A DNA stretch of 64,000 bases from contig NZ_CP026309.1 of assembly GCF_002906575.1 (NCBI RefSeq), positions 1,240,001 to 1,304,000 on the forward strand. The letters are read 5' to 3'. The position numbers were made by a program, and so were the translations under genes. Source of the stretch: Salinigranum rubrum. Its GTDB lineage: Archaea > Halobacteriota > Halobacteria > Halobacteriales > Haloferacaceae. Below are positions 1-64,000 of this stretch, piece by piece; position 1 is the stretch's first letter, and each line of letters starts with the position of its first letter. The notes below the pieces were generated by a model. The model ran no database searches. It was not told the origin of the DNA and saw only the letters and a program-made list of their open reading frames with translations.

Positions 1-201
1 GAGTCGCCCGTCGCGCCTGACTGCGAGCGCGGTCCTCCCCCGCGCCCGTTCGGAGCGTGCGGTACCACAGTTCGACCCCGGGACGAGTGTGTGTCGACAT
101 TACCCTCACCGCCGAATAATGGTCGGCTGGTTGAAAAGACGTGGCACGCGGTTCCCACGGCACGGGAATCGGTTTTTGTCGGTCGGCGACGTGTCCCACA
201 T

Positions 202-906
202 GTGAACCGTCCATCGAACGTGTTCGTCTCCGCCCGGAGTCGACGTCGCGTCGTCGTCGCTCTCGTCGGCTACGCGCTCCTCGCCGTCTTCGCCACCTTC
301 GGGCTCCCTCGGCTGTTCCCCGCGCTGACCGACCCCGTCGCGGTTCGGACGACGATCCGGTCGACGGGCGCGCTCGCGCCGGTCGTCTTCCTCGCCGTCC
401 AGGCGCTGCAGGTGCTCGTTGCCCCGATTCCGGGCCAGGTTCTCGGTTTCGTCGCCGGCTACCTCTTCGGCGTCGTCTGGGGGACCGCTCTCAGCGTCGC
501 GGGGGCGACCATCGGGGGCTACGTCGCCTTCTGGCTCGCCCGCCGGTACGGTCGACCGGTCGTCGAGCGTCTCGTCGAGGACGAGGCCATCGACCTGTTC
601 GACTCCTTTTCGTCTCGCCACGGCAACGTCGTCCTCTTCTTGATCTTCCTCGTGCCGGGGCTCCCGGACGACGCCATCTGCTTCCTCGCGGGCGTCGGCG
701 ACATCGACACTCGCTCGTTCCTCCTCGCGTCGGTCGTCGGCCGCCTGCCCGGCTACTTCCTCGTCGCGCTCGCGGGCGCACGACTCGCGGAGGCCCGCAC
801 CGCCGAGACGACCGCCCTCCTCGTCGTGCTCGCGGCCGTCTCCGCCGTCGGCTACGTCCTCCGGAAACGGGTCGCCCGGTGGCTCGGCGGCGAGAACGAG
901 CCGTGA
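202..906 (+). CDS. DedA/TVP38-TMEM64 family membrane protein
   Basis: This is a polytopic membrane protein of the SNARE-associated (VTT/DedA) family, whose members are linked to lipid scrambling or membrane homeostasis. The core contains the family-like stretch GQVLGFVAGYLFG, followed by a glycine-rich helix and an Arg-Arg-Tyr-Gly motif, then a second hydrophobic half with FLVPGLPDD. I chose the GTG at 202 because it lies just before a basic segment and the first membrane helix; the frame stays open upstream to 91, but that part is not family-like. It stands alone, about 100 bp upstream of a formate dehydrogenase-like gene. The substrate is unknown. Confidence 0.8.
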   Translation: MNRPSNVFVSARSRRRVVVALVGYALLAVFATFGLPRLFPALTDPVAVRTTIRSTGALAPVVFLAVQALQVLVAPIPGQVLGFVAGYLFGVVWGTALSVAGATIGGYVAFWLARRYGRPVVERLVEDEAIDLFDSFSSRHGNVVLFLIFLVPGLPDDAICFLAGVGDIDTRSFLLASVVGRLPGYFLVALAGARLAEARTAETTALLVVLAAVSAVGYVLRKRVARWLGGENEP

Positions 907-1005
907 GCGGACGGATGCCGTCCGCACTCGCCCGAACGGCTATACCGCCTGCCGGCGAGTAGCCGATATGGTAGCACTATCGACACGTTCGGGCGGTGAG
1001 ACCCG

Positions 1006-3072
1006 ATGAGCGACAGCGAGGGCGGGGGCCGGAAGTTCTCGGCGGCCGAGAGCATCTGCCCGTTCTGCGGTGTCGGGTGCGGTATCCAGTACAACGGCGC
1101 GGGGAAGGCGGCCGGATGGAAGGGGCCGGTCAACACGAAGGGGGAGATCTGTCCGAAGGGCGCGGCCGCGTGGGACGTCGTCGACCACCCCGACCGCCTG
1201 ACGGTCCCGCTCGTCCGCGAGGGACGGGCGCTCGTGACGGCGCCGTGGGAGGAGGCGCTCGACCGGGTCGTCGAGGGGTTCACCCGCGTCCGAGACGAGC
1301 ACGGCCCCGACGCGCTCGCCTTCTTCTCCTCGTCGAACTGCACGAACGAGGAGAACTACGTCCTCCAGAAACTCGCCCGCGCGCTGGGGACGAACAACGT
1401 CGACAACTGCGCGCGACTGTGTCACTCCTCGACCGTCGCGGCGATGCAGGACAGACTCGGTGCGGGCGCGATGACGAACTCCCTCGATGACCTCGGCGAA
1501 GCGGACGTCTTCTTCGTCATCGGGGCGAACCCCGCGGACCAACACCCCATCATCTTCCGGTCGTACCTCCTCCCCGCGCTCAAGGCGGGGACGAAACTCG
1601 TCCACGTCGACCCGCGGGCGAGCGCGACCACGAAGGCCGCGGACATCCACCTCCCGGTCAGACCGGGGTACGACATCCCGCTTTTGAACGCGCTCGCGGC
1701 GGTCGTCGTCGAGGAGGGCCTGGTGGACGAGGCGTTCGTCGCCGACCGGACGGAGGGGTTCGACGCCTACCGCGAGTTCCTCGCGGCGGTCGACGTCGAC
1801 GCGGCCGCCGAGCAGGCCGGCGTCGACCCCGCCGACCTGCGCGAGGTCGCCCGACTGTACGGCGAGGCCGACCGCGTGGCCGCCTTCACGGGCATGGGCA
1901 TGAGCCAGCACCACTACGGGACGGAGAACGTCCACGCGCTCATCAACCTCGCGCTGCTCACGGGCAACGTCGGCCGGCGCGGCACCGGCGTCAACCCGCT
2001 CCGCGGGCAGAACAACGTCCAGGGCGCGGGCGACGTGGGGGCCCTCCCGAACGTCCTTCCGGGCTATCAGTCCGTCACCGACGACGAGGCCCGCGCTCAC
2101 GTTGCAGGGGTGTGGGGATTCGAGCCCCCGGCGATTCCGGGCCGGACCGAGGTCGAACTGACCCACGCCGCCGGCGACACCGTCCACGCCGCCTACGTCT
2201 TCGGGGAGAACCCCGCGGTCACCGAGCCCAATCAGGGACGGGTTCGTGAGTCGCTCGAACGGCTCGACTGTCTCGTCGTCCACGACGGCTTCCTCACCGA
2301 GACGGCCGAGTTCGCCGACGTCGTCCTCCCCGGGTGTCTCTGGGCCGAGAAGAGCGGCACCGTAACGAACACCGACCGACAAGTGATGCGGATGCGGGCG
2401 AACGCCGACCCGCCGGGAGAGGCGAGAACGGACCTCGACGTCCTCTGTACGCTCGCCGACCGACTCACGGACGTCGACTTCTCGTACGACGGGCCCGAGT
2501 CCGTCTTCGACGAACTCACGCGGGCCGCGCCCATCTACGACGGGATGTCGTACGACGGAATCGGAACGGGCAGCCAGCGGTGGCCGTTCCAGCGCGAGGA
2601 GGGGAAGGGAACCGCCGTCCTCCACCGCGACCGGTTCGAGTCGGGGTCGAAGACGGCCCCGTTCCGGGTCGTCGAGCACGTCGACCCCGCCGACAGCGTG
2701 GAGGGGGACGCGCTCGTGCTCACTACCGGTCGGGTCATCCAGCATTTCAACAGCGGGGCGCTCACCCGTCGGTCGGGGACGTTGATGCGGATGCGGGGCG
2801 AGGACGTGCTCCAGGTCCACCCCGACGACGCCGACGAGCGCGGCATCGAGGACGGCGCGCGGGTCGTCGTCGAGAACGACCGCGGACGGGTCGAGGTGGC
2901 CGCCGAGGTGACGCCGGCCATCCGGCGCGGGACGGTGTTCATGACGTTCCACTACGCCGACCCGCTCGCGAACCGACTGACCGGTGACGCGCTCGATCCG
3001 GTCGCGAAGATTCCCGAGTTCAAACACAGCGCCGTTCACGTGCGGGTCTCCGCCGCGTCCGATTCGGTCTAG
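1006..3072 (+). CDS. Formate dehydrogenase alpha subunit-like molybdopterin oxidoreductase (Cys type)
   Basis: This 688-residue protein belongs to the FdhF/NarB molybdopterin family. An N-terminal [4Fe-4S] site is visible as CPFCGVGC (Cys18, 21, 25) plus Cys49 in GEICPKG. Cys139 in NCARLCHSST, followed by His, matches the position of selenocysteine or cysteine in formate dehydrogenases; nitrate reductases differ there. The molybdopterin-binding and dinucleotide-binding domains follow, and the protein ends with a family-typical KIPEFKHSAVHV segment. No electron-transfer partner subunit, fdhD or Mo-cofactor gene lies next to it, so the physiological electron acceptor cannot be read from context. 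Its stop overlaps that of the convergent gene in a CTAG palindrome. Formate oxidation is the likeliest role; another two-electron substrate is possible. Confidence 0.85.
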   Translation: MSDSEGGGRKFSAAESICPFCGVGCGIQYNGAGKAAGWKGPVNTKGEICPKGAAAWDVVDHPDRLTVPLVREGRALVTAPWEEALDRVVEGFTRVRDEHGPDALAFFSSSNCTNEENYVLQKLARALGTNNVDNCARLCHSSTVAAMQDRLGAGAMTNSLDDLGEADVFFVIGANPADQHPIIFRSYLLPALKAGTKLVHVDPRASATTKAADIHLPVRPGYDIPLLNALAAVVVEEGLVDEAFVADRTEGFDAYREFLAAVDVDAAAEQAGVDPADLREVARLYGEADRVAAFTGMGMSQHHYGTENVHALINLALLTGNVGRRGTGVNPLRGQNNVQGAGDVGALPNVLPGYQSVTDDEARAHVAGVWGFEPPAIPGRTEVELTHAAGDTVHAAYVFGENPAVTEPNQGRVRESLERLDCLVVHDGFLTETAEFADVVLPGCLWAEKSGTVTNTDRQVMRMRANADPPGEARTDLDVLCTLADRLTDVDFSYDGPESVFDELTRAAPIYDGMSYDGIGTGSQRWPFQREEGKGTAVLHRDRFESGSKTAPFRVVEHVDPADSVEGDALVLTTGRVIQHFNSGALTRRSGTLMRMRGEDVLQVHPDDADERGIEDGARVVVENDRGRVEVAAEVTPAIRRGTVFMTFHYADPLANRLTGDALDPVAKIPEFKHSAVHVRVSAASDSV

Positions 3073-3509
3073 TCGAACCGCGGCGTCCGGCGGCCCGTCA
3101 CCGACTCCACGTCGAGTTCGAAGAGCCGCACGTCGGTGTCGCCGATGTCCTCGTCGAAGACCCGCGCGGGGCCGAACCGTTCGTTGATGGCCGCCTCGTC
3201 GTACTGTGCGGGGTCGTCGACGGGCGCGACCGGTCCGCGGGCCATGACGCTCCACGAGTCGCCGTTCGTCGCCTCGTAGAGGACGAAACACGCCTCCGTG
3301 GTGGCGTCGAGGAACGCCAGTTTCTCGCTGTCGTCGTCGTCGGTCAGCCGGAAGAGGAGGACGCCGTCCTCGTACTTGCAGTGGACCGGAACGCCGTACG
3401 CCCGGCTCCCGTCGGCGAGCGACAACACCCCCGTCTCGGCGTCGGAGAGGTGTCGCTCGACGTCCTCCTCGTTCATCCCCACCGTGTACACGTACTCGAT
3501 GTGTTCCAC
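3069..3509 (-). CDS. Pyridoxamine 5'-phosphate oxidase-like FMN-binding protein
   Basis: This 146-residue split-beta-barrel protein resembles the flavin-binding PNPOx / nitroimidazole-resistance families. Supporting features are an early GVLSLADGSRAYGVPV segment, a central LFRLTDDDDSEKLAFL strand-turn region, and a late WSVMARGPV. Many such haloarchaeal proteins are small flavin reductases or sensors of unknown substrate. The start shown is GTG; an internal ATG twelve codons in is an alternative. The gene converges on the formate dehydrogenase-like gene with a 4-bp stop overlap. Confidence 0.8.
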   Translation of the reverse strand: MEHIEYVYTVGMNEEDVERHLSDAETGVLSLADGSRAYGVPVHCKYEDGVLLFRLTDDDDSEKLAFLDATTEACFVLYEATNGDSWSVMARGPVAPVDDPAQYDEAAINERFGPARVFDEDIGDTDVRLFELDVESVTGRRTPRFD

Positions 3510-3536
3510 TGTCCTCTCGATTCTGTCCCCGAGCGG

Positions 3537-4082
3537 TTAACGGTACTCCCCCGTCCCGTCGTTCGCGCCAGCCCCGACGTTCGAACCGACCTCGTCGTTC
3601 GCGCCAGCCCCGTCGCTCACACCCGCTCCGTCCTCGTCGTCCATCTCGTCCCCCTCTTCGACCGTGAGCGGCGTCGTCAGCACCGGAACCGGTGAGGTCC
3701 GGACGACGCGTTCGGTGACACTCCCGAGGTGTCGGATGCGGTCGAGGCCGCGCCGGCCGTGAGTCCCCATGACGATCAGGTCGCTCCCGTAGGCGTCGAC
3801 GGCCGCGACGATCTCCTCGTGTGGTCGTCCGCGCCGCAGGTGTGGCTCCACGCCGACTCCCGCCCGCTCACACGCCTCGACGACCGCTTCGAGCGCCGCC
3901 TCGGCCTCGTCCTCCCTCGTTTCGACCACGACGTTGTACTCGCTGGTGGCGGGGAACGTCTCGTCGACGACGGACAGCGCGTCCACGTGGGCGTCGAACC
4001 GCGTCGCCAGGCCGAGCGCCCGGTCGACGACGCGGTCGGTCCCGCGGCTTCCATCGGTCGGGACGAGCAGGCGGGCGTACAT
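3537..4082 (-). CDS. Universal stress protein (UspA family) with repetitive acidic tail
   Basis: The protein starts MYARLLVPTDGS, with the usual Usp first strand and Asp, and carries the ATP-binding type motif GTHGRRGLDRIRHLGSVTERVV. ATP-binding Usp proteins commonly dimerise. The Usp domain occupies about residues 1-145. The last 35 residues are an acidic Gly/Asn/Ala tail built from two copies of GAGAND, reflecting a short duplicated DNA block around 3562-3612. I chose the ATG at 4082; the longer open frame upstream reads through tandem DNA repeats and is not protein-like. It is divergent from a second usp gene at 4232, so the two may share a promoter region. Confidence 0.9.
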   Translation of the reverse strand: MYARLLVPTDGSRGTDRVVDRALGLATRFDAHVDALSVVDETFPATSEYNVVVETREDEAEAALEAVVEACERAGVGVEPHLRRGRPHEEIVAAVDAYGSDLIVMGTHGRRGLDRIRHLGSVTERVVRTSPVPVLTTPLTVEEGDEMDDEDGAGVSDGAGANDEVGSNVGAGANDGTGEYR

Positions 4083-4231
4083 GGTGCGACTAGTTCGCAC
4101 ACCACTCGTATAGTTCTCCCGCTGCCCCCCTTTCGACGCGCCCTGCTCCCTCGACGCGCCCTGCTCCCTCGACGCGCCCGGCCCCTCGACGCGGCACAAC
4201 CGTTAGGCCCGCTCGCGTCCTGACGGGGGGT
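4083..4231. repeat. Divergent usp promoter region with 18-bp tandem repeats
   Basis: This 149-bp intergenic region separates two divergent usp genes. It contains two perfect 18-bp tandem copies starting at 4133 and 4151, beginning tcgacgcgcc, then a degenerate third copy from 4169 and a partial fourth. A TATA-like actatac (minus strand, about 4108-4114) is placed for a short-leader transcript of the left gene. The repeats lie between the two genes, where a shared regulator could bind, but they may simply be slippage products. Confidence 0.6.
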
Positions 4232-4663
4232 GTGTACGACATCGTCCTCCTCGCGACCGACGGGAGCACGCCGGCCCGCGAGGCGCTCGACCGGGCAGTG
4301 GCGCTCGCGCGTGCGGAAGCGGCGACGCTCCACGTGCTCTCTGTCGTCGACGCGGGCGACCTCGGCCTCTTTTCGAGCGCGGACCTCGCCGCCGTCGACG
4401 GGGTACTCCGGGATGCTGCCGAGGACGCCGTGGCCGACGCGGCCCAGCACGCGGCGGAGGCGGGCGTCGACGCCGTCCGCGCGGTCCGCGTCGGCGTCCC
4501 TCACCACGAAACCGTCGGCTACGCCGCCGACGTGGACGCGGACCTCGTGGTCGTCGGTAGCCACGGGCGTCGGGGGCTCTCGCGGGCACTCCTCGGCAGC
4601 GTCGCCGCCCGGGTGGTCCGCGGGTCGCCGGTCCCCGTGCTGGTCGTTCCCCCCCGTCCGTGA
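4232..4663 (+). CDS. Universal stress protein (UspA family)
   Basis: This 143-residue single-domain Usp begins [12 protein letters not shown] and carries the nucleotide-binding signature [29 protein letters not shown]. The start is a GTG, chosen because the first strand begins directly after it. It is divergent from a second Usp gene on the other side of a 149-bp repeat-containing spacer. Unlike its neighbour it has no C-terminal extension. A role in stress-related ATP binding is inferred from the family. Confidence 0.92.
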
Positions 4664-4669
4664 CCGCTA

Positions 4670-5046
4670 TCACCGCAGGAGGTTCAACACCTCGTCGACC
4701 ACGTCCGGTTCGACGGCGACGACGTACTGTTTGTCGGGTTCGAGCGTCGTCTCCGGTCGGGCGATGCGCTCGCCGTTATCGTCCGAGACGACGAGCGTCC
4801 CGGCGGGGAACCGGACCTCCTTCAGCGTCCGCCCGGCCGCCGGCGCGCCCTCCCGGACGCGGCTCTGCACGATGTCGAGCGTCCCCGTGACGTCGGCGAG
4901 CGTCCGGACGTCGCTGCCGAGTCTCTCGTTGGCCGCGACGCGTGCGCCGGCGCGCTCGGGAAAGAGCACCCTGTCGACGAACCGGGTGTACGACCGGCCC
5001 GCCGCCCGGTCGATGCGACAGACGGTCCGGACGCCCGGTGCGAGTT
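4670..5046 (-). pseudogene. 5'-truncated trkA remnant (TrkA-C/RCK domain only)
   Basis: The minus-strand frame from 5046 to 4670 reads as the last part of a haloarchaeal TrkA potassium-uptake regulator: end of the Rossmann domain (VRTVCRIDRA, then RFVDRVLFPERAGARVAANE) followed by the TrkA-C domain (PAGTLVVSDD, and a C-terminal VEPDVVDEVLNLL). A stop codon (TAA) lies directly before this frame, and no Rossmann fold with GxGxxG is present upstream. About the first 110 residues of a normal TrkA are therefore missing. A GTG at 4969 could start a 99-residue RCK_C-only protein, so residual function cannot be excluded. No potassium transporter gene is adjacent. Confidence 0.7.
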
Positions 5047-5116
5047 AATGTGTAGATGTATTGCGCCGCTGACTGTTCAGTCCTCGTCCGCGACCGTCTC
5101 CGGCGTTCATCCCCCG

Positions 5117-5899
5117 TCAGCGCGCCCCGCCGCCGACCGCCCGCACGACCGCACGGCGCGCCGCCGAGAGGTCCTCCCCGACCGACGCGATGGCCGCGAG
5201 GCCCGGCCGACAGCCGTACAGGTATCCGGTGACGTCGTCGTCGACGACGGCGAACGACCGACGGTGTCGAGCGAGCGTCTCCTGGCGGTCGCGGGCACCC
5301 TCGTCGAGGGCGGCGGCGAGGTCGTCGAGGCGGTCCCACGCGGTCAACGCGGCCCCGAGTGGCGCGTCGGCGCCCCTCGACGTCGACTCCCACGTGCGGG
5401 TACGGCGACCCTCCGAACGAACGCGCCGGCAGACCGCCTCGACCGCGTCCAGCGACGCGCGCTCGCGGTCGAGCAGGGCGACGAACGACTCGCGGGCGTC
5501 GACGGCGATATCGACCCGGTCGAGCAGCCCTCGCCGGGTCGCGGGCGTCAGCGTCCCCCGACAGACGACCGCCGCGAGGTCCGGCCCGAGTTCGGCCGCG
5601 ACGTGATCCGAGAGCGACTCGTCCGTCCCCCCTCCGGCCGCCATCACGTGCCGCCGGTAGCTTCGACGGAGCGACGTCCCGGTGACCCCACGGGCCGACG
5701 TCTCGACGCCGGGGACCCCGCGCGCGGCGGTCGGCCCCGCGCCGACGCCGAACGTACTCGTCCCCGTCATCGAAGCCCCGCCCCCGGCGTCGGCGCGGGT
5801 GACCGCCGTCCGGAACCGTTCGAACGCGTCGCGCTCGGCGACGCACTCACGTCGTTCGGCTTCGACGACCTCCCGCGCCTCGGTGAGGGTCAGCGCCAT
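5117..5899 (-). CDS. Haloarchaeal hypothetical protein (DUF7260-like)
   Basis: This 260-residue, largely alpha-helical protein starts MALTLTEAREVVEAERR and contains long Arg/Glu/Ala-rich helices likely to form a coiled coil. There is a Gly/Thr/Ser-rich segment near residues 38-75. It resembles a haloarchaea-restricted family that I tentatively place with DUF7260; the function is unknown. It overlaps the upstream phosphoesterase gene by 10 bp, so the two are probably co-transcribed with the 40-residue gene before them. No catalytic motif is visible. Confidence 0.7.
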   Translation of the reverse strand: MALTLTEAREVVEAERRECVAERDAFERFRTAVTRADAGGGASMTGTSTFGVGAGPTAARGVPGVETSARGVTGTSLRRSYRRHVMAAGGGTDESLSDHVAAELGPDLAAVVCRGTLTPATRRGLLDRVDIAVDARESFVALLDRERASLDAVEAVCRRVRSEGRRTRTWESTSRGADAPLGAALTAWDRLDDLAAALDEGARDRQETLARHRRSFAVVDDDVTGYLYGCRPGLAAIASVGEDLSAARRAVVRAVGGGAR

Positions 5900-6873
5900 C
5901 GGAGCGCTCCGGGGACGTCCGCCCCGACGACGTCGACGCGCTCGTCGACCTGCGGGAGGACCGTGAACAGTCCGTCGTCGGCGTGGGCAGCGATCCCCTG
6001 GCCGTGGGCGTTGCCGGCGTCGGCGCGGATGTACGCCTCCGTCATTCCCTGCCCTCCCGCGAGCGGAACGAGGCGCACCGTCGTCCCCTGCGGCCCCGAT
6101 TCGAGGAGCAGTCCGGACGGAGGGAACGAACAGGTCGACGGCGCGACGAGTTCGCGGACCCCGTCGCGTGCGGTCGTCGAGGGGAGATGGATGTGACCCG
6201 AGAGCGTCAGCACGTCGCCGCGGTCAGTGAGGGCCTCGCGGAGAGGGGCGTGGTTCCGGAGTCGGTAGAAGTCGCCGTCGGGGAAGGAACCGACGTGGTC
6301 GCGGGGGTGAAAGAGCATGTGGTGCATCGCCACGACGGGATGGTCGGCCTCGTCGACCCGTCGGCGGAGCCAGTCGAGCGTCGCGGCGCTCACCTCCCCC
6401 TCGTGCGTCTCGGTGAGGCGGCCGCCGGCGCTCGCCGTGTCGAGACAGAGGAGGTCGAGGCCGCCGACCGTCACGTGGAACGGGTACTGGCCGAACCCGT
6501 AGCGCTCGCCGAACGCCGCCGCGCTCGGGGCGACGTAGTCGTCCCATCTCTTCGGCACGTCGTGGTTGCCCGGGACGGCGACGAACGGAACCGAAAGCTC
6601 GGAGAGCACGGCGTCGGCCGCCGCGTACTCGCGCTCGTGGCCGTCGCGGGTCAGGTCGCCCACGAACACGCATGCGTCGACCGCGAGGTCATTGGCGACG
6701 TCGACGGCGGTTCGGAGGCGGGTCTCGGACCGGTGGAACACCTTCCACGTTCCCGACGCCGTCGGCGACACGTGTGCGTCGGCGGCGACGAACAGCCGCG
6801 TCGGCGTGTCCGGGCGCGGGGATGCCAACCGCGCGAACACCGGACCGACGGCGGAACCGGCGGCCGTCCTCAT
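5890..6873 (-). CDS. Calcineurin-like metallophosphoesterase
   Basis: This 327-residue protein has the metallophosphoesterase signature set: D-x-H near the start (ADAHVSP), GDLT, GNHD, a histidine motif (MHHMLF) and a final GHIH. These bind the two-metal centre that hydrolyses phosphoester bonds. The substrate is not predictable. The ATG at 6873 overlaps the stop of a 40-residue gene in an ATGA junction, and the 3' end overlaps the next gene by 10 bp, indicating a three-gene operon. No signal peptide is seen, so it is probably cytoplasmic. Confidence 0.9.
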   Translation of the reverse strand: MRTAAGSAVGPVFARLASPRPDTPTRLFVAADAHVSPTASGTWKVFHRSETRLRTAVDVANDLAVDACVFVGDLTRDGHEREYAAADAVLSELSVPFVAVPGNHDVPKRWDDYVAPSAAAFGERYGFGQYPFHVTVGGLDLLCLDTASAGGRLTETHEGEVSAATLDWLRRRVDEADHPVVAMHHMLFHPRDHVGSFPDGDFYRLRNHAPLREALTDRGDVLTLSGHIHLPSTTARDGVRELVAPSTCSFPPSGLLLESGPQGTTVRLVPLAGGQGMTEAYIRADAGNAHGQGIAAHADDGLFTVLPQVDERVDVVGADVPGALRWR

Positions 6874-6992
6874 CGGTTGATGGTCTCCGTGTACGTCCCG
6901 AGCGGCGTCGAGCGGTGCAGCCGGATGCCTCCCGTCTCGGCACAGAGGTCGATGCGGAGGTGGGGCCCTTCTCGCTCGTCGTCACCGGTCAT
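6870..6992 (-). CDS. 40-residue hypothetical leader gene of the phosphoesterase operon
   Basis: This short frame encodes 40 residues beginning MTGDDEREGPHLRIDLC and ending YTETINR. Its TGA overlaps the ATG of the metallophosphoesterase gene (ATGA), the usual sign of translational coupling. A strong TATA-like element lies about 40 bp upstream. The content is acidic, haloarchaeal in style and not low-complexity. I do not recognise a family and infer no function. It could also be a leader peptide that mainly serves coupling. Confidence 0.6.
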   Translation of the reverse strand: MTGDDEREGPHLRIDLCAETGGIRLHRSTPLGTYTETINR

Positions 6993-7027
6993 CGCCCGAC
7001 ACTCCTCCCGTTCCCCACGTAAAAGTA

Positions 7028-7050
7028 TCGGATATATTATATATTGTGGT
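7028..7050 (-). promoter_or_regulatory. AT-rich TATA-like promoter for the phosphoesterase operon
   Basis: A very AT-rich block (atatattatatatt) stands out from the GC-rich background about 40-55 bp upstream of the ATG at 6992. It fits an archaeal TATA box with a short leader reading leftward. Confidence 0.55.
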
Positions 7051-7107
7051 ACGTATCTGGATAGGCGGGTCGGGACACTATATAGAAGAGCGGCTGTCGG
7101 CGAGCGA

Positions 7108-7554
7108 TCAGGCGACGAGAGCGCCCGCGGTCAGGAACAGGAGCACGCCGACGGCGGCGGCGCCGCGGAAGAACCCGAGGGCGTTCGCGGCCGGTTCGCG
7201 GACCTTCCGCTGACTGACGCCGTCGCGGAGGCGGCTGCTCCCGACTTCGACCAGCGCCGTGAGCACGAGCCAGAGGAGGAGCATCGCCACGACGAGATTG
7301 CCGTTCGTGGTCCCGGTGAGTCGCGCGACGGTGTATCTGGTCCCGGTGAGGTGTCCGCCGGTGAGGAACATCACCAGGGCAGCGAGCCGCGACCCGCGCG
7401 TTAACGAGCGGCCTATCGATTCCAGCGGACCGGCGTTCAACTCCCCGGCCCGGGCGGCGGGGAGGACGACACCGGCGAAGAAGACGACGCTTCCGACCCA
7501 GAGCGCTCCGACGAGGAGGTGAACCGTCGCGAGCGCCGTATCGACGAGAGCCAT
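7108..7554 (-). CDS. CopD-like integral membrane protein
   Basis: This protein of about 148 residues has four predicted membrane segments. Its first helix, VHLLVGALWVGSVVFFAGVV, resembles CopD/DUF domains with a His in helix one. A second His lies in FLTGGHLTGTRY. CopD-type domains are linked to copper or other transition-metal handling, and related small proteins have been suggested to bind haem. I chose the ATG at 7554 (MALVDT) over the one at 7566. It is a single-gene unit as far as can be seen. Confidence 0.7.
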   Translation of the reverse strand: MALVDTALATVHLLVGALWVGSVVFFAGVVLPAARAGELNAGPLESIGRSLTRGSRLAALVMFLTGGHLTGTRYTVARLTGTTNGNLVVAMLLLWLVLTALVEVGSSRLRDGVSQRKVREPAANALGFFRGAAAVGVLLFLTAGALVA

Positions 7555-7614
7555 ACCGCGAGCCACGGTGTCGCCCGTCTTGAGCGTACTCGTCTCGGTC
7601 CGGTCCGAGGCCGC

Positions 7615-8319
7615 TCACTCCTCCGCCGTGGCGAGCGACCCTGCGGTCACGTCGAGCGGTTCGGCGACGTGGACGAGCGGTTCCCCGGTCGGCGACTCGA
7701 ACCCCGCCGCGCGGAACAGCGACTCCTCGTGGACAGTCGCGTCGGCGGGCACGAGTCGCCACGGCTCGTGCGCGATGTCGTCGCGGTAGAGGCGGGTGCT
7801 GCGGGTGCTGCAGGTACCGCGGGCGTAAAACCGGTCGTTCTCGGTGAGAAAGGCGGGGAGCGACCCCGGTTCGGGGACGAACGAGTCGTCGTCGCGCCCA
7901 TAGAGGCGTTCAGGCGTGCGCGGGGCTCGCCCGGGTGGTCGCGTTCGCTCCGCAGTCTGAGGCGGTCGTCCTCGCGGCCGACGGCCATCCGCGCGCGGTA
8001 GTACGGGAGCGCGTACAGCGGACCGTGCCGCCGAGACCGACAGGCGGTCGTCCGCGTCGAGACTGAAGAAGTAGACGCCCGACTCCTCGCCCCGCGTGAC
8101 GTAGGTCCGGAGGTTGACTTCGGGAAACGTCCGTCCGACGCGCGAGCCACGCGGCCGGATGTCCTCCATCACGAACGCGACGACGCCGAGCCACGCCCGC
8201 TCGTCGTACGTGGCGACACCGACGCCCGCCGGCAGGTGAGCGTCCACGACGGCCGGGTCGGCGGGCCAGTGTGCGAACCGCCCGTCGCGCACCCGCACCG
8301 AGAGCAGGTGCGTGCGCAT
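7615..8319 (-). CDS. DUF2071 (YqjF-like) protein, frame-disrupted
   Basis: The N-terminal part (FAHWPADPAVVDAHLPAG, then VNLRTYV and GVYFFSLDADDRLSV) and the C-terminal part (SFVPEPGSLPAFLTEN, HEPWRL) are typical of DUF2071. The middle of the family pattern (LPYYRARMAVGRED through GEPRARL) lies in a different frame. Reading must leave the first frame near 8030 and return near 7912-7920. The second shift is explained by one missing base; the first needs one extra or two missing bases. The nominal frame is open throughout, so a careless reader would annotate it as intact. A 9-bp duplication near 7796-7815 adds a short Cys/Ser/Thr/Arg run. The start is the ATG at 8319. Function is unknown. Confidence 0.75.
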   Translation of the reverse strand: MRTHLLSVRVRDGRFAHWPADPAVVDAHLPAGVGVATYDERAWLGVVAFVMEDIRPRGSRVGRTFPEVNLRTYVTRGEESGVYFFSLDADDRLSVSAARSAVRAPVLPRADGRRPRGRPPQTAERTRPPGRAPRTPERLYGRDDDSFVPEPGSLPAFLTENDRFYARGTCSTRSTRLYRDDIAHEPWRLVPADATVHEESLFRAAGFESPTGEPLVHVAEPLDVTAGSLATAEE

Positions 8320-8574
8320 ATCGGTCGCAAGCACCGGACGTACTTCTGGATTCCTCGACGGACGCGAACACAAGAGATATAGTCCGTTTCGAGAGACGGT
8401 GTGACGGGGACGGCGCGGCGTCGTGCCGATCCGTGCACGCCATACCCACTCCTGCACGGGCCCGTCCCCTTCTCACGAAACTCGCCCGTCGAGCGGTGGC
8501 TCGGCCGTACGCTGCGACGGTCGGCGGGTCGGCCACGCGCTGGATTCTTCGGACCCGCGACCGAACCTCGACGT

Positions 8575-9087
8575 ATGCAGTTCACTGTCGTCCAGGGAGA
8601 CATCGCCGCACAGTCCGCCGACGCGCTCGTCAACGCGGCCGGCACCAGCCTCCAGATGGGGTCGGGCGTCGCCGGCGCGCTCCGCCGGGCGGGGGGTCGT
8701 GAACTCAACGAGGCGGCCGTCGCGAAGGGACCGGTCGACCTCGGTGCGGTGGCCGTCACCGACGCGTACGACCTCGACGCCGACTACGTCGTCCACGCGG
8801 CCGCGATGCCACACTACGGCGACGGACAGGCGACGGCCGAGAGTATCCGCGATGCGACGCGGAACGCGCTCGCCGCCGCCGACGAGCGCGGCTGTGAATC
8901 GCTCGTCGTCCCCGCGCTCGGCTGTGGGGTCGCGGGCTTCGACCTCAGGGAGGGCGCCCGCATCATCTGCGAGGTCGTCGACGCCTCCGACCCGAACTCG
9001 CTCTCGGACGTGCGGGTCATCGCCTACAGCGACGAGGAGTACGAGACCATCGAGGAGGTCGCCCGGGCGGTTCGGGACCGGGAGTAG
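8575..9087 (+). CDS. Macro domain protein (ADP-ribose binding)
   Basis: This 170-residue protein is a single macro domain. Diagnostic elements are GDIAAQSADALVNAAGTSL (Asn in the VNAA loop), GSGVAGALRRAGG for phosphate binding, VVHAAAMPHYGDG, and VPALGCGVAGF. The family binds or removes ADP-ribose or its metabolites; the acceptor here cannot be predicted. The start is ATG 8575, preceded by an open frame with unrelated composition. It has no operon partner; the next gene starts 32 bp downstream and may be co-transcribed. Confidence 0.9.
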   Translation: MQFTVVQGDIAAQSADALVNAAGTSLQMGSGVAGALRRAGGRELNEAAVAKGPVDLGAVAVTDAYDLDADYVVHAAAMPHYGDGQATAESIRDATRNALAAADERGCESLVVPALGCGVAGFDLREGARIICEVVDASDPNSLSDVRVIAYSDEEYETIEEVARAVRDRE

Positions 9088-9119
9088 CCTTTTACCTCGT
9101 CGGTCCTCCGAGCCAGTCG

Positions 9120-9398
9120 ATGGACGTGCCCGAGGACGCGCCCGCCGTCTGTCCCGTCTGTGCGACCGACTACGACTCGGTCTCGCAGCACGACGCGGGC
9201 CTCATGGTGAACCTCCTCGACAACGCTCGCTACCGGCGCGTCTGCTTCGACCCCGTCTCCGCCGACGGGACCGCGTCCGTCCGCTTTTATCACCACACCC
9301 ACGAACAGGTCGGCGCCGGCCAGGCGAGACCGGCCGACGACGCCGCTGTCACCTCGAAACGCGCCTCGGACGGCGTGTCGGACGAAAAGCGGCAATAG
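9120..9398 (+). CDS. Small Cys-containing haloarchaeal protein
   Basis: This 92-residue protein starts MDVPEDAPAVCPVCATDYDS, with one CPVC knuckle and a lone later Cys (VCFDPV), so it may bind zinc with His partners or as a dimer. The last 30 residues are low-complexity and probably disordered. It follows the macro-domain gene by 32 bp on the same strand. I do not recognise a functional family. Confidence 0.65.
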   Translation: MDVPEDAPAVCPVCATDYDSVSQHDAGLMVNLLDNARYRRVCFDPVSADGTASVRFYHHTHEQVGAGQARPADDAAVTSKRASDGVSDEKRQ

Positions 9399-9475
9399 TT
9401 TCTCAAATCTCGGTTCCTCGGCCCGTGTTTCCCGTACACGAACGCTGTGGTGTGTTGCGTGCTACCGTCCGAACG

Positions 9476-10084
9476 ATGCTCAACGAATCCGATCACGACC
9501 ACGACCACGTACACGAGCACGTCGACGAGCGGGTCGACGACCGCGACGACTGGGCGCGCCGCCGTCGCAAGGGCATTCCGACCGACGAGAACCTCCTCGT
9601 CGTCGCCTGCATGGACGAGCGCATCCCCGTCGAATCCGCGCTGGGGCTCGAACTCGGGGACGCACAGATATACCGTAACGCCGGCGGGAAGGTGACCGAC
9701 GACGTCATCCGCAGCGCCGCGCTGACGACGAACTTCTTCGAGACGGAGGAGATCATCGTCGTCAACCACACCGACTGCGGGATGATGAGCGCGAGCGACG
9801 AGGACGTCGTTGCCGGCCTCGAAGCGCAGGCGGGCGACCTCGACGACGTGGACCTCGACCCCTCCCTCCCCGAGTTGAACATCGGCGACGCCGGGGTCGA
9901 CGAGTGGGTTCGCATGACAGACGACATCGACGAAGCCTGTGCCGCGCAGGTCGCGTATCTGGAGGACCACGACCTCGTCCCGGACGACGTCACGGTCACG
10001 GGCTACGTGTACGAGGTCGAGTCCGGCGAACTCCGCCGACCGGGCGAGCGTATCGCCGAGGAGATCAGCGAGCGACGGGTGTAG
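9476..10084 (+). CDS. Beta-class carbonic anhydrase with His-rich N-terminus
   Basis: The zinc ligands of a beta carbonic anhydrase are visible: Cys45 and Asp47 in ACMDERIP, and His98 and Cys101 in NHTDCGM. The fold continues to VTGYVYEVESGEL. At 202 residues the length is normal. The first 20 residues are unusual, with alternating Asp and His (HDHDHVHEH), which could bind metal ions such as zinc for delivery to the active site; that is inference. The start at 9476 is the only ATG just upstream of this tract. The reaction is the interconversion of CO2 and bicarbonate. Confidence 0.9.
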   Translation: MLNESDHDHDHVHEHVDERVDDRDDWARRRRKGIPTDENLLVVACMDERIPVESALGLELGDAQIYRNAGGKVTDDVIRSAALTTNFFETEEIIVVNHTDCGMMSASDEDVVAGLEAQAGDLDDVDLDPSLPELNIGDAGVDEWVRMTDDIDEACAAQVAYLEDHDLVPDDVTVTGYVYEVESGELRRPGERIAEEISERRV

Positions 10085-10296
10085 CGCCCCAGTGCTCGCG
10101 GTGTCCCCTGCGAGCAGCCGAGAGTTCTTATCCGGGGACGCGGCCACCCCGTCGCGTGACCTGACGAGGGTCGTGGGACGGTTCGCGACGCGGCGGCACC
10201 CCGTCTCACGAGCGAGTCGTGCCGTCCGTTCGCTCTTTCGACTCCGAGGACCAGAACGGCCCCCGAGGTTTTGCCGTTCGGGCACGTCCCGCTAGC

Positions 10297-11622
10297 ATGG
10301 TCCGACTGGAGGACCCGCTCGACATCGGCGGCCTCACCGTCCCGAACCGCCTCTACCGCGCTCCGCTCCTAGAGTGTGCGGGAAACGGGGCCGGGGCCGT
10401 CGACGCGCTCGTCTCACACCTCGAACCCGCGGCGGCCGCGGGCGCGGGCCTGCTCTGTCAGGGTGCAACTATCGTCCGCGGGCCGGGCGGCTGTGCCGCC
10501 CCCAACATGACGTACGTCGACGATCCGGACTTCGTCTCGCGGCTCTCGGAACTCACGGAGACCGTCCACGACCACGGGTCGACCATCGCTATTCAACTGG
10601 AACACGGCGGCCTCCGGAGCATGGAGACGTGGCACGCCGGGTACCGTGCCGAACATCCCGACTACCAGCAGTTGGCCGTCTCCCCGCTTCCGCCCCTGCT
10701 CAGCCTCGCCGACCGGCTCGGCATCCTTTCGTACGACCCGGTCGTCATGTCTACGGAGGAGGTGTACGACCTCGCCGCGGACTTCGGCCGAGCAGCCGGC
10801 TACGCTGTCGACGCCGGGTACGACGCCGTCCACGTCGCCGGCGCGAACATGGGCATCGTCCACCAGTTCCTCTCGCCCTTCTACAACCGCCGCAAGGACG
10901 AGTTCGCCGACGGCGTGCGGTTCCTCGAAGTCGTTCACGACGAGATTCGTGACCGCGCCGGCGACGTCCCGCTCCTGACCAAGGTGCCCGCGGAGACGGA
11001 GGCACCGCCGGGCGTCCCCCGTCTCACTAGCCGGGAAACGGTTCACGTCTGCCGCCGGCTCGCCGACTACGGTTACGACGCGCTCGTCCCCGTCACCGGC
11101 TCCGTGTTCTGGGACGCGAGCATCGTTCGAGGGGCGTTCCCCGAACAGGCCTGGCGCGACGACCGATTCCACGACGGCTACGTCGAGGCGTTCGGCGGGC
11201 GGCTTCGGGCGGCGCTCGTCGTCCTCGGGAACTGGCTGGAGTCGTTCGTCTACGACTTCGAGCCCGCCTGGAACGCGGGCATCTGCCGTGCCGTGCGTCG
11301 CACGGTCGACGTGCCGGTCCTCGCGGAGGGAGGCATCCGGACGCGCGGGGAGATAGACCGTCTGCTCGGCCACTCGTGTGACATGGTCGGGATGGGCCGC
11401 CCGTTCTACGCCGAGCCGCGCCTCCCCGCGCGACTCCTCGGCTCGACGCCCGAGACGAGCGTCGTCTGTGCGAGCTGTAACAACTGTACCGTCCCGCAGG
11501 TGACCGGTGTCGGCGGGGTGTGTCGGACGCCCGACGTTCTCCGGAAGGCCGGTCGGCTGCGACGGGACGGCGCGTACGAGCGGCCGGATGAGTGCGAGGG
11601 ATCGCCGCCGAGCCGAGAGTGA
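10297..11622 (+). CDS. NADH:flavin oxidoreductase (Old Yellow Enzyme family)
   Basis: This 441-residue TIM-barrel FMN enzyme begins with the family pattern DIGGLTVPNRLYRAPLLE and continues with AIQLEHGG, AGYDAVHVAGAN and a phosphate-binding LAEGGIRTRGEIDRLL. The C-terminal CASCNNCTVPQ with a later VCRTP gives four cysteines spaced roughly like the [4Fe-4S] site of 2,4-dienoyl-CoA reductase-like members. It lacks their extra NAD(P)-binding domain. The substrate is probably an alpha,beta-unsaturated carbonyl compound but cannot be specified. ATG 10297 was chosen as it directly precedes the first barrel strand. Confidence 0.85.
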   Translation: MVRLEDPLDIGGLTVPNRLYRAPLLECAGNGAGAVDALVSHLEPAAAAGAGLLCQGATIVRGPGGCAAPNMTYVDDPDFVSRLSELTETVHDHGSTIAIQLEHGGLRSMETWHAGYRAEHPDYQQLAVSPLPPLLSLADRLGILSYDPVVMSTEEVYDLAADFGRAAGYAVDAGYDAVHVAGANMGIVHQFLSPFYNRRKDEFADGVRFLEVVHDEIRDRAGDVPLLTKVPAETEAPPGVPRLTSRETVHVCRRLADYGYDALVPVTGSVFWDASIVRGAFPEQAWRDDRFHDGYVEAFGGRLRAALVVLGNWLESFVYDFEPAWNAGICRAVRRTVDVPVLAEGGIRTRGEIDRLLGHSCDMVGMGRPFYAEPRLPARLLGSTPETSVVCASCNNCTVPQVTGVGGVCRTPDVLRKAGRLRRDGAYERPDECEGSPPSRE

Positions 11623-11684
11623 GGGCCGCCACGTCGGGCGGAAATCCCCGAAGGTTATTACCGCCCGACACAGACCGCAGGGTA

Positions 11685-12059
11685 ATGGCTCGCAACCGCT
11701 CGGAGGAGGAACCAGACGAGTTGCAGTCCGTCCTCGACGCGCTCGACGACGCGGACGCGAGAGCCATCGTTCGCGGGCTCGAACAGCCGATGACCGCGAG
11801 CGAGATCTCCGAGCGCTGTGACATCCCACTCTCGACGACGTACCGGAAGCTCGACCTCCTGACGGACGCGTCACTCCTCAAGGAGGGGACGGCCATCCGG
11901 GCCGACGGGCACCACGCGACCACGTACGAGGTTTCGTTCGAGGCCGTCCGCGTCCTGCTCACCGAGGGCAGGGAGTTCGAGGTCGAGATCGAAGGCGGCG
12001 AACAGGGTCCAGACGAGCGCCTCGCAGACATCTGGTCGAAGGTCCGGAGGGAAACGTAA
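11685..12059 (+). CDS. Winged-helix (ArsR-like) transcriptional regulator
   Basis: This 124-residue protein has a compact HTH: ARAIVRGLEQPMTASEISE, then CDIPLSTTYRKLDLLTDASLL as recognition helix and wing. It has no evident effector domain. Its TAA is directly followed by the ATG of a small membrane protein gene, a regulator-membrane pair common in haloarchaea. It probably controls its own operon, which is inference from context. The upstream frame to 11592 has no domain content, so ATG 11685 is preferred. Confidence 0.88.
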   Translation: MARNRSEEEPDELQSVLDALDDADARAIVRGLEQPMTASEISERCDIPLSTTYRKLDLLTDASLLKEGTAIRADGHHATTYEVSFEAVRVLLTEGREFEVEIEGGEQGPDERLADIWSKVRRET

Positions 12060-12353
12060 ATGGTTCACACGACAGCCTCACAGACGGTCGTATCGCTCAT
12101 CATCGCGGTGAAAACCGGCATTCTCGTCCTGGGTGGGCTCATCACCTACTTCAGCCTCAAGGCCTACCGCCGGACGGGCGACCGCTCGCTCCGCGCCCTG
12201 GGTGTCGGGTTCGGTATCATCACGTTCGGCGCTCTCGTCGCGGGCATCCTCGACGCCATTCTGGGTGTTTCGTTCGCCGTCGGCGTCCTCGTCGACGCGG
12301 CCCTGACGCTACTCGGATTCGCCGTCATCACCTACTCGCTGTACTCCGACTGA
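12060..12353 (+). CDS. Small membrane protein (DUF7521-like), partner of the HTH regulator
   Basis: This 97-residue protein has three hydrophobic segments with a short basic loop (KAYRRTGDRSLR) after the first, matching a haloarchaeal family I place tentatively with DUF7521. It starts immediately after the regulator stop codon, so the two are translationally linked. A role as membrane-bound sensor for the regulator is plausible but unproven. Confidence 0.75.
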   Translation: MVHTTASQTVVSLIIAVKTGILVLGGLITYFSLKAYRRTGDRSLRALGVGFGIITFGALVAGILDAILGVSFAVGVLVDAALTLLGFAVITYSLYSD

Positions 12354-12427
12354 CTCTCCGGGGCCGCCGCGAGAGTGTTGTTCCGAACGCGCAAAACCGT
12401 TAAGCTCCCTCCCCGAGTAGGGCTGGT

Positions 12428-12853
12428 ATGTCCGATTCGGAGGAACTGGCCGACATCAGACGACGGAAGCGGGAGGAACTCGAACGCCGGCTTCAGGACG
12501 GCGAATCCGAGTCGAGCGAGTCGCCGGAGGCGCCGTCGACACCACAGCACATCGAGAGCGCGAACCATCTCGACGAGTTCGTCGCCTCGAACCGAGTCGT
12601 TCTCGTCGACTTCTACGCCGACTGGTGTGGCCCGTGCAAGATGCTCGAACCGACCGTCGAGAGGGTCGCCCGCGAGACGCCCGCTGCGGTCGCGAAGGTC
12701 GACATCGACAGCCTCCAGGGGCTCGCCTCGCAGTACCAGGTCCGCGGCGTCCCGACCCTCCTGTTGTTCTCGGGTGGCGCGCCCGTCGAGCGCGTCGTCG
12801 GCGTCCGCGACTACGGGACGCTCGCCTCGCTCGTCTCGGAGTACGCCGCCTGA
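12428..12853 (+). CDS. trxA: Thioredoxin
   Basis: This 141-residue protein consists of a charged N-terminal extension of about 45 residues (helical, Glu/Arg-rich, then Ser/Glu-rich) followed by a standard thioredoxin fold. The active site WCGPC has redox cysteines at 67 and 70, and the cis-Pro loop is VRGVPTLLLF. It reduces protein disulfides in the cytoplasm. The extension is typical of several haloarchaeal thioredoxins. It stands alone between a small membrane protein gene and the AMP phosphorylase gene. Confidence 0.92.
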   Translation: MSDSEELADIRRRKREELERRLQDGESESSESPEAPSTPQHIESANHLDEFVASNRVVLVDFYADWCGPCKMLEPTVERVARETPAAVAKVDIDSLQGLASQYQVRGVPTLLLFSGGAPVERVVGVRDYGTLASLVSEYAA

Positions 12854-12923
12854 GGGCTTCGACCCGTCGCCTGTGACTCCCGGCCGTGACTAGAGTTATG
12901 CGAGAGACACGTGTGCATCGGGT

Positions 12924-14402
12924 ATGCAGTTCGCCGTCGAACCGGTCGACATCGCCTCCCGGTCGCCGACCGTCCTGTTGAACGAGAGCGACGCGGCCGA
13001 CCTCGGCGTGCACCCGCTCGACCGCGTCCATCTCGACCACGCGGGCGGGACGACCGTCGGCATCGTCGAACTCACGGACCAGCTCGTCCCGCCGGGCGTC
13101 GTCGGAACGACCCGACGACTCGACACCATCTCCGGCCCGGTCGACGTCTCGCTGGCCCCGACGCCGGCGTCGGTGCGGTACATCCGCAAGAAGCTCGACG
13201 ACATCGAACTCGAGCGCCACGAGTTCGAACGCATCGTCGACGACATCACCGACGACCGACTCGCGGACGTCGAACTGGGCGCGTACGTCGCCGGCGTCTA
13301 CACGAACGGCCTCTCGCTGCAGGAGACGCTCTCGCTCACCGAGGAGATGACCGCGGCCGGCGAGGTCATCTCCTGGGACCCCAGCGTCGTCGCCGACAAA
13401 CACTCCATCGGCGGGGTACCCGGCAACCGCGTCACCCCCGTCCTGGTTCCGCTCGTCGCCAGCGCGGGACTCACGATGCCGAAGACGTCGTCGCGTGCGG
13501 TGACCTCGGCGGCGGGCACCGCCGACACGATGGAGGTGTTCTGCGACGTCTCCTTCTCGCGCGCGGAGGTCGAACGCATCGTCGACGAGGCCGGCGCGTG
13601 CATCGTCTGGGGCGGTGCGGTGAATCTCTCGCCCGTCGACGACAAGATAATCCGCGCGGAGACGCCGCTCTCGTTGGACCCGCCCGGGCAACTCATCGCG
13701 TCGGTCCTCTCGAAGAAGAAGAGCGCGGGGTCGACGCACGTCGTCGTGGACATTCCGTACGGCGAGGGCGCCAAGATGGAGAGTCTCGCCGAGGCCCGGG
13801 AGTTCGCGGTCGACGTCCGTCGCGTCGGGGAACACATCGGGCTGACCGTCGAGTGTGCGATCACGCTCGGGTCACAGCCTATCGGCAGCGGTGTGGGGCC
13901 GACGCTGGAGGCGCGCGACGTCCTCGAAACGCTCGACGGCGCGGGGCCGGCCGACCTTCGGCTGAAGAGCATCCGCCTCGCGGACGTGCTGTTCGAGTGC
14001 TGTGGTGTCGACGCGGACGCGGCCGCCCTCCTCGACTCCGGCGCGGCCCGCGAGCGGTTCAGGCGCATCGTCGACGCGCAGGGTGGTGACCCGGAGGTCT
14101 CGCCCGGCGACCTCGAAGTGGGGAGACACACGCGGGTCGTCCACGCCGACCGCGCCGGCATCGTCACACACATCGACAACCGCCTCGTGAACGACGTCGC
14201 GCGGCGGGCGGGCGCACCGAGGGACCACGGCGCCGGCATCGACCTCCACTGCCGCGTCGGTGACACGGTCGAGACCGGCGAACCGCTCTGTACCGTCCAC
14301 GCAGAGGTGAGCGCCAAGCTCGAGGACGCGTCGTCGCTCGTCGACCGGACCGAGATGATCCGCGTCAGGGGCGCGCGGGAGACGCTCGTCGAACGCGTCT
14401 GA
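12924..14402 (+). CDS. deoA: AMP phosphorylase
   Basis: This 492-residue protein belongs to the archaeal branch of the thymidine phosphorylase family that phosphorolyses AMP and other NMPs to base plus ribose 1,5-bisphosphate. The extended N-terminal domain (about residues 1-85) that separates AMP phosphorylase from bacterial DeoA is present. The phosphate-binding core includes DKHSIGGVPGNRVTP and the motif MPKTSSRAVTSAAGTADTME. The next gene encodes the enzyme that uses its product, giving the first two steps of the archaeal AMP pathway. The third enzyme, type III RuBisCO, is not in the window. Confidence 0.92.
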   Translation: MQFAVEPVDIASRSPTVLLNESDAADLGVHPLDRVHLDHAGGTTVGIVELTDQLVPPGVVGTTRRLDTISGPVDVSLAPTPASVRYIRKKLDDIELERHEFERIVDDITDDRLADVELGAYVAGVYTNGLSLQETLSLTEEMTAAGEVISWDPSVVADKHSIGGVPGNRVTPVLVPLVASAGLTMPKTSSRAVTSAAGTADTMEVFCDVSFSRAEVERIVDEAGACIVWGGAVNLSPVDDKIIRAETPLSLDPPGQLIASVLSKKKSAGSTHVVVDIPYGEGAKMESLAEAREFAVDVRRVGEHIGLTVECAITLGSQPIGSGVGPTLEARDVLETLDGAGPADLRLKSIRLADVLFECCGVDADAAALLDSGAARERFRRIVDAQGGDPEVSPGDLEVGRHTRVVHADRAGIVTHIDNRLVNDVARRAGAPRDHGAGIDLHCRVGDTVETGEPLCTVHAEVSAKLEDASSLVDRTEMIRVRGARETLVERV

Positions 14403-14443
14403 CGCCCGACTCACTTTTCACCGTCCGTGTGCCATCTATTCGC

Positions 14444-15391
14444 ATGGGCGTGCACAGGGAGGTCCGCGAGACGGCCGAGGCCATCGACACCATGGAGATT
14501 CGAGGAGCGGCGGCCATCGCGGACGCGGCCGCCCGGGCGCTCCGGGCACAGGCGCGAGCGAGCGACGCCGACTCCCCCGAGGCCTTCCGTGGAGAACTGC
14601 GAGCCGCCGCGCGGACTCTGTTCGAGACGCGCCCGACGGCGGTGAGCCTCCCGAACGCGCTCCGCTACGTGCTCCACGGCATCGAGGGGGCGACCGTCGC
14701 GGCACTGCGCGAGTCGGTCGAAGCGACAGTCGCGGAGTTCTGCGTCCGACTGGACCACGCGCAGGCCGACCTCGGCGAGGTGGGCGCGAACCGTCTCCGC
14801 GACGGCGACGTCGTCATGACGCACTGTCACTCGACGGACGCGCTCGCGTGCATCGAGGTCGCTGTCGACCAGGGCAAGGAACTGGCGGCCATCGTCAAGG
14901 AGACGCGCCCGCGGAACCAGGGGCACATCACGGCGGAGGAACTGTCGGAACTGGGCGTCCCCGTGACGCTCATCGTCGACAGCGCGGCCCGGCACTACCT
15001 CAACGACGTCGACCACGTCCTCGTCGGGGCGGACTCCATCGCCGCCGACGGGAGCGTCATCAACAAGATCGGCACCTCCGGCCTCGCAGTCAACGCCCGG
15101 GACAGAGGAACACCGGTGATGGTCGCCGCCCAGACCCTGAAGCTCCACCCGGCGACGCTCACCGGCCACACCGTCGACATCGAGACCCGCGACGTCTCGG
15201 AAGTCGTCGACAGGGAGACCCGGACGGCCATCGGCGACCCGGACGTGGCGAACCCGGCGTTCGACGTCACGCCCCCGCGATACGTCGACGCCATCGTCAC
15301 CGAGCGGGGGCAGTACCCGCCCGAGAGCGTCGTCACGCTGATGCGGGAACTGTTCGGTGAGGGGACGACGCGGCCGTGGGAAGGGGCGTGA
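14444..15391 (+). CDS. Ribose-1,5-bisphosphate isomerase
   Basis: This 315-residue protein belongs to the eIF-2B alpha/MtnA-like family and matches the archaeal isomerase that converts ribose 1,5-bisphosphate to ribulose 1,5-bisphosphate. Visible signatures are an early TMEIRGAAAIADAAARAL, then MTHCHSTDAL, ETRPRNQGH, VGADSIAADGSVINKIGT and a C-terminal NPAFDVTPPRYVDAIVTE. It lies 41 bp downstream of AMP phosphorylase, its pathway partner. ATG 14444 gives the family-typical N-terminus; a start at 14429 would add five residues. Confidence 0.92.
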   Translation: MGVHREVRETAEAIDTMEIRGAAAIADAAARALRAQARASDADSPEAFRGELRAAARTLFETRPTAVSLPNALRYVLHGIEGATVAALRESVEATVAEFCVRLDHAQADLGEVGANRLRDGDVVMTHCHSTDALACIEVAVDQGKELAAIVKETRPRNQGHITAEELSELGVPVTLIVDSAARHYLNDVDHVLVGADSIAADGSVINKIGTSGLAVNARDRGTPVMVAAQTLKLHPATLTGHTVDIETRDVSEVVDRETRTAIGDPDVANPAFDVTPPRYVDAIVTERGQYPPESVVTLMRELFGEGTTRPWEGA

Positions 15392-15715
15392 GACCGACGT
15401 TCGGATTCGTCTCGGGCGTTTCGGTGACGCGCGGCCCCGCAGCCTCCGTGCCGCTCCCGCGAGCGGACGTGAGCGGGAAGCAGCGAGACCGGAGGTCTCG
15501 CCCAGGCGGGGACGCTCGTGCGAGGGATGAGCGAACGAACGAAGTGAGTGAGCGAATCGGCTGGGGAGGGCGTGGCTTCAGCGCCCTGGCGACTCCGCTC
15601 CGCGCTCCGCTGCTAGTCTGTCTCGACCGGCCCACGCATCCGTCCACTCACCCACTCCGACGACGATTTCGGAGAGGCTCGAGCAAAAACCGGGGTCACC
15701 GACCGGCCGTCGCGC
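15392..15715. repeat. Gene-free gap with dispersed repeat module
   Basis: No coding sequence is convincing here. The block 15550-15580 (gagcgaatcggctgggg and onward) is repeated exactly, in inverted orientation, at 20200-20230. The flanks include a short hairpin around 15490-15502 (gagacc-ggaggtctc) and a haloarchaeal-style cgaacgaagtgagtgag string at about 15534-15551. Confidence 0.7.
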
Positions 15716-16636
15716 TCACACGAACAGGAACGACGGGAGGTACAGCGCGAGACAGACCAGCGCCGCCCGGCGGCCGATGCCGCGACGCCAGTAGAACAGC
15801 CCCAGCACGACGAGCGAGACGACGAGCATGTACGCCGCCGCCGCCCGGACCGACGCGAGGTCCGTCACGACGACGTCGGCGACGAGCGCGCCGACGCCCA
15901 GCGAGAAGACGGGGTCGGTGATGTTGCTCCCGAGGATGGCGCCGACGGAGATGCCCGAGACGCCCCGGTGGGCGGCCAACCCCGCGACGAATATCTCGGG
16001 CGTGGTCGTCCCGAGACCGGTGAGCACGCCGACGAGGAACTCCGACACCCCGAGGAGACGAGCGATGGCGATGCCGTTCGTCACGAGCAACTGTCCCCCG
16101 ACGACGACCAGTACGAGTCCGCCGACGATCCACGGCAGCGCGCGCTCGGGTGGTTCGGCCTCCTCGACGACCTCCTGGGCGACCTCGCTCCCACCCTCGT
16201 TGGTGTACAGTGTGTAGACGAAGTTCACGTACGCGAGCATCATCAGGAGCCCCTCCGACCGCTGGATCACACCGTCGTCGAGCGTCAGGAGCATCACGAC
16301 CATCGCGAGCGTCATCGCCCCGCCGTAGATCATCACGTTCCGTCGCTCGGCGACGATGGGCGAGACGAGCGCGACGATGCCGATGGCGAGCGTTATCTGT
16401 GCCGTCTCCGAGCCCACGATGTTCCCGACGACGATGTCGCCCGCGCCGTACCACGCGCCGTACACCGAGGTCACCATCTCCGGGATGGAGGTTCCGACGG
16501 AGATGAGCGTGACGCCGACGAAGAAGGACGAGACGCCGTAGAAGCGAGCGACCTCGGCCGCGGCCGTCACGGCGCGGTCCGACCCGACGACGAGCGCCAC
16601 GAGGCCGACGACGAACAGCGCGAGTTCGACCAGCAT
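15716..16636 (-). CDS. Sodium/calcium exchanger family protein (CaCA, YrbG-like)
   Basis: This 306-residue membrane protein has about ten helices and the two inverted alpha-repeats of the CaCA superfamily: GTSIPEMVTSVYGA with GNIVGSE in the first half, and GTTTPEIFVAGLAA with GAILGSNITDP in the second. The acidic residues in those motifs bind the transported cation. It probably exchanges Na+ or H+ for Ca2+ across the cell membrane. An acidic cytoplasmic loop lies between the halves. It is convergent with ribose-1,5-bisphosphate isomerase and downstream of the helicase gene on the same strand. Confidence 0.9.
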   Translation of the reverse strand: MLVELALFVVGLVALVVGSDRAVTAAAEVARFYGVSSFFVGVTLISVGTSIPEMVTSVYGAWYGAGDIVVGNIVGSETAQITLAIGIVALVSPIVAERRNVMIYGGAMTLAMVVMLLTLDDGVIQRSEGLLMMLAYVNFVYTLYTNEGGSEVAQEVVEEAEPPERALPWIVGGLVLVVVGGQLLVTNGIAIARLLGVSEFLVGVLTGLGTTTPEIFVAGLAAHRGVSGISVGAILGSNITDPVFSLGVGALVADVVVTDLASVRAAAAYMLVVSLVVLGLFYWRRGIGRRAALVCLALYLPSFLFV

Positions 16637-16669
16637 CGTCCGCCGAGACGGCGCTCGTCGGCAAAGCTC

Positions 16670-18670
16670 TTACTCGTCCGACAGATCGGGGACGAGTCGC
16701 TCCCGCACCTCCCGGAACGCGGTGCCGTCACCGCCGACCACGTCCGCGACGGCGGCCGCCGCGCCCAGGAGCCACTGCGCCCGCTCGACGCGCGATTCGA
16801 GGTCGCCCGGACCGATTCGGTACTCGTCGACCAGTTCCTCGGTCGAGGCGCCCTCGGCCCACTCCAGCAGGATTCTGGCCGTCTTCACCGATTCGAGCCA
16901 CCGCTCGAATCGGTCGGTCGCGCCCATGTCCGTCGTGAGTTCGGCCGCGTGACGCCGGGCGTACTGGTACATCGTCGCCCGTTCGCGGTTGCCCAGGTAG
17001 GTGCCGTGCATGTCCGGCGTGTCGCAGACGACTTCGAGCGCGGTCAGTCCCGTCACGGACTCCATGCCCCGCATCGTCTCGATACCGCCCACGATGCGCG
17101 CGCCGGTCTGCGGCGCGATGTACTGTCGGGAGACGGCCTCGCCGAGCGCCGTCGCCGCCAGCGTTCCTCCGCTCTCGTTCCCTCCCTCGGCCTCACCGTC
17201 GTTCGTCCCGCCTTCCGTCTCACCCTCGCTCGCCTCGTTCTCCCCTGTCTCCGCCGTGAGCATCTCCCACTCGACCAGGTCCGCCACCACGCTCTCGACG
17301 AGGCCCGCGAGGCTCTCCTCGGGGCGGTCGTGCGCGTAGAACGTCGCGTCGAGCAGGTCGAGCACTCCTCTCTGAGAGTCGGCGAAACCCGAGGCGACGA
17401 TGGCGAGGACGTGCGTCCGGAGCGCCTCGCGGTCGGCCAACTGTGACTCGACGGCCTCCGGTTCGGCGCCGACGTACCGCTCCCGTAACTCCTCCCGCCC
17501 GGCCTCGTCGCCGGCGACCAGCACCGCCTCGCCGTAGGGGTCGAGGTGGGGCCGACCCGCCCGCCCGCACATCTGGTGGACCTCCAGCACCGGAAGCCAC
17601 TCCATCCCCGACCCGGTGTAGCGTTTCTGGTCACGGATGACGACCCGGCGCGCGGGGACGTTCACGCCCGCGGCGAGCGTCGGCGTCGCACAGATGCATT
17701 TCAACTCCCGACCGCGAAAGGCGTTCTCGACGAGCGCGCGGTGCTCCGCCCGGAGTCCCGCGTGGTGGAAGGCGACGCCCCCCTCGACGCACTCGGCGAG
17801 ACGTCGGCCGGTGTCGGCCTGTCCCGCCTCGCGTATCTCCTCGGCGAGCGCGTCCGTCGTACCGATTCCCTCCCCGGACAGCCGTGTCGCCAACGCCTCC
17901 GCCTCCCGCCGCGACCGGACGAACGCGAGACACTGTCCCCCGTCGTCGATGGCGCCGCGGACGAGTTCGACCGTCGCCGCCGTGTCGGCGTTCTCCTCGT
18001 CCTCGTCGACCGCCACCGCGAGCGTCGAGCCGTCGTCGAAGTCGACCCGGCCCTCGGCGTACACCCCGGTCCGGAGGTCGACGGGTCGCCACCGGCTTCG
18101 GACGAGTTCGGCCCCGAGCCAGTCGGCGATTTCGTCGGGGTTGTCGACCGTCGCCGACAGCGCCACGACCTGCACGTCGGGCGCGCGGCGGCCGAGCGTC
18201 GCTATCGTCACTTCCAGCGTGGGCCCGCGTCCCTTCGATCCGAGGAGGTGGACCTCGTCGACGACGACGCAGGCGAGATCGTCGACCCACGACGCCCCGC
18301 TTCGAATCGCCGAATCGACCTTCTCGGCGGTGGCGACGACGATGTCGTACGACCCGAGTTCCTCCGCGGAGTCGAGGTCACCCGTCGAGATGCCGACCTC
18401 GACGCCCGGGAGTTCCGAGAACGTCTCGTACTTCTCGCGGGCGAGCGCGCGGAGCGGGACGATGTACAGCGCCGGCCCCTCGGACGTGAGCATCGCGAGT
18501 TCGGCGATGAACGTCTTCCCGCTCGCCGTGGGCACGGCGACGACGACGTTCTCGCCGCGGGTGACGCCCGCGTCGACGGCCGCCGCCTGCGGGGGGTAGA
18601 GTTCGACGATGCCCGCCGACTCGTAGTGGGCGACGAGGTCGTCGGCGAGCGGCAGGTCACGGACACGCAT
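16670..18670 (-). CDS. hel308: Hel308-type ATP-dependent DNA helicase
   Basis: This 666-residue superfamily 2 Ski2-like helicase resembles archaeal Hel308, which unwinds forked DNA during replication restart or repair. Seen directly are the Q-motif region (YPPQAAAVDAG), Walker A (PTASGKT), DEVH box (VVVDEVHLLGS), motif III (LSATVDNPDEIADWL), the GVAFHHAGL motif and motif VI (QMCGRAGRP). Winged-helix and ratchet-like helical regions follow. A Glu/Gly/Asn-rich insert (around 17160-17250) interrupts the region after the motor domains. The upstream frame to 18907 lacks domain content, so ATG 18670 (MRVRDLP) is preferred. Confidence 0.9.
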   Translation of the reverse strand: MRVRDLPLADDLVAHYESAGIVELYPPQAAAVDAGVTRGENVVVAVPTASGKTFIAELAMLTSEGPALYIVPLRALAREKYETFSELPGVEVGISTGDLDSAEELGSYDIVVATAEKVDSAIRSGASWVDDLACVVVDEVHLLGSKGRGPTLEVTIATLGRRAPDVQVVALSATVDNPDEIADWLGAELVRSRWRPVDLRTGVYAEGRVDFDDGSTLAVAVDEDEENADTAATVELVRGAIDDGGQCLAFVRSRREAEALATRLSGEGIGTTDALAEEIREAGQADTGRRLAECVEGGVAFHHAGLRAEHRALVENAFRGRELKCICATPTLAAGVNVPARRVVIRDQKRYTGSGMEWLPVLEVHQMCGRAGRPHLDPYGEAVLVAGDEAGREELRERYVGAEPEAVESQLADREALRTHVLAIVASGFADSQRGVLDLLDATFYAHDRPEESLAGLVESVVADLVEWEMLTAETGENEASEGETEGGTNDGEAEGGNESGGTLAATALGEAVSRQYIAPQTGARIVGGIETMRGMESVTGLTALEVVCDTPDMHGTYLGNRERATMYQYARRHAAELTTDMGATDRFERWLESVKTARILLEWAEGASTEELVDEYRIGPGDLESRVERAQWLLGAAAAVADVVGGDGTAFREVRERLVPDLSDE

Positions 18671-18789
18671 TCGTTCGTCCGTGGGGGCGTCCGGGTATAA
18701 AAGCCTCCGCGCGTGACGACGTCGCTCGCTCGAACGCACCCCGCACTCTCCCGCGGTGGGTATTAGCGACTCCCTGCCGATGCACAGCC

Positions 18790-20055
18790 GTGAACCGACG
18801 GACGCTCCTCGCCGCGCTCGGCTGTGCGGGCGCGCTGGCCGGCTGTGCCGCCCCACTCGCCCCTGACGCCCGCGAGCGGGAGAAACGCCGCGACGTCGAC
18901 TCGCCACCGCCCGCTCCGCCGGCCAGCGTCCCGCTCGGCTACACTCATCTACGCCCCGACGGCAACCGATTCGTCGACAGTTTCGGGTCCCTCCCCGAAA
19001 CCGACCCGGTCGACGTCGCGCTCGACGCGCGGCCCGAGTGGGTCGTCGGCGTTCCTCGTGAGGAGGGCGTCCTGCTCGGCGTCGTCACGAGCGAGGACGC
19101 CGAGGCGGTTTCGGTCGGGGGACGAGAGGCCGAGACGGCCGACGTCGACCTCGGTCCGGCCCGAGGGCCACCGCTGCTCGTCGGCGGGTCGGACCCGCGA
19201 TTCGCTCCGGCTCTCGGGTCCCCGACGACGCATCCGGTTCCGACGACCGGCGGGTGGGCGTCCGTGACTACCGAAGGCAGGGTCCGACTCCCCGGCGGGA
19301 CGAACGCCGACGTGGACGCGCTCCCCGACGCGCGTATCGTGAGCGCGGCGGGGCGGCTGTACGTCCTCGCCGGTCGAACGAACGCGTACGCCCACGGCGT
19401 CCTCGGCGACGAACTCGAAGCCCGTTCCGTTGCCGTGCTGGACCCCGCCGGCGGCGTCGAGACGACGCTGGAGCCCCCCTCGGGCGTCATCGAGGGCATC
19501 GCGCCCATTGTCGCCGACGTCGACGACGACGGCGAGCGCGAGGTGGTCGTGACCGTGAGCGACGCCGAGCGGGGTGCGCGGCTCGTCGCGCTCTCGGAAT
19601 CTGGTGAGACGCTGGCGGGGCCGCCCGTCGGGTCGGGTTTCCGGTGGCGACACCAGTTGGCCGTCGCGCCGTTCGGCCCCGATGGAGACGTCGAGATAGC
19701 GGCGGTGAAGACGCCACACGTCGGCGGGACGGCGGAGTTCTACCGCGCCGACGGCGACGCGCTGCGTCTCGTGGCCGAGCGCCGCGGCTACTCGACGCAC
19801 GCCATCGGCTCGCGCAACCTCGACGGGGCGGTCGCAGGTGACCTCGACGGCGACGGTCGGGTCGAGTTGCTCGTCCCCGACGACTCGTGGCGCGAACTCG
19901 CGGGGCTACGGCGGGTCGATGAGGGAGGCGTCGAGGAGCCCTGGCGACTCCCGCTCGGTGGGCGGCTGACGACGAACCTGTGTGCCGTGTCGGGGGAGAG
20001 GGGTGTCGTCGTCGCGGCCGGCTTCGACCAGACGCTCAGGGTGTGGCCGACGTAA
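18790..20055 (+). CDS. Secreted lipoprotein with FG-GAP-like repeats
   Basis: The protein starts at GTG 18790 with a short Tat-like signal (NRRTLLAALG) and a lipobox LAGC at the cleavage site, so it is probably anchored outside the cell by a lipid. Two calcium-binding type repeats are visible, DVDDDGEREVVVTV and DLDGDGRVELLVPD, matching FG-GAP/VCBS beta-propeller blades; the rest also has blade-like strand patterns. Ligand and function are unknown. It is divergent from the helicase gene with about 120 bp between. Confidence 0.8.
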   Translation: MNRRTLLAALGCAGALAGCAAPLAPDAREREKRRDVDSPPPAPPASVPLGYTHLRPDGNRFVDSFGSLPETDPVDVALDARPEWVVGVPREEGVLLGVVTSEDAEAVSVGGREAETADVDLGPARGPPLLVGGSDPRFAPALGSPTTHPVPTTGGWASVTTEGRVRLPGGTNADVDALPDARIVSAAGRLYVLAGRTNAYAHGVLGDELEARSVAVLDPAGGVETTLEPPSGVIEGIAPIVADVDDDGEREVVVTVSDAERGARLVALSESGETLAGPPVGSGFRWRHQLAVAPFGPDGDVEIAAVKTPHVGGTAEFYRADGDALRLVAERRGYSTHAIGSRNLDGAVAGDLDGDGRVELLVPDDSWRELAGLRRVDEGGVEEPWRLPLGGRLTTNLCAVSGERGVVVAAGFDQTLRVWPT

Positions 20056-20566
20056 CCACACGAACGCGAGGGGAGGGAGTAGCGATCACGAGAGCAGTGT
20101 CGACTCGCTCAGTGCCGTTCCGGTGTACAGCGGTGGACACGAGTGGCTTCGTTGGTGGTGGTGTCATTGAGAGCAGGTCGAACGCAGGCACTCGGGCAGT
20201 GAAGCCACGCCCTCCCCAGCCGATTCGCTCGTTTCACTCGCGAAAACCTCGCGCGATGCCGGCACGACACGAAGTCGTGCCAGCACGCGCCACCGCTCTG
20301 TGCGGTTGCGGGTGGCGCGTGAGAGCGAACGGAGTGAGCGAACGCGCGAGGGTCGGCTCGCGCTCCATGCGCGAGCAACCGGCTGGGGAGGGGGAGGCGT
20401 ACACCGTCCTGGCGACGCTGCGGTCTCCCCGCTGTGAGCCGTCCTCGATACCGTCCTGCCGCTCAGTATCGCCTCATCCCTCGCACAGAGTCACGTCTCG
20501 GTCGGAGACGTCGTCTCACGACGTGGGCGGATGCGCGACTCTCGAAAAAATCCCCGTCTCCCGGCC
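20056..20566. repeat. Gene-free gap with nested inverted repeats and dispersed modules
   Basis: No credible gene is seen. The region holds an inverted 31-bp copy of the 15.55-kb module (20200-20230), a hairpin ggcacgac...gtcgtgcc near 20261-20281, a larger hairpin with an 11-bp perfect stem (20284-20294 with 20311-20321), and a diverged direct module at about 20381-20425 (ggctggggaggg ... cctggcgac). These are the most repeat-rich 500 bp of the window. Confidence 0.75.
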
Positions 20567-21745
20567 TCAGATGAGGTCGGCCTCGGCGAGACGGTCGACC
20601 GCCTCGCGGAGTCGGTCCTCGCTCGCGGCGTAGGAGATACGGGCGTAGCCGGGCGCGCCGAACGCGCTGCCGGGCACGGTCGCGACCTGCGCCTGTTCGA
20701 GGGCGTCCTCACACCACTGCTGGTCGTCCCCGTCAGGGGCGAACTTCGGCATCATGTAGAACGCGCCGTCGGGATGGGGAACCTCGACGTCGTGTTCGTC
20801 GAAGAGGTCGACGAGCATGTCCCGGCGCTCGCGGAACGCCTCGCGCATCTCGACGACCGTGTCGTCCGTCCGGGACGAGAGGGCCTCGACGCCGGCGTGC
20901 TGGACGAAGTTCACCGCGCAGGAGACCGAGTGCGAGTGGACCTTTCCGGCCTGCGAGACGAGTTCCTCCGGCGCGCAGTAGTAGCCGAGCCGCCACCCGG
21001 TCATGGAGAACGCCTTCGAGAAGCCGTTGAGGGTGATGGTTCTGTCTTCCATCCCGTCCAGGGAGGCGAGCGACGTGGGTTCGACGTCGTAGGCGATGCG
21101 CTCGTATATCTCGTCGGAGATGACGGCGACGTCGTGTTCGACCGCGAGGTCGCGGACGCCTTCGAGCGCCGCGTCGGTGAAGACCGACCCGGTCGGGTTC
21201 GACGGGGAGTTGACGACGAGGAGTTCGGTGTCGTCGCTGACCGCCTCGGCGAGGTCGTCGAGGGCGGGTTCGAGCTGGAAACCGTACGGCGAGAGGTCGA
21301 CGCGGGAGAGGGAGCCGCCGGCGAGCTTCACCATCGCCTCGTAGGAGACCCACGCCGGGTCCAGGAGCACCACCTCGTCCCCGTCGTCGACGACGGTCTG
21401 GATGACCTCGAAGAGGCCCTGCTTGCCGCCGGGGGTGACGACGACGTTGTCCGACGTGCAGGCGATGCCGTTACCCTGGAGCTTCTCCGCGATTGCCTCG
21501 CGGAGTTCGGGGATGCCGTTCGAGGAGGTGTACCCCGTGTGGCCGGCGTCCATCGCGTCCTTGCCGGCCTGGACGACGTTTTCGGGGGTGGGGAAGTCGG
21601 GTTCGCCCACCGAAAGGTCGATGACGTCTTTCCCCTCCGCTTCGAGTTCCGAGGCGAGGTTCGAGATGGCGAGGGTCGCGCTCGGCTCCACCCGTTCGAC
21701 CCGCGCCGCGAAGTCGAACTCGTGTGCGTGTCCGTGTTCGCTCAT
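20567..21745 (-). CDS. PLP-dependent aminotransferase (class I/II, aspartate-type)
   Basis: This 392-residue fold-type I aminotransferase shows LSVGEPDFPTP at the N-terminus, TPGGKQGLFEV, the NSPSNPTGSVF loop, ISDEIYERIAY with the PLP-contacting Asp, the Schiff-base lysine in NGFSKAFSMTGWRLGY, and the substrate-carboxylate Arg in GYARISYA. It probably transfers amino groups between aspartate or aromatic amino acids and 2-oxoglutarate; specificity is not resolved. A His-rich start (SEHGHAHEF) is unusual. Its ATG overlaps the end of ribH by 4 bp, so the two are co-transcribed. Confidence 0.9.
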   Translation of the reverse strand: MSEHGHAHEFDFAARVERVEPSATLAISNLASELEAEGKDVIDLSVGEPDFPTPENVVQAGKDAMDAGHTGYTSSNGIPELREAIAEKLQGNGIACTSDNVVVTPGGKQGLFEVIQTVVDDGDEVVLLDPAWVSYEAMVKLAGGSLSRVDLSPYGFQLEPALDDLAEAVSDDTELLVVNSPSNPTGSVFTDAALEGVRDLAVEHDVAVISDEIYERIAYDVEPTSLASLDGMEDRTITLNGFSKAFSMTGWRLGYYCAPEELVSQAGKVHSHSVSCAVNFVQHAGVEALSSRTDDTVVEMREAFRERRDMLVDLFDEHDVEVPHPDGAFYMMPKFAPDGDDQQWCEDALEQAQVATVPGSAFGAPGYARISYAASEDRLREAVDRLAEADLI

Positions 21746-22146
21746 GCTAGTGAGTCCACCATTTCGACCGCGGCGTATACCGCTTCCGCTCCTTTGTCGA
21801 GGCGCTCGCGCGCCTCGGCGCCGCTCATCCCCGGGCCGGAGACGCCGAACAGCACCGGCGTGTCGCGGTCGAGGCTCACCTGCGTCAACCCCTGCGCGGC
21901 CGCGTCGGCGATGACGCGGTCGTGGTCGGTGTCGCCGGTGACGATGGCGCCGACGACGACCACGGCGTCGACGTCGTCGCGGCGGGCGAGTCGGTCCGCC
22001 GCGAGCGGGGTGTCGTAACTCCCCGGCACCGAGAGCGTCTCGACGACCTCCGCGTCGTGTTCGGCGGCGGCCTCCCGTGCGCGTTCTGCCATCGGTCCCG
22101 TCACCGACTCGTTGAAGCTCGCGACGACCAGTCCCAGTCGGGTCAT
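21742..22146 (-). CDS. ribH: 6,7-dimethyl-8-ribityllumazine synthase
   Basis: This 134-residue protein condenses 5-amino-6-ribitylaminouracil with dihydroxybutanone phosphate in riboflavin synthesis. It begins MTRLGLVVASFNESVT and carries the VPGSYDTPLA and VVVGAIVTGDTDHDRVIADAAAQGL segments around the catalytic His. The ATG at 22146 fits the family start. It is the first gene of a two-gene unit with the aminotransferase, joined by an ATGA overlap. No other riboflavin gene is nearby. Confidence 0.92.
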   Translation of the reverse strand: MTRLGLVVASFNESVTGPMAERAREAAAEHDAEVVETLSVPGSYDTPLAADRLARRDDVDAVVVVGAIVTGDTDHDRVIADAAAQGLTQVSLDRDTPVLFGVSGPGMSGAEARERLDKGAEAVYAAVEMVDSLA

Positions 22147-22270
22147 ACCCGTGGGTCCGCCGGTGGGGTAAAAGAGGTGTCGTCCGGCGTCCAGCGTCCG
22201 GTGTGGCGGCGGCACCGTCGCTGGAGGAGCGACGGTCGCCCCGACCCGATTCCCCGACCTCGACCGTGGC

Positions 22271-23347
22271 TCAGGAGTTGGGGTCGACCAGGATCTTTAC
22301 CTGGTTGCTCTCGGGGTCGAGGAGCGACTCGAAGCCGCCGTCGACGATGTCGTCGAGGCCGATGCGCGCCGTGATGAGCGGGTCGACGTCGAGGGTTCCA
22401 TCGGCGAGCATGTCGATGACCATCCCGTACTCCTCGTCCGCGCGCGGCCCGCCCAGGTACGCGAGCGTCCCCGTGATGGTCCGTTCGCCGAGCACGAGGT
22501 CGATGGGGTGGGAACTCGCCTCCTCCTCGAAGATGCTGACGATGGTCGTCGTCCCGTGCGGGCGCGTCGCTTGGATGGCCTGCTTGTACGTCGCCTCGAT
22601 GCCCGCGACCTCGAACGTCTGGTCGACGCCGCCGTCCGTCAGGTCGCGAATCTCCTCGACCGCGTCGATGTCTGAGGGGTCGATGAGCGTCGTCGCGCCG
22701 GACTGTTCCGCCAGGTCCCGGCGGGCCTTGCGGGGCTCGGAGACGATGATTTCGCCCGCCCCGGCGGCGCGCAGCGACTGGATGACCGACAGGCCGATGG
22801 GACCGCTGCCGAACACGGCGGTGACGTCGCCCGCCTGGACCCCGGCGCGGCGGACGGCGTGTAAGCCGACGGCGAGCGGTTCGACCAGCGCGCCGTGTTC
22901 GATGGGGACGCCGTCGACGAGCGGGACGGCCTGGTGTTCGCTCACGACGACGCTCTCGGAGAACCCGCCCCCTCCCCCGGAGAGGCCCACGAACCCGATG
23001 GAGCTACAGATGTGGTAGTTGCCCTCCCTGCACTGCCGACACTCGCCGCACGAGAGGATGGGATTGATGGCGACCGCATCGCCGGTTTCGAGCGAGTCGA
23101 CGCCGTCGCCCACCTCGCTCACGACGCCGCTGAACTCGTGGCCCATCGTGACGGGAAGCTTCTCTCCGGAGATGGGGTGTGGCTCCTCGCCCGGAATAAA
23201 AATCGGCCCGGCGGCGTACTCGTGGAGGTCCGTCCCGCAGATGCCACAGGTCTCGACGTCGACCCGCACCTGCCCCCGACCGACCGTCCCGGGTTCGACG
23301 TCTTCGATGCGTACGTCCTTCTGACCGTAGTACACTGCTGCGCGCAT
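22271..23347 (-). CDS. Zinc-dependent alcohol dehydrogenase (2,3-butanediol dehydrogenase-like)
   Basis: This 358-residue MDR-family enzyme has the catalytic zinc motif ETCGICGTDLHEY, the GHEFSGVV helix, a structural zinc loop (CGECRQCREGNYHIC) and the NAD-binding FGSGPIGLSVIQSL. The segment PIFIPGEEPHPISGEKLPVTMGHEF is strongly like (R,R)-butanediol dehydrogenases, so a vicinal diol or related polyol is the likely substrate. The ATG at 23347 gives the normal MRAAVYYG start. It is divergent from the Agl23 gene across an AT-rich spacer with two palindromes. Confidence 0.88.
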   Translation of the reverse strand: MRAAVYYGQKDVRIEDVEPGTVGRGQVRVDVETCGICGTDLHEYAAGPIFIPGEEPHPISGEKLPVTMGHEFSGVVSEVGDGVDSLETGDAVAINPILSCGECRQCREGNYHICSSIGFVGLSGGGGGFSESVVVSEHQAVPLVDGVPIEHGALVEPLAVGLHAVRRAGVQAGDVTAVFGSGPIGLSVIQSLRAAGAGEIIVSEPRKARRDLAEQSGATTLIDPSDIDAVEEIRDLTDGGVDQTFEVAGIEATYKQAIQATRPHGTTTIVSIFEEEASSHPIDLVLGERTITGTLAYLGGPRADEEYGMVIDMLADGTLDVDPLITARIGLDDIVDGGFESLLDPESNQVKILVDPNS

Positions 23348-23503
23348 TGCGTCAGTAGGGAACACCCATAAAATGATAAATCATCACATATGCTATGTAA
23401 CACGAACGTCGAGACCGGAACGAACACGGCTCGGACCCCTCTCGGGACGGGCGTTCGATGCGGAACACAAGAGTTGTAATCCCCGGATACCCGACTACCA
23501 CCC
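23348..23503. promoter_or_regulatory. AT-rich divergent promoter with two short palindromes
   Basis: Between the divergent dehydrogenase and Agl23 genes lie a TATA-like ttttat block (minus strand, near 23367-23373), the palindrome atgat-aa-atcat at 23373-23384, and acata-tgc-tatgt at 23386-23398. Their tight placement around the dehydrogenase promoter suggests operator sites. Confidence 0.5.
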
Positions 23504-25258
23504 ATGCGTACCGACGAGGGGCCGCTCGCCTCGAAGACGTTCCTCGCCCTCTGTGGACTCTCGCTTCTCGCCCTCCTCTTCCGCGTCGTCTCGCTCGGCG
23601 GTCGCGTGATGCACTGGGACGAGGGGCGGGTCGGCTACTGGATTCTCAGATACGGGGAGACTGGAGTTCACTCGTACCGTCCCATCGTCCACGGCCCGTT
23701 CCTCCCCATCGTCAACGACTACCTGTTCGCGCTCCTCCCCGCGTCGGACTTCGCCGCCCGCCTCCCCGTCGCCGTCGTCGGCGGTCTCTTCCCGCTCGCG
23801 GCGTGGCTCTTCCGCGACCATCTCGACGACGACGAGGTGGTCGCACTCGGCGCACTGTTCGCGCTCAACCCCCTCCTCGTCTACTACTCGCGGTTCATGC
23901 GCAACGACGTCCTCGTCGCCGTCTTCTCGGTCGTGGCGTTCGGTCTCCTCGTCCGCCTGCTGGTGACCCGTCGCCTCGGCTATCTGGTCGGTGCCGGCGC
24001 GTCCATGGGGCTGGCGTTCACGACGAAGGAGAACGCGCTGCTCTACGTGGCGTGCTTTCTGGGTGCCGGCGTCCTCCTCTTGGACCACCGACTCGTCCGC
24101 GAGACGCGGGCGGGCACCCGCCTGAGCGACGTCCTCGCCGAGACGTGGCCCACCGCCGTCTACCGGTGGGTGAGAGACGACGAGGAGACGTTCGAGCGCG
24201 GCCTCGCCCGGGTCGGCGTCTACTCCCTCGGCGCGCTCGCGGCGTTCTTCCTCGTCGTCGTGTTCTTCTACGCCCCGCGCCCGGACCTGTGGTCCGCGCT
24301 CGCGAACCCGGCCGCGCTCCCGGGCGTCGTCGAGGCAGGCACGGTCGCCCCCGCAGAGCGCCTCTACGGTACCTGGATCGACGGCGGCCACCAGGACAAC
24401 GACTACCTCACGTTCCTGTACGGCTACCTGGAGACGTTCGTCTACGGCGCGCCGGTCGTTCTCGCGTTCGGCCTCGTCGGCGCGCTGTTGGACCGCTACT
24501 CGCCCGCGAACCCGGGCTTTCGCCCCCTGGTCGCCTTCGCGGTCTACTGGGGGCTCGCCAGCGTCGTCGGCTACCCGCTGGCGACCGACATCGAAGCGCC
24601 GTGGGCGGTCATCCACGCCGTCGTCGCCTTCGCCATCCCCGCCTCGGTCGGGCTAGCGTTCGTCGTCCGCACCGGCGTCGACTCGCTGCACGACGACGAC
24701 CGCGTCTCGACCGGCCTCGCCGCACTGGTCCTTCTTGCCGCCATCGGCGGCACGCTCGGCGCGAACGTCGCCTACTGGAACTCGACCGAGGAGGCGGACA
24801 AGCAGGTCCTCCAGTGGGCCCAGCCCAGCAACGACCTCCGCGAGTCCATCGTCGACGTCCGGGCGGTCGCGGAGACCAACGACGGGACCGACGTCCTCTT
24901 CTACGGCACGACGACGCCCGGCGGTGACTCCGTTGAGTTGTACGTCTCCAACGAGTCGTCGGCGGACACGCCCCCGCCGGGCGGCCCCGCCTGGCACTCG
25001 CGGCTCCCGCTCCCGTGGTATCTCGAACTGTCCGACGCCGAGGTGACCTCGACCGCACCCGACACGCCCCCCGAGGAGGCGCTCGCGGACGCGCCGCCGG
25101 TCGTCATCGCCCACGACTGGGACCGCGACGAGATAGAACCGCACCTGGAGGGCTACACGGTCCGCGAGCACGCCTTCAAGCTCTGGGGCGAGCACATCGT
25201 CGTCTTCGTCGACGAGGACGCCCTCCAGCGGGCCGAACAGCGTGACCCGAGCCTCTGA
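23504..25258 (+). CDS. agl23: Agl23-type membrane protein (TIGR03663, GT39-like)
   Basis: This 584-residue protein resembles the haloarchaeal TIGR03663 family, named flippase activity-associated protein Agl23 for a link to N-glycosylation. It has a dolichyl-mannosyltransferase-like (GT39/PMT) N-terminal half: HWDEGRVGYWILRYGETG with the conserved Asp-Glu, then SRFMRNDVLVAVFS and TTKENALLYVA. About ten helices are followed by a soluble extracellular domain from about residue 430. No other agl gene is nearby. The precise reaction is not settled for the family. Confidence 0.85.
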   Translation: MRTDEGPLASKTFLALCGLSLLALLFRVVSLGGRVMHWDEGRVGYWILRYGETGVHSYRPIVHGPFLPIVNDYLFALLPASDFAARLPVAVVGGLFPLAAWLFRDHLDDDEVVALGALFALNPLLVYYSRFMRNDVLVAVFSVVAFGLLVRLLVTRRLGYLVGAGASMGLAFTTKENALLYVACFLGAGVLLLDHRLVRETRAGTRLSDVLAETWPTAVYRWVRDDEETFERGLARVGVYSLGALAAFFLVVVFFYAPRPDLWSALANPAALPGVVEAGTVAPAERLYGTWIDGGHQDNDYLTFLYGYLETFVYGAPVVLAFGLVGALLDRYSPANPGFRPLVAFAVYWGLASVVGYPLATDIEAPWAVIHAVVAFAIPASVGLAFVVRTGVDSLHDDDRVSTGLAALVLLAAIGGTLGANVAYWNSTEEADKQVLQWAQPSNDLRESIVDVRAVAETNDGTDVLFYGTTTPGGDSVELYVSNESSADTPPPGGPAWHSRLPLPWYLELSDAEVTSTAPDTPPEEALADAPPVVIAHDWDRDEIEPHLEGYTVREHAFKLWGEHIVVFVDEDALQRAEQRDPSL

Positions 25259-25344
25259 GCGGGCACGGCGAACGTTCCACGTTCGTGGTCATCTCACGAC
25301 CCGAGGTGGCAACTCTTATGCACTGACGTACAGCAGTACCGCGT

Positions 25345-26517
25345 GTGACGCTCGACTCCGACTTCACCATCCCCGGCCCGACGCTCGGCGTCGTCGGCGG
25401 GGGGCAACTCGGCCGGATGATGGCCGAGGCCGCGGCCCCGCTCGGCGTCAGCGTAGTCGTGCTCGACCCGACTCCCGACTGCCCCGCGTCGGTCGCCGCC
25501 GACCAGGTCGTCGGCTCCTTCGACGACCCGGAGGGAGTCGCCGAACTCGCGGCTCGCTGTGACGTCCTCACGTACGAAATCGAACTCGCCGACCCCGACC
25601 TCCTTGACGAGGTGAGTCGGGAGGCGAACGTGCCGGTCCATCCCTCGCCCGACACGCTCCGACTCATCGAGGACAAACTCGAACAGAAGGCGGCGTTCGA
25701 GGACAGGGGGATTCCCGTCCCGCCGTTCGAGCGCGTGGACTCGGTGGCCGACCTCGAATCCAGCGTGGAACGGTTCGACGGCGTCATGCTGAAGGCGCGC
25801 CGCGGCGGCTACGACGGCCGCGGTAACGTCCCCGTCCGCTCTCCCGACGAGGCGGCCGACGCGCTCGCCGAACTCGACGGGAAGGCGATGGCCGAGGCGT
25901 TCGTCGACTTCGACCGCGAACTCTCGGTCATCGGCTGTGTGGGCGAAGCGGAGACCAGCACGTTCCCCGTCGGCGAGAACGTCCACGAGGAGGAGATTCT
26001 CAGGGAGACGGTCGTCCCCGCGCGGACGACCGACGAGGTGACCGCACGGGCAGAAGCGGTCGCCCGCGACGTCCTCTCTGTCCTCGACGGCCGCGGCGTC
26101 TACGGCATCGAACTGTTCGAGGTCGACGGCGAAATCCTCGTCAACGAGGTGGCCCCGCGACCGCACAACTCCGGCCACTGGACCATCGAGGGGGCCGTCA
26201 CGTCGCAGTTCGAACAGCACATCCGGGCCGTCCTCGGGTGGCCGCTCGGGTCGACCCGGTTGCGCGCGCCGACCGTGTCGGCGAACGTCCTCGGAACGGT
26301 CGAGGCTCCCCGTGAAGCCCGTCTCGGTGACGTCGACGCCGTCCTCTCGGAACCCGGGGCAGCGCTGCACTGGTACGGGAAACACGAGGTCCGCCCGCTG
26401 CGGAAGATGGGCCACGTGACGCTCGTGGGCGACGCTGGCGAGAGCGAGGCGGACGTGGACACGGACTCGCTCCTCGCACGCGCGAGAGAGACACGGGACG
26501 GTCTCACGTTCCGCTGA
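25345..26517 (+). CDS. purK: N5-carboxyaminoimidazole ribonucleotide synthase
   Basis: This 390-residue ATP-grasp enzyme converts aminoimidazole ribonucleotide, ATP and bicarbonate to N5-CAIR in purine synthesis. Signatures are GVVGGGQLGRMMAEAA at the N-terminus, the KARRGGYDGRGN loop, GVYGIELFEV and the metal-binding VNEVAPRPHNSGHWT. It starts with GTG. purE follows 61 bp downstream, the usual pairing, and both probably share a transcript. Confidence 0.95.
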   Translation: MTLDSDFTIPGPTLGVVGGGQLGRMMAEAAAPLGVSVVVLDPTPDCPASVAADQVVGSFDDPEGVAELAARCDVLTYEIELADPDLLDEVSREANVPVHPSPDTLRLIEDKLEQKAAFEDRGIPVPPFERVDSVADLESSVERFDGVMLKARRGGYDGRGNVPVRSPDEAADALAELDGKAMAEAFVDFDRELSVIGCVGEAETSTFPVGENVHEEEILRETVVPARTTDEVTARAEAVARDVLSVLDGRGVYGIELFEVDGEILVNEVAPRPHNSGHWTIEGAVTSQFEQHIRAVLGWPLGSTRLRAPTVSANVLGTVEAPREARLGDVDAVLSEPGAALHWYGKHEVRPLRKMGHVTLVGDAGESEADVDTDSLLARARETRDGLTFR

Positions 26518-26578
26518 CCGACGAGTCCACTCGTTCCACCGGCCGACAGCCCGCACGACACACACGAGACCACCGCCA

Positions 26579-27202
26579 ATGACCGACGAATCCGAACTCA
26601 TCGACCGACTCCGCGACGAAGCCGCACAGGACATCGACCCCGAGGCGACGCCCGACGTGGGCATCATCATGGGCTCGGACTCGGACCTCCCCGTGATGGA
26701 GGGCGCGTACGAGGCGTTCTTCGAACTCGGGTTCGCAGAGCAGACCGACTTCTCGAACCCCCCCGACGAGCGGTTCACCTTCGAGAGCTACGTCGTCTCC
26801 GCGCACCGAACCCCGGACCTGATGTACGCGTACGCCGACACCGCCGAGGCGCGCGGCATCGACGTCATCGTCGCGGGCGCGGGTGGCAAGAGTGCGGACC
26901 TCCCGAACATGACCGCCTCCATCGCCTTTCCCGTTCCCGTCGTGGGCGTCCCCGTCCAGGAGAAGTCCGTCGATTCGGTGATCGGTATGCCGACGGGCGC
27001 ACCGATCACGGCGGTCGACGCGGGCAAGTCGTTCAACGCCGCCCTGTCGGCCGCACAGACCCTCGCGCGCGAGCACAGCGAGGTGCGCGAGCGCCTCGTC
27101 GCGTTCCACGAGGACCAGAAGGCGGGCGTCGCGGACGTCTCCCGCGACCTCCACGACCTGGGACTCGCGGGCTTCCGCGAGCGGCACGCCGACGGCGAAT
27201 AG
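26579..27202 (+). CDS. purE: N5-carboxyaminoimidazole ribonucleotide mutase
   Basis: This 207-residue enzyme rearranges N5-CAIR to CAIR, directly using the PurK product. The phosphate-binding motif GIIMGSDSDLPVM, SAHRTPDLMYAY, VAGAGGKSADLPNM and VGVPVQEKSVDSV are diagnostic of class I PurE. The protein is somewhat longer than bacterial PurE because of an N-terminal acidic helix and an insertion after the first helix, as in other haloarchaea. Confidence 0.95.
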   Translation: MTDESELIDRLRDEAAQDIDPEATPDVGIIMGSDSDLPVMEGAYEAFFELGFAEQTDFSNPPDERFTFESYVVSAHRTPDLMYAYADTAEARGIDVIVAGAGGKSADLPNMTASIAFPVPVVGVPVQEKSVDSVIGMPTGAPITAVDAGKSFNAALSAAQTLAREHSEVRERLVAFHEDQKAGVADVSRDLHDLGLAGFRERHADGE

Positions 27203-27319
27203 CCGAAAACCGGGCGACGGCGACACCGTCGTGTGGTATCACACTGCACGACTTTCTGCGCGTCACGTCGGTCCGGGAAGTTAACCGACGGAGCGGTGTT
27301 GGGTCGCTCCCAAGAGCAC

Positions 27320-27374
27320 AAATCAACGCTTATAACGGTGGTGTTCTAACCGACGGACGATAGGAGACTTCCGT
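27320..27374 (+). promoter_or_regulatory. Promoter and ribosome binding site of the nuo operon
   Basis: A TATA-like cttataac at 27329-27336 lies about 40 bp upstream of nuoA, and a Shine-Dalgarno-type ggag at 27363-27366 is spaced 8 bases from the ATG at 27375. The combination fits a short-leader archaeal transcript. Confidence 0.6.
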
Positions 27375-27791
27375 ATGAACGATTGGATAGCAATCGGCGC
27401 GTTGGGCCTCGTCGGTGTCGGCATCCCGCTGGGGATGATGGCCGTCTCGGCGATACTGCGCCCGACAGTGCCGGAACAAGGCAAGAGCGCCACCTACGAG
27501 AGCGGTGAGGTGCCGACGGGGACGGCGCGCGTCCAGTTCAACATTCAGTACTACATGGTCGCGCTGCTGTTCGTCATCTTCGACATCGAGACTGTTCTCA
27601 TCCTCCCGTGGACCGTTATCTACCGGTCCGCGCTCGAGCAGGGCGCGAGCCTGGCGACCGTGTTACTGCCGATGTTGGTGTTCATCGGCGTGCTGGTCGT
27701 CGGCCTCGTGTGGGCGTGGCGCAACGGCGCCGTCAGGTGGGTCAAGAGCCCGCGTGCGAGCCGCCAGAAGACAGAGAGACAAGACGCATGA
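27375..27791 (+). CDS. nuoA: NADH dehydrogenase-like complex subunit A
   Basis: This 138-residue subunit has three membrane helices, including the diagnostic YESGEVPTGTARVQFNIQYY loop followed by LLFVIFDIETV with its conserved acidic residues. It is the first gene of the eleven-gene nuo operon and overlaps nuoB by 4 bp (ATGA). It helps link the peripheral arm to the membrane arm of the respiratory complex. Confidence 0.95.
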   Translation: MNDWIAIGALGLVGVGIPLGMMAVSAILRPTVPEQGKSATYESGEVPTGTARVQFNIQYYMVALLFVIFDIETVLILPWTVIYRSALEQGASLATVLLPMLVFIGVLVVGLVWAWRNGAVRWVKSPRASRQKTERQDA

Positions 27792-28489
27792 GCAGCGACA
27801 ACAAACCGTTCGTAACCGACGACGCACAGGTACAGACCGCGACCCGGGACGCTCGAATGTCCGGTGCCGACGACCGGTTCAACTCCACGCTGAGAGAGGC
27901 GTTCGGCTCCTCGCCGTTCATCCTCACGAAGTTCGACCAGTTCATGAACTGGGTCCGCGGGTCGTCGATGTTCATGCTGCAGTTCGGCATCGCCTGCTGC
28001 AGCATCGAGATGATGCACACCTACGCCGTCAAGCACGACCTCGACCGCTTCGGCGCCGGTGTGCCGCGGGCCAGCCCCCGACAGGCGGACGTCATCATCG
28101 TCCCCGGGACCATCGTCTCGAAGTTCGCCCCGCGGATGAAGCGCGTCTACGACCAGATGCCCGAGCCGAAGTTCGTCATCGGCATGGGCTCGTGCACTAT
28201 CTCGGGCGGCCCGTTCCAGGAGGGGTACAACGTCATCAAGGGCGCCGAGGAGGTCATCCCGGTCGACATCCACGTCCCCGGCTGTCCGCCCAGACCGGAG
28301 GCGCTCGTCTACGGCGTCGCCAAACTGCAAGAGCGCATCGCCAACGGCGAGTCCGCGCCGGTCACCGTGAAACCCTACGAACTCGAACAGTTCGGCGACC
28401 TCGAACGCGACGAAATCGTCGACCAACTCGCCGAGGATATCGACACCGACGACCTCGTCATGCGGTACAACTGGGGTGACTCGCCATGA
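27788..28489 (+). CDS. nuoB: NADH dehydrogenase-like complex subunit B
   Basis: This 233-residue subunit carries the N2 [4Fe-4S] cluster, the last redox centre before quinone. The ligand motifs are visible: adjacent cysteines in FGIACCSIEMMH, a third in MGSCTISGGPF and a fourth in VPGCPPRPEAL. The N- and C-terminal extensions are acidic. ATG 27788 overlaps the nuoA stop, and the gene end overlaps nuoCD by 4 bp. Confidence 0.96.
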   Translation: MSSDNKPFVTDDAQVQTATRDARMSGADDRFNSTLREAFGSSPFILTKFDQFMNWVRGSSMFMLQFGIACCSIEMMHTYAVKHDLDRFGAGVPRASPRQADVIIVPGTIVSKFAPRMKRVYDQMPEPKFVIGMGSCTISGGPFQEGYNVIKGAEEVIPVDIHVPGCPPRPEALVYGVAKLQERIANGESAPVTVKPYELEQFGDLERDEIVDQLAEDIDTDDLVMRYNWGDSP

Positions 28490-30161
28490 GCCTCGAAGAG
28501 CCGAGCGACTCGACGCCCGAACTCGTCGAGGAGTCGCTTCCGACCACCGGCGAGGCGCTCGAAGAACTGCTCGGTGATCGCGTCCTCAAGCGCGACGACC
28601 ACCTCAACGCACCGGGCTTCGAAATCCGCCCCGACGCCGTCCAGGACGTCCTCTCGACGCTCAGGGAAGAAGCCGGCTTCGACCACCTCTCGTGCGTCAC
28701 GGCCCAGGAGTACGAGGACCGCTACGAATCCATCTACCATCTCACCTCGTACGACGACCGCACGCGCGAAGTGAGCGTCGTCGTCCCCACCGCGAAAGAC
28801 GCGCCGAAGAGCCAGACGGCCGAACCGGTGTTCCGGACGGCGGACTGGCACGAGCGGGAAGCGTACGACCTGGTGGGCATCGAGTACGAGGGTCACCCCG
28901 ACCTGCGCCGCATCTTACTCCCCGAGACGTGGCAGGGTCACCCCCTCTCGCTCGACTACGACCAGGACCGCCCACAGATCGTCACGCTCAAAGAGCACGC
29001 CAACCCGCTGCAGGAGGACCACAAGGACGACGAGGGCAACACGATGTTCGTCAACATCGGCCCCCACCACCCCGCGACCCACGGCGTCCTCCACGTGAAG
29101 ACGACGCTCGACGGCGAACAGATCGCCGACCTCGAATCGGACATCGGCTACCTCCACCGGTGTGAGGAGCAGATCTGTCAGCAGGGCACGTACCGCTACC
29201 AGATCATGCCCTACCCGGACCGCTGGGACTACATCTCGGCGGGGCTGCTGAACGAGTGGGCGTACGCGCGCGTGGCCGAGGACATGGCCGACATCGAAGT
29301 CCCCGAGTACGCACAGATCATCCGGACCCTCGGGGCGGAGGTGTGCCGCATCGCCTCGCACATGCTCGCCGTGGGGACGTTCGCGCTGGACGTCTACGGC
29401 GATTTCACGGCCATCTTCATGTACGCCGTCCGCGACCGCGAGAAGGCACAGAACATCCTCGAGGACCTCACCGGTCAGCGGCTGATGTTCAACTACTTCC
29501 GATTGGGAGGCGTCGTCTGGGACCTCCCCGAACCGCGCGAGGACTTCTTCGACAAGATCCGGACGTTCATCGACGAACTCCCCGAGGCGCTCGAGGAGTA
29601 CCACGACATGATCTCCGCGAACGAGATCCTCCAGGTCCGGACCGTCGGAACGGGCGTCCTCCCCCCGAAGTCGCCAAATCGTACGGCGCGACCGGCCCCG
29701 TTGCGCGCGGGTCGGGCGTCGACTACGACCTCCGTCGTGACGACCCGTACGGCTACTACGACGAACTCGACTGGAACGTCGTCACCGAGGACGGCTGCGA
29801 CAACTACTCGCGCCTCCTGGTCCGACTCCGCGAGGTCGAAGAGTCGGCGAAGATCATCGAACAGTGCGTCGACCTCCTGGAGGACTGGCCCGAGGACGAG
29901 CGGAACATCCAGGCGAACGTTCCCCGGACGCTGCGCCCCGAGGACGACACCGAAATCTACCGCGCGGTCGAGGGTGCGAAGGGTGAACTCGGCATCTACA
30001 TGCGCGCGGACGGGACGGACAAGCCCGCGCGCTTCAAGATCCGCTCGCCCTGCTTCTCGAACCTTCAGACGTTGCCCGAGATGTCCGAGGGCGAGTACAT
30101 CCCCGACATGATCGCGTCGCTCGGCAGCCTCGACATCGTGCTCGGTGAGGTGGACCGGTAA
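28486..30161 (+). CDS. nuoCD: NADH dehydrogenase-like complex fused subunit CD (frame-disrupted)
   Basis: This gene encodes a NuoC domain (about residues 1-170, including VGIEYEGHPDLRRILLPETW) fused to a NuoD quinone-site domain (NIGPHHPATHGVLH, LHRCEEQICQ). After VRTVGTGVLPP at about 29661 the expected EVAKSYGATGPVARGSG continues in another frame, to a normal end at 30161 (LGSLDIVLGEVDR). One missing C in the six-C run at 29661-29666 restores the frame. As given, translation ends at 30111 with about 150 residues of wrong sequence. The rest is fully conserved, so a sequence error is more likely than loss of function. Confidence 0.9.
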
Positions 30162-31329
30162 TGCCAGGGCCGGTGCTGCTCCAGTCCGGGAACGGGACAG
30201 CGACCGCGACCCGACAGCGAACGGAACCGCCACCGCGACGGCGAACGGAACCGCGAACGCCACCGCGGCCGGAACGGGTGGGGTCGGCGGCGCACCGCTC
30301 CCCGATGCCATCGCCGGTCTGCTCGGTCTCGACGGCGTCGCCGGCGCGGTCGTCGGTGGACTCATCGGCGCGTTCATCATCGCGAACCTGATGCTGACGA
30401 TGACGGCCGTCGCGGGACCGTGGGCGAAGCGGAAGATCACCGCCGCGTTCACCGACCGCATCGCGGTCAACCGCATCGGCCCGTTCGGCCTGCTCATCAT
30501 CGTCGCCGACGCCGTCCGACTCCTGTCGAAGGAGCTCATCGTCCCCGAAGGGGTCGACCGGCCGGCGTGGGACCTCGCGCCCATCGTCCTCCCGTTCTCG
30601 GCACTCCTGGGCTTCGCCGTCATCCCGCTCGGCTCGGGAATTCAACTCGCCGACCCCGAGACGGGGCTGGCGTTCGCCTTCGCGGCGGCGTCTATCGCCT
30701 CGCTCGGGCTGGTGATGGCGGGCTACGCGTCGAACAACAAGTACTCGCTCCTCGGTGGGCTGCGCTCTATCGCGCAGAACATCGCGTACGAGATTCCGCT
30801 CGTCGTCACCGCGGCGTCGGTCGTCATCTTCACCGGAACGCTCCAGATGAGCGAAATCGTCGCTGTTCAAGCGGAGCCGCTCGTCACCGTCGCGGGGGTG
30901 TCGATTCCGCAGTGGTTCGCGTTCGTCAACCCGTTCGCGTTCGTGCTGTTCCTCGCGGCGAACATGGCCGAGATCGGTCGCAATCCGTTCGACATCCCGG
31001 AGGCGCCGACCGAAATCGTCGCCGGCTACCAGACGGAGTACTCCTCGGTCTACTTCGTGCTGTTCTACCTCGGCGAGTTCATCCACATCTTCCTCGGCGG
31101 CGCGCTCGTCGCCGTGCTGTTCCTCGGTGGCCCCGCGGGACCGATCCTGCCGGGGTTCGTGTGGATGATCATCAAGATGTGGGCGTTCTTCCTGTTCACA
31201 CAGTGGTGCCGTTCGGCGGTGCCGCGCGTCCGCATCGACCAACTCATCGAGATAGGCTGGAAGGGCATGCTCGTCCTTTCGTTTGCGAACCTGGTGCTCA
31301 CGGCCATCATCGTGGGGGTGATCGCGTAA
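30161..31329 (+). CDS. nuoH: NADH dehydrogenase-like complex subunit H (possible 5' frame disruption)
   Basis: This eight-helix membrane subunit sits at the arm junction and forms part of the quinone tunnel. Signatures include GPWAKRKITAAFTDRIAVNRIGP, YEIPLVVTAAS, AEIGRNPFDIPEAPTEIVAGY and FFLFTQWCRSAVPRVRIDQL. The family-like start MPGPVLLQSGNG at ATG 30161 is in a different frame from the body. One missing C near 30210-30212 would join them through a Thr/Ala/Asn/Gly-rich stretch. Alternatively, GTG 30145 starts the long frame without correction but gives a less typical N-terminus. I favour ATG 30161. Confidence 0.9.
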
Positions 31330-31330
31330 C

Positions 31331-31792
31331 ATGATCGGACTACTCAAAGGTATGGCAGTGACGATGAAGCACGCGCTCGACGGGCAGACGTTCACCGTCG
31401 AGTATCCCGAAGCAGAACCCGAAGTGAGCCCGCGGTTCAGAGGGGTTCACAAGTTCTCACAGGAGCGGTGTATCTGGTGCCGCCAGTGTGAGAACGTCTG
31501 TCCGAACGACACCATCCAGATCGTCACGGACGACAAGCGCAACGGCGAGCAGTACAACCTCCACATCGGGCAGTGCATCTACTGCCGGCTCTGTGAGGAG
31601 GTCTGCCCCGTCGACGCCATCCTGCTCACCCAGAACTTCGAGTTCACGGCGGACACGAAGAACGAGTTCGTCTACAACAAAGAACAGCTCAAGAACGTCC
31701 CCTGGTACAAGGGGCTGGACCCGCTCAACGAGCGCAACCCCGACCGCAACGCGTGGGTCGGCGAAAGCGACGGCGAGGTCGACTACCAGTAA
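31331..31792 (+). CDS. nuoI: NADH dehydrogenase-like complex subunit I
   Basis: This 153-residue ferredoxin-like subunit carries two [4Fe-4S] clusters (N6a and N6b), seen as CIWCRQCENVCP and CIYCRLCEEVCP. It passes electrons from the input side toward NuoB. The ATG at 31331 lies one base after the nuoH stop; later in-frame ATGs exist but would shorten the conserved N-terminal amphipathic part. With no nuoEFG in the operon, the electron donor to this subunit is probably not NADH through the bacterial-type module. Confidence 0.95.
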   Translation: MIGLLKGMAVTMKHALDGQTFTVEYPEAEPEVSPRFRGVHKFSQERCIWCRQCENVCPNDTIQIVTDDKRNGEQYNLHIGQCIYCRLCEEVCPVDAILLTQNFEFTADTKNEFVYNKEQLKNVPWYKGLDPLNERNPDRNAWVGESDGEVDYQ

Positions 31793-31845
31793 TCGTCCGA
31801 GCGTTCTCGAAATCTTCAAAGGGCATCCACAAGGAGACACACACA

Positions 31846-32130
31846 ATGGCTACCGTTTATGAACTGGCCGCGTTCTTGCTGTTCGCGCTCGTGACGATCG
31901 GGAGCAGCCTCGGCGTCGTCCTCGTGCGGGACGTCTGGCACTCCGCACTGTTCCTCGGGGGCGCGCTGTTGAGCGTCGCGGTGCACTACGTGATGTTGCA
32001 GGCGGAGTTCCTCGCCGCCATGCAGATCCTCGTCTACGTGGGCGGGGTTCTCGTCCTCATCACGTTCGCCGTGATGCTGACGCGGACGGAACCGACAGAC
32101 GCGGACGAACCGGAAGTGAGTCGCACATGA
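31846..32130 (+). CDS. nuoJ1: NADH dehydrogenase-like complex subunit J, N-terminal half
   Basis: This 94-residue protein has three helices matching the first part of NuoJ: VVLVRDVWHSALFLGGALLS, AVHYVMLQAEFLAAMQILVYVGG and LITFAVML. In haloarchaea NuoJ is split into two genes, and the second half follows with a 4-bp ATGA overlap. The start at ATG 31846 follows a purine-rich aaggag about 12 bases upstream. Confidence 0.93.
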   Translation: MATVYELAAFLLFALVTIGSSLGVVLVRDVWHSALFLGGALLSVAVHYVMLQAEFLAAMQILVYVGGVLVLITFAVMLTRTEPTDADEPEVSRT

Positions 32131-32549
32131 AACCAACCACCAGACCCGAACTCGACCTGGGCTCGCATCTCGTGCCGGGGCTCGCGGCAGTCGTGCTGTT
32201 CGCGGTCATGGCCGTCGCGTTCCTCAACGCACAGTTCCCCGAACCGCAGGGTTTCCCGGCCGACGCGAGCATCACCGCGAGCATCGGCTACGCGATGTTC
32301 AACCTCGACTTCGGCGGCGTCCCCTCGGAGTCGCTCCTCGTCGCGTTCGAGATCATCGACCTCGTGCTCGTGGCGGCGCTCGTGGGCGCGGTCTTACTCG
32401 CGCGCCGCGAGAACGAGGGACGGAACGTCTCGCTTCTGACCGACGGCGGGCGAGAACTGAAACGGACCCTCCTCGGCGAGGACGGAGACGAGGGTACCGA
32501 CGCCGACGCCGGCACCGACGTTGGCGCCGACGCGGGGGGTGACCGCTGA
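32127..32549 (+). CDS. nuoJ2: NADH dehydrogenase-like complex subunit J, C-terminal half
   Basis: This 140-residue protein has two or three helices corresponding to the C-terminal half of NuoJ ([42 protein letters not shown]) and an acidic Asp/Gly-rich tail. It overlaps nuoJ1 by 4 bp, and its stop overlaps the nuoK start (TGATG). The split of NuoJ is the usual arrangement in this group, not a mutation. Confidence 0.9.
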
Positions 32550-32850
32550 TGGTTCCGCCGGAGTGGTACCTCCTGCTCTCGGGTGCGGTGTTCTGCATCG
32601 GCCTGTTCGGCATCCTGACGAAGCGTAACGCGCTCTTGTTCTTGATGTCGGTCGAGCTCATGCTGAACGCCGCGAACATCAACCTCGTCGCGTTCTCGCA
32701 GTTCTGGGGAACGTCACGGGGCAGACGTTCGGACTGTTCACCATGGCGCTGGCCGCCGCCGAGGTGGCGGTCGGAATCGGCATCATCCTCGTACTGTACC
32801 GCAACTTCAACGACGTCGACGTCACAAGCGCGACGACGATGAGGTGGTAA
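32549..32850 (+). CDS. nuoK: NADH dehydrogenase-like complex subunit K (frame-disrupted)
   Basis: The first 54 residues are a typical NuoK ([48 protein letters not shown]) ending near 32710, here shown as two joined helices. The expected rest, [21 protein letters not shown] and [19 protein letters not shown], follows in another frame to TAA at 32848-32850. Restoring one missing base between 32706 and 32711 gives a 100-residue protein of normal length. The conserved Glu in SVELML is the proton-channel glutamate. As given, the frame ends at 32842 with an Arg/Ser-rich nonsense tail. Confidence 0.9.
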
Positions 32851-32851
32851 G

Positions 32852-34873
32852 ATGGCAGGGATATTCGACTTCGCGCCGGCCATCGTTCTCTTCCCGTTCT
32901 TCTCGTTCGTGATCGCCCTCTTCGCCGGGCGATACATGCCGAAGGGCGGGGCGCTGGCGGGCATCGCGGCGACGGGCGGATCGCTCCTCCTCTCCATCGG
33001 CGTGACCTTACAGGTCGCCGGTGGCGGGACGTACAACCAGACCATCTACACGTGGGCCGAGGGGCTGGAGGCGGTCGACCTCACGTTCGGCCTCCTCATC
33101 GACCCGCTCGCGGCGATGATGCTCGTCATCGTCTCGCTCGTCGCGTTCCTCGTCCACGTCTTCTCGCTCGGCTACATGAACGACGAGGGCGAGACGGGGC
33201 TACCGAGATACTACGCCGCCCTGGGGCTGTTCACCGCCTCGATGCTCGGGTTCGTCGTCAGCGACAATCTGCTGATGGCGTTCATGTTCTTCGAGCTGGT
33301 GGGGTTGTGTTCGTATCTCCTCATCGGCTTCTGGTTCCGCGAGGCCGGCCCGCCCTCGGCAGCCAAGAAAGCGTTCCTGGTCACCCGGTTCGGTGACTAC
33401 TTCTTCCTCGTCGGCGTCGTCGCCGTCTTCGCGACGTTCGGCACCGCGGCGTTCGCGGGTGAGGGGTCGTTCCCCGTCCTCGCCGAAGAGGCCGTCGCGG
33501 GTGCGGCCGAGGGCGTGAACACGTTCGGCTTCGCGCCGCAGACGTGGTTCACGGTCGTCGGCCTGCTCGTCCTCGGCGGCGTCGTGGGCAAGTCCGCACA
33601 GTTCCCGCTGCACACGTGGCTGCCCGACGCCATGGAGGGTCCCACCCCGGTGTCGGCGCTCATCCACGCCGCGACGATGGTCGCCGCGGGCGTCTACCTC
33701 GTCGCGCGCATGTACGGCTTCTACGCCGTCTCCCCCACCGCACTGGCCATCATCGCGCTCGTCGGCGGGTTCACGGCGCTCTTCGCGGCGACGATGGGCG
33801 TCGTCAAGCGCGAGATCAAGCAGGTGCTGGCGTACTCGACAATCTCTCAGTACGGCTACATCATGCTCGGACTGGGCGCGGGTGGGTACGTCGCCGCGAC
33901 GTTCCACCTGATGACCCACGCGTTCTTCAAGGCGCTCCTGTTCTTGGGCGCGGGGTCGGTCATCATCGCGATGCACCACAACGAGAACATGTGGGACATG
34001 GGCGGTCTGAAGGAGAAGATGCCCGTGACCTACTACGCGTTCCTCTCGGGGTCGCTCGCGCTCGCGGGCATCTTCCCGTTCTCGGGCTTCTGGTCGAAGG
34101 ACGAGGTGCTCTACGAGACGCTCATCCACGGCCTGGGCGGGTCACCGCTCCTGCTGGCCGCGTACGCGATGGGGCTCCTCGCCGTCTTCTTCACCGGCTT
34201 CTACACCTTCCGGATGGTGTTCCTCACCTTCCACGGTGAGCCGCGCTCGGACATCGCGCGGGACCCACACGGCGTGCGCTGGAACGTGAAGGGACCGCTC
34301 GCGGTCCTCGGCGTCCTCGCGGCCGTCACGGGGGTCGTCAACATGGTCCCGGTCGAGAAGCTCCTCGGCATCGGCGGCATCGACTTCCTCCACCAGTGGC
34401 TCGACGGCGGCTTCGAGTCGCTCACCGCCCACCACTACGGCGACGTGCTTCCCTACTCGTCGGCGTACATCGGCGGTGAGGCGGCGACGGTGGCCATCGG
34501 TGCGGCCGTCTCGCTCGCGCTTGCGCTCGGCGGTGCGGCTCTCGCACACGTGCTGTACAACGTCCCCGAACCCGAGGAACACACCGACCGGCTCGGGAGC
34601 ATCAAGACGGTGCTGTACAACAACTACTACCAGGACGAGTACCAGGTCTGGCTCGCCGAAGACGTCGTCCGGCCCATCGCCCGGGTCGCCGACAAGTTCG
34701 ATCAGGGCGTCGTCGACGGCGTCGTCAACGGCGTCTCCTCGGTCAGCCTCATGAGCGGCTCGCGGATTCGCCGCGTCCAGACGGGCGTCGTCTCCAACTA
34801 CGCCGTCCTCTTGACGCTCGGGCTGACCGCGCTCCTGGTCGTGTTCGGTCTGATGGGAGGTTGGTTCGCATGA
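32852..34873 (+). CDS. nuoL: NADH dehydrogenase-like complex subunit L
   Basis: This 673-residue antiporter-like subunit has about 15 helices. Motifs include FFELVGLCSYLLIGFWF, KSAQFPLHTWLPDAMEGPTPVSALIHAATMV and KREIKQVLAYSTISQYGYI with the proton-path lysines and glutamate. The C-terminal part carries the long lateral-helix region. It is followed by nuoM with an ATGA overlap (34870-34873). Confidence 0.96.
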   Translation: MAGIFDFAPAIVLFPFFSFVIALFAGRYMPKGGALAGIAATGGSLLLSIGVTLQVAGGGTYNQTIYTWAEGLEAVDLTFGLLIDPLAAMMLVIVSLVAFLVHVFSLGYMNDEGETGLPRYYAALGLFTASMLGFVVSDNLLMAFMFFELVGLCSYLLIGFWFREAGPPSAAKKAFLVTRFGDYFFLVGVVAVFATFGTAAFAGEGSFPVLAEEAVAGAAEGVNTFGFAPQTWFTVVGLLVLGGVVGKSAQFPLHTWLPDAMEGPTPVSALIHAATMVAAGVYLVARMYGFYAVSPTALAIIALVGGFTALFAATMGVVKREIKQVLAYSTISQYGYIMLGLGAGGYVAATFHLMTHAFFKALLFLGAGSVIIAMHHNENMWDMGGLKEKMPVTYYAFLSGSLALAGIFPFSGFWSKDEVLYETLIHGLGGSPLLLAAYAMGLLAVFFTGFYTFRMVFLTFHGEPRSDIARDPHGVRWNVKGPLAVLGVLAAVTGVVNMVPVEKLLGIGGIDFLHQWLDGGFESLTAHHYGDVLPYSSAYIGGEAATVAIGAAVSLALALGGAALAHVLYNVPEPEEHTDRLGSIKTVLYNNYYQDEYQVWLAEDVVRPIARVADKFDQGVVDGVVNGVSSVSLMSGSRIRRVQTGVVSNYAVLLTLGLTALLVVFGLMGGWFA

Positions 34874-36393
34874 TCATCGAAGCACTCATCGCCTTCACGT
34901 TCGTCGCCGCCCTCGCCGTCCTCGTCGCCCCCGACGAGTACGCCGGTCGGCTGGCGTTCGTGCTCAGTCTGCCCCCGGTCGCCGGGGCGCTCTGGATGTG
35001 GTCACAGTTCGACGCGAGCGGGAACGCCCTGATGGACGGGACCATCGCGTTCGAGACAGACATCGTCTGGTTCACTCTCGGAGGACTGGACCTCCACTGG
35101 TTCGTCGGCGTCGACGGCATCTCGCTGCCGCTCGTCGTCCTGACGACTATCCTGTCGTCGCTCGCCATCGTCTCGGCGTGGACTCCCATCTCCGAGCGGC
35201 AGAGCCAGTTCTACGGCCTGATGCTGTTCATGGAGGCCAACCTCCTGGGCGTCTTTACGGCGCTGGACTTCTTCGTCTGGTTCGTCTTCTGGGAGGCCGT
35301 CCTCGTCCCGATGTACTTCCTCGTCGGCGTCTGGGGCGGCCCCCGTCGGAAGTACGCCGCGATCAAGTTCTTCGTCTACACGAACATCGCCTCGCTGGTG
35401 ATGTTCATCGGCTTCATCGCCTTGGTGTTCGGACTGGGCGACTCCATCGGGTCGCTGCGCCTGCCGGAGGTGGCGATGGCGCTCCGTGCGGGCGAACTCG
35501 GCTCGCTGTTCGGCATCCAGGCACCGACGCTCGCCGCGGCCGCGTTCGTGGCGATGTTCGTCGGCTTCGCGGTGAAGGTGCCCGTCGCCCCGCTGCACAC
35601 GTGGCTGCCCGACGCCCACGTCGAGGCACCCACGCCCGTGTCGGTGATGCTGGCGGGCGTCCTCCTGAAGATGGGGACCTACGCCCTGCTGCGATTCAAC
35701 TTCACGATGCTTCCGGAGGTGGCCGTCGACCTCGCGGTGCCCATCGCCATCCTCGCCGTCGTGAGCGTCATCTACGGCGCGCTGCTCGCTCTGGCCCAGG
35801 AGGACCTCAAGCGCATCGTCGCGTACTCGTCCGTCTCGTCGATGGGGTACGTCATCCTCGGCCTCATCGCCTACACGACGTACGGCGTCGGCGGCGCGAC
35901 GTTCCAGATGGTCGCCCACGGCCTCATCTCGGGGCTGATGTTCATGACCGTCGGCGTCGTCTACAACACGACCCACACCCGGATGGTCGGCGACATGTCC
36001 GGCATCGCGGATCGGATGCCCGTCACCGCGGGCATCTTCGTCGCCGGCGCGTTCGCCTACATGGGCCTGCCGCTGATGGCCGGCTTCGCCGGCGAGTTCT
36101 TCATCTTCAAGGGCTCGTTCGAGTCGACGACGTTCTCCGGCATGCCGCTCTTCACGGCGGCGGCGATGTTCGGCATCGTCATCGTCGCAGGTTACCTGCT
36201 CTTCGCGATGCAGCGCACGCTGTTCGGTCCGTTCCGGTTCGACGGCGAGTACACCATCACGGAGGCGCCCGTCCACGACGTGGCTCCCCTGGCCGTCCTG
36301 TTGGCGCTCATCATCGTGCTCGGCGTCGCCCCGGACCTGTTCTTCGGGATGATCCAAGACGCCGTCAACCCCATCCTGGGAGGTGTCTCGTAG
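34870..36393 (+). CDS. nuoM: NADH dehydrogenase-like complex subunit M
   Basis: This 507-residue antiporter-like subunit shows FVWFVFWEAVLVPMYFLVGVWG, KVPVAPLHTWLPDAHVEAPTPVSVMLAG and EDLKRIVAYSSVSSMGYV, carrying the proton-channel Glu, Lys and His residues of NuoM. The start at ATG 34870 overlaps the nuoL stop. nuoN begins directly after its stop codon, at 36394. Confidence 0.96.
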   Translation: MIIEALIAFTFVAALAVLVAPDEYAGRLAFVLSLPPVAGALWMWSQFDASGNALMDGTIAFETDIVWFTLGGLDLHWFVGVDGISLPLVVLTTILSSLAIVSAWTPISERQSQFYGLMLFMEANLLGVFTALDFFVWFVFWEAVLVPMYFLVGVWGGPRRKYAAIKFFVYTNIASLVMFIGFIALVFGLGDSIGSLRLPEVAMALRAGELGSLFGIQAPTLAAAAFVAMFVGFAVKVPVAPLHTWLPDAHVEAPTPVSVMLAGVLLKMGTYALLRFNFTMLPEVAVDLAVPIAILAVVSVIYGALLALAQEDLKRIVAYSSVSSMGYVILGLIAYTTYGVGGATFQMVAHGLISGLMFMTVGVVYNTTHTRMVGDMSGIADRMPVTAGIFVAGAFAYMGLPLMAGFAGEFFIFKGSFESTTFSGMPLFTAAAMFGIVIVAGYLLFAMQRTLFGPFRFDGEYTITEAPVHDVAPLAVLLALIIVLGVAPDLFFGMIQDAVNPILGGVS

Positions 36394-37923
36394 ATGTTCG
36401 CTGACCTCACACGCGTCGCGCTCCAGTCGTCGACGCTGCCAGACTGGGCCGCAACGGCGCCCATTCTGGCGCTCGCCGTGGCGTCGCTCGTCCTGCTGCT
36501 CGCCGACACGGTCGACCCCGACACGTCCAACAGCACGCTGCTCGCGAGCATCGCGGTCGTCGGCTCGCTCGTGTCGTTCGGTATCGCCGCCTGGTACCTC
36601 GTCGCCGGCACCGGCCAGCCGTCGACGGGCGGTCCCATCGAACTGTACGGTTCCTCCCTCGTGATCGACGGGATGGCGCTGTTCTTCCAGCTCATCTTCG
36701 CCTCGGTCACGGCGCTCGTGGTCGTCGCCTCCTACGACTACCTCAAGGGCGAGGACTACCAGGGCGAGTTCTACTCGCTCGTCCTCTTCGCGGCCACGGG
36801 GATGGCGCTCATGGCGGCCTCGAACTCGCTGGCGACCGTGTTCGTCTCGCTCGAACTCGCCTCGCTCCCCTCGTACGCGCTCGTCGCGTTCCTCAAGCGC
36901 AATCGGGGCAGCGTCGAGGCGAGCCTCAAGTACTTCCTCATCGGGGCCGTCTCCTCGGCCGTTCTGGCGTTCGGTATCTCGCTCGTCTACGCGGCGACCG
37001 GGACGCTCGTCCTCGGCGACGTCGCGAGCGGTATCGCGGAGTCGAGCGGTCTCGTCGGCGTCGTCGGCGTCGGCGTCTTCATGATCATCGGCGGCTTCGC
37101 GTTCAAGACCGCCTCCGTCCCGTTCCACTTCTGGGCGCCGGAGGCGTACGAAGGCGCGCCCGCGCCCATCTCGGGCTTCCTCTCCTCGGCGTCGAAGGCC
37201 GCCGGGTTCGCCGTCGCGTTCCGCGTGTTCACGGTGGCGTTCCCCGTGAGCGAGTTGGTCCCGATGGGCGTCGACTGGCCGCTCGCCTTCGCCGTCCTCG
37301 CCGTCGTGACGATGACGCTCGGCAACTTCGCCGCGGCGACCCAGGAGAACGTCAAGCGCATGCTGGCGTACTCCTCCATCGGGCACGCGGGCTACGCGCT
37401 CATCGGCCTCGCCGCCGTCTCCGGCGGCGGGCCGAACGGTGACGTCATCGGTGCGGCGATGGCACACCTCATGGTCTACGGCTTCATGAACACCGGCGCG
37501 TTCATCTTCATCGCCATGACCGAGTACTGGGACCTCGGCCGGACGTTCGAGGACCTCAACGGCCTCTCGACGCAGGCACCGATGGCCTGTCTCGCCATGA
37601 CCGTCTTCATGTTCTCCCTGGCCGGGCTCCCACCGTTCGGCGGCTTCCTCTCGAAGTACGCCCTCTTCTACTCGGCCATCGAGGGCGGCTTCTGGTGGCT
37701 CGCGGCCGTCGGCGCGATCAACAGCGCCCTGTCGCTGTTCTACTACTCGCGCGTCGTGAAGGCGATGTGGATCGAAGACCCCGTGAGCGAGTTCGAAATC
37801 GAGTCGCGGCCCATGGGGCTGTACGTCGCCATCATGGCCGCGGCGCTCGGAACCGTCCTGCTGCTGCCGGCGTTCGCGCCCGTCGTCGAGACGGCGCAGG
37901 CTTCGGCGGCGGCGCTGTTCTAG
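36394..37923 (+). CDS. nuoN: NADH dehydrogenase-like complex subunit N
   Basis: This 509-residue antiporter-like subunit ends the operon. It has about 14 helices with SLELASLPSYALVAFLKRN, KTASVPFHFWAPEAYEGAPAPISGFLSSASKAAGF and ENVKRMLAYSSIGHAGY. It translocates protons together with NuoL and NuoM. No further respiratory gene follows, so the complex encoded here is A, B, CD, H, I, J1, J2, K, L, M, N, without the NADH-input EFG module. Confidence 0.96.
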   Translation: MFADLTRVALQSSTLPDWAATAPILALAVASLVLLLADTVDPDTSNSTLLASIAVVGSLVSFGIAAWYLVAGTGQPSTGGPIELYGSSLVIDGMALFFQLIFASVTALVVVASYDYLKGEDYQGEFYSLVLFAATGMALMAASNSLATVFVSLELASLPSYALVAFLKRNRGSVEASLKYFLIGAVSSAVLAFGISLVYAATGTLVLGDVASGIAESSGLVGVVGVGVFMIIGGFAFKTASVPFHFWAPEAYEGAPAPISGFLSSASKAAGFAVAFRVFTVAFPVSELVPMGVDWPLAFAVLAVVTMTLGNFAAATQENVKRMLAYSSIGHAGYALIGLAAVSGGGPNGDVIGAAMAHLMVYGFMNTGAFIFIAMTEYWDLGRTFEDLNGLSTQAPMACLAMTVFMFSLAGLPPFGGFLSKYALFYSAIEGGFWWLAAVGAINSALSLFYYSRVVKAMWIEDPVSEFEIESRPMGLYVAIMAAALGTVLLLPAFAPVVETAQASAAALF

Positions 37924-38490
37924 GGCGGTTCGCGGCTTTCCTCGATTTTCGGTTGTTCCCACTGTTCGGTCGCTGCTGTCACCCCCGTGTCGGTTTTTGA
38001 ACCGCGTTCCCGTCCGCCGGGGTGCTGTCCGTCGCGGTCGAGCACCGCTCGTGCGTTCTGTGAGCGCAGCGGAGCGCGCGAAACCCGCACCGGTGCATGG
38101 GCGCGGTGGACCGCAGCCTCGGTCCCCCACGGGTCTCTCCGTGAGCGAACGGCTCGAAGCGGCGGAACCGCTTCGGTGGCGCGGCACCACCCTCGTGTAC
38201 CGCCGGGTCGTCGTCCGCTCGGTCGGTCCAATCGTACTGCACCTCCACGCCCACCCGCTCCCCCCGGCCCCACACTCGTTCGCCGCTCTCGAACTCGCAC
38301 GACACGTCGTCGGGCAGTGCCACCGCGCTCCGGTGACGACTCCAGGACTTCAGGCGACTCCCCCACCCGACGTTCACGTTCCGTAGCGTGTTGATACAGC
38401 TTCATGCTCTCACGCAGCGTAGTGTATCGACTGCGCTGACGCGCGGACCGTCGGGTGATGGAGCCGCCGAGCGGCGCAACTGAGGAAAAC
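37924..38490. other. Gene-poor gap after nuoN with repeat-like sequence
   Basis: I see no secure gene. A minus-strand frame (38377-37979) is open and its first 80 residues have protein-like composition with GC-ending codons (DVSCEFESGERVWGRGERV), but no family is recognised. Part of the gap (38096-38118, gggcgcggtggaccgcagcc) resembles the repeat module at 56838-56860. It may hold a decayed gene, a repeat, or both. Confidence 0.4.
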
Positions 38491-38919
38491 ATGGTCGCAA
38501 TCGCGTTCGAGGACAACACTGAACTGCACGTGAACATCGAAGCGGAAGAGCTGTGGAGCGAGGGGAACACGGACGTACTCGACGAGTACTACACGGACGA
38601 TTTCGTCTACCACGGCCCGGACGGTGACCTCGACATGGACGGCTACCGGACACACGCCTCCGAGTTCCGCGAGGCGTTCCCCGACTGCCACGTCGCGGTC
38701 CACGAGACTGTGCTGGACGGCGACCTGACCGTCGCCCGGTTCACGTACAGCGGCACGTGGGAGGGGACGTTCAGAGGGATGGAGTCGAACGGGTCGTCCT
38801 TCTCGGTCGACGGCATCAGCATGGCCCGAATCGAGGACGGCAAGTTCGCCGAAATCTGGCGCTACACCGACCGGATGGCGATGATGACCCAGCTGGGACT
38901 CGTCGACCTTCCCGCGTAG
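38491..38919 (+). CDS. SnoaL-like / ester cyclase-type protein
   Basis: This 142-residue NTF2-fold protein resembles SnoaL polyketide-cyclase-like families: an N-terminal helix (EELWSEGNTDVLDEYYTDDFVYHGP), HASEFREAFPDCHVAVHETVLDGD, then FTYSGTWEGTFRG and DGKFAEIWRYTDRMAMMTQLG. Such proteins are small-molecule isomerases or binding proteins; the ligand is unknown. I prefer ATG 38491, but in-frame GTG 38455 and ATG 38458 are possible starts. It stands alone. Confidence 0.78.
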   Translation: MVAIAFEDNTELHVNIEAEELWSEGNTDVLDEYYTDDFVYHGPDGDLDMDGYRTHASEFREAFPDCHVAVHETVLDGDLTVARFTYSGTWEGTFRGMESNGSSFSVDGISMARIEDGKFAEIWRYTDRMAMMTQLGLVDLPA

Positions 38920-39108
38920 AGAACCGCTCGTTTTAGCGGTCGGTCCGTGTTCCGTTCGTTCGGTTTCCGCTGGCACGCTCGCGTCCGCCGGTCGTAGTCG
39001 GTCCCGCGGTTGACATGTCGTCGCCGTTCGCGGTTGCGACGCCGCAGGGAGTGGGCGCGCGCCGAGGCGATGCCGGCAGGGTTTTCCACGAGTACTGGCA
39101 ACCCCCGG

Positions 39109-40578
39109 ATGATGTCGCGGCCCAGTCGGTTGGTGCTCGGGTGGAGCCCCGTCGCCCGCGCGGTCGTCCGGTCCGTCCGGTCGCGTCGGGGGACGCTCTC
39201 CGTCGTCGCTGAGGCTCGCAGCCGCGTCGAGTCTCTGCGCGACGAGGGCGTCGACGCGACGATGGGCGACCCGACCGACCCCGAGACGTACCCCAGTGAC
39301 GTGACGACGGTCGTCGTCGCCGGTGCCGACAGCGACCAGAACCTCGACGCCGCCCGGGTCGCCCGCGAGCGGTTCCCGGACGCGCTCGTCGTCGCGTACG
39401 CCGGGAGCAATCCGAGCGACGAGACCCTCGCGGCGCTCGGAGAAGTCGCCGACCGCGTCGTCGACCCTCACGAGTCGGCCGCAGGGGCGTTTCTCGACAC
39501 GGCGACGGGCGCGACGGTGACGCGCGTCACCCGCCTCCTGCGCGTCCTCCGTGGAATCGATGGGACGCTGGCCGTCGTGATGCACGACAACCCCGACCCC
39601 GACGCCATCGCCTCGGCGCTCGCGCTCGTCCGCATCGCCGACGCCGTCGGCGTCGACGCCGTCCCCTGTTACTTCGGCGAGGTCTCCCATCAGGAGAACC
39701 GGGCGCTCATCAACCTGCTCGACCTCTCTCTCACGAACCTCGAACCGGGGACGACGATGGACGAGTACGGCGGTATCGCGCTCGTCGACCACTCGCGCCC
39801 GGGCGTCAACGACGGTCTCCCCTCGGACACGCGCGTCGACGTCGCCATCGACCACCACCCGCCGCGCGCGCCGGTCGAAGCGCGCTGTCTCGACTTGCGA
39901 AGCGGGGTCGGCGCGACGAGCACGCTCCTGACCGAGTACCTCCGACGGCTCCGAATCGACCCCGACCGGACGCTCGCGACGGCCCTGTTGTTCGGTATCC
40001 GCGTCGACACGAACGACTTCTCCCGGGAGGTGTCCGACGCGGACTTCGAGGCGGCCGCGTTCCTCTGTCCGCACGTCGACCACTCGGCGCTCGACCGCAT
40101 CGAGGAGCCGAGCATGGGGCCGGAGGTGCTCGACCTGCTCGCGCGAGCCATCCGCAACCGCGCGGTTCGGGGCGACGCGCTGGCGACGAACGTCGGGGAG
40201 ATATCCGACCGCGACGCGCTCGCGCAGGCGGCGGACCGCCTCCTCGACATGGAGGGCGTCCGCCTCACGCTCGTCTACGGCTACCGCGACGACACCGTCT
40301 ACGCCTCCGGCCGCGCCCGAGGGACCGACGTCGACCTCGGCGAGACGCTGCGCGACGCGTTCGGCTCCATCGGGAGCGCCGGCGGTCACGCCGACATGGC
40401 CGGGGCGCAGATCGACCTCGGCGTCTGGAAGGAAGCGTACGTCGAAGGCGCGGAGCAGTTCGAGGACCTCGTCACGGAGGTCATCAGCGCCCGGTTCTTC
40501 GAGACGCTCGAAACCGCCCCCGCATCGCTGCTCGGCGGCGCCGGCGAACTCGGCTTCGAGTACCCGTTCGAGGGGTGA
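39109..40578 (+). CDS. DHH family phosphoesterase with N-terminal NAD-binding-like domain
   Basis: This 489-residue protein combines a degenerate TrkA-N/Rossmann-like domain (about residues 1-125, with TTVVVAGADSDQNLDAARVARERFPDA) and a DHH-DHHA1 phosphoesterase (MHDNPDPDAIASAL, LVDHSRPG, AIDHHPPR, and FGSIGSAGGHADMAGAQI). The Asp and His residues bind the catalytic metals. Related haloarchaeal proteins may act on short oligonucleotides or cyclic dinucleotides; the substrate is unproven. Two consecutive ATGs (39109, 39112) are candidate starts. The next gene follows within 60 bp. Confidence 0.85.
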   Translation: MMSRPSRLVLGWSPVARAVVRSVRSRRGTLSVVAEARSRVESLRDEGVDATMGDPTDPETYPSDVTTVVVAGADSDQNLDAARVARERFPDALVVAYAGSNPSDETLAALGEVADRVVDPHESAAGAFLDTATGATVTRVTRLLRVLRGIDGTLAVVMHDNPDPDAIASALALVRIADAVGVDAVPCYFGEVSHQENRALINLLDLSLTNLEPGTTMDEYGGIALVDHSRPGVNDGLPSDTRVDVAIDHHPPRAPVEARCLDLRSGVGATSTLLTEYLRRLRIDPDRTLATALLFGIRVDTNDFSREVSDADFEAAAFLCPHVDHSALDRIEEPSMGPEVLDLLARAIRNRAVRGDALATNVGEISDRDALAQAADRLLDMEGVRLTLVYGYRDDTVYASGRARGTDVDLGETLRDAFGSIGSAGGHADMAGAQIDLGVWKEAYVEGAEQFEDLVTEVISARFFETLETAPASLLGGAGELGFEYPFEG

Positions 40579-40635
40579 GCGGTGGGACTCCGGGCCGGGG
40601 CTAAGGTTTTCCCCCTCCTCGCCGTACCACGCTCC

Positions 40636-41418
40636 ATGCCCGGGAAGGCGACCGTCAAGGAGTACATGACGCGCGACGTCGCGACGGTCTCTCCGACCGA
40701 CACCGTCGCCGCGGTCGCACAGCGCATCGTCGAGAGCGACGGACACAACGGTTTCCCCGTCTGTGAGTCGCGCAAGGTCGAGGGGTTCGTCACCGCGAGT
40801 GACCTCCTCCTCGCGGACGACGACGCGCTCATCTTCACCGTGATGACGGAGGACCTCATCGTCGCCCACCCGGACATGGACATCAACGACGCCGCGCGCG
40901 TCATCCTCCGCTCCGGCATCCGAAAGCTCCCGGTCGTCGACGACGCGGGCAACCTCGTCGGCATCATCTCCAACACGGACGTCATCCGCTCACAGATCGA
41001 ACGCGCCACGCCCGAAAAAGTGGGCAAGCTGATGCGGACGCTCGAACAGATCCACGGCATCAAGGTCCACGAGGAGCGCGACTCCGTCGACCTCGACGAC
41101 CTCATCCCGACGCAGGCGCGCGTCTACGCCGACGAACTCGAAGGCCGACAGTACGAACTCGAGAACGGCCTCGCCGAACCGCTCGTCGTCATCGACAACG
41201 CGGGGACGCACTTACTCGCCGACGGCCACCACCGCGTGATGGCCGCCGACCGCCTCGGCGTCGAGGAGATGGACGCCTACGTCATCGTCGTCGACGACCC
41301 CGTCGAACTGGGGATGCAGCGCACCGCCCGAAAGGAGGGGCTCGACTCCATCCAGGACATCGAGGTGGTCGACTACGCCCGTCACCCGCTCGTGGAGACG
41401 ACCCGGCGCCTCCAGTGA
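40636..41418 (+). CDS. CBS domain pair with ParB-like nuclease domain
   Basis: This 260-residue protein has two N-terminal CBS motifs (about residues 1-115; KEYMTRDVATVSPTDTVAAVAQ, VMTEDLIVAHPDMDINDAARVI, RKLPVVDDAGNLVGIIS), which usually bind adenosyl nucleotides. A C-terminal ParB/Srx-like domain follows (about residues 140-250) with the LLADGHHRVMAADRLG motif. The architecture is common in haloarchaea, with unknown function. The start at ATG 40636 precedes the first CBS helix. It may be in one transcript with the DHH phosphoesterase gene. Confidence 0.88.
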   Translation: MPGKATVKEYMTRDVATVSPTDTVAAVAQRIVESDGHNGFPVCESRKVEGFVTASDLLLADDDALIFTVMTEDLIVAHPDMDINDAARVILRSGIRKLPVVDDAGNLVGIISNTDVIRSQIERATPEKVGKLMRTLEQIHGIKVHEERDSVDLDDLIPTQARVYADELEGRQYELENGLAEPLVVIDNAGTHLLADGHHRVMAADRLGVEEMDAYVIVVDDPVELGMQRTARKEGLDSIQDIEVVDYARHPLVETTRRLQ

Positions 41419-41425
41419 CGCTCAC

Positions 41426-41662
41426 CTACTCCTCGACGTCGTACGCCTCGCGCCACGCCGCGACGACCGCGTCGGCCTCGTCCCGCGTCTCGACGCGCTC
41501 TTCGAGGTAGAGCGAACCCTCGGGCGCCTGCGTGAGTCGGTCGAGCCGTACGACCCATCCGTCGTCGCGCCGCCGTCTGACCCGGAGCGTCGCCCAGGCG
41601 TCCTCGCGGCTCCACTCGGCCACCACCTCGGGGTCGTCGGGGTCCGTCTCCGTCCAGCCCAT
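41426..41662 (-). CDS. Small haloarchaeal protein (DUF7543-like)
   Basis: This 78-residue soluble protein starts MGWTETDPDDPEVVAEWSRE and has a compact mixed alpha/beta pattern (WVVRLDRLTQAPEGSLYL, ending with DEADAVVAAWREAYD). It matches a small haloarchaea-specific family that I tentatively equate with DUF7543. Function unknown. It is convergent with the CBS-ParB gene, ending 7 bp from it. Confidence 0.75.
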   Translation of the reverse strand: MGWTETDPDDPEVVAEWSREDAWATLRVRRRRDDGWVVRLDRLTQAPEGSLYLEERVETRDEADAVVAAWREAYDVEE

Positions 41663-41721
41663 ACCGGGTCGTAGACCCGGACGCCCCTGTAGCTTTCTCC
41701 GCCTCGTCCCGTCCGCACGAA

Positions 41722-41859
41722 TCAGTTACGGCTCGGCGGTCCCCGCGTCCGACAGCGGTCACAGACGGGGAACCCGAGGCGGTCGTACTGGACGCTCGTC
41801 GCACACTCGGACGTCCCGCAACTGAAACACTCGTACACCGAGACCCACTCGAACGACAT
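41722..41859 (-). CDS. Small zinc-ribbon protein
   Basis: This 45-residue protein begins MSFEWVSVYECFSCGTSEC and has two CxxC knuckles (CFSC and CDRC) separated by about 24 residues, with one further Cys, as expected for a one-domain zinc ribbon. Haloarchaea encode many such micro-proteins, some with roles in stress or motility. The ATG at 41859 starts the compact domain; a longer frame to 41916 has no domain content. Confidence 0.72.
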   Translation of the reverse strand: MSFEWVSVYECFSCGTSECATSVQYDRLGFPVCDRCRTRGPPSRN

Positions 41860-42111
41860 ACGTGAACGAATGACACTCTGGTACGTAGTTATGAACGGAG
41901 TTCGTGTCGCGCACACGGCGGGCGCCCCGGCTTAACGACCGGTTTATCCCCTCCCTGGAATCGCAACCCGCCTCGACCGCCGTGTCGCCGCTGGTCGGCC
42001 GTGTGGGCCTCTGTCCGTGTCTCCTCTCAATGTACCTCTCGACCGTCCGCCGGTCGACGCTTCCCGACGCCGGACGGGAAGGTTGAATAGCGTCTCCATC
42101 GAGTCGCGGCC

Positions 42112-42603
42112 ATGAACGGGAACGGAACCGTCGAACGAGTTTTCGTCGCCCCCGCGGCCGAAGCCGAGATGGAAGAACGGGCCGACGTCGAAGCGGTCGC
42201 CGGTGGTGGTCTCCGGGGCGACCGGTACTTCGACGAGAGAGAGACGGGAACGTTCGTGGGGTGGGAGCCAGGCGAGGAACGCGACGACGGGTACGACATC
42301 ACGCTGATCGAACTGGAGGCCGTCGCAGCGATAGAGCGCGAGGCGGGGATCGAACTCGCCCCGGGCGAACACCGGCGGAACGTCGAGACGCGCGACGTCG
42401 CGCTCAATCACCTCGTCGGACACCGCTTTCGCGTCGGCGAGGTCGTGTGTCGAGGGGACAGACTGTGTGAACCGTGTCATCACCTCCAGCGTCTCACGCG
42501 AGACGGGGTCTTGGACGCCCTCGTCCACCGAGGGGGACTCCGAGCGGATATCGTTGACGGCGGCGTGATTCGACCCGGCGACGTCGTCGAACCGCTCGGG
42601 TAA
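42112..42603 (+). CDS. MOSC domain protein
   Basis: This 163-residue protein is a single MOSC (molybdenum cofactor sulfurase C-terminal) domain: GGGLRGDRYF near the start, ITLIELEAVAAIEREAG, and the conserved Cys region DRLCEPCHHLQRL. MOSC domains bind the molybdenum cofactor or transfer sulfur to it. It may serve a molybdoenzyme such as the formate dehydrogenase-like protein at 1.0 kb, but no local linkage supports this. A 252-bp spacer upstream shows nothing else recognisable. Confidence 0.85.
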   Translation: MNGNGTVERVFVAPAAEAEMEERADVEAVAGGGLRGDRYFDERETGTFVGWEPGEERDDGYDITLIELEAVAAIEREAGIELAPGEHRRNVETRDVALNHLVGHRFRVGEVVCRGDRLCEPCHHLQRLTRDGVLDALVHRGGLRADIVDGGVIRPGDVVEPLG

Positions 42604-42622
42604 CTCTCCCTCGTCTCGACGG

Positions 42623-43603
42623 TCACGACGCCCGGACGAGGTCGAGTCGGCCGTCCAGTCGGCCGAGCAGGAGGAGTCCGTAGTACCGGAAGTACGTCAC
42701 CACCGGGACCTGCACGACGACGCTCAGGAGGAGGACCGAGAGGGAGAACGCGGCCCCGAGCGCGACGAGGACGACCAGGCCGACGCCCTGGAGACCGACG
42801 GTGGCGACGACGGCGCCGCCGACGAGGACGAAGGGGAGCGCGACGACGAGCGCCCCGAGGCCGACCGCGAGACCGACGACGAGTGCGGCGGCGGCACCGA
42901 GTACCAGTCGAACCACGAGGTAGAGTACGACCTCGCGCCACGCGGCGCGACAGAGCGGGGCGAACCGACGCCACGCCGAGAGGACCGTTCGCCCCTCGCC
43001 GACCATCGTCGGGACGACGAAGTCGGTCGTGAGTCGGAGGACGAGGACGCCCGCGAACCAGACGAGGCCGGCGACGGCGACGAGAAGCGGGAGGAGGACG
43101 ACTCTGCTCCCCGAGACGGGGAGGACGCCGACGAAGAGGAGGAGGGGGACGGCGGCGCTGGCGAACAGTCCCGCGAGCACGAGCGCCCGGAAGGCGAACA
43201 GGCGGAGGCCCGGGACGAGGAACTGTCGGAACGGTCGCCGGAGTTCGACCCGTCGTCTCCGGAGCGACTCGACGAGGACGAACTCCATGACCGCCCCGAC
43301 GACGGCGTACCCCAGCGCGAGGACGACGGCGACGACGACCACCGCGAGGAGCACCGTTCCGACGTCGCCGAGCGAGGGCGTCGGAATCGTGGGGAGCGTG
43401 GCCCCATCGAGAGTCGCCCCCGGCGGTGACGGGGACGAGACGGCACCCTGTGCGGCCTGTCCGGCACCGCCGCCGCCACCGACCCCGCCGACGAAGAACG
43501 TCACGACGACGAGTCGGAGCCACGTCCGCCACGAGAGGGGAAAGAGGAGCGACTCCGTCGCCTCTCGGGCGTCGTCCAGCGAGTCCACCGCGTCCCACGA
43601 CAT
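42623..43603 (-). CDS. Haloarchaeal polytopic membrane protein (DUF7544-like)
   Basis: This 326-residue protein has about six membrane helices, a Gly-rich run after the first helix (VGGVGGGGGAGQAAQG) and a start MSWDAVDSLDDAREATESLLFPLSWRTWLRL typical of a haloarchaeal family I place tentatively with DUF7544. Function unknown; it may be a transporter-like or scaffold protein. I chose ATG 43603. It is convergent with the MOSC gene and divergent from the M24 peptidase gene. Confidence 0.75.
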   Translation of the reverse strand: MSWDAVDSLDDAREATESLLFPLSWRTWLRLVVVTFFVGGVGGGGGAGQAAQGAVSSPSPPGATLDGATLPTIPTPSLGDVGTVLLAVVVVAVVLALGYAVVGAVMEFVLVESLRRRRVELRRPFRQFLVPGLRLFAFRALVLAGLFASAAVPLLLFVGVLPVSGSRVVLLPLLVAVAGLVWFAGVLVLRLTTDFVVPTMVGEGRTVLSAWRRFAPLCRAAWREVVLYLVVRLVLGAAAALVVGLAVGLGALVVALPFVLVGGAVVATVGLQGVGLVVLVALGAAFSLSVLLLSVVVQVPVVTYFRYYGLLLLGRLDGRLDLVRAS

Positions 43604-43789
43604 TCGTCTCCTGCGACGCCCGCGGGCTACTAATACTGTCGGCCGTGCGTCCGTAACGAACGCCGGGTTCGGACGCCGAACCCCGTGAGACTGGGACGAC
43701 CGACAGCATCCGTGACGTTCCCACGGCTTCGACCGTCTGCCGTGTGCTCGGGGGACAGCTACTTGCCCACACGGGGAAAACGGGGTCGC

Positions 43790-44902
43790 GTGATCGCGAC
43801 TGCACACGAGCGGCGAACCCGCGCCTGCCAGGAACGCCTCCGAGAGGAGGGGGCGGCCGTCGCCGTCCTCGCGCCCGGGGCGAACCTCCGGTACCTGACC
43901 GACGTGGCCGAGACGCCCTCCGAACGGCTGTTCTGTTGTCTCCTGCCCGCAGATGGCGACCCCGTCTTCGTCGTCCCCGACCTCTCGGGGGCGCAGGTCC
44001 GTGACGCGACCTGGGCCTCGGGCGTCCGGACCTGGGCCGACAGCGAGGGACCGACCGCGACGCTCGAAGACGCACTGGCCGACCGTGTCCCCGAGTCCGG
44101 TCGAATACTCCTCGACGGGACCATGTGGGCGCGGCACGCTCTCGCCGTCCAGTCGGCCCTCCCCGACCGGTCGTTCGGCCTGGCCGAAGAGGTGCTCGGG
44201 CCGCTCCGCGCCCGGAAGGACGAGGCGGAACTCGACGCGCTGGCCCGCGCCGGAGCCGTCGCCGACGAGGTGATGGCGGGGCTCTTCGCCGACGCGGATT
44301 CGCTCGTCGGCGAGTCGGAGGCGGCGCTCGCCCGCGAGGTGGAGCGACGACTCGCAGACGCCGGCGGTGAGGGCGTCTCCTTCGAGCCCATCGTCGCCGC
44401 CGGGCCGAACGGGGCGAAGCCGCACCACCACCACGGCTCCCGAGCGGTCGAGGCCGGCGACCCGGTCGTCCTCGACTTCGGGACTCGCGTCGACGGCTAC
44501 CCGAGCGACATCACCCGGACGGTCGTCTTCGGGGGGGACCCGCCCGCGGAGTTCGAGACGGTTCACGAGGTGGTTCTGGAGGCACAGACAGCCGCCGTGG
44601 AGGCGGTCGAACCCGGTGTCGAGGCACGCGCGGTCGACCGGGCCGCCCGCGACGTCATCGAGGCGGCCGGGTACGGCGAGGCGTTCGTCCACCGCACCGG
44701 CCACGGCGTCGGCCTGGAGATACACGAGGAGCCGTACCTAACAACCGAATCGACGACGACCCTCGAACCGGGGATGACCTTCAGCGTCGAACCCGGGGTC
44801 TATCTGGAAGAGCGGTTCGGCGTCCGCATCGAGGACCTCGTCGTCGTCACCGACGACGGCTGCGAGCGGCTGAACGACGCACCGCGCGGCTGGCGGGTCT
44901 GA
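43790..44902 (+). CDS. M24 family aminopeptidase (Xaa-Pro peptidase-like)
   Basis: This 370-residue metallopeptidase has a creatinase-like N-terminal domain and a pita-bread catalytic domain. The metal ligands are seen as Asp in VLDFGTRVDGY, Asp in PSDITRTV, His in HRTGHGVGLEIHEEPY, Glu in FSVEPGVYL and Glu in VRIEDLVVV. It probably releases N-terminal residues preceding proline from short peptides. The start is GTG 43790, in front of IATAHERRTRACQERL; the longer frame from 43685 is not conserved in appearance. It ends one base before the convergent MFS gene. Confidence 0.88.
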   Translation: MIATAHERRTRACQERLREEGAAVAVLAPGANLRYLTDVAETPSERLFCCLLPADGDPVFVVPDLSGAQVRDATWASGVRTWADSEGPTATLEDALADRVPESGRILLDGTMWARHALAVQSALPDRSFGLAEEVLGPLRARKDEAELDALARAGAVADEVMAGLFADADSLVGESEAALAREVERRLADAGGEGVSFEPIVAAGPNGAKPHHHHGSRAVEAGDPVVLDFGTRVDGYPSDITRTVVFGGDPPAEFETVHEVVLEAQTAAVEAVEPGVEARAVDRAARDVIEAAGYGEAFVHRTGHGVGLEIHEEPYLTTESTTTLEPGMTFSVEPGVYLEERFGVRIEDLVVVTDDGCERLNDAPRGWRV

Positions 44903-46249
44903 TCAGTCGTCGTCGGCGCAGTAGCCGCACTCGGCGGTCGGCCCGCAGATGCTCTCGCCGGGACCGATCGTCCGCCGCGCGGCGACGACGGGAGACTGCG
45001 GCGGCGTCGCGGCCGGTTCGCCCGCTTCACCCCCTCCGGGCCCTTGGTTCCCCTCGCCGGAGTGGGTCGTCTCGGGGAGGTACACCCAGATGAGCGCGCC
45101 GATGAGGACCATCGCGACGGCGGCCGCGGCCGCGCTGCCGGCGTAGCCGACCGAGACGAACGCGACCCCGGCGACCGCCCCGCCGACGCCGGAGCCGACC
45201 TGTCCGACGCCGACCGTGAGGCTCATCAGCGACCCGCGGCGGTCGCCGGAGACGAGTTCCGTGAGGAGCGTCTGGAACGGCGTCGCCCGCGAGGCGAACA
45301 GACCCATCGCGAGGAAGAAGGTGACGTAGGCGGCGACCGTCCCGCCCACGACGAACGGGGTGGCGGCCATGACGACCGCGACGCCGACGCTCGCCGCGAC
45401 GATGACGCGCTTTCTGCCCACTCTGTCGGAGAGGACGCCCGCCCGCGGCCCCGCGAGCACGTTCGCCACGCCGCCGACGAGGAACATCCCGGCGACGGCA
45501 CCGGCGGTCAGTCCGACCGACGATTCGAGCCACGTCGGGAGGTACGTCGTGTACAGCGCGTTGCCGCCGAACATCACGACAAAGACGAGCGTCGCGGCGG
45601 CGATTTCGGGTCGGCGGAGGAGGCTCGCGTAGCCCGAGACCGCGCTCCGGACGGTGAGGCGGTCGGTCGAGAGCGTCACGGTCGGCACCGGGAGCACCAC
45701 CCGAACGAGGGCGACCCCACAGGCGAGGAGGGCGGCGAAGGCGATGAACGGCGTGCGGAAGCCGAACCCCGTCGCGAGCAACGACCCAAGCGGGATGCCG
45801 GCGATCTGTCCGGCGGCGAAGCCGCTGAACACCCAGCCGTTCGCCCAGCCTCGCCGCTGTGGTGCGAAGTAATCGCCGACGTACGCGACCGCCGCCCCGT
45901 TGAGCACGCCCCCGGCGACGCCGGCGAGCGCCCGAACGGCGACGAGCGAGGCGAAGTCCCAGACGAACCAGTGGAGCGCGAGCGCGACCGTCATGGCGGC
46001 CGAACCGACGAGGAGGACCCGGTGGCGGCCGACGCGGTCCGAGACGGGGCCGGCGACGAGCGCGAAGACGCCGACGCTCACCGAGTAGGCGGTGATGAGG
46101 GTGCCGAGAAGCGCCTCGTCGGTTCCGAGTTGCGTCGCGATGCGGGGGATGATGGGGGCGACGATGAGCGCCTGCGTCCCCGTCGCGAACACGAGCAACC
46201 AGAGGACGAAGACGACGAGACGGTCGGACCGGTCCCTTCCCGCGCTCAC
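44903..46249 (-). CDS. Major facilitator superfamily transporter
   Basis: This 448-residue protein has twelve predicted helices in two halves. The MFS motif between helices 2 and 3 (GPVSDRVGRHRVLLVG) and its counterpart in the second half (GVLSDRVGRKRVIVAA) are clear. It resembles drug-efflux/sugar-exporter type carriers; the substrate is unknown. An unusual C-terminal tail of about 50 residues is Gly/Pro/Glu-rich and ends with CGPTAECGYCADDD, a possible small metal-binding motif. The start is GTG at 46249. Confidence 0.88.
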   Translation of the reverse strand: MSAGRDRSDRLVVFVLWLLVFATGTQALIVAPIIPRIATQLGTDEALLGTLITAYSVSVGVFALVAGPVSDRVGRHRVLLVGSAAMTVALALHWFVWDFASLVAVRALAGVAGGVLNGAAVAYVGDYFAPQRRGWANGWVFSGFAAGQIAGIPLGSLLATGFGFRTPFIAFAALLACGVALVRVVLPVPTVTLSTDRLTVRSAVSGYASLLRRPEIAAATLVFVVMFGGNALYTTYLPTWLESSVGLTAGAVAGMFLVGGVANVLAGPRAGVLSDRVGRKRVIVAASVGVAVVMAATPFVVGGTVAAYVTFFLAMGLFASRATPFQTLLTELVSGDRRGSLMSLTVGVGQVGSGVGGAVAGVAFVSVGYAGSAAAAAVAMVLIGALIWVYLPETTHSGEGNQGPGGGEAGEPAATPPQSPVVAARRTIGPGESICGPTAECGYCADDD

Positions 46250-46380
46250 ACCGTTCCCCTCTCGGTCGAGTCCGTCGTCACGGCGACGCTACGCGCCGCG
46301 GCGATATAACGCGTCGGGCTCGCCGACCCACCCGACGACGCGTTCGGGCTCGTCGCTTCGGCGACGGCCCCGGGCGGTTC

Positions 46381-46700
46381 TCACTCGACTGACTCGGCGA
46401 GCGGGAGGCGGAGGGTGACGACGCTGCCGGTCGGGTCGCGCTCGCCGAGCGAGACGGTCCCCATCGACTCGGAGACGATCCAGTTGACGCGTCAGAAGCC
46501 GCTGCCGCTGCCGTGTTCGAGCGGCGTCTCCCGCCCGTCGACCAGCACGTCCCGCTCCTGTCGTGGGATGCCCGGCCCGTTGTCGGCGACGACTTCGATC
46601 CGCTCCTCCCGTTCGTCGCGGCGAACGGTCACCTCGATGGTCGGCGAGAGCGACGGCGTTCTCGATGAGGTTGTCGACCGCGATACCGAGGGGGTTTAAC
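46381..46700 (-). pseudogene. Histidine kinase fragment (HATPase domain), truncated and broken
   Basis: The minus strand contains the ATP-binding half of a haloarchaeal sensor kinase: an N-box (LGIAVDNLIENAV) near 46690-46655, then after a one-base shift at about 46645-46655 the segment RIEVVADNGPGIP (G1 box), EHGSGSGF (G2 box) and VNWIVSESMGTVSL. An in-frame TGA at 46494-46492 interrupts it just after the G2 box. Nothing upstream encodes sensor, dimerisation or His-box regions. It is a decayed remnant with three lesions: 5' truncation, frameshift and nonsense codon. Confidence 0.75.
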
Positions 46701-46808
46701 CTGCCGTCCGGGCTATCAGTGCGGAGAGCCGTGACGCCCCCGGGGCCTCGAACCGCGATGTGACCCCGCCCAAACACTCTCGGCGTCTCGGCGTGTGTGT
46801 CTGAGGGC

Positions 46809-47933
46809 ATGGCTCGACTCAGTTCCGAAGACCGCGAGCGACTCCGTGCGGCGTTCGACAGACAACTCGACGTCGGCCTCCACGAGGGGGCGCAGTTGGC
46901 CGTCTACGTCGACGGGGAACTCGCCGTCGACGTCGCAGGCGGCACCGACGGCCGTGGGAACGACACCACCCCGGACACGCGACACCTCGTCTTCTCGTGT
47001 ACGAAGCCCTACGCGGGCGTCGGTCTCCACCAACTCGTCGAAGCCGGCGAACTCGACTACGACGACCGGGTCGTCGACCACTGGCCCGAGTTCGCCGACG
47101 GCGGCGAGAAGGCCGAGATAACCGTTCGGCAGGTGCTGAGCCACACGGCGGGGGTTCCGGCGAGCGACCTCGATCAGCAGCCCGCAAAGTGGGGCGACTG
47201 GGACGCGGTCGTCGAGGCGATGGAGGCCGTCGAGCCGCAGTTTTCGCCGGGCGAGCAGCCCGCGTACCACACGTTCACCTACGGCTGGCTCGTCGGCGAG
47301 TTGATTCGAAGGGCGAGCGGCCAACCCGTCGACGAGTACGTTCAGGAGCACGTGTTCGACCCGCTGGACATGGACCGGACCGCCATCGGCCTGCGCGAGG
47401 GCGAGGAGGACGACGTCGCGCTGCTCTCGGGGTTCGAAGTCTTCGACCGCTGCCGCGACCCCGGCGAGGGACTCGGCATCCCGGCGTCGGAATCCGCGGC
47501 GGCGTTCAACGAGGAGGCGGTCCACCGCGCCGTCATCCCGGCCGCGAACGGCGTCGGGACCGCCCGCGACATGGCGCGTTTCTACGCCTGTATCGCGAAC
47601 GGTGGCGCGTTGGAGGGGACACGGCTCCTCGAAGACGAAACGGTCGCGGAGGCGACGCGGACGCACGCCGAGACGGACAGCGACGGGACGCTCTCGCGGC
47701 CGGCGCGGTACGCGCTCGGCTTCTGGACGGGCGGCCTCGCGAACGACATGTTCGGCTCGGCCAGCCACGAACGGATGGTCGGCCACGCGGGGCTCGGGAG
47801 CGTCTTCGGCTGGGCCGACCTCGATTCGAACGTCGGCTTCGCGTACGTCACGAACGGCATCCGCGAGGAGTCGTGGGAGCACGCGGCGCGGGTGGCGGGG
47901 CTCTCGGACGCGGTGCGACTACTGCTCGACTGA
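46809..47933 (+). CDS. Serine hydrolase (class C beta-lactamase/EstB-like)
   Basis: This 374-residue protein has the penicillin-binding/beta-lactamase fold motifs: SxxK as SCTK near residue 63, an HTFTYG segment at the Tyr motif position, and GHAGLGSVFGW at the third motif. With no signal peptide visible it is likely cytoplasmic and probably an esterase or peptidase, not a cell-wall enzyme, as archaea lack murein. A GTG at 46797 is an alternative start four codons upstream. It is divergent from the kinase remnant. Confidence 0.88.
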   Translation: MARLSSEDRERLRAAFDRQLDVGLHEGAQLAVYVDGELAVDVAGGTDGRGNDTTPDTRHLVFSCTKPYAGVGLHQLVEAGELDYDDRVVDHWPEFADGGEKAEITVRQVLSHTAGVPASDLDQQPAKWGDWDAVVEAMEAVEPQFSPGEQPAYHTFTYGWLVGELIRRASGQPVDEYVQEHVFDPLDMDRTAIGLREGEEDDVALLSGFEVFDRCRDPGEGLGIPASESAAAFNEEAVHRAVIPAANGVGTARDMARFYACIANGGALEGTRLLEDETVAEATRTHAETDSDGTLSRPARYALGFWTGGLANDMFGSASHERMVGHAGLGSVFGWADLDSNVGFAYVTNGIREESWEHAARVAGLSDAVRLLLD

Positions 47934-47940
47934 CGCCCGG

Positions 47941-49038
47941 TTACGCCTCGCCTTCTCCCTCGCCCTTGCCGCCGCCCTCGTCTCCGACGAGCGAGTCGAC
48001 GTCGGCGTGCTCGAACAGGAGCGTGCGCATCCGCTCGACCGTCTCCGCGTCGCGGGTCCGCCCGCTGTGGACGACGTCCTCACAGCGCTCGACGACCGAC
48101 AGCGTGTCGCCGCTGACCATCAGGACGGGCACGCCTTTCTGTTCGGCCTTGCCGATGACCGCACCCGGCGGGCGGTGTGCGCCGGTGAGGAGCAGGCACT
48201 TCACGCCCGGCGCCTCCAGCGCGGCCGTGTGAATCTCCGCGCGGTCGCCGCCGGTGATGACCGCGGCGTCCTTCGTCCGCCGGAAGTAGCGGAGCGCCTC
48301 GTCGCCGCCCATCGCCCCGACGAGGAAGCGCTCGACGAACGCGTCGGTCGGGGCGTCGTTGACGATTTCGGCTCCGAGTTCCGAGGCGAGGTCGGCGACG
48401 GTGACGCCCGCCAGGTCCTGCACGCGCGGCACGATACCGACGACGGGAACGCCGCGCGATTCGAGGAACGGGACGACGTCGTTTTCGAGTTCGTCGTACG
48501 CCGAGTCGCCGACGCGGTTGAACAGGACGCCCTCCAGGCGAGCGCCGATGTCGTCCGCGGCCGCGAGGACGCTGTCGAGGTCACCCGGGTCGGCGTAGTC
48601 GGCGACGAGAAGCACCCGTGCGTCGAGGAGGTCGGCGACCTGCGGGTCGGTGAGGTCCACGATGCCGCCGACGGTGTAGTGACCGCCGCCCTCGACGAGG
48701 ACGAGGTCCTTCCCCTCGGCGATGGCGTCGTACTGCTCGCGGACGTTGTCGGCGAGGGCCTCTGGTTCCTCCTGGCCGCGGATGGCGCCCTGGACGAACG
48801 TCGGCGAGTAGACGATGGGCTCCATCTGGTGCATCTCCGAGTCGAGGTCGAGGAGGTCGCGCGCGAGCATCGGGTCGCGGTCGAGCGTCTTGCCGACGTT
48901 CGACTGCAGGCGCGTCCCCTTCGGCTTCATGTAACCGACGTCGTGGCCGCGCTCCTTCGCGAGGAGGCCGAGCGCGAGGGTGATGGCCGTCTTGCCTGTG
49001 CTCTCTCCGGTCGAGGTGACGAGTAGTGTCTGGGTCAT
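47941..49038 (-). CDS. AAA_26/DRTGG phosphotransacetylase-like family protein
   Basis: This 365-residue protein has an N-terminal P-loop dethiobiotin-synthetase-like domain (TSTGESTGKTAITLALG; VEGGGHYTVGGIVDL) and a DRTGG domain (about residues 215-325, with DAAVITGGDRAEIHTAAL). The same layout forms the N-terminal part of some phosphotransacetylases, but the PTA catalytic domain is absent. Its ATG overlaps the stop of the ADP-forming acyl-CoA synthetase gene (ATGA), so a role in regulating acetyl-CoA/acetate flux is likely but unproven. The tail is Gly/Glu-rich. Confidence 0.85.
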   Translation of the reverse strand: MTQTLLVTSTGESTGKTAITLALGLLAKERGHDVGYMKPKGTRLQSNVGKTLDRDPMLARDLLDLDSEMHQMEPIVYSPTFVQGAIRGQEEPEALADNVREQYDAIAEGKDLVLVEGGGHYTVGGIVDLTDPQVADLLDARVLLVADYADPGDLDSVLAAADDIGARLEGVLFNRVGDSAYDELENDVVPFLESRGVPVVGIVPRVQDLAGVTVADLASELGAEIVNDAPTDAFVERFLVGAMGGDEALRYFRRTKDAAVITGGDRAEIHTAALEAPGVKCLLLTGAHRPPGAVIGKAEQKGVPVLMVSGDTLSVVERCEDVVHSGRTRDAETVERMRTLLFEHADVDSLVGDEGGGKGEGEGEA

Positions 49039-51173
49039 TGGTCGGGCTCCGTGAGGGTCTTCTCTTTCGGTTCTTCGACGTCGAGTTCGTCGAGGTCGAC
49101 GGTGAGCCGAACGTCGACCGCCTGTGCCCCGCCGGGCATCGCCACGAGCGGGTTGATGTCGAGTTCGAGGATGGCGGGGAAGTCGGTCACCAGCTGTGAG
49201 AGGCGCTGGATCGTTTCGGCGACGGCGTCGACGTCGACGGGGTCCCGTCCGCGGGCGCCTCTGAGGAGCGGCGCGGCGTTTATCTCGCCGGTCATCTCGT
49301 CGGCTTCCGTTTCTGTCACTGGTGCGACGCGGAACGTCGTGTCCTCCAGCACCTCGACGAAGATGCCGCCGAGGCCGAACATCATGAGCGGGCCGAACTG
49401 CGGGTCGCGGTTCATGCCGACGATGGTCTCCACCCCGGAATCGAGGTCGACCATCTCCTGGACCTGTACGCCGAGTATCTCGGCGTCGGGCTGGTAGTTC
49501 CGCGCTCTCGTGACGAGGTCCTCGTAGGCGTCGTACACCTCCTCGTTCGGGACGCCGACGCGGACGCCGCCGATGTCGGACTTGTGGAGGATGTCGGGCG
49601 AGACGATTTTCATCACGACGTCGCCGTCGATGGGTTCGGCGAGGCTCAGCGCCTCCGTCGGGTCGGTCGCGATGCCGCCCTCCGGAATGGGAATCCCGTA
49701 CGCGTCGAGGAGGTCCATCGCCTCGACGCCCATCCGGGGCTCGTCGCGCTCGACGGCCCGCCCGAGAATCTCCCGGGCCACCTCGCGGTCGACGTCGAAC
49801 GTCGTGGGGTCGTCGTACTCGCGGCGCGAAATCTCCTTGAACCGGACGAGCGCGTCGAGGCCCTCGACGGCGCGGGCCGGGTCGAAGTAGTTGGGGATAC
49901 CCGCCTCCTCGAGGACGTCGGCAGCCGCCTCGACGCGGGCCCCGCCCATGAAACAGGCGGCGACGGGCTTTCCGTGCTCCTCCTGCAGCGAGACGGTGTC
50001 GCGGGCGAGTTGTTCGTAGTCCAGCACCGCCGTCGGACACGAGAGGACGAGCACGCAGCCGACGTTCTCGTCCCCCAGCGCGACGTCGAGCGCCTCTTCG
50101 AATCTCGCGTTGTCGGCGTCGCCGACGATGTCGACGGGGTTGTAGATGTTCCCCTCCTCGGGGAGCGACTCCGAGAAGGCGTCGAGCGTTTCCTCGGAGA
50201 AGGAGGCCATTCCCAGCCGCGAATCGCCGACGGCGTCCGTCGACATGACGCCGGGGCCGCCGGCGTTCGTGATGATGGCCACCTCGTCGTTCTCGGGGAG
50301 CGGCTGTGATTCGAGGACGCGCGCGGCGTCGAACAGTTCCTGGACCGAGTCGGCGCGGATGACGCCCGCCTGGTCCAGTCCGGTCTCGTACGCCTGCTCG
50401 CTGCCGGCGAGCGTCCCGGTGTGCGAGGAGGCGGCCTGCGCGCCCGCGTCGGTCCGCCCCGATTTGACGAGCACCACGGGCGTCTCCTGTGTCACCTCGC
50501 GGGCGGTGTCGATGAACTTCCTCCCCTCTTCGATGCCTTCGAGGTACCCGATTATCACGTCCGTCTCGGGGTCGTCACCCCACTCGCTCACGAAGTCCGC
50601 CTCGTCGAGGACCGCCTTGTTTCCCAAGGAGACGACGTCTTTGAAGCCGATACCCTGGTCGTTGGCCCAGTCGAGGACGGCCGTGATGAACGCGCCCGAC
50701 TGGGACATGAACGACATCCGGCCCGGCAGGGCGTTGTCCGGGCCGAACGTCGCGTTCATCCCGCGTCGTGTGGACAGCACGCCGAGGGAGTTCGGACCGA
50801 CGAGGTTCAGGTCGTACTCCTCGGCGACGCTTCGCAGTTCCTCTTCGCGCGCGGCGCCGTCGCTGCCCGTCTCGCCGAATCCGGCGGTGATGACGACGAC
50901 GTGCTGGACGCCGCTCTCGCCCGCCTCGCGGACGACTTCGACGGCGACGGACGGAGGGACGACGACCACGGCGAGGTCGGCGTCGGCCTCTTTCATCGAG
51001 GCGACGCAGGGGCGGCCGAGCACCTCGTCGCGCTTCGGGTTCACGGGAACGACCGTCCCCTCGAAGTCGGCGAGGAGGTTCTCCGTGATGGCGCGGCCGA
51101 CCGACCCCTCGCGGTCCGTGGCGCCGACGACGGCGACGCGTTCGGGGGCAAACAGTGCAGCTAGCTCTCCCAT
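49035..51173 (-). CDS. acd: Acetate--CoA ligase (ADP-forming), fused alpha-beta
   Basis: This 712-residue protein joins the alpha part (CoA-binding and succinyl-CoA-ligase-like domains, about residues 1-460) with the ATP-grasp beta part (about 480-700). It converts acetyl-CoA, ADP and phosphate to acetate, CoA and ATP, the archaeal route for energy from acetyl-CoA. Seen are VAVVGATDREGSVGRA, NLVGPNSLGVL, MSQSGAFITAVLDWA, SSHTGTLAGSEQAY with a candidate catalytic His, and VVMKIVSPDILHKSDIGGVRVG. ATG 51173 is preferred to GTG 51188. It overlaps the DRTGG gene downstream. Confidence 0.92.
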   Translation of the reverse strand: MGELAALFAPERVAVVGATDREGSVGRAITENLLADFEGTVVPVNPKRDEVLGRPCVASMKEADADLAVVVVPPSVAVEVVREAGESGVQHVVVITAGFGETGSDGAAREEELRSVAEEYDLNLVGPNSLGVLSTRRGMNATFGPDNALPGRMSFMSQSGAFITAVLDWANDQGIGFKDVVSLGNKAVLDEADFVSEWGDDPETDVIIGYLEGIEEGRKFIDTAREVTQETPVVLVKSGRTDAGAQAASSHTGTLAGSEQAYETGLDQAGVIRADSVQELFDAARVLESQPLPENDEVAIITNAGGPGVMSTDAVGDSRLGMASFSEETLDAFSESLPEEGNIYNPVDIVGDADNARFEEALDVALGDENVGCVLVLSCPTAVLDYEQLARDTVSLQEEHGKPVAACFMGGARVEAAADVLEEAGIPNYFDPARAVEGLDALVRFKEISRREYDDPTTFDVDREVAREILGRAVERDEPRMGVEAMDLLDAYGIPIPEGGIATDPTEALSLAEPIDGDVVMKIVSPDILHKSDIGGVRVGVPNEEVYDAYEDLVTRARNYQPDAEILGVQVQEMVDLDSGVETIVGMNRDPQFGPLMMFGLGGIFVEVLEDTTFRVAPVTETEADEMTGEINAAPLLRGARGRDPVDVDAVAETIQRLSQLVTDFPAILELDINPLVAMPGGAQAVDVRLTVDLDELDVEEPKEKTLTEPDQ

Positions 51174-51239
51174 CGCTTCAGAGGTCACTCGGGACGGAAT
51201 TAAAACCGCCGCGTCTTCTCGCTCGCTGAGAGCCGCGGC

Positions 51240-51587
51240 TCACACGAGGTCGCCCGGGTCGTTCGCCGCTCGGACGCGTTTCGCCTCGGCCGCGTAGCGC
51301 TCGCGCGTCTCCGGGTCGTCGACGCGTCCAACCGCGTCGGGAGCGACGTCGATAGCGGCCGTGGTGTCGCGGTGATCGGAGAAACTCACCAGCGCGCGCT
51401 CCTTCCGGAAGTACCGCTCCCCGTCGGGCGTCGCGTACACCAGGATGATGATGTTCTGCTCGTCGTCCGAGTACGTCCGTTCGACGAGCCACAGGCGGAG
51501 GGTCTCCTCGTCCCTGTACTCGCCCCCGCTCGTGTCGTCGCTGTCGCCCTCGACCGACTCCGGCCCGCCGTTCGCGCTCGTGTTCAT
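51240..51587 (-). CDS. Haloarchaeal hypothetical protein
   Basis: This 115-residue acidic protein begins MNTSANGGPESVEGDSDDTS, a disordered start, followed by a compact domain (TLRLWLVERTYSDDEQNIIILVYATPDGERYFRKERAL) with alternating beta strands and a helical end. It looks conserved and soluble, but I do not recognise a named family. ATG 51587 is the only plausible start; the open frame further upstream belongs to the shadow of the lipoprotein gene. Confidence 0.7.
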   Translation of the reverse strand: MNTSANGGPESVEGDSDDTSGGEYRDEETLRLWLVERTYSDDEQNIIILVYATPDGERYFRKERALVSFSDHRDTTAAIDVAPDAVGRVDDPETRERYAAEAKRVRAANDPGDLV

Positions 51588-51628
51588 ACGCTTCCGTTGA
51601 CCCCCAGTGCGCAAAAGTCCGGCCGTGG

Positions 51629-52956
51629 TTACCGCCGGGTGAGAACGGCCGCCACCTCGTTCGCGCGGGCGGCCGAGACCCGCGCCGCGTGGTAGTCGAC
51701 CCACGCCTCGGTGTACGCCCGGGCGGGGTCGACGTCGTCGTGCCGGCCAAAGTACTCCAGGGTGATGTCGCCGCTCTCGACGGCCGCGAGCGCGTGTCGG
51801 AGGTGGTCGCGGACGAACGGAGACGGAGTCGCGTCGAGTCGCTCGCGCACCGCCGCCCGCGCCGCGCGCTTCTCCCCGAACACCGCGTCGGCGTCGGGGG
51901 GCGACTGGGGGTCGAGCGTCTCCAGCGCGTCGACGAAGGCGTGGGCGTGGACGAACCCTTCCGAAGCCTTCGCCGCGCCGAACGCGGGGTAGCCGTTCGC
52001 GGCGCGGTACGCACCCTCGCGCGTCTCGTTGCGTCCGCGCATCCCCCGGCCCCAGACGCCGTTGGCGAACGCCTCGGGGTACGACTCGTGTTCCTCCTCG
52101 AACGTCTCGAACCGGTCGACGAGCGGGTCCAGGCGCGAGACGAGTTCCTCGACGTTTCCGACGAGGGTCTCGGCGAACGGTCGGCGCTCTCCCTCGACGT
52201 CGCCGTCTCCGAGCGGCTGTTTCCGGGCAATGGCGCGGTACTGGCGGACGTCGAGGAGGCGAGCGCGCGCCTTCGCGTGCTGGCCGGCCAGCGACGCTTT
52301 TCCACCGACCGTCGAGCGGTCCGCCCCGACCGAACCTCGCCGCCGGGAACGACCGCGTCGGCGTCACGCTCGCCCCACCAGCGCTGGTGGTCGATTCGGC
52401 GGGCGTACGGGAGGTACCGCGCGGGGTCGACGCAGGCGTGGTCGACGGCGAGCGACGCGAACTCGTCGAGCGTTGCACGCGCCTCCCGGTAGAGCGCGCT
52501 GACGTCGAACGACCCGTCGAGCGCCGTCGCGTACGCGAGCGCGCCGACGGCGTCGTCGACGCGCCACATCGCCTCCTCGACCGTGTCGGAGTTCCGCGGC
52601 TTCGAGTCCAGCCTCCGGAGGAAGTCGCTCGCGTCCTCGACGTCGTCGTGGGTGTAGGCGGGGAAGTCGGGCAGGTCGGCGGGGTCGATGTCGTCCCATC
52701 GCCGTTCGGCGGCGGGGACGGCCCGTTCGAGTCGCGCGCGGTACGCGTCGACGTGGCTCTCGAACACCGGGACGCTTGTCTCGACAGTCGGGGTCGACAG
52801 GGAGCGGGTTCGGACGCGGACCGCGACGGAGGGGAGCGGGCCGTTCGGCACCGACGCGCAGCCGCTCGTGCCGGCGAGCGCCGCGGTCGCCAGTGCGAGA
52901 AACCCTCGTCTGGAGGTGGCGCTGGAGGTGGACGGAGGGGGCAGGCGGGGGGACAC
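51629..52956 (-). CDS. Tat-type lipoprotein of unknown function (frame-disrupted)
   Basis: The N-terminus has a twin-Arg signal (SRRGFLALATAALAG) and a lipobox-like TSGC, so the mature protein is probably a lipid-anchored surface protein. The coding frame is good to about residue 210 (PGGEVRSG), then shifts near 52324-52327, where one missing base in a four-C run restores the frame that continues with STVGGKASLAGQHAKARARLL and ends at 51629 (NEVAAVLTRR). The corrected protein is about 442 residues and mainly alpha-helical. No enzyme motif is visible. Confidence 0.72.
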
Positions 52957-53018
52957 GTCCCGCGATTGTCACAGGCGGGGGATGTGTTTTCTGGTCTTCG
53001 CACCCGGGTTACCGGATT

Positions 53019-53495
53019 TCAGCCGGTCACGTCGACGACCCGGGCGTCCGCGAGCCGTCTGATCTCGTCGGGTGCCATCGGGAAGACGGCCGCGGGCGTG
53101 CCCGCGGCGGCCCACACCGTCTCGAAGGAGAGGAGCGTCTCGTCGAACAGGACGGTGACGTCGGACGCGTGACAGAAGGGCGGGACGCCGCCGATGGACC
53201 ACCCAAGGCTCTCCGAGATGCGGTCGGGGTCGGCCATCTCGACTTCGCCGCTCTCGACGCCGAGGTGGTCGGCGAGTCGCGCCTCGCTCACGCGGTTCGC
53301 GCCGCTGGTGACGACCACGACGAGTTCAGAGCCCGCCCTGAACGCGAGGCTGCTGGCGATCTGTGCGACGTCACAGCCGACGGCCGCGGCGGCGTCGGCG
53401 GCTGTTTTGGTTCCCTCGGGGAACTCCTCGACGGCGAGGTCGACACCGTACTGCTCTCTCGCTTGCTCCGTGAACTCGGCCGCGCGTGGATGCAT
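53019..53495 (-). CDS. YbaK/EbsC-type aminoacyl-tRNA deacylase
   Basis: This 158-residue protein belongs to the YbaK/ProX editing-domain family, which hydrolyses mischarged tRNAs such as Ala- or Cys-tRNA(Pro). Signatures are KTAADAAAAVGCDVAQIASSLAFRA with the conserved Lys-Ser/Thr region, then LGWSIGGVPPFCHA matching the GGVPP motif. ATG 53495 gives the normal start. It stands alone. Confidence 0.88.
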   Translation of the reverse strand: MHPRAAEFTEQAREQYGVDLAVEEFPEGTKTAADAAAAVGCDVAQIASSLAFRAGSELVVVVTSGANRVSEARLADHLGVESGEVEMADPDRISESLGWSIGGVPPFCHASDVTVLFDETLLSFETVWAAAGTPAAVFPMAPDEIRRLADARVVDVTG

Positions 53496-53900
53496 ATTTC
53501 GGGGATAGCGGAGGGGGTACAAAACGTCCGGTGGTCCGATACCGTGTTCGGTTCGCGGACGCATCCGTCCGGATGTCGTTCGCGAGCAGCGACAGCGGCG
53601 CGACGGCCGCACCGTCACACGCCATCACTTCTCCTGTGTGGTTGGGCGTGAGAGCGAGTGTCACGAGCGAACGGCGCGGAGCAACTCTGTTGCTCCGGTG
53701 GGTGAGGCTGCGGTCCACCGCGTCCGTGTCCCGCGCGGCCACCCTGTTCTCAGCAATCACCACCTCACCGATCCACACGCGATTACATCGAGAGACCGCA
53801 CCTTCTTACCTCGCCACCTCGGAGGGGTGGACATGAGACCGGTCCGTCAGCGAGCGCCCTCTCTCTTTCCGTCCACGTATCCGTCCCTCTCTTCAGACCG
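53496..53900. repeat. Gene-free gap with hairpin-bearing dispersed repeat
   Basis: No gene is seen. The block 53677-53729 contains a hairpin cggagcaac-tct-gttgctccg and continues ggtgggtgaggctgcggtcc; it is a close inverted match to 56834-56886. A preceding hairpin-like part (about 53615-53660) resembles the 20284-20321 hairpin region. A TATA-like cttctta near 53800 could serve the PH-domain genes. Confidence 0.65.
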
Positions 53901-54365
53901 ATGTCCATGAACCGCCTCAATCCGCGCGTCCGACTCGTCTGGGCCGCCCGCTCCGTCGTCAGCGCCGCCGTCCTCGGGACGATTCTCGCGCTCGCCGCGC
54001 GCTTTCTCCCGTTCGTCCCCCGCGAGGTCGTCGCGCTCGCGGGCGTCGTCCTCCTCCTCGGGGTCGTCCACGCCCTCCTCCGCTACCGCTCGTGGCGCTA
54101 CGAGGTGCGCGACGACTCCATCTACCTCGAACGCGGCGTCCTCACGCGCGTTCGAACCGTGGTCCCATTCGTCCGCATCCAGCACGTCGACTCCTCGCGC
54201 AGCCCCGTCGAGCGCGCCGTCGGACTGGGGCGGGTCGTCGTCTACACCGCCGGGTCGCGCGGCGCGGACGTCACGGTGCCCGGGCTCACCCCGACGGCCG
54301 CCGACGACCTGCGCGAACGGCTGAAACGCCTCGCCATCCGCGCGGAGGGCGACGACGCGGTCTAG
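53901..54365 (+). CDS. PH domain (bPH2, YdbS-like) membrane protein
   Basis: This 154-residue protein has two membrane helices at the N-terminus and then a bacterial-type PH domain of the DUF304/bPH2 family (YRSWRYEVRDDSIYLERGVLTRVRTVVPFVRIQHVDSSRSPVERAVGLG). In bacteria such proteins pair with a larger YdbT-type protein, and that arrangement is repeated here: the next gene starts two bases after this stop. Function unknown, probably membrane-associated scaffolding or stress protection. Confidence 0.85.
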   Translation: MSMNRLNPRVRLVWAARSVVSAAVLGTILALAARFLPFVPREVVALAGVVLLLGVVHALLRYRSWRYEVRDDSIYLERGVLTRVRTVVPFVRIQHVDSSRSPVERAVGLGRVVVYTAGSRGADVTVPGLTPTAADDLRERLKRLAIRAEGDDAV

Positions 54366-54367
54366 CC

Positions 54368-56178
54368 ATGAAGCTCTCCCCGCTCTCGGTTCCGTACCGC
54401 GTGCTCGAACGCGGTGGGAGCCTCCTCGTCGCGGCGGCGTTCATCGTCTTCTCGGGCGGGTCGATGCTCGACGGACTGGCCGGACCGCTGTCGCTGTTCG
54501 CGTTGCTCGGCGTCGGTGTCCTGCTCCTCGTCGGCTACGAGGTGGCGTACTACCAGCGGTACGAGTACGAACTCACCGCCGATACGTTCGACATCCACTC
54601 GGGGGTGTTCGCCCGGCGCGACCGCGAGATTCCTCTCCGGCGGATACAGAACGTCGACATCTCGCGCAACGTCGTCCAGCGCGTCCTCGGCATCGCCGCG
54701 GTCGACTTCGAGACCGCCGGCGGCAGCGAGACCGAAGCCTCGCTGCGGTTCGTCTCGTTCGAGGAGGCGAAACGGCTCCAGCGGGAGGTCCCCCGGATGA
54801 AACGCGGCACCGAAGAAGAGCCCGCCGAACCGGAACCGTCGACCGAACTGTTCGCGCTCTCGGAGCGCGAACTCACGCTCGTCGGCCTTCTCTCGTTCGA
54901 TTTCAGAGTTCCGGGCGTGCTCGCGCTGCTGCTGTCGGGGTCGGTCCCGGTCGTCTCCTCCATGCTCCCCCGGCCCGGACCGCTGCCCATCGCGGCGTTC
55001 CTCGCGTTGCTCGTCGTCGGCGTCTTCCTCTTCTCGTGGGCCGCCGGCGCCGTCGCCGCCGTCGTCAACTACTACGACTTCCACCTCGTGCGCGCGGGCG
55101 ACGAACTCCAGTACGAGCGCGGGTTGCTCCAGCGGTACGACGGCTCCATCCCCTTCGACAAGGTCCAGACGCTCACCGTCGAGGACCCCCCTCAAACGAG
55201 CGTTCGGGTACGCGACGCTGCTCATCGAGACGGCGGGCTACGCGCCCGGTCAGTCGTCGGGCGGGGTCGCGGCTCCGAGGCCGCGGTCCCGCTGGCCGAA
55301 CGCGACCGCGTCTTCGAACTCGCCAACGCCATCGACGAGTTCGGCGACCCCGCTCTCGAACGCCCGCCGAAACGGGTTCGCCGCCGCTACGTCGTCCGCT
55401 ACCTCCTCGTCGTCGGGGCGCTCACGGGGCTCCTGTTCGGCGTCGACGCCGTGGTCGCCCCCACGGTCGGCGTCGGTTCGCTCCCGTTCCCGTGGTACGT
55501 CCCGCTGGCGCTCGTCCTCGTCATCCCGCCCGCGGCGCACCTCAAGTGGGCCCACCGGGGCTACTGGCTCGGTGACGAGCACGTCGTCACCCGCAACGGC
55601 GTGTTGAAACGACAGACGAAGGTCGTTCCCTACGACCGGATCCAGACGGTCATCGACACTCGCACGCTGTTCCAGCGGCGGTGGAACCTCGCGACGGTGA
55701 CGGTCGACACGGCCGGGTCGCTCTCCATCACCGGCGGCGACGCCGCGGCGGTCGACGTCGACGACGCCGTCGCCGACGACCTGCGCGCCGAACTCGACGA
55801 ACGACTGCGGGAGGCGCTCGCCGAGCGCCGGCGAGCGCGACGACTGCGGCGCAACCGGTCGGCCCACGCCAACGCCGACGCCACGGGTGACGCGACCGGG
55901 CGGGAACCGGACCGCGGTCGAGCACACGACGGCGACGACGACCACGACCACGACCACGCACCGGACGGCGAAGCCGAGGGGTTCGTCTGGGGCGAGGGGT
56001 TCGACGAGGAGAGAGCCGACACGAGCGGAGACGAGTCACCGACTGCGCCGACGACAGAGGAGCGGACCGGTGGGGGAACAGGAGGCAGGGCGAAGAGAGA
56101 GACAGCGACGGGAACGGGAGTGAGTCGGCCGCGAGCACGGAGTCGTCCGAGAACGCGAACCGTGACCACACGAGCTGA
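54368..56178 (+). CDS. PH domain (bPH2, YdbT-like) membrane protein, frame-disrupted
   Basis: This is the larger partner of the preceding gene, with three bPH2 domains between membrane helix pairs (RDREIPLRRIQNVDISRNVVQRVLGI; DGSIPFDKVQTLTVEDPP; VVPYDRIQTVIDTRTLFQRRWNLATVTV) and an acidic His/Asp tail. The frame is lost at about 55186-55191 (one missing C), where KRAFGYATLLIETAGYAPGQ lies in another frame, and returns near 55262-55275. A further missing G in the run 56072-56076 would give an acidic end at 56178 (ANRDHTS). Uncorrected, the frame runs into the next gene and gives a false 780-residue fusion. Confidence 0.78.
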
Positions 56179-56269
56179 CACCCCGACCGCCCTCGGGGCG
56201 CCCAGGTTCCCCCGATACGCCCGACCGCACGGGCACAGAGCTATACGGTGTGGGAGCCGATGTACCCCT

Positions 56270-56713
56270 GTGCGCGTCTACGAGACGACCACCACCGACT
56301 GGGACGACATCGACGCGGAGACGCGTGCGTCGCTCGCGTGGACGGGAACGTCCGCGCTGCTCGTCCTCGACGGCGTGTCCCCCGCTGAGGTCGACCCCAT
56401 CCAGGCGTACACGCCGCACCGGGTCGACGTCGGCCGCGGTGGTGACCAGGAACTCGTCCTGATCTACTCGGAGCGGCGGCCGTCGTCGTTCCCGCACGCG
56501 TCGGGCGTCACCGTCGCCGACCTCGACACGGTCGTCGAAGACGCGCTGCGCGACGACGAGACGCTGTTTCTCCGACGGCTCCGCGACGACGAGCGCTTCA
56601 GGACGCTCCTGCGGCGACATCTCTCGGCGTCGGCGCGCGTCGAACTGGTCGAGGAGTACGGGCAGAACCCCGACGCGGCGGGCTACGTCCAGCGGCTCCT
56701 GGATACGACGTAG
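56270..56713 (+). CDS. Haloarchaeal hypothetical protein
   Basis: This 147-residue acidic protein starts with GTG at 56270 (RVYETTTTDWDDIDAET) and has a compact alpha/beta first half (SALLVLDGVSPAEVDP; ELVLIYSERRPSSFPH) and a helical second half rich in Arg/Asp/Leu. A TATA-like ctatac at 56241-56246 lies 24 bp upstream of the GTG, as for a leaderless transcript, which supports it being a separate gene despite the open frame from the PH-domain gene. Family not recognised. Confidence 0.72.
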   Translation: MRVYETTTTDWDDIDAETRASLAWTGTSALLVLDGVSPAEVDPIQAYTPHRVDVGRGGDQELVLIYSERRPSSFPHASGVTVADLDTVVEDALRDDETLFLRRLRDDERFRTLLRRHLSASARVELVEEYGQNPDAAGYVQRLLDTT

Positions 56714-57189
56714 GTCGAGTCGGACAGGCAGTGGTGTGAGTCGGTCATCGAGTAGGTCCGTGACTGTGTGTCTCGTCGGGTACACGGGGCGGTGTGAACG
56801 ACGTGGCCGACGACGGTGAGAAGACCGCACGACACACGGGCGCGGTGACCCGCAGCCACGCCCACCGGAGCAACTTCGTTGCCCCGAGCCGTTCGCTCGG
56901 TTCCCTCACGAAGGCCCCTCAGCTGACTGCGGTCCTCGGGTACTCACGCCGTTCGTACCCTGTGGCCCTCATCCCTCGCGCGTGAGGGCTGGCGAAACCC
57001 CCGGCCTCGCGGCTTCCCACTCGCTCTGCTCGTGGGAATGCGGCACGGAGGCCGCACCGTCACGCGCCACTGCCCTGTTGCGGTCGGCGTGTGAGTGCAA
57101 CGAACGAGCGACTCGCGCGAGGGGTGAGGGAACCGAGTGAAGGCTCTGAGCGACGGCTGTCGGGTCCGAAGTCGAAGGATGAAGTATGA
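56714..57189. repeat. Gene-free gap with dispersed repeat modules
   Basis: No gene is seen. The segment 56834-56886 is the inverted counterpart of 53677-53729, including the hairpin ggagcaac-ttc-gttgcccc. A second part (about 57059-57097, cacgcgccactgccctgttgcgg) resembles the 20284-20310 hairpin region. The gap ends at the 3' end of the SRP RNA gene. Confidence 0.6.
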
Positions 57190-57502
57190 GTGGTGGACGA
57201 CGGGATTGCCCGGCGTTCCGACACGGGTAGTCCCGGTTGCCTCCTCCACCCCGCACCCCGTCGAGCGGCGCACGTCCGGTGATGGGCTGCTCACTTCCGT
57301 GCCTGACCCGATTTCACCGACGAACCACGGACGACCACCCCTGCGGATGGGGCCCGTGGGCCGCTGCCCCCGACGGACGAGGCTTCCACGTCGGCTCCCG
57401 GGGCCCGTGTCGGTCTGACCGGACGCCTCCGGGTTCGGCCCCCGCTGAAGACCTATTTCACGGGTGACGAGCAGGGCCTAACTGCCCGGCCTAGTCCACC
57501 AC
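57190..57502 (-). ncRNA. ffs: Signal recognition particle RNA (7S RNA)
   Basis: The minus strand contains the conserved SRP54-binding helix 8 region, gtcaggcacggaagtgagca (complement of 57284-57303), with the GGAAG tetraloop region and the asymmetric AGCA loop. Ends are set by complementary 9-mers, gtggtggac at the 5' end (complement of 57494-57502) and gtccaccac at the 3' end (complement of 57190-57198), which close the long helix. The 313-nt length is normal for haloarchaeal 7S RNA. It pairs with SRP19 and SRP54 to target nascent membrane and secreted proteins. The exact ends are approximate. Confidence 0.9.
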
Positions 57503-57517
57503 ATCCTATCCCGGTGC

Positions 57518-57540
57518 CACATAAGGGCCTTTCGGCTTGC
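57518..57540 (-). promoter_or_regulatory. Promoter of SRP RNA
   Basis: Reading leftward, a BRE-like ccgaaagg and TATA-like ccttatgtg (complement of 57518-57526) lie about 20-25 bases before the predicted SRP RNA 5' end, the usual archaeal spacing. Confidence 0.6.
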
Positions 57541-57563
57541 GTCTCGGTTTCGGAACCCCCAAA

Positions 57564-57971
57564 TCAGAGGACGGCACGGGCGTACGCGGCCGCACTGAGC
57601 GGGACGAGCGCGGTGACACCGAGGACGACCCACCGGTGGTTACCCATCCACGCGGCCGAGAAGTTGAACACGAGTTGCGGGTCGACGGCGAGCGCCCACG
57701 AGGCGGCGAGACCGAGCATGCCCAAGCCGAGAACGAGCGTCAGGCCGGCGGCGGTCACCGGGTCCGTCCGTCCCCGCCGCCCCGCGAGGAAGACGACGAC
57801 GGCGACGGGTGCGAGGAACCCGAGCGCGGTCACCCCGGCCGGGCCGGCGGCGTAGTACAGCCCGAGTTCGGTTCCGACGTCCGAGAGGAGCACGAACGGT
57901 GCGACGAGCGCAGCGACGACGGCGCCACAGGCGACACTGCCGACGAGGGGCGCGACGTCTTCGACCTCCAT
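57564..57971 (-). CDS. Haloarchaeal four-helix membrane protein (DUF7548-like)
   Basis: This 135-residue protein has four hydrophobic helices (the first APLVGSVACGAVVAALVAPFVLL) and a short basic loop after the second (AGRRGRTDP). The end carries a conserved-looking FNFSAAWMGNHRWVVLGVTAL. It resembles a small haloarchaeal membrane family that I tentatively equate with DUF7548; function unknown. It lies just upstream of the SRP RNA gene on the same strand, and its end is near that promoter. Confidence 0.75.
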   Translation of the reverse strand: MEVEDVAPLVGSVACGAVVAALVAPFVLLSDVGTELGLYYAAGPAGVTALGFLAPVAVVVFLAGRRGRTDPVTAAGLTLVLGLGMLGLAASWALAVDPQLVFNFSAAWMGNHRWVVLGVTALVPLSAAAYARAVL

Positions 57972-58087
57972 ATCCGAGACTCGGGGACGCCGTGGCCTTA
58001 ACAGGTCTGAAAACGTCGTGGCCGGGTGGGAGTGTTACTCAGGCGAGAAGTGGAAAAAGGTAAGCGGGACTGTACTCGTCGTCCTGT

Positions 58088-59238
58088 ATGGAACGCGTTG
58101 CAATCATCGGCGCATCGATGACCCAGTTCGGGCAACGGGAGGCCTGGCTGCAGGAACTCCTCGCCGAGGCGGGGCAGGCCTGTCTCGAGGACGCGGGCGT
58201 CTCAGCCGACGAGGTGGACCACCTCTACCTCTCGAACATGGCGAGCGGCGAGTTCGAGGGGCAGACGGGGTCGATGAACTACCTGGCACACGACCTCGCG
58301 GCGATGCCGTCGTACACCCAGCGGATCGACCAGACCTCCTCGTCGGGAGGAGCCGGCGTCTACGCCGCGTACCAGTCCGTCGCGTCGGGGTCGAGCGATA
58401 TGACGCTGCTCGTCGGCGGCGAGAAGATGACCCACTGTTCGACGGCCGAAGCCACAGACGTCATCGCCTCTATCACCCACCCCGCCGAGTACAAACACGG
58501 GCTCACGCTCCCGTCGTTCGCGGGGCTCACGGCGCGCTTGTATCTCGACCAGTACGACGCGCCCCGCGAGTCGCTCGCGAAGGTCGCCGTCAAGAACCAC
58601 AAGAACGGCGTCCACAACCCCCACGCACAGTTCCAGAAGGAGGTCTCGCTCGAAACGGTGCTGGAGTCGCCCATCGTCGCCGACCCGCTCCGCCTGTACG
58701 ACTTCTGTCCCATCACCGATGGGAGCGCCGCGCTGTTGTTCTGCCCCGAGTCGGTCGCCGAGGAGTACACCGACGAGTACGCGGTGGTTGCCGGCGTCGG
58801 CGGCGCTACCGACACCCACGTCGTCCACGAGCGAGCGGACCCGACGACGATGCGCGGCGTCGTCGAGTCGTCCGACATCGCCTACGAGATGGCAGACATG
58901 GGTCCAGAGGACGTCGACGTGGCCGAGTTGCACGACATGTTCACCATCCTCGAGTTCCTCCAGTCGGAGGACCTCGGCTTCTTCGAGAAGGGCGAGGGGT
59001 GGAAGGCCATCGAGGAGGGGAAGACCGAACTCGACGGCGAGATTCCGGTCAACCCCTCGGGCGGCCTGAAGTCGAAGGGACACCCCTCGGCGCGTCGGGG
59101 GTCGCACAGGTGTACGAGATTTACAAGCAGGTCATCGGCGACGCCGACACCCAGCAGTTGGACGCGGACGTCGGCCTCGCGTGCAACGTCGGCGGCTTCG
59201 GGAACTGCGTCATCACCACGATTCTGGAGGGTCAGTGA
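58088..59238 (+). CDS. Thiolase family protein (acetyl-CoA acetyltransferase-like), frame-disrupted
   Basis: This thiolase-fold enzyme belongs to the archaeal acetoacetyl-CoA thiolase-like (SCP-x type) family. The nucleophile-region helix (QTSSSGGAGVYAAYQSVASGSSDMTLLVGGEKM), AELHDMFTILEFLQ and NPSGGLKSKGHP are present. After GHP at 59083-59086 one C is missing; the other frame continues GASGVAQVYEIYKQVIG through the final GGFGNCVITTILEGQ, ending at 59238. Ser occupies the usual active-site Cys region (SSSGG), as in several archaeal members. The corrected length is about 384 residues. The following DUF35 gene is its usual partner; the pair probably supplies acetoacetyl-CoA for isoprenoid synthesis or fatty-acid metabolism. 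Confidence 0.85.
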
Positions 59239-59239
59239 G

Positions 59240-59629
59240 ATGTCCGATTCGAACTCGAACGCACACGAGATGGAGGCGTACCGCTACTCCGACGGGAGCA
59301 TCACCTACCCCGGCCACCCGGTCGGCCCCGACGGTTCGGAGCCGGAAGGGACGGTCGACCTGAGCCAGTACACGGCGACCGTCGTCACGTGGACGACGTC
59401 GATGGCGACGCCCCCGGGCGTCCGTCAGCCGAACACCATCGCTATCGTCGAGTTCGACGTCGACGGCGAACCCGTCCGGGCCATCGGTCAGGTCGAGGAG
59501 GGGTCGGAACTCGACATTGGCGACGAAGTCGAGGCGGTGTACTGCGAGGAACTCCGCGAACCCGGCGCCGGTATCCGGCATCCCGACAGCCAAGAGTGGG
59601 ACGGGTTCAGGTTCGTGGCGACCGAGTGA
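59240..59629 (+). CDS. DUF35 OB-fold acyl-CoA-binding protein
   Basis: This 129-residue protein starts MSDSNSNAHEMEAYRYSDGS and contains the OB-fold strand pattern (LSQYTATVVTWTTSMATPP, VRQPNTIAIVEFDVDGEPVRAIGQV, DIGDEVEAVY). The usual Zn-ribbon cysteines of DUF35 proteins are reduced or missing at the N-terminus. It begins two bases after the thiolase stop; in archaea this partner tethers the thiolase to HMG-CoA synthase and channels acetoacetyl-CoA. No HMG-CoA synthase gene is adjacent. Confidence 0.82.
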   Translation: MSDSNSNAHEMEAYRYSDGSITYPGHPVGPDGSEPEGTVDLSQYTATVVTWTTSMATPPGVRQPNTIAIVEFDVDGEPVRAIGQVEEGSELDIGDEVEAVYCEELREPGAGIRHPDSQEWDGFRFVATE

Positions 59630-59702
59630 GCGGTGCGGTTCGCTCACGAACAGTCGTCGACGACGAAAGACGAGTCGCGGTGGTGTGGTTCAGTGCCGTC
59701 GG

Positions 59703-60172
59703 TCACTCGGCCGCCACCAACTCCGGCGAGGCGTCGAGCGTTTCGAGTTCGTCGAGACAGTCCTGGACGGTCGTTATCTCGGAACCGTCGAAATTTGGCG
59801 CGACGGTCTCGATTCCGTCGTCGTCGCGCACCTCCAGACACATCACCGGCAACACGAGTTCGCGCGCGAGGCCATCGACGAACGATTCGCGCTCGCGGAC
59901 GGTGAAGAACGGGTCGATGTCGACGCCCGTCGCGTCGGCCCACGAGTCGAACTCCTCGTACGCGGTGACGGCGGCCGGGGTCCGACCCTCGCCCCCGTTC
60001 AGTCGGACGCGCCCGTCCCACACGAAGACGTCGTACGTCTCGATGCGACCCGAGTCCTCCAGTTCGCGGAGTCGAGCCACGACCGCGTTCTGCTGGTCGT
60101 TGGCTCCGAACATGTCCCCCGGACGTAGAGCGTGACGCGAGGCGCCTCGCTCTCGCCGTGTATAGCGTTCAT
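59703..60172 (-). CDS. Haloarchaeal hypothetical protein (likely frame-disrupted N-terminus)
   Basis: The secure part, from ATG 60113 (MFGANDQQNAVVARLRELED) to 59703, is an acidic soluble alpha/beta protein of 136 residues. Upstream, in another frame, is MNAIHGESEAPRVTLYVRG (ATG at 60172). One missing base in the five-G run (complement of 60116-60120) joins this to the main frame, giving a 156-residue protein that starts with a beta strand and continues DMFGAND. I favour the longer form because the upstream strand completes the fold pattern and has an AT-rich promoter region before it. Family function unknown. Confidence 0.7.
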
Positions 60173-60346
60173 GATGGTGTCCCCTAGTCAGTGAATGCGA
60201 GGCGACCTATGAAAGCGTTACCCTGATTCTCTACTGATGCGAGAAGTGTGTTAAATGTTCATTAAACACGCCGACGGAGGCGGACCCTGTCCGCGACTCG
60301 CCGTCTAGAGATTGCCTGACACGGGCGTCAGCGCCGCCGTTCGCGG

Positions 60347-60985
60347 CTACTCCGACTCGGGTGCGGGGTCGATGAGTACGACCGCCTCGCCGTCGATGAC
60401 CGTCGTCTCGTCCGCCGTCTGCACGACGGTGTCGAGTCGGTACCGGCGGTCGCCGAGGTCCTCGACGATTTCGACGACCGCCGTGAGTTCCGAGCCGATG
60501 TCGACCGGCTTCAGGAAGCGGAGGTCCTGTGAGAGATAGACCGTCATCCCGGGCAGGCGCGCGAGGGCGGAACTGATGAGACCGGACGCGAGGGTGCCGT
60601 GGACGATTCGGCGGCCGAACCGGGTCTCCTCGGCGAACTCCTCGTCGAGGTGGAGGCGGTTGGTGTCGCCGCTGATGCCCGCGAACGCCAGGACGTCCTC
60701 CTCGGTGATTTGCTTCGTGAACCGGACGACGTCGCCGACGCCCAGTTCCTCGTCGGAGTCGACGCTCCGCTCCATCGACCACGACTCCTCCGTGTACGCG
60801 ACGGAATCGACTTCGGGCTCGCGTACCCCGCTAGCGCCGTTTTGACGGGCCAGCATGGCTCGATTGGCCTCGGCGACACTCGAGTACATGTGGACGAAGC
60901 TCCTCGAGACGTGCCTGGACGACTTGAGCCACGCGGACGTCATTCCGCGGACTGGCGCCGTCACGTCCATAGCGCTATATTCCAT
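60347..60985 (-). CDS. MaoC-like dehydratase (PhaJ-type hydratase)
   Basis: This 212-residue protein has a hot-dog fold with the hydratase 2 motif: AFAGISGDTNRLHLDEEFAEET with the catalytic Asp and His, then GRRIVHGTLASGLISSALARLPG. It hydrates enoyl-CoA to (R)-3-hydroxyacyl-CoA, a monomer supply route for polyhydroxyalkanoate. The first 75 residues form a helical extension seen in haloarchaeal pha-cluster MaoC proteins. It is divergent from phaR with 156 bp between. An in-frame ATG five codons in is an alternative start. Confidence 0.88.
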   Translation of the reverse strand: MEYSAMDVTAPVRGMTSAWLKSSRHVSRSFVHMYSSVAEANRAMLARQNGASGVREPEVDSVAYTEESWSMERSVDSDEELGVGDVVRFTKQITEEDVLAFAGISGDTNRLHLDEEFAEETRFGRRIVHGTLASGLISSALARLPGMTVYLSQDLRFLKPVDIGSELTAVVEIVEDLGDRRYRLDTVVQTADETTVIDGEAVVLIDPAPESE

Positions 60986-61053
60986 GCTCCGTGTGAACGT
61001 CTACGACACTGATAACAGTTGTGAAAATTCGTTTCCGTTCGGTCCGGCGCCGT

Positions 61054-61134
61054 CCCATCTGAACCATCTGGTGGCATTGAATGGTATTAGATGGTTAGAA
61101 TAGTAAACTTTATCCACTCACGGGGACAAGGAGT
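61054..61134 (+). promoter_or_regulatory. phaR promoter with symmetric candidate operator
   Basis: A perfect 8-bp inverted repeat, aaccatct at 61062-61069 and agatggtt at 61089-61096 with 19 bp between, lies just upstream of a TATA-like aactttatc (61107-61114). A further ccatctg (61055-61061) directly repeats the left arm. A ribosome binding site aaggag at 61128-61133 precedes the phaR ATG. Autoregulation by PhaR is known in a related haloarchaeon; that this repeat is the site is inference. Confidence 0.6.
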
Positions 61135-61141
61135 GAACGAG

Positions 61142-61450
61142 ATGACAGACGACCCGGACGATGAAACGCCCATGTGGTCGCCCGCCGCGTTCGCGAAGCA
61201 GATGCAGGAGGCGTCCCAGCAAGCCACCAAGAGCCAGCAGGAGCTGTTCAAGCAGTTCATGCAGGCGTCTTCCGGTGGCATGGACGGTTTCTCGCAGCTA
61301 AACGCGATGAGTATGGGCAGCGCGATGTTCAAGACGCGCGTCCAGAGCGGCGGCCGCATCTCCATTCCCGACGCCGAGCGCGAGGCGCTCGATATCGAGG
61401 AAGGGGACATCGTCCAGGCTATCGTCATCCCCGTCAAACGAAACCGGTGA
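61142..61450 (+). CDS. phaR: PhaR-type AbrB regulator of polyhydroxyalkanoate synthesis
   Basis: This 102-residue protein has an N-terminal helix rich in Gln/Lys/Met (FAKQMQEASQQATKSQQELFKQFM), which could bind granules or phasin, and a C-terminal SpoVT/AbrB DNA-binding fold (TRVQSGGRISIPDAEREALDIEEGDIVQAIVIPV). This is the architecture of haloarchaeal PhaR, a repressor of phaRP. ATG 61142 has a good ribosome binding site; a GTG at 61133 is in frame. phaP starts 6 bp after its stop. Confidence 0.88.
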   Translation: MTDDPDDETPMWSPAAFAKQMQEASQQATKSQQELFKQFMQASSGGMDGFSQLNAMSMGSAMFKTRVQSGGRISIPDAEREALDIEEGDIVQAIVIPVKRNR

Positions 61451-61456
61451 TCCACC

Positions 61457-61909
61457 ATGTCCGCTAACCCATTCAGCACTATGTTCGACATGCAGCGCAC
61501 GTACATCGAAGCCAGCCAGTCCGCGTTCGAGAGCTCCCTGAAGCTCCAGCAGGTCGCGTCCGACGCCTTCCTCGGGAGCTTCGATTCGACGAAGTCGCTC
61601 CAGAAGCGCGGCGTCGACCTGACGAAGCGCGCGACGCTCGCCAACCTCGACGCCGTCGAGGAGACGCTCCCCGCCGACGTCGTCGCCGACCTGCGCGCGG
61701 CGGTCGACGAGCAGTACGAGGCGCTCGACGAGGCACACGACGACGCCTGGGAGGCGTTCGAGCGCTCCGCCGAGGACGCCGTCGACTCCTACGACGAACT
61801 GACCGAGGCGCAGGCCGAGATGGTCGACGAACTGTACGAGTCGCTCCTGCAGGTCAACGCCGAGGCCGCCGAAGTCGCCGAAGAGGCCGCCGACGCGGTC
61901 GAGCAGTAA
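61457..61909 (+). CDS. phaP: Phasin (PHA granule protein)
   Basis: This 150-residue acidic, almost entirely alpha-helical protein starts MSANPFSTMFDMQRTYIEASQ and has heptad-like repeats (VDEQYEALDEAHDDAWEAFERSAEDAVDSYDELT). Phasins coat granules and control their number and size. Its place between phaR and phaE in the canonical order phaR-phaP-phaE-phaC supports the assignment. Confidence 0.88.
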   Translation: MSANPFSTMFDMQRTYIEASQSAFESSLKLQQVASDAFLGSFDSTKSLQKRGVDLTKRATLANLDAVEETLPADVVADLRAAVDEQYEALDEAHDDAWEAFERSAEDAVDSYDELTEAQAEMVDELYESLLQVNAEAAEVAEEAADAVEQ

Positions 61910-61952
61910 TCCGACGGCTTTTCCACCCGCTCTTCGTATTTGAGACCAGACA

Positions 61953-62501
61953 ATGGCTAACGACATATCCGACATGACCGACGCAACGAACATGGAGTCG
62001 TTCTTCGAACAGCTCTCAGAGACGTACTCGGAGGCGTTCAAGCGCAACCTGGACGCCCAGGCGGCCTTCGCCGACCAGTGGATGGAATCGATGGAGGAAG
62101 CCATGTCCGAGGAGCGTCTCGACGACGCCTCCGAGGGTGCCGTCCGCGCCTACGAGGCGTGGATGGACGCCGCGGAGTCCTCCTTCGAGCGCGTCGGCGA
62201 CGCCCTCGAGGGCGAGGACGTCGATCCCGAGGAGTTCCGCGACATCTGGTTCAACGCCGCCAACAGGGCGTTCAAAGAGTCGATGTCGACGACGGCGTTC
62301 GCCGCCGCGACGGGCCAGAACGTCGAGGACGTCCTCGACCTCCAGGCGCAGATGAACGAGGCCGCCCAGGACACCCTCCACGGGATGGGCTTCGCGACGA
62401 CCGGCGACGTCCGCGAGGTCGGCGAGCGCCTCGTCGAGATCGAGCGTCGCCAGCACGCCATCGAGGAGAAGCTCGACAAGCTCCTGGAGCAAGAAGAATG
62501 A
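61953..62501 (+). CDS. phaE: PHA synthase subunit PhaE
   Basis: This 182-residue helical protein is the regulatory subunit of class III polyhydroxyalkanoate synthase. It starts [20 protein letters not shown] and has long amphipathic helices with [19 protein letters not shown] in the middle and a coiled-coil end ([28 protein letters not shown]). Its stop overlaps the phaC ATG (ATGA), so the two subunits are made in coupled amounts. It follows phaP by 43 bp. Confidence 0.9.
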
Positions 62502-63928
62502 ACCCCTTCACCGCACCGTTCGAGGCACAGCGGAAGATGCTCGAATCGTGGACCGACGCCGTCGAGACGGCCGAGGCCGCGCCCGAGGGCCTCGAGACGA
62601 TGGCTTCGGTCGAGGTAGGTGAGACGCCGAGCGAGGTCGTCTACGAGGAGAACAAGCTCAAACTCCTCCGATACGACGCCGAGGCCGCGGGTATCGAGCC
62701 CGAGGAGACCCACGACGTCCCCATCCTCATCGTCTACGCGCTCATCAACCGGCCGTACATCCTCGACCTCCAGCCCGACCGTTCCGTCGTGCGACGGCTC
62801 TTGGAGGCGGGGTTCGACGTCTACCTCATCGACTGGGGCGAGCCCTCGCTCTTGGACCAGTCGCTGACGCTCGACGACTACGTCAACCGCTACATCGACA
62901 ACTGCGTCGACGAAGTCGCCGAGCGTGCGGGCGTCGACGCCATCAACCTCTTAGGCTACTGCATGGGCGGGACGATGAGCGTCATGTACGCGGCGCTGCA
63001 CCCCGAGAAGGTCCGAAACCTCGGTCTGATGGCGGCGGGCCTCTGCTTCGCCGGCACCGGGGGCATCCTCGAAGAGTGGGGCGACGACGAGTACTACTCG
63101 CCGCGCGACGTCACGGGTGCGTTCGGGAACGTCCCCGCGGAGTTCCTCGACGTCGGCTTCGCGCTCATGGACCCGGTCAACAACTACGTCTCGAAGTACA
63201 CCACGCTGTACGACAACCTCGGGAACGAGGACTTCGTGGAGAACTTCGCCCGGATGGAGCGCTGGCTGTCGGACGGCATCGACCTCGCCGGGTCGACGTA
63301 CGTCCAGTTCCTCGAGGACGTCTACCAGGGGAACAAACTGTACGAGAACGAACTCGAACTGGACGGCAAACACGTCGACCTCGGGGAGATCACGATGCCC
63401 GTCCTCCAAATCGTCGGCCAGTACGACCACCTCATCCCGCCGGAGGCGTCCCGGCCGTTCAACGACGCCATCCCGTCCGACGACGCGACCCTGATGGAGG
63501 AGTCGACCGGCCACATCGGACTGTCCGTGTCGAGCAAGTCACACGCGAACCTCTGGCCCAACGTCGCCGAGTGGTACGCCGAGCGCTCCCGACTCGACGA
63601 CTCGGACGAGGCGGTCGACATCGATGTCGACGGACCCGAGGCCGGAGACGACGAGGCCGTCGACGCCGAGAACGGGACCGTCCACGTCGAGGACGACGCC
63701 GGCGAGGAGGACGAAGACGACGAGAGCGGAGCCGAGGCGTTCGACGACACGGACCTCGACCAGGTTCGCGGCGTCGGCCCGGCCTACGCCGACCGACTCC
63801 GCGAGGCGGGCGTCGGCACCGTCTCCGAACTCGCGGCGGCCGACCCCGAGACGCTCGCGGAGCGAATCGACGTCTCGACGTCGCGGGTCGCCGACTGGGT
63901 CGACCACGCGACCGAACTCACGTCCTGA
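62498..63928 (+). CDS. phaC: Class III polyhydroxyalkanoate synthase catalytic subunit with HhH tail
   Basis: This 476-residue alpha/beta-hydrolase polymerises (R)-3-hydroxyacyl-CoA into polyhydroxyalkanoate. The lipase-box-like GYCMGG has the nucleophile Cys155, with Asp310 (GQYDHL) and His339 (TGHIGLS) completing the triad. The catalytic part ends near residue 362. It is followed by an acidic linker of about 50 residues (Asp/Glu-rich) and a helix-hairpin-helix domain (about residues 419-476: [20 protein letters not shown], then [20 protein letters not shown]). The tail resembles DNA-binding HhH domains, an uncommon partner for PhaC. It overlaps phaE by 4 bp. Confidence 0.95.
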
Positions 63929-64000
63929 GCCGACTCCCCGGACTGACCACTCCTCGGCCGGCCTGACGCGAACCCGCGCTCCGGACGTCACCGTTTCTCA

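Follow-up and report, generated by a model that had tools for sequence, protein, structure and literature searches.

What does the C-terminal tail of a haloarchaeal PHA synthase do? In the window (the whole stretch of 64,000 nucleotides analysed from Salinigranum rubrum), phaC is the final gene of the known haloarchaeal cluster, followed by an SDR-like gene beyond the window, and its product ends in an acidic linker and a helix-hairpin-helix (HhH) domain. The genes concerned are as follows.

60347..60985, minus strand: maoC-like dehydratase gene, divergent from phaRPEC (PF01575, 5.5e-23)
61091..61450, plus strand: phaR-like regulator with an AbrB-like C-terminus (TIGR01439 AbrB, 3.4e-5, below cut-off)
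61457..61909, plus strand: phaP-like haloarchaeal phasin, named from the published cluster order (PMC7137286)
61953..62501, plus strand: phaE, synthase partner subunit (PHA_synth_III_E, 26.7 bits, cut-off 25.7)
62498..63928, plus strand: phaC, catalytic subunit of a class III (subtype IIIA) PHA synthase, 476 aa (TIGR01836)

The published haloarchaeal order is maoC-phaR-phaP-phaE-phaC (PMC7137286), and the neighbourhood is well retained elsewhere, with phaE adjoining phaC in 80/80 loci, and phaP-like, phaR-like and maoC-like genes present in 79, 79 and 78 of these 80, respectively. The phaC ATG at 62498 overlaps the phaE stop, and its own stop codon occupies 63926-63928. The protein scores 394.1 bits against TIGR01836, above the curated cut-off of 365.3, in an alignment that reaches aa ~362; the lipase-like box G-x-C-x-G-G is present as GYCMGG, the Cys-Asp-His triad (C155, D310, H339) is invariant among 46 sequences, and mean column identity over the core is 81% (103 sequences). 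Profile score, box and triad, and the adjacent phaE gene together place the enzyme in class III, and the 114 residues that follow the core, an extension missing from bacterial class III PhaC, place it in subtype IIIA. Annotated Priestia and Rhizobium PhaC coding sequences (~362 and ~368 aa) end where the haloarchaeal core ends, and reviews likewise put the end of bacterial class III PhaC at the core (PMC7137286). The parts of the window protein are:

62609..63583, plus strand: catalytic alpha/beta-hydrolase core, aa 38-362 (Abhydrolase_1 and PhaC_N matches)
63584..63748, plus strand: acidic linker, aa 363-417, predicted disordered (composition, pLDDT, dN/dS)
63749..63925, plus strand: C-terminal HHH_5 domain, aa 418-476 (PF14520, AlphaFold, match to RadA N-terminal domains)
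63770..63778, plus strand: G-V-G hairpin of the HhH, aa 425-427 (G425 100% and G427 99% conserved)

The initial annotation had read the end of this protein as an acidic linker leading into a module resembling HhH domains, a reading that is borne out, and the open reading frame, frame and coordinates that it gave are correct. HHH_5 (PF14520) matches aa 419-471 with 46.4 bits (E 5.8e-12; gathering score 27), and a search of the PDB with a profile of 52 homologous tails returned archaeal eL32 (2.7e-9) and Rad51/RadA (1.8e-7); the same profile also aligned with double homeobox 4, but over just 21 residues, and these matches were rejected as chance. An AlphaFold model of the tail, built with the 52 homologous tails, has a mean pLDDT of 97, and its best matches in VIA-align are archaeal RadA N-terminal domains (Z 11.0, rmsd 1.1 A, 59 residues), followed by NusA AR2 bound to SuhB (6ib8; Z 9.8) and Hel308 (Z 9.0). 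Foldseek gave a probability of 1.00 and a best E of 9e-3, weak as expected for 59 residues. By score, GhG hairpin and RadA-like predicted fold the tail is a member of HHH_5, and the prospect that it would lack any structural counterpart among HhH domains is thereby set aside. Among ~100 homologues, G425, G427, Y430, A431, L434, G438, L445, D449, A454, R463 and W467 are each conserved at 90-100%, including 92% for the basic R463 of the final helix, a degree of conservation far beyond chance.

A potential explanation for such a tail is an artefact, namely a frame error or gene fusion confined to this assembly, and the initial annotation had likewise raised the prospect of a tail missing from all relatives through a local frame change. 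A census was run with the core-only profile TIGR01836 on 292 haloarchaeal genomes, to avoid bias towards the tail, and it detected PhaC in 161 of them, representing 52 of 77 genera. The HhH lies in frame in 88/90 haloarchaeal PhaC open reading frames from this core-only list, 20 of which were chosen mostly for short open frames, and the tail was found in the same frame at all 28 PhaC loci fetched among 60 relatives. It is thus near-universal, a C-terminal module that haloarchaeal (subtype IIIA) PhaC carries as standard. In the second PhaC of the window genome, core and HhH are indeed separated by a frame break (below), yet the main copy is intact and 87-93% identical to the full-length PhaC of three Salinigranum congeners; for the main copy the artefact is refuted, and we give it practically no credence. 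A haloarchaeal-type phaC with 58% identity and the tail also lies on a contig labelled Salinivenus sp. (L083; from a metagenome-assembled genome named as a bacterium), probably through mis-binning of the contig and possibly through transfer.

Six tail-less copies were found in total (L112, L133, L134, L135, L171 and L172), and all of them are second paralogues in genomes that also keep a tailed PhaC. Four of the six end at the core or soon after it. In L172 (1640-1980), the second PhaC of another genome, an in-frame TAG stands between core and HhH. The orphan second PhaC of the window genome itself (L112:4333-5662, on G000 contig C3, 198 kb) retains an intact HhH in a frame that differs from that of the core, and may be naturally tail-less, in decay, or the product of an assembly error.

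The two parts of the tail differ in how they evolve. In the window protein, D and E make up 48% of the linker over 52 residues. In the full-length AlphaFold model pLDDT falls below 50 for aa 369-416, which predicts disorder for the linker, best read as a flexible arm. Among homologues it ranges from 6 to 143 residues (median 53), with HhH scores holding at 60-93 bits, and in orphan PhaC paralogues (L136, L137 and L138; two Salinigranum species and Hfx. mediterranei pHME505) ~110 residues of unlike sequence replace the acidic linker and the HhH is kept. Comparison of four Salinigranum genomes gives the core the lowest dN/dS (0.08-0.13), with the HhH at 0.15-0.32 and the linker at 0.33-0.85. Purifying selection acts on the HhH, whereas the linker has drifted in both sequence and length, and these patterns suggest that the conserved functional element is the HhH, not the acidic arm. 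The same observations bear on the idea that the extension mainly keeps PhaC soluble or folded at high salt, the HhH having no specific partner. An acidic linker would suit such a role, but that linker shows little conservation and has been swapped for a different segment in some paralogues, and solubility alone would not preserve an invariant hairpin together with Y430, R463 and W467; we consider this explanation improbable.

The reading that we prefer, with a little short of even confidence, is that the tail is a flexible acidic arm bearing a RadA-like HhH that docks onto a partner macromolecule. PhaC would sit on the granule surface with the arm projecting the HhH into the cytoplasm, where the domain would engage a partner that helps the PhaEC-granule complex to assemble or to work; candidates include PhaE, a further PhaC molecule, or a more general haloarchaeal partner common to HhH-tailed proteins. 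Docking is slightly favoured by the retention of the in-frame HhH (88/90) across the full span of linker lengths and across linker replacement. That the partner is a protein rather than DNA seems somewhat more likely, and several comparisons slightly favour it: the fold is the one that NusA AR2 uses as a protein-docking domain with SuhB (6ib8); related HhH tails appear in models of ribosomal L21 and S2 and of a NADH dehydrogenase subunit; and the domain is very acidic, its closest relatives in the genome being the tails of two other proteins, L116 and L129. The best structural matches of the predicted fold, RadA/Rad51 N-terminal domains, would argue against a protein partner.

Those matches point instead to DNA, and the N-terminal domain of human RAD51 has been described as DNA-binding. 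A nucleoid tether, in which the HhH binds DNA non-specifically and granule-bound PhaC ties granules to the nucleoid, is a reading that we regard as possible but rather doubtful, as is its corollary that the tether helps to share granules at division, in the manner of PhaM, PhaF and PhaH in bacteria. The RadA-like fold with its intact GhG hairpin and the conserved R463 are consistent with it, and by analogy with Caulobacter PhaH, where an HhH domain has the same role (PMC13052382), DNA tethering by the tail is possible. The NCBIfam PhaH model (NF045508) matches the PhaC tail weakly (20.9 bits; cut-off 250) and over the HhH part only. Interaction with the nucleoid has already been proposed for Hfx. 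mediterranei PhaC by analogy to PhaH (PMC12028471), and in Nile red/SYBR Green images of that species granules are described as co-localised with DNA spots, contact being untested (PMC8156647).

Charge points mildly the other way, however. The median net charge per residue is -0.193 for the PhaC HhH, compared with -0.134 for the PhaC core, -0.149 for the haloarchaeal RadA HhH and +0.089 for that of the DNA helicase Hel308, and the PhaC HhH is among the most acidic of the HhH sets compared. It holds 3 K/R per 57 residues, averages 0.65 K/R over the first seven positions beyond the hairpin, and lies beside a long negative linker, features that would count slightly against strong, non-specific binding to DNA. 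In RadA the HhH is likewise acidic with equal K+R content, so charge does not preclude DNA binding, and it is weak evidence because haloarchaeal proteins are acidic in general. Also against a tether, C-terminal truncation of haloarchaeal PhaC lowers PHA accumulation, according to reviews that treat the long C-terminus as the defining mark of haloarchaeal PhaC and as required for full activity (PMC6631277, PMC7137286). A loss of PHA synthesis itself is more than a partition defect, although the truncations on record may have extended beyond the HhH. That the haloarchaeal synthase carries its own tether, with no separate PhaM, PhaF or PhaH protein, we think unlikely; if true, a synthase-borne tether would anchor every nascent granule to DNA from the first polymer chain.

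The docking reading allows for a partner shared with other proteins, and HhH domains of this kind are not confined to synthases. The window genome contains ~20 HHH_5 matches, and a PhaC-tail profile ranks L116 (77.9 bits) and L129 (63.0) as its top non-PhaC tails, with RadA at 41.3; relatives of L116 elsewhere reach 85.8 (L029) and 73.6 bits (L030). A match to the PhaC core is absent from the genomes of the latter two (G023 and G020), and hence this HhH subtype is a general haloarchaeal tail rather than PHA-specific. NCBIfam models matched by PhaC tails include RadA, DNA polymerase IV, ribosomal L21, S2 and L32e, and a NADH dehydrogenase subunit. L116 (G000:C1:914375-915268, minus strand) begins with a short segment resembling an amphipathic helix, continues with ~200 acidic residues containing repeated motifs and ends in the HhH; it adjoins an aminotransferase class IV gene, with a Na/Ca exchanger gene close by. 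L129 (G000:C1:1742494-1742670, plus strand) lies in an open frame of 245 aa that combines a small N-terminal domain with the PhaC-subtype HhH and an acidic C-terminus.

The HhH tail of PhaC is already known as an ordinary haloarchaeal feature, and the nucleoid idea is also in print. The HhH domain and disordered part of the Hfx. mediterranei C-terminus were published in 2025 (PMC12028471), while the C-terminus goes unmentioned in two further papers, one from 2026 on haloarchaeal PhaEC and one from 2025 on purification. The present analysis adds a census blind to the tail, shows that tail loss is confined to second copies, compares the constraint on the HhH with that on the linker, and ties the domain to a broader haloarchaeal subtype of HhH tails. 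A tail carried by nearly every haloarchaeal synthase, and retained despite large changes of the linker, offers a good handle on the placement and sharing of archaeal PHA granules, and on the engineering of PHBV producers, and the natural tail-less second copies that stand beside tailed PhaC offer a concrete experiment.

Among known systems, the closest are the PhaC proteins of Haloferax mediterranei and other haloarchaea, which share the core, the phaE partner, the gene order and the long C-terminus (PMC12028471, PMC7137286), and differ from the window PhaC only in the length and sequence of the linker. L116- and L129-type proteins carry the same HhH subtype (63-86 bits), with an acidic linker in the case of L116, but lack a synthase core and are apparently unconnected with PHA. 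The N-terminal HhH of archaeal RadA/Rad51 has the fold of the PhaC tail, a similar hairpin (GVGPAxA) and equally few K/R; RadA is a recombinase, however, and PhaC tails have an additional Tyr following the hairpin and an R-x-x-x-W motif in their final helix, neither of which is present in the RadA of the window genome. PhaM, PhaF and PhaH are known bacterial granule tethers, and the granule-bound PhaH of Caulobacter crescentus has a C-terminal HhH, as PhaC does (PMC13052382), although PhaH is a phasin whereas PhaC is the synthase. PhaM of Cupriavidus necator has a histone-like, Lys-rich PAKKA C-terminus (PMC9049629), a motif not found in the PhaC tail sequence, and shares with that tail only the proposed role of joining granule to nucleoid.
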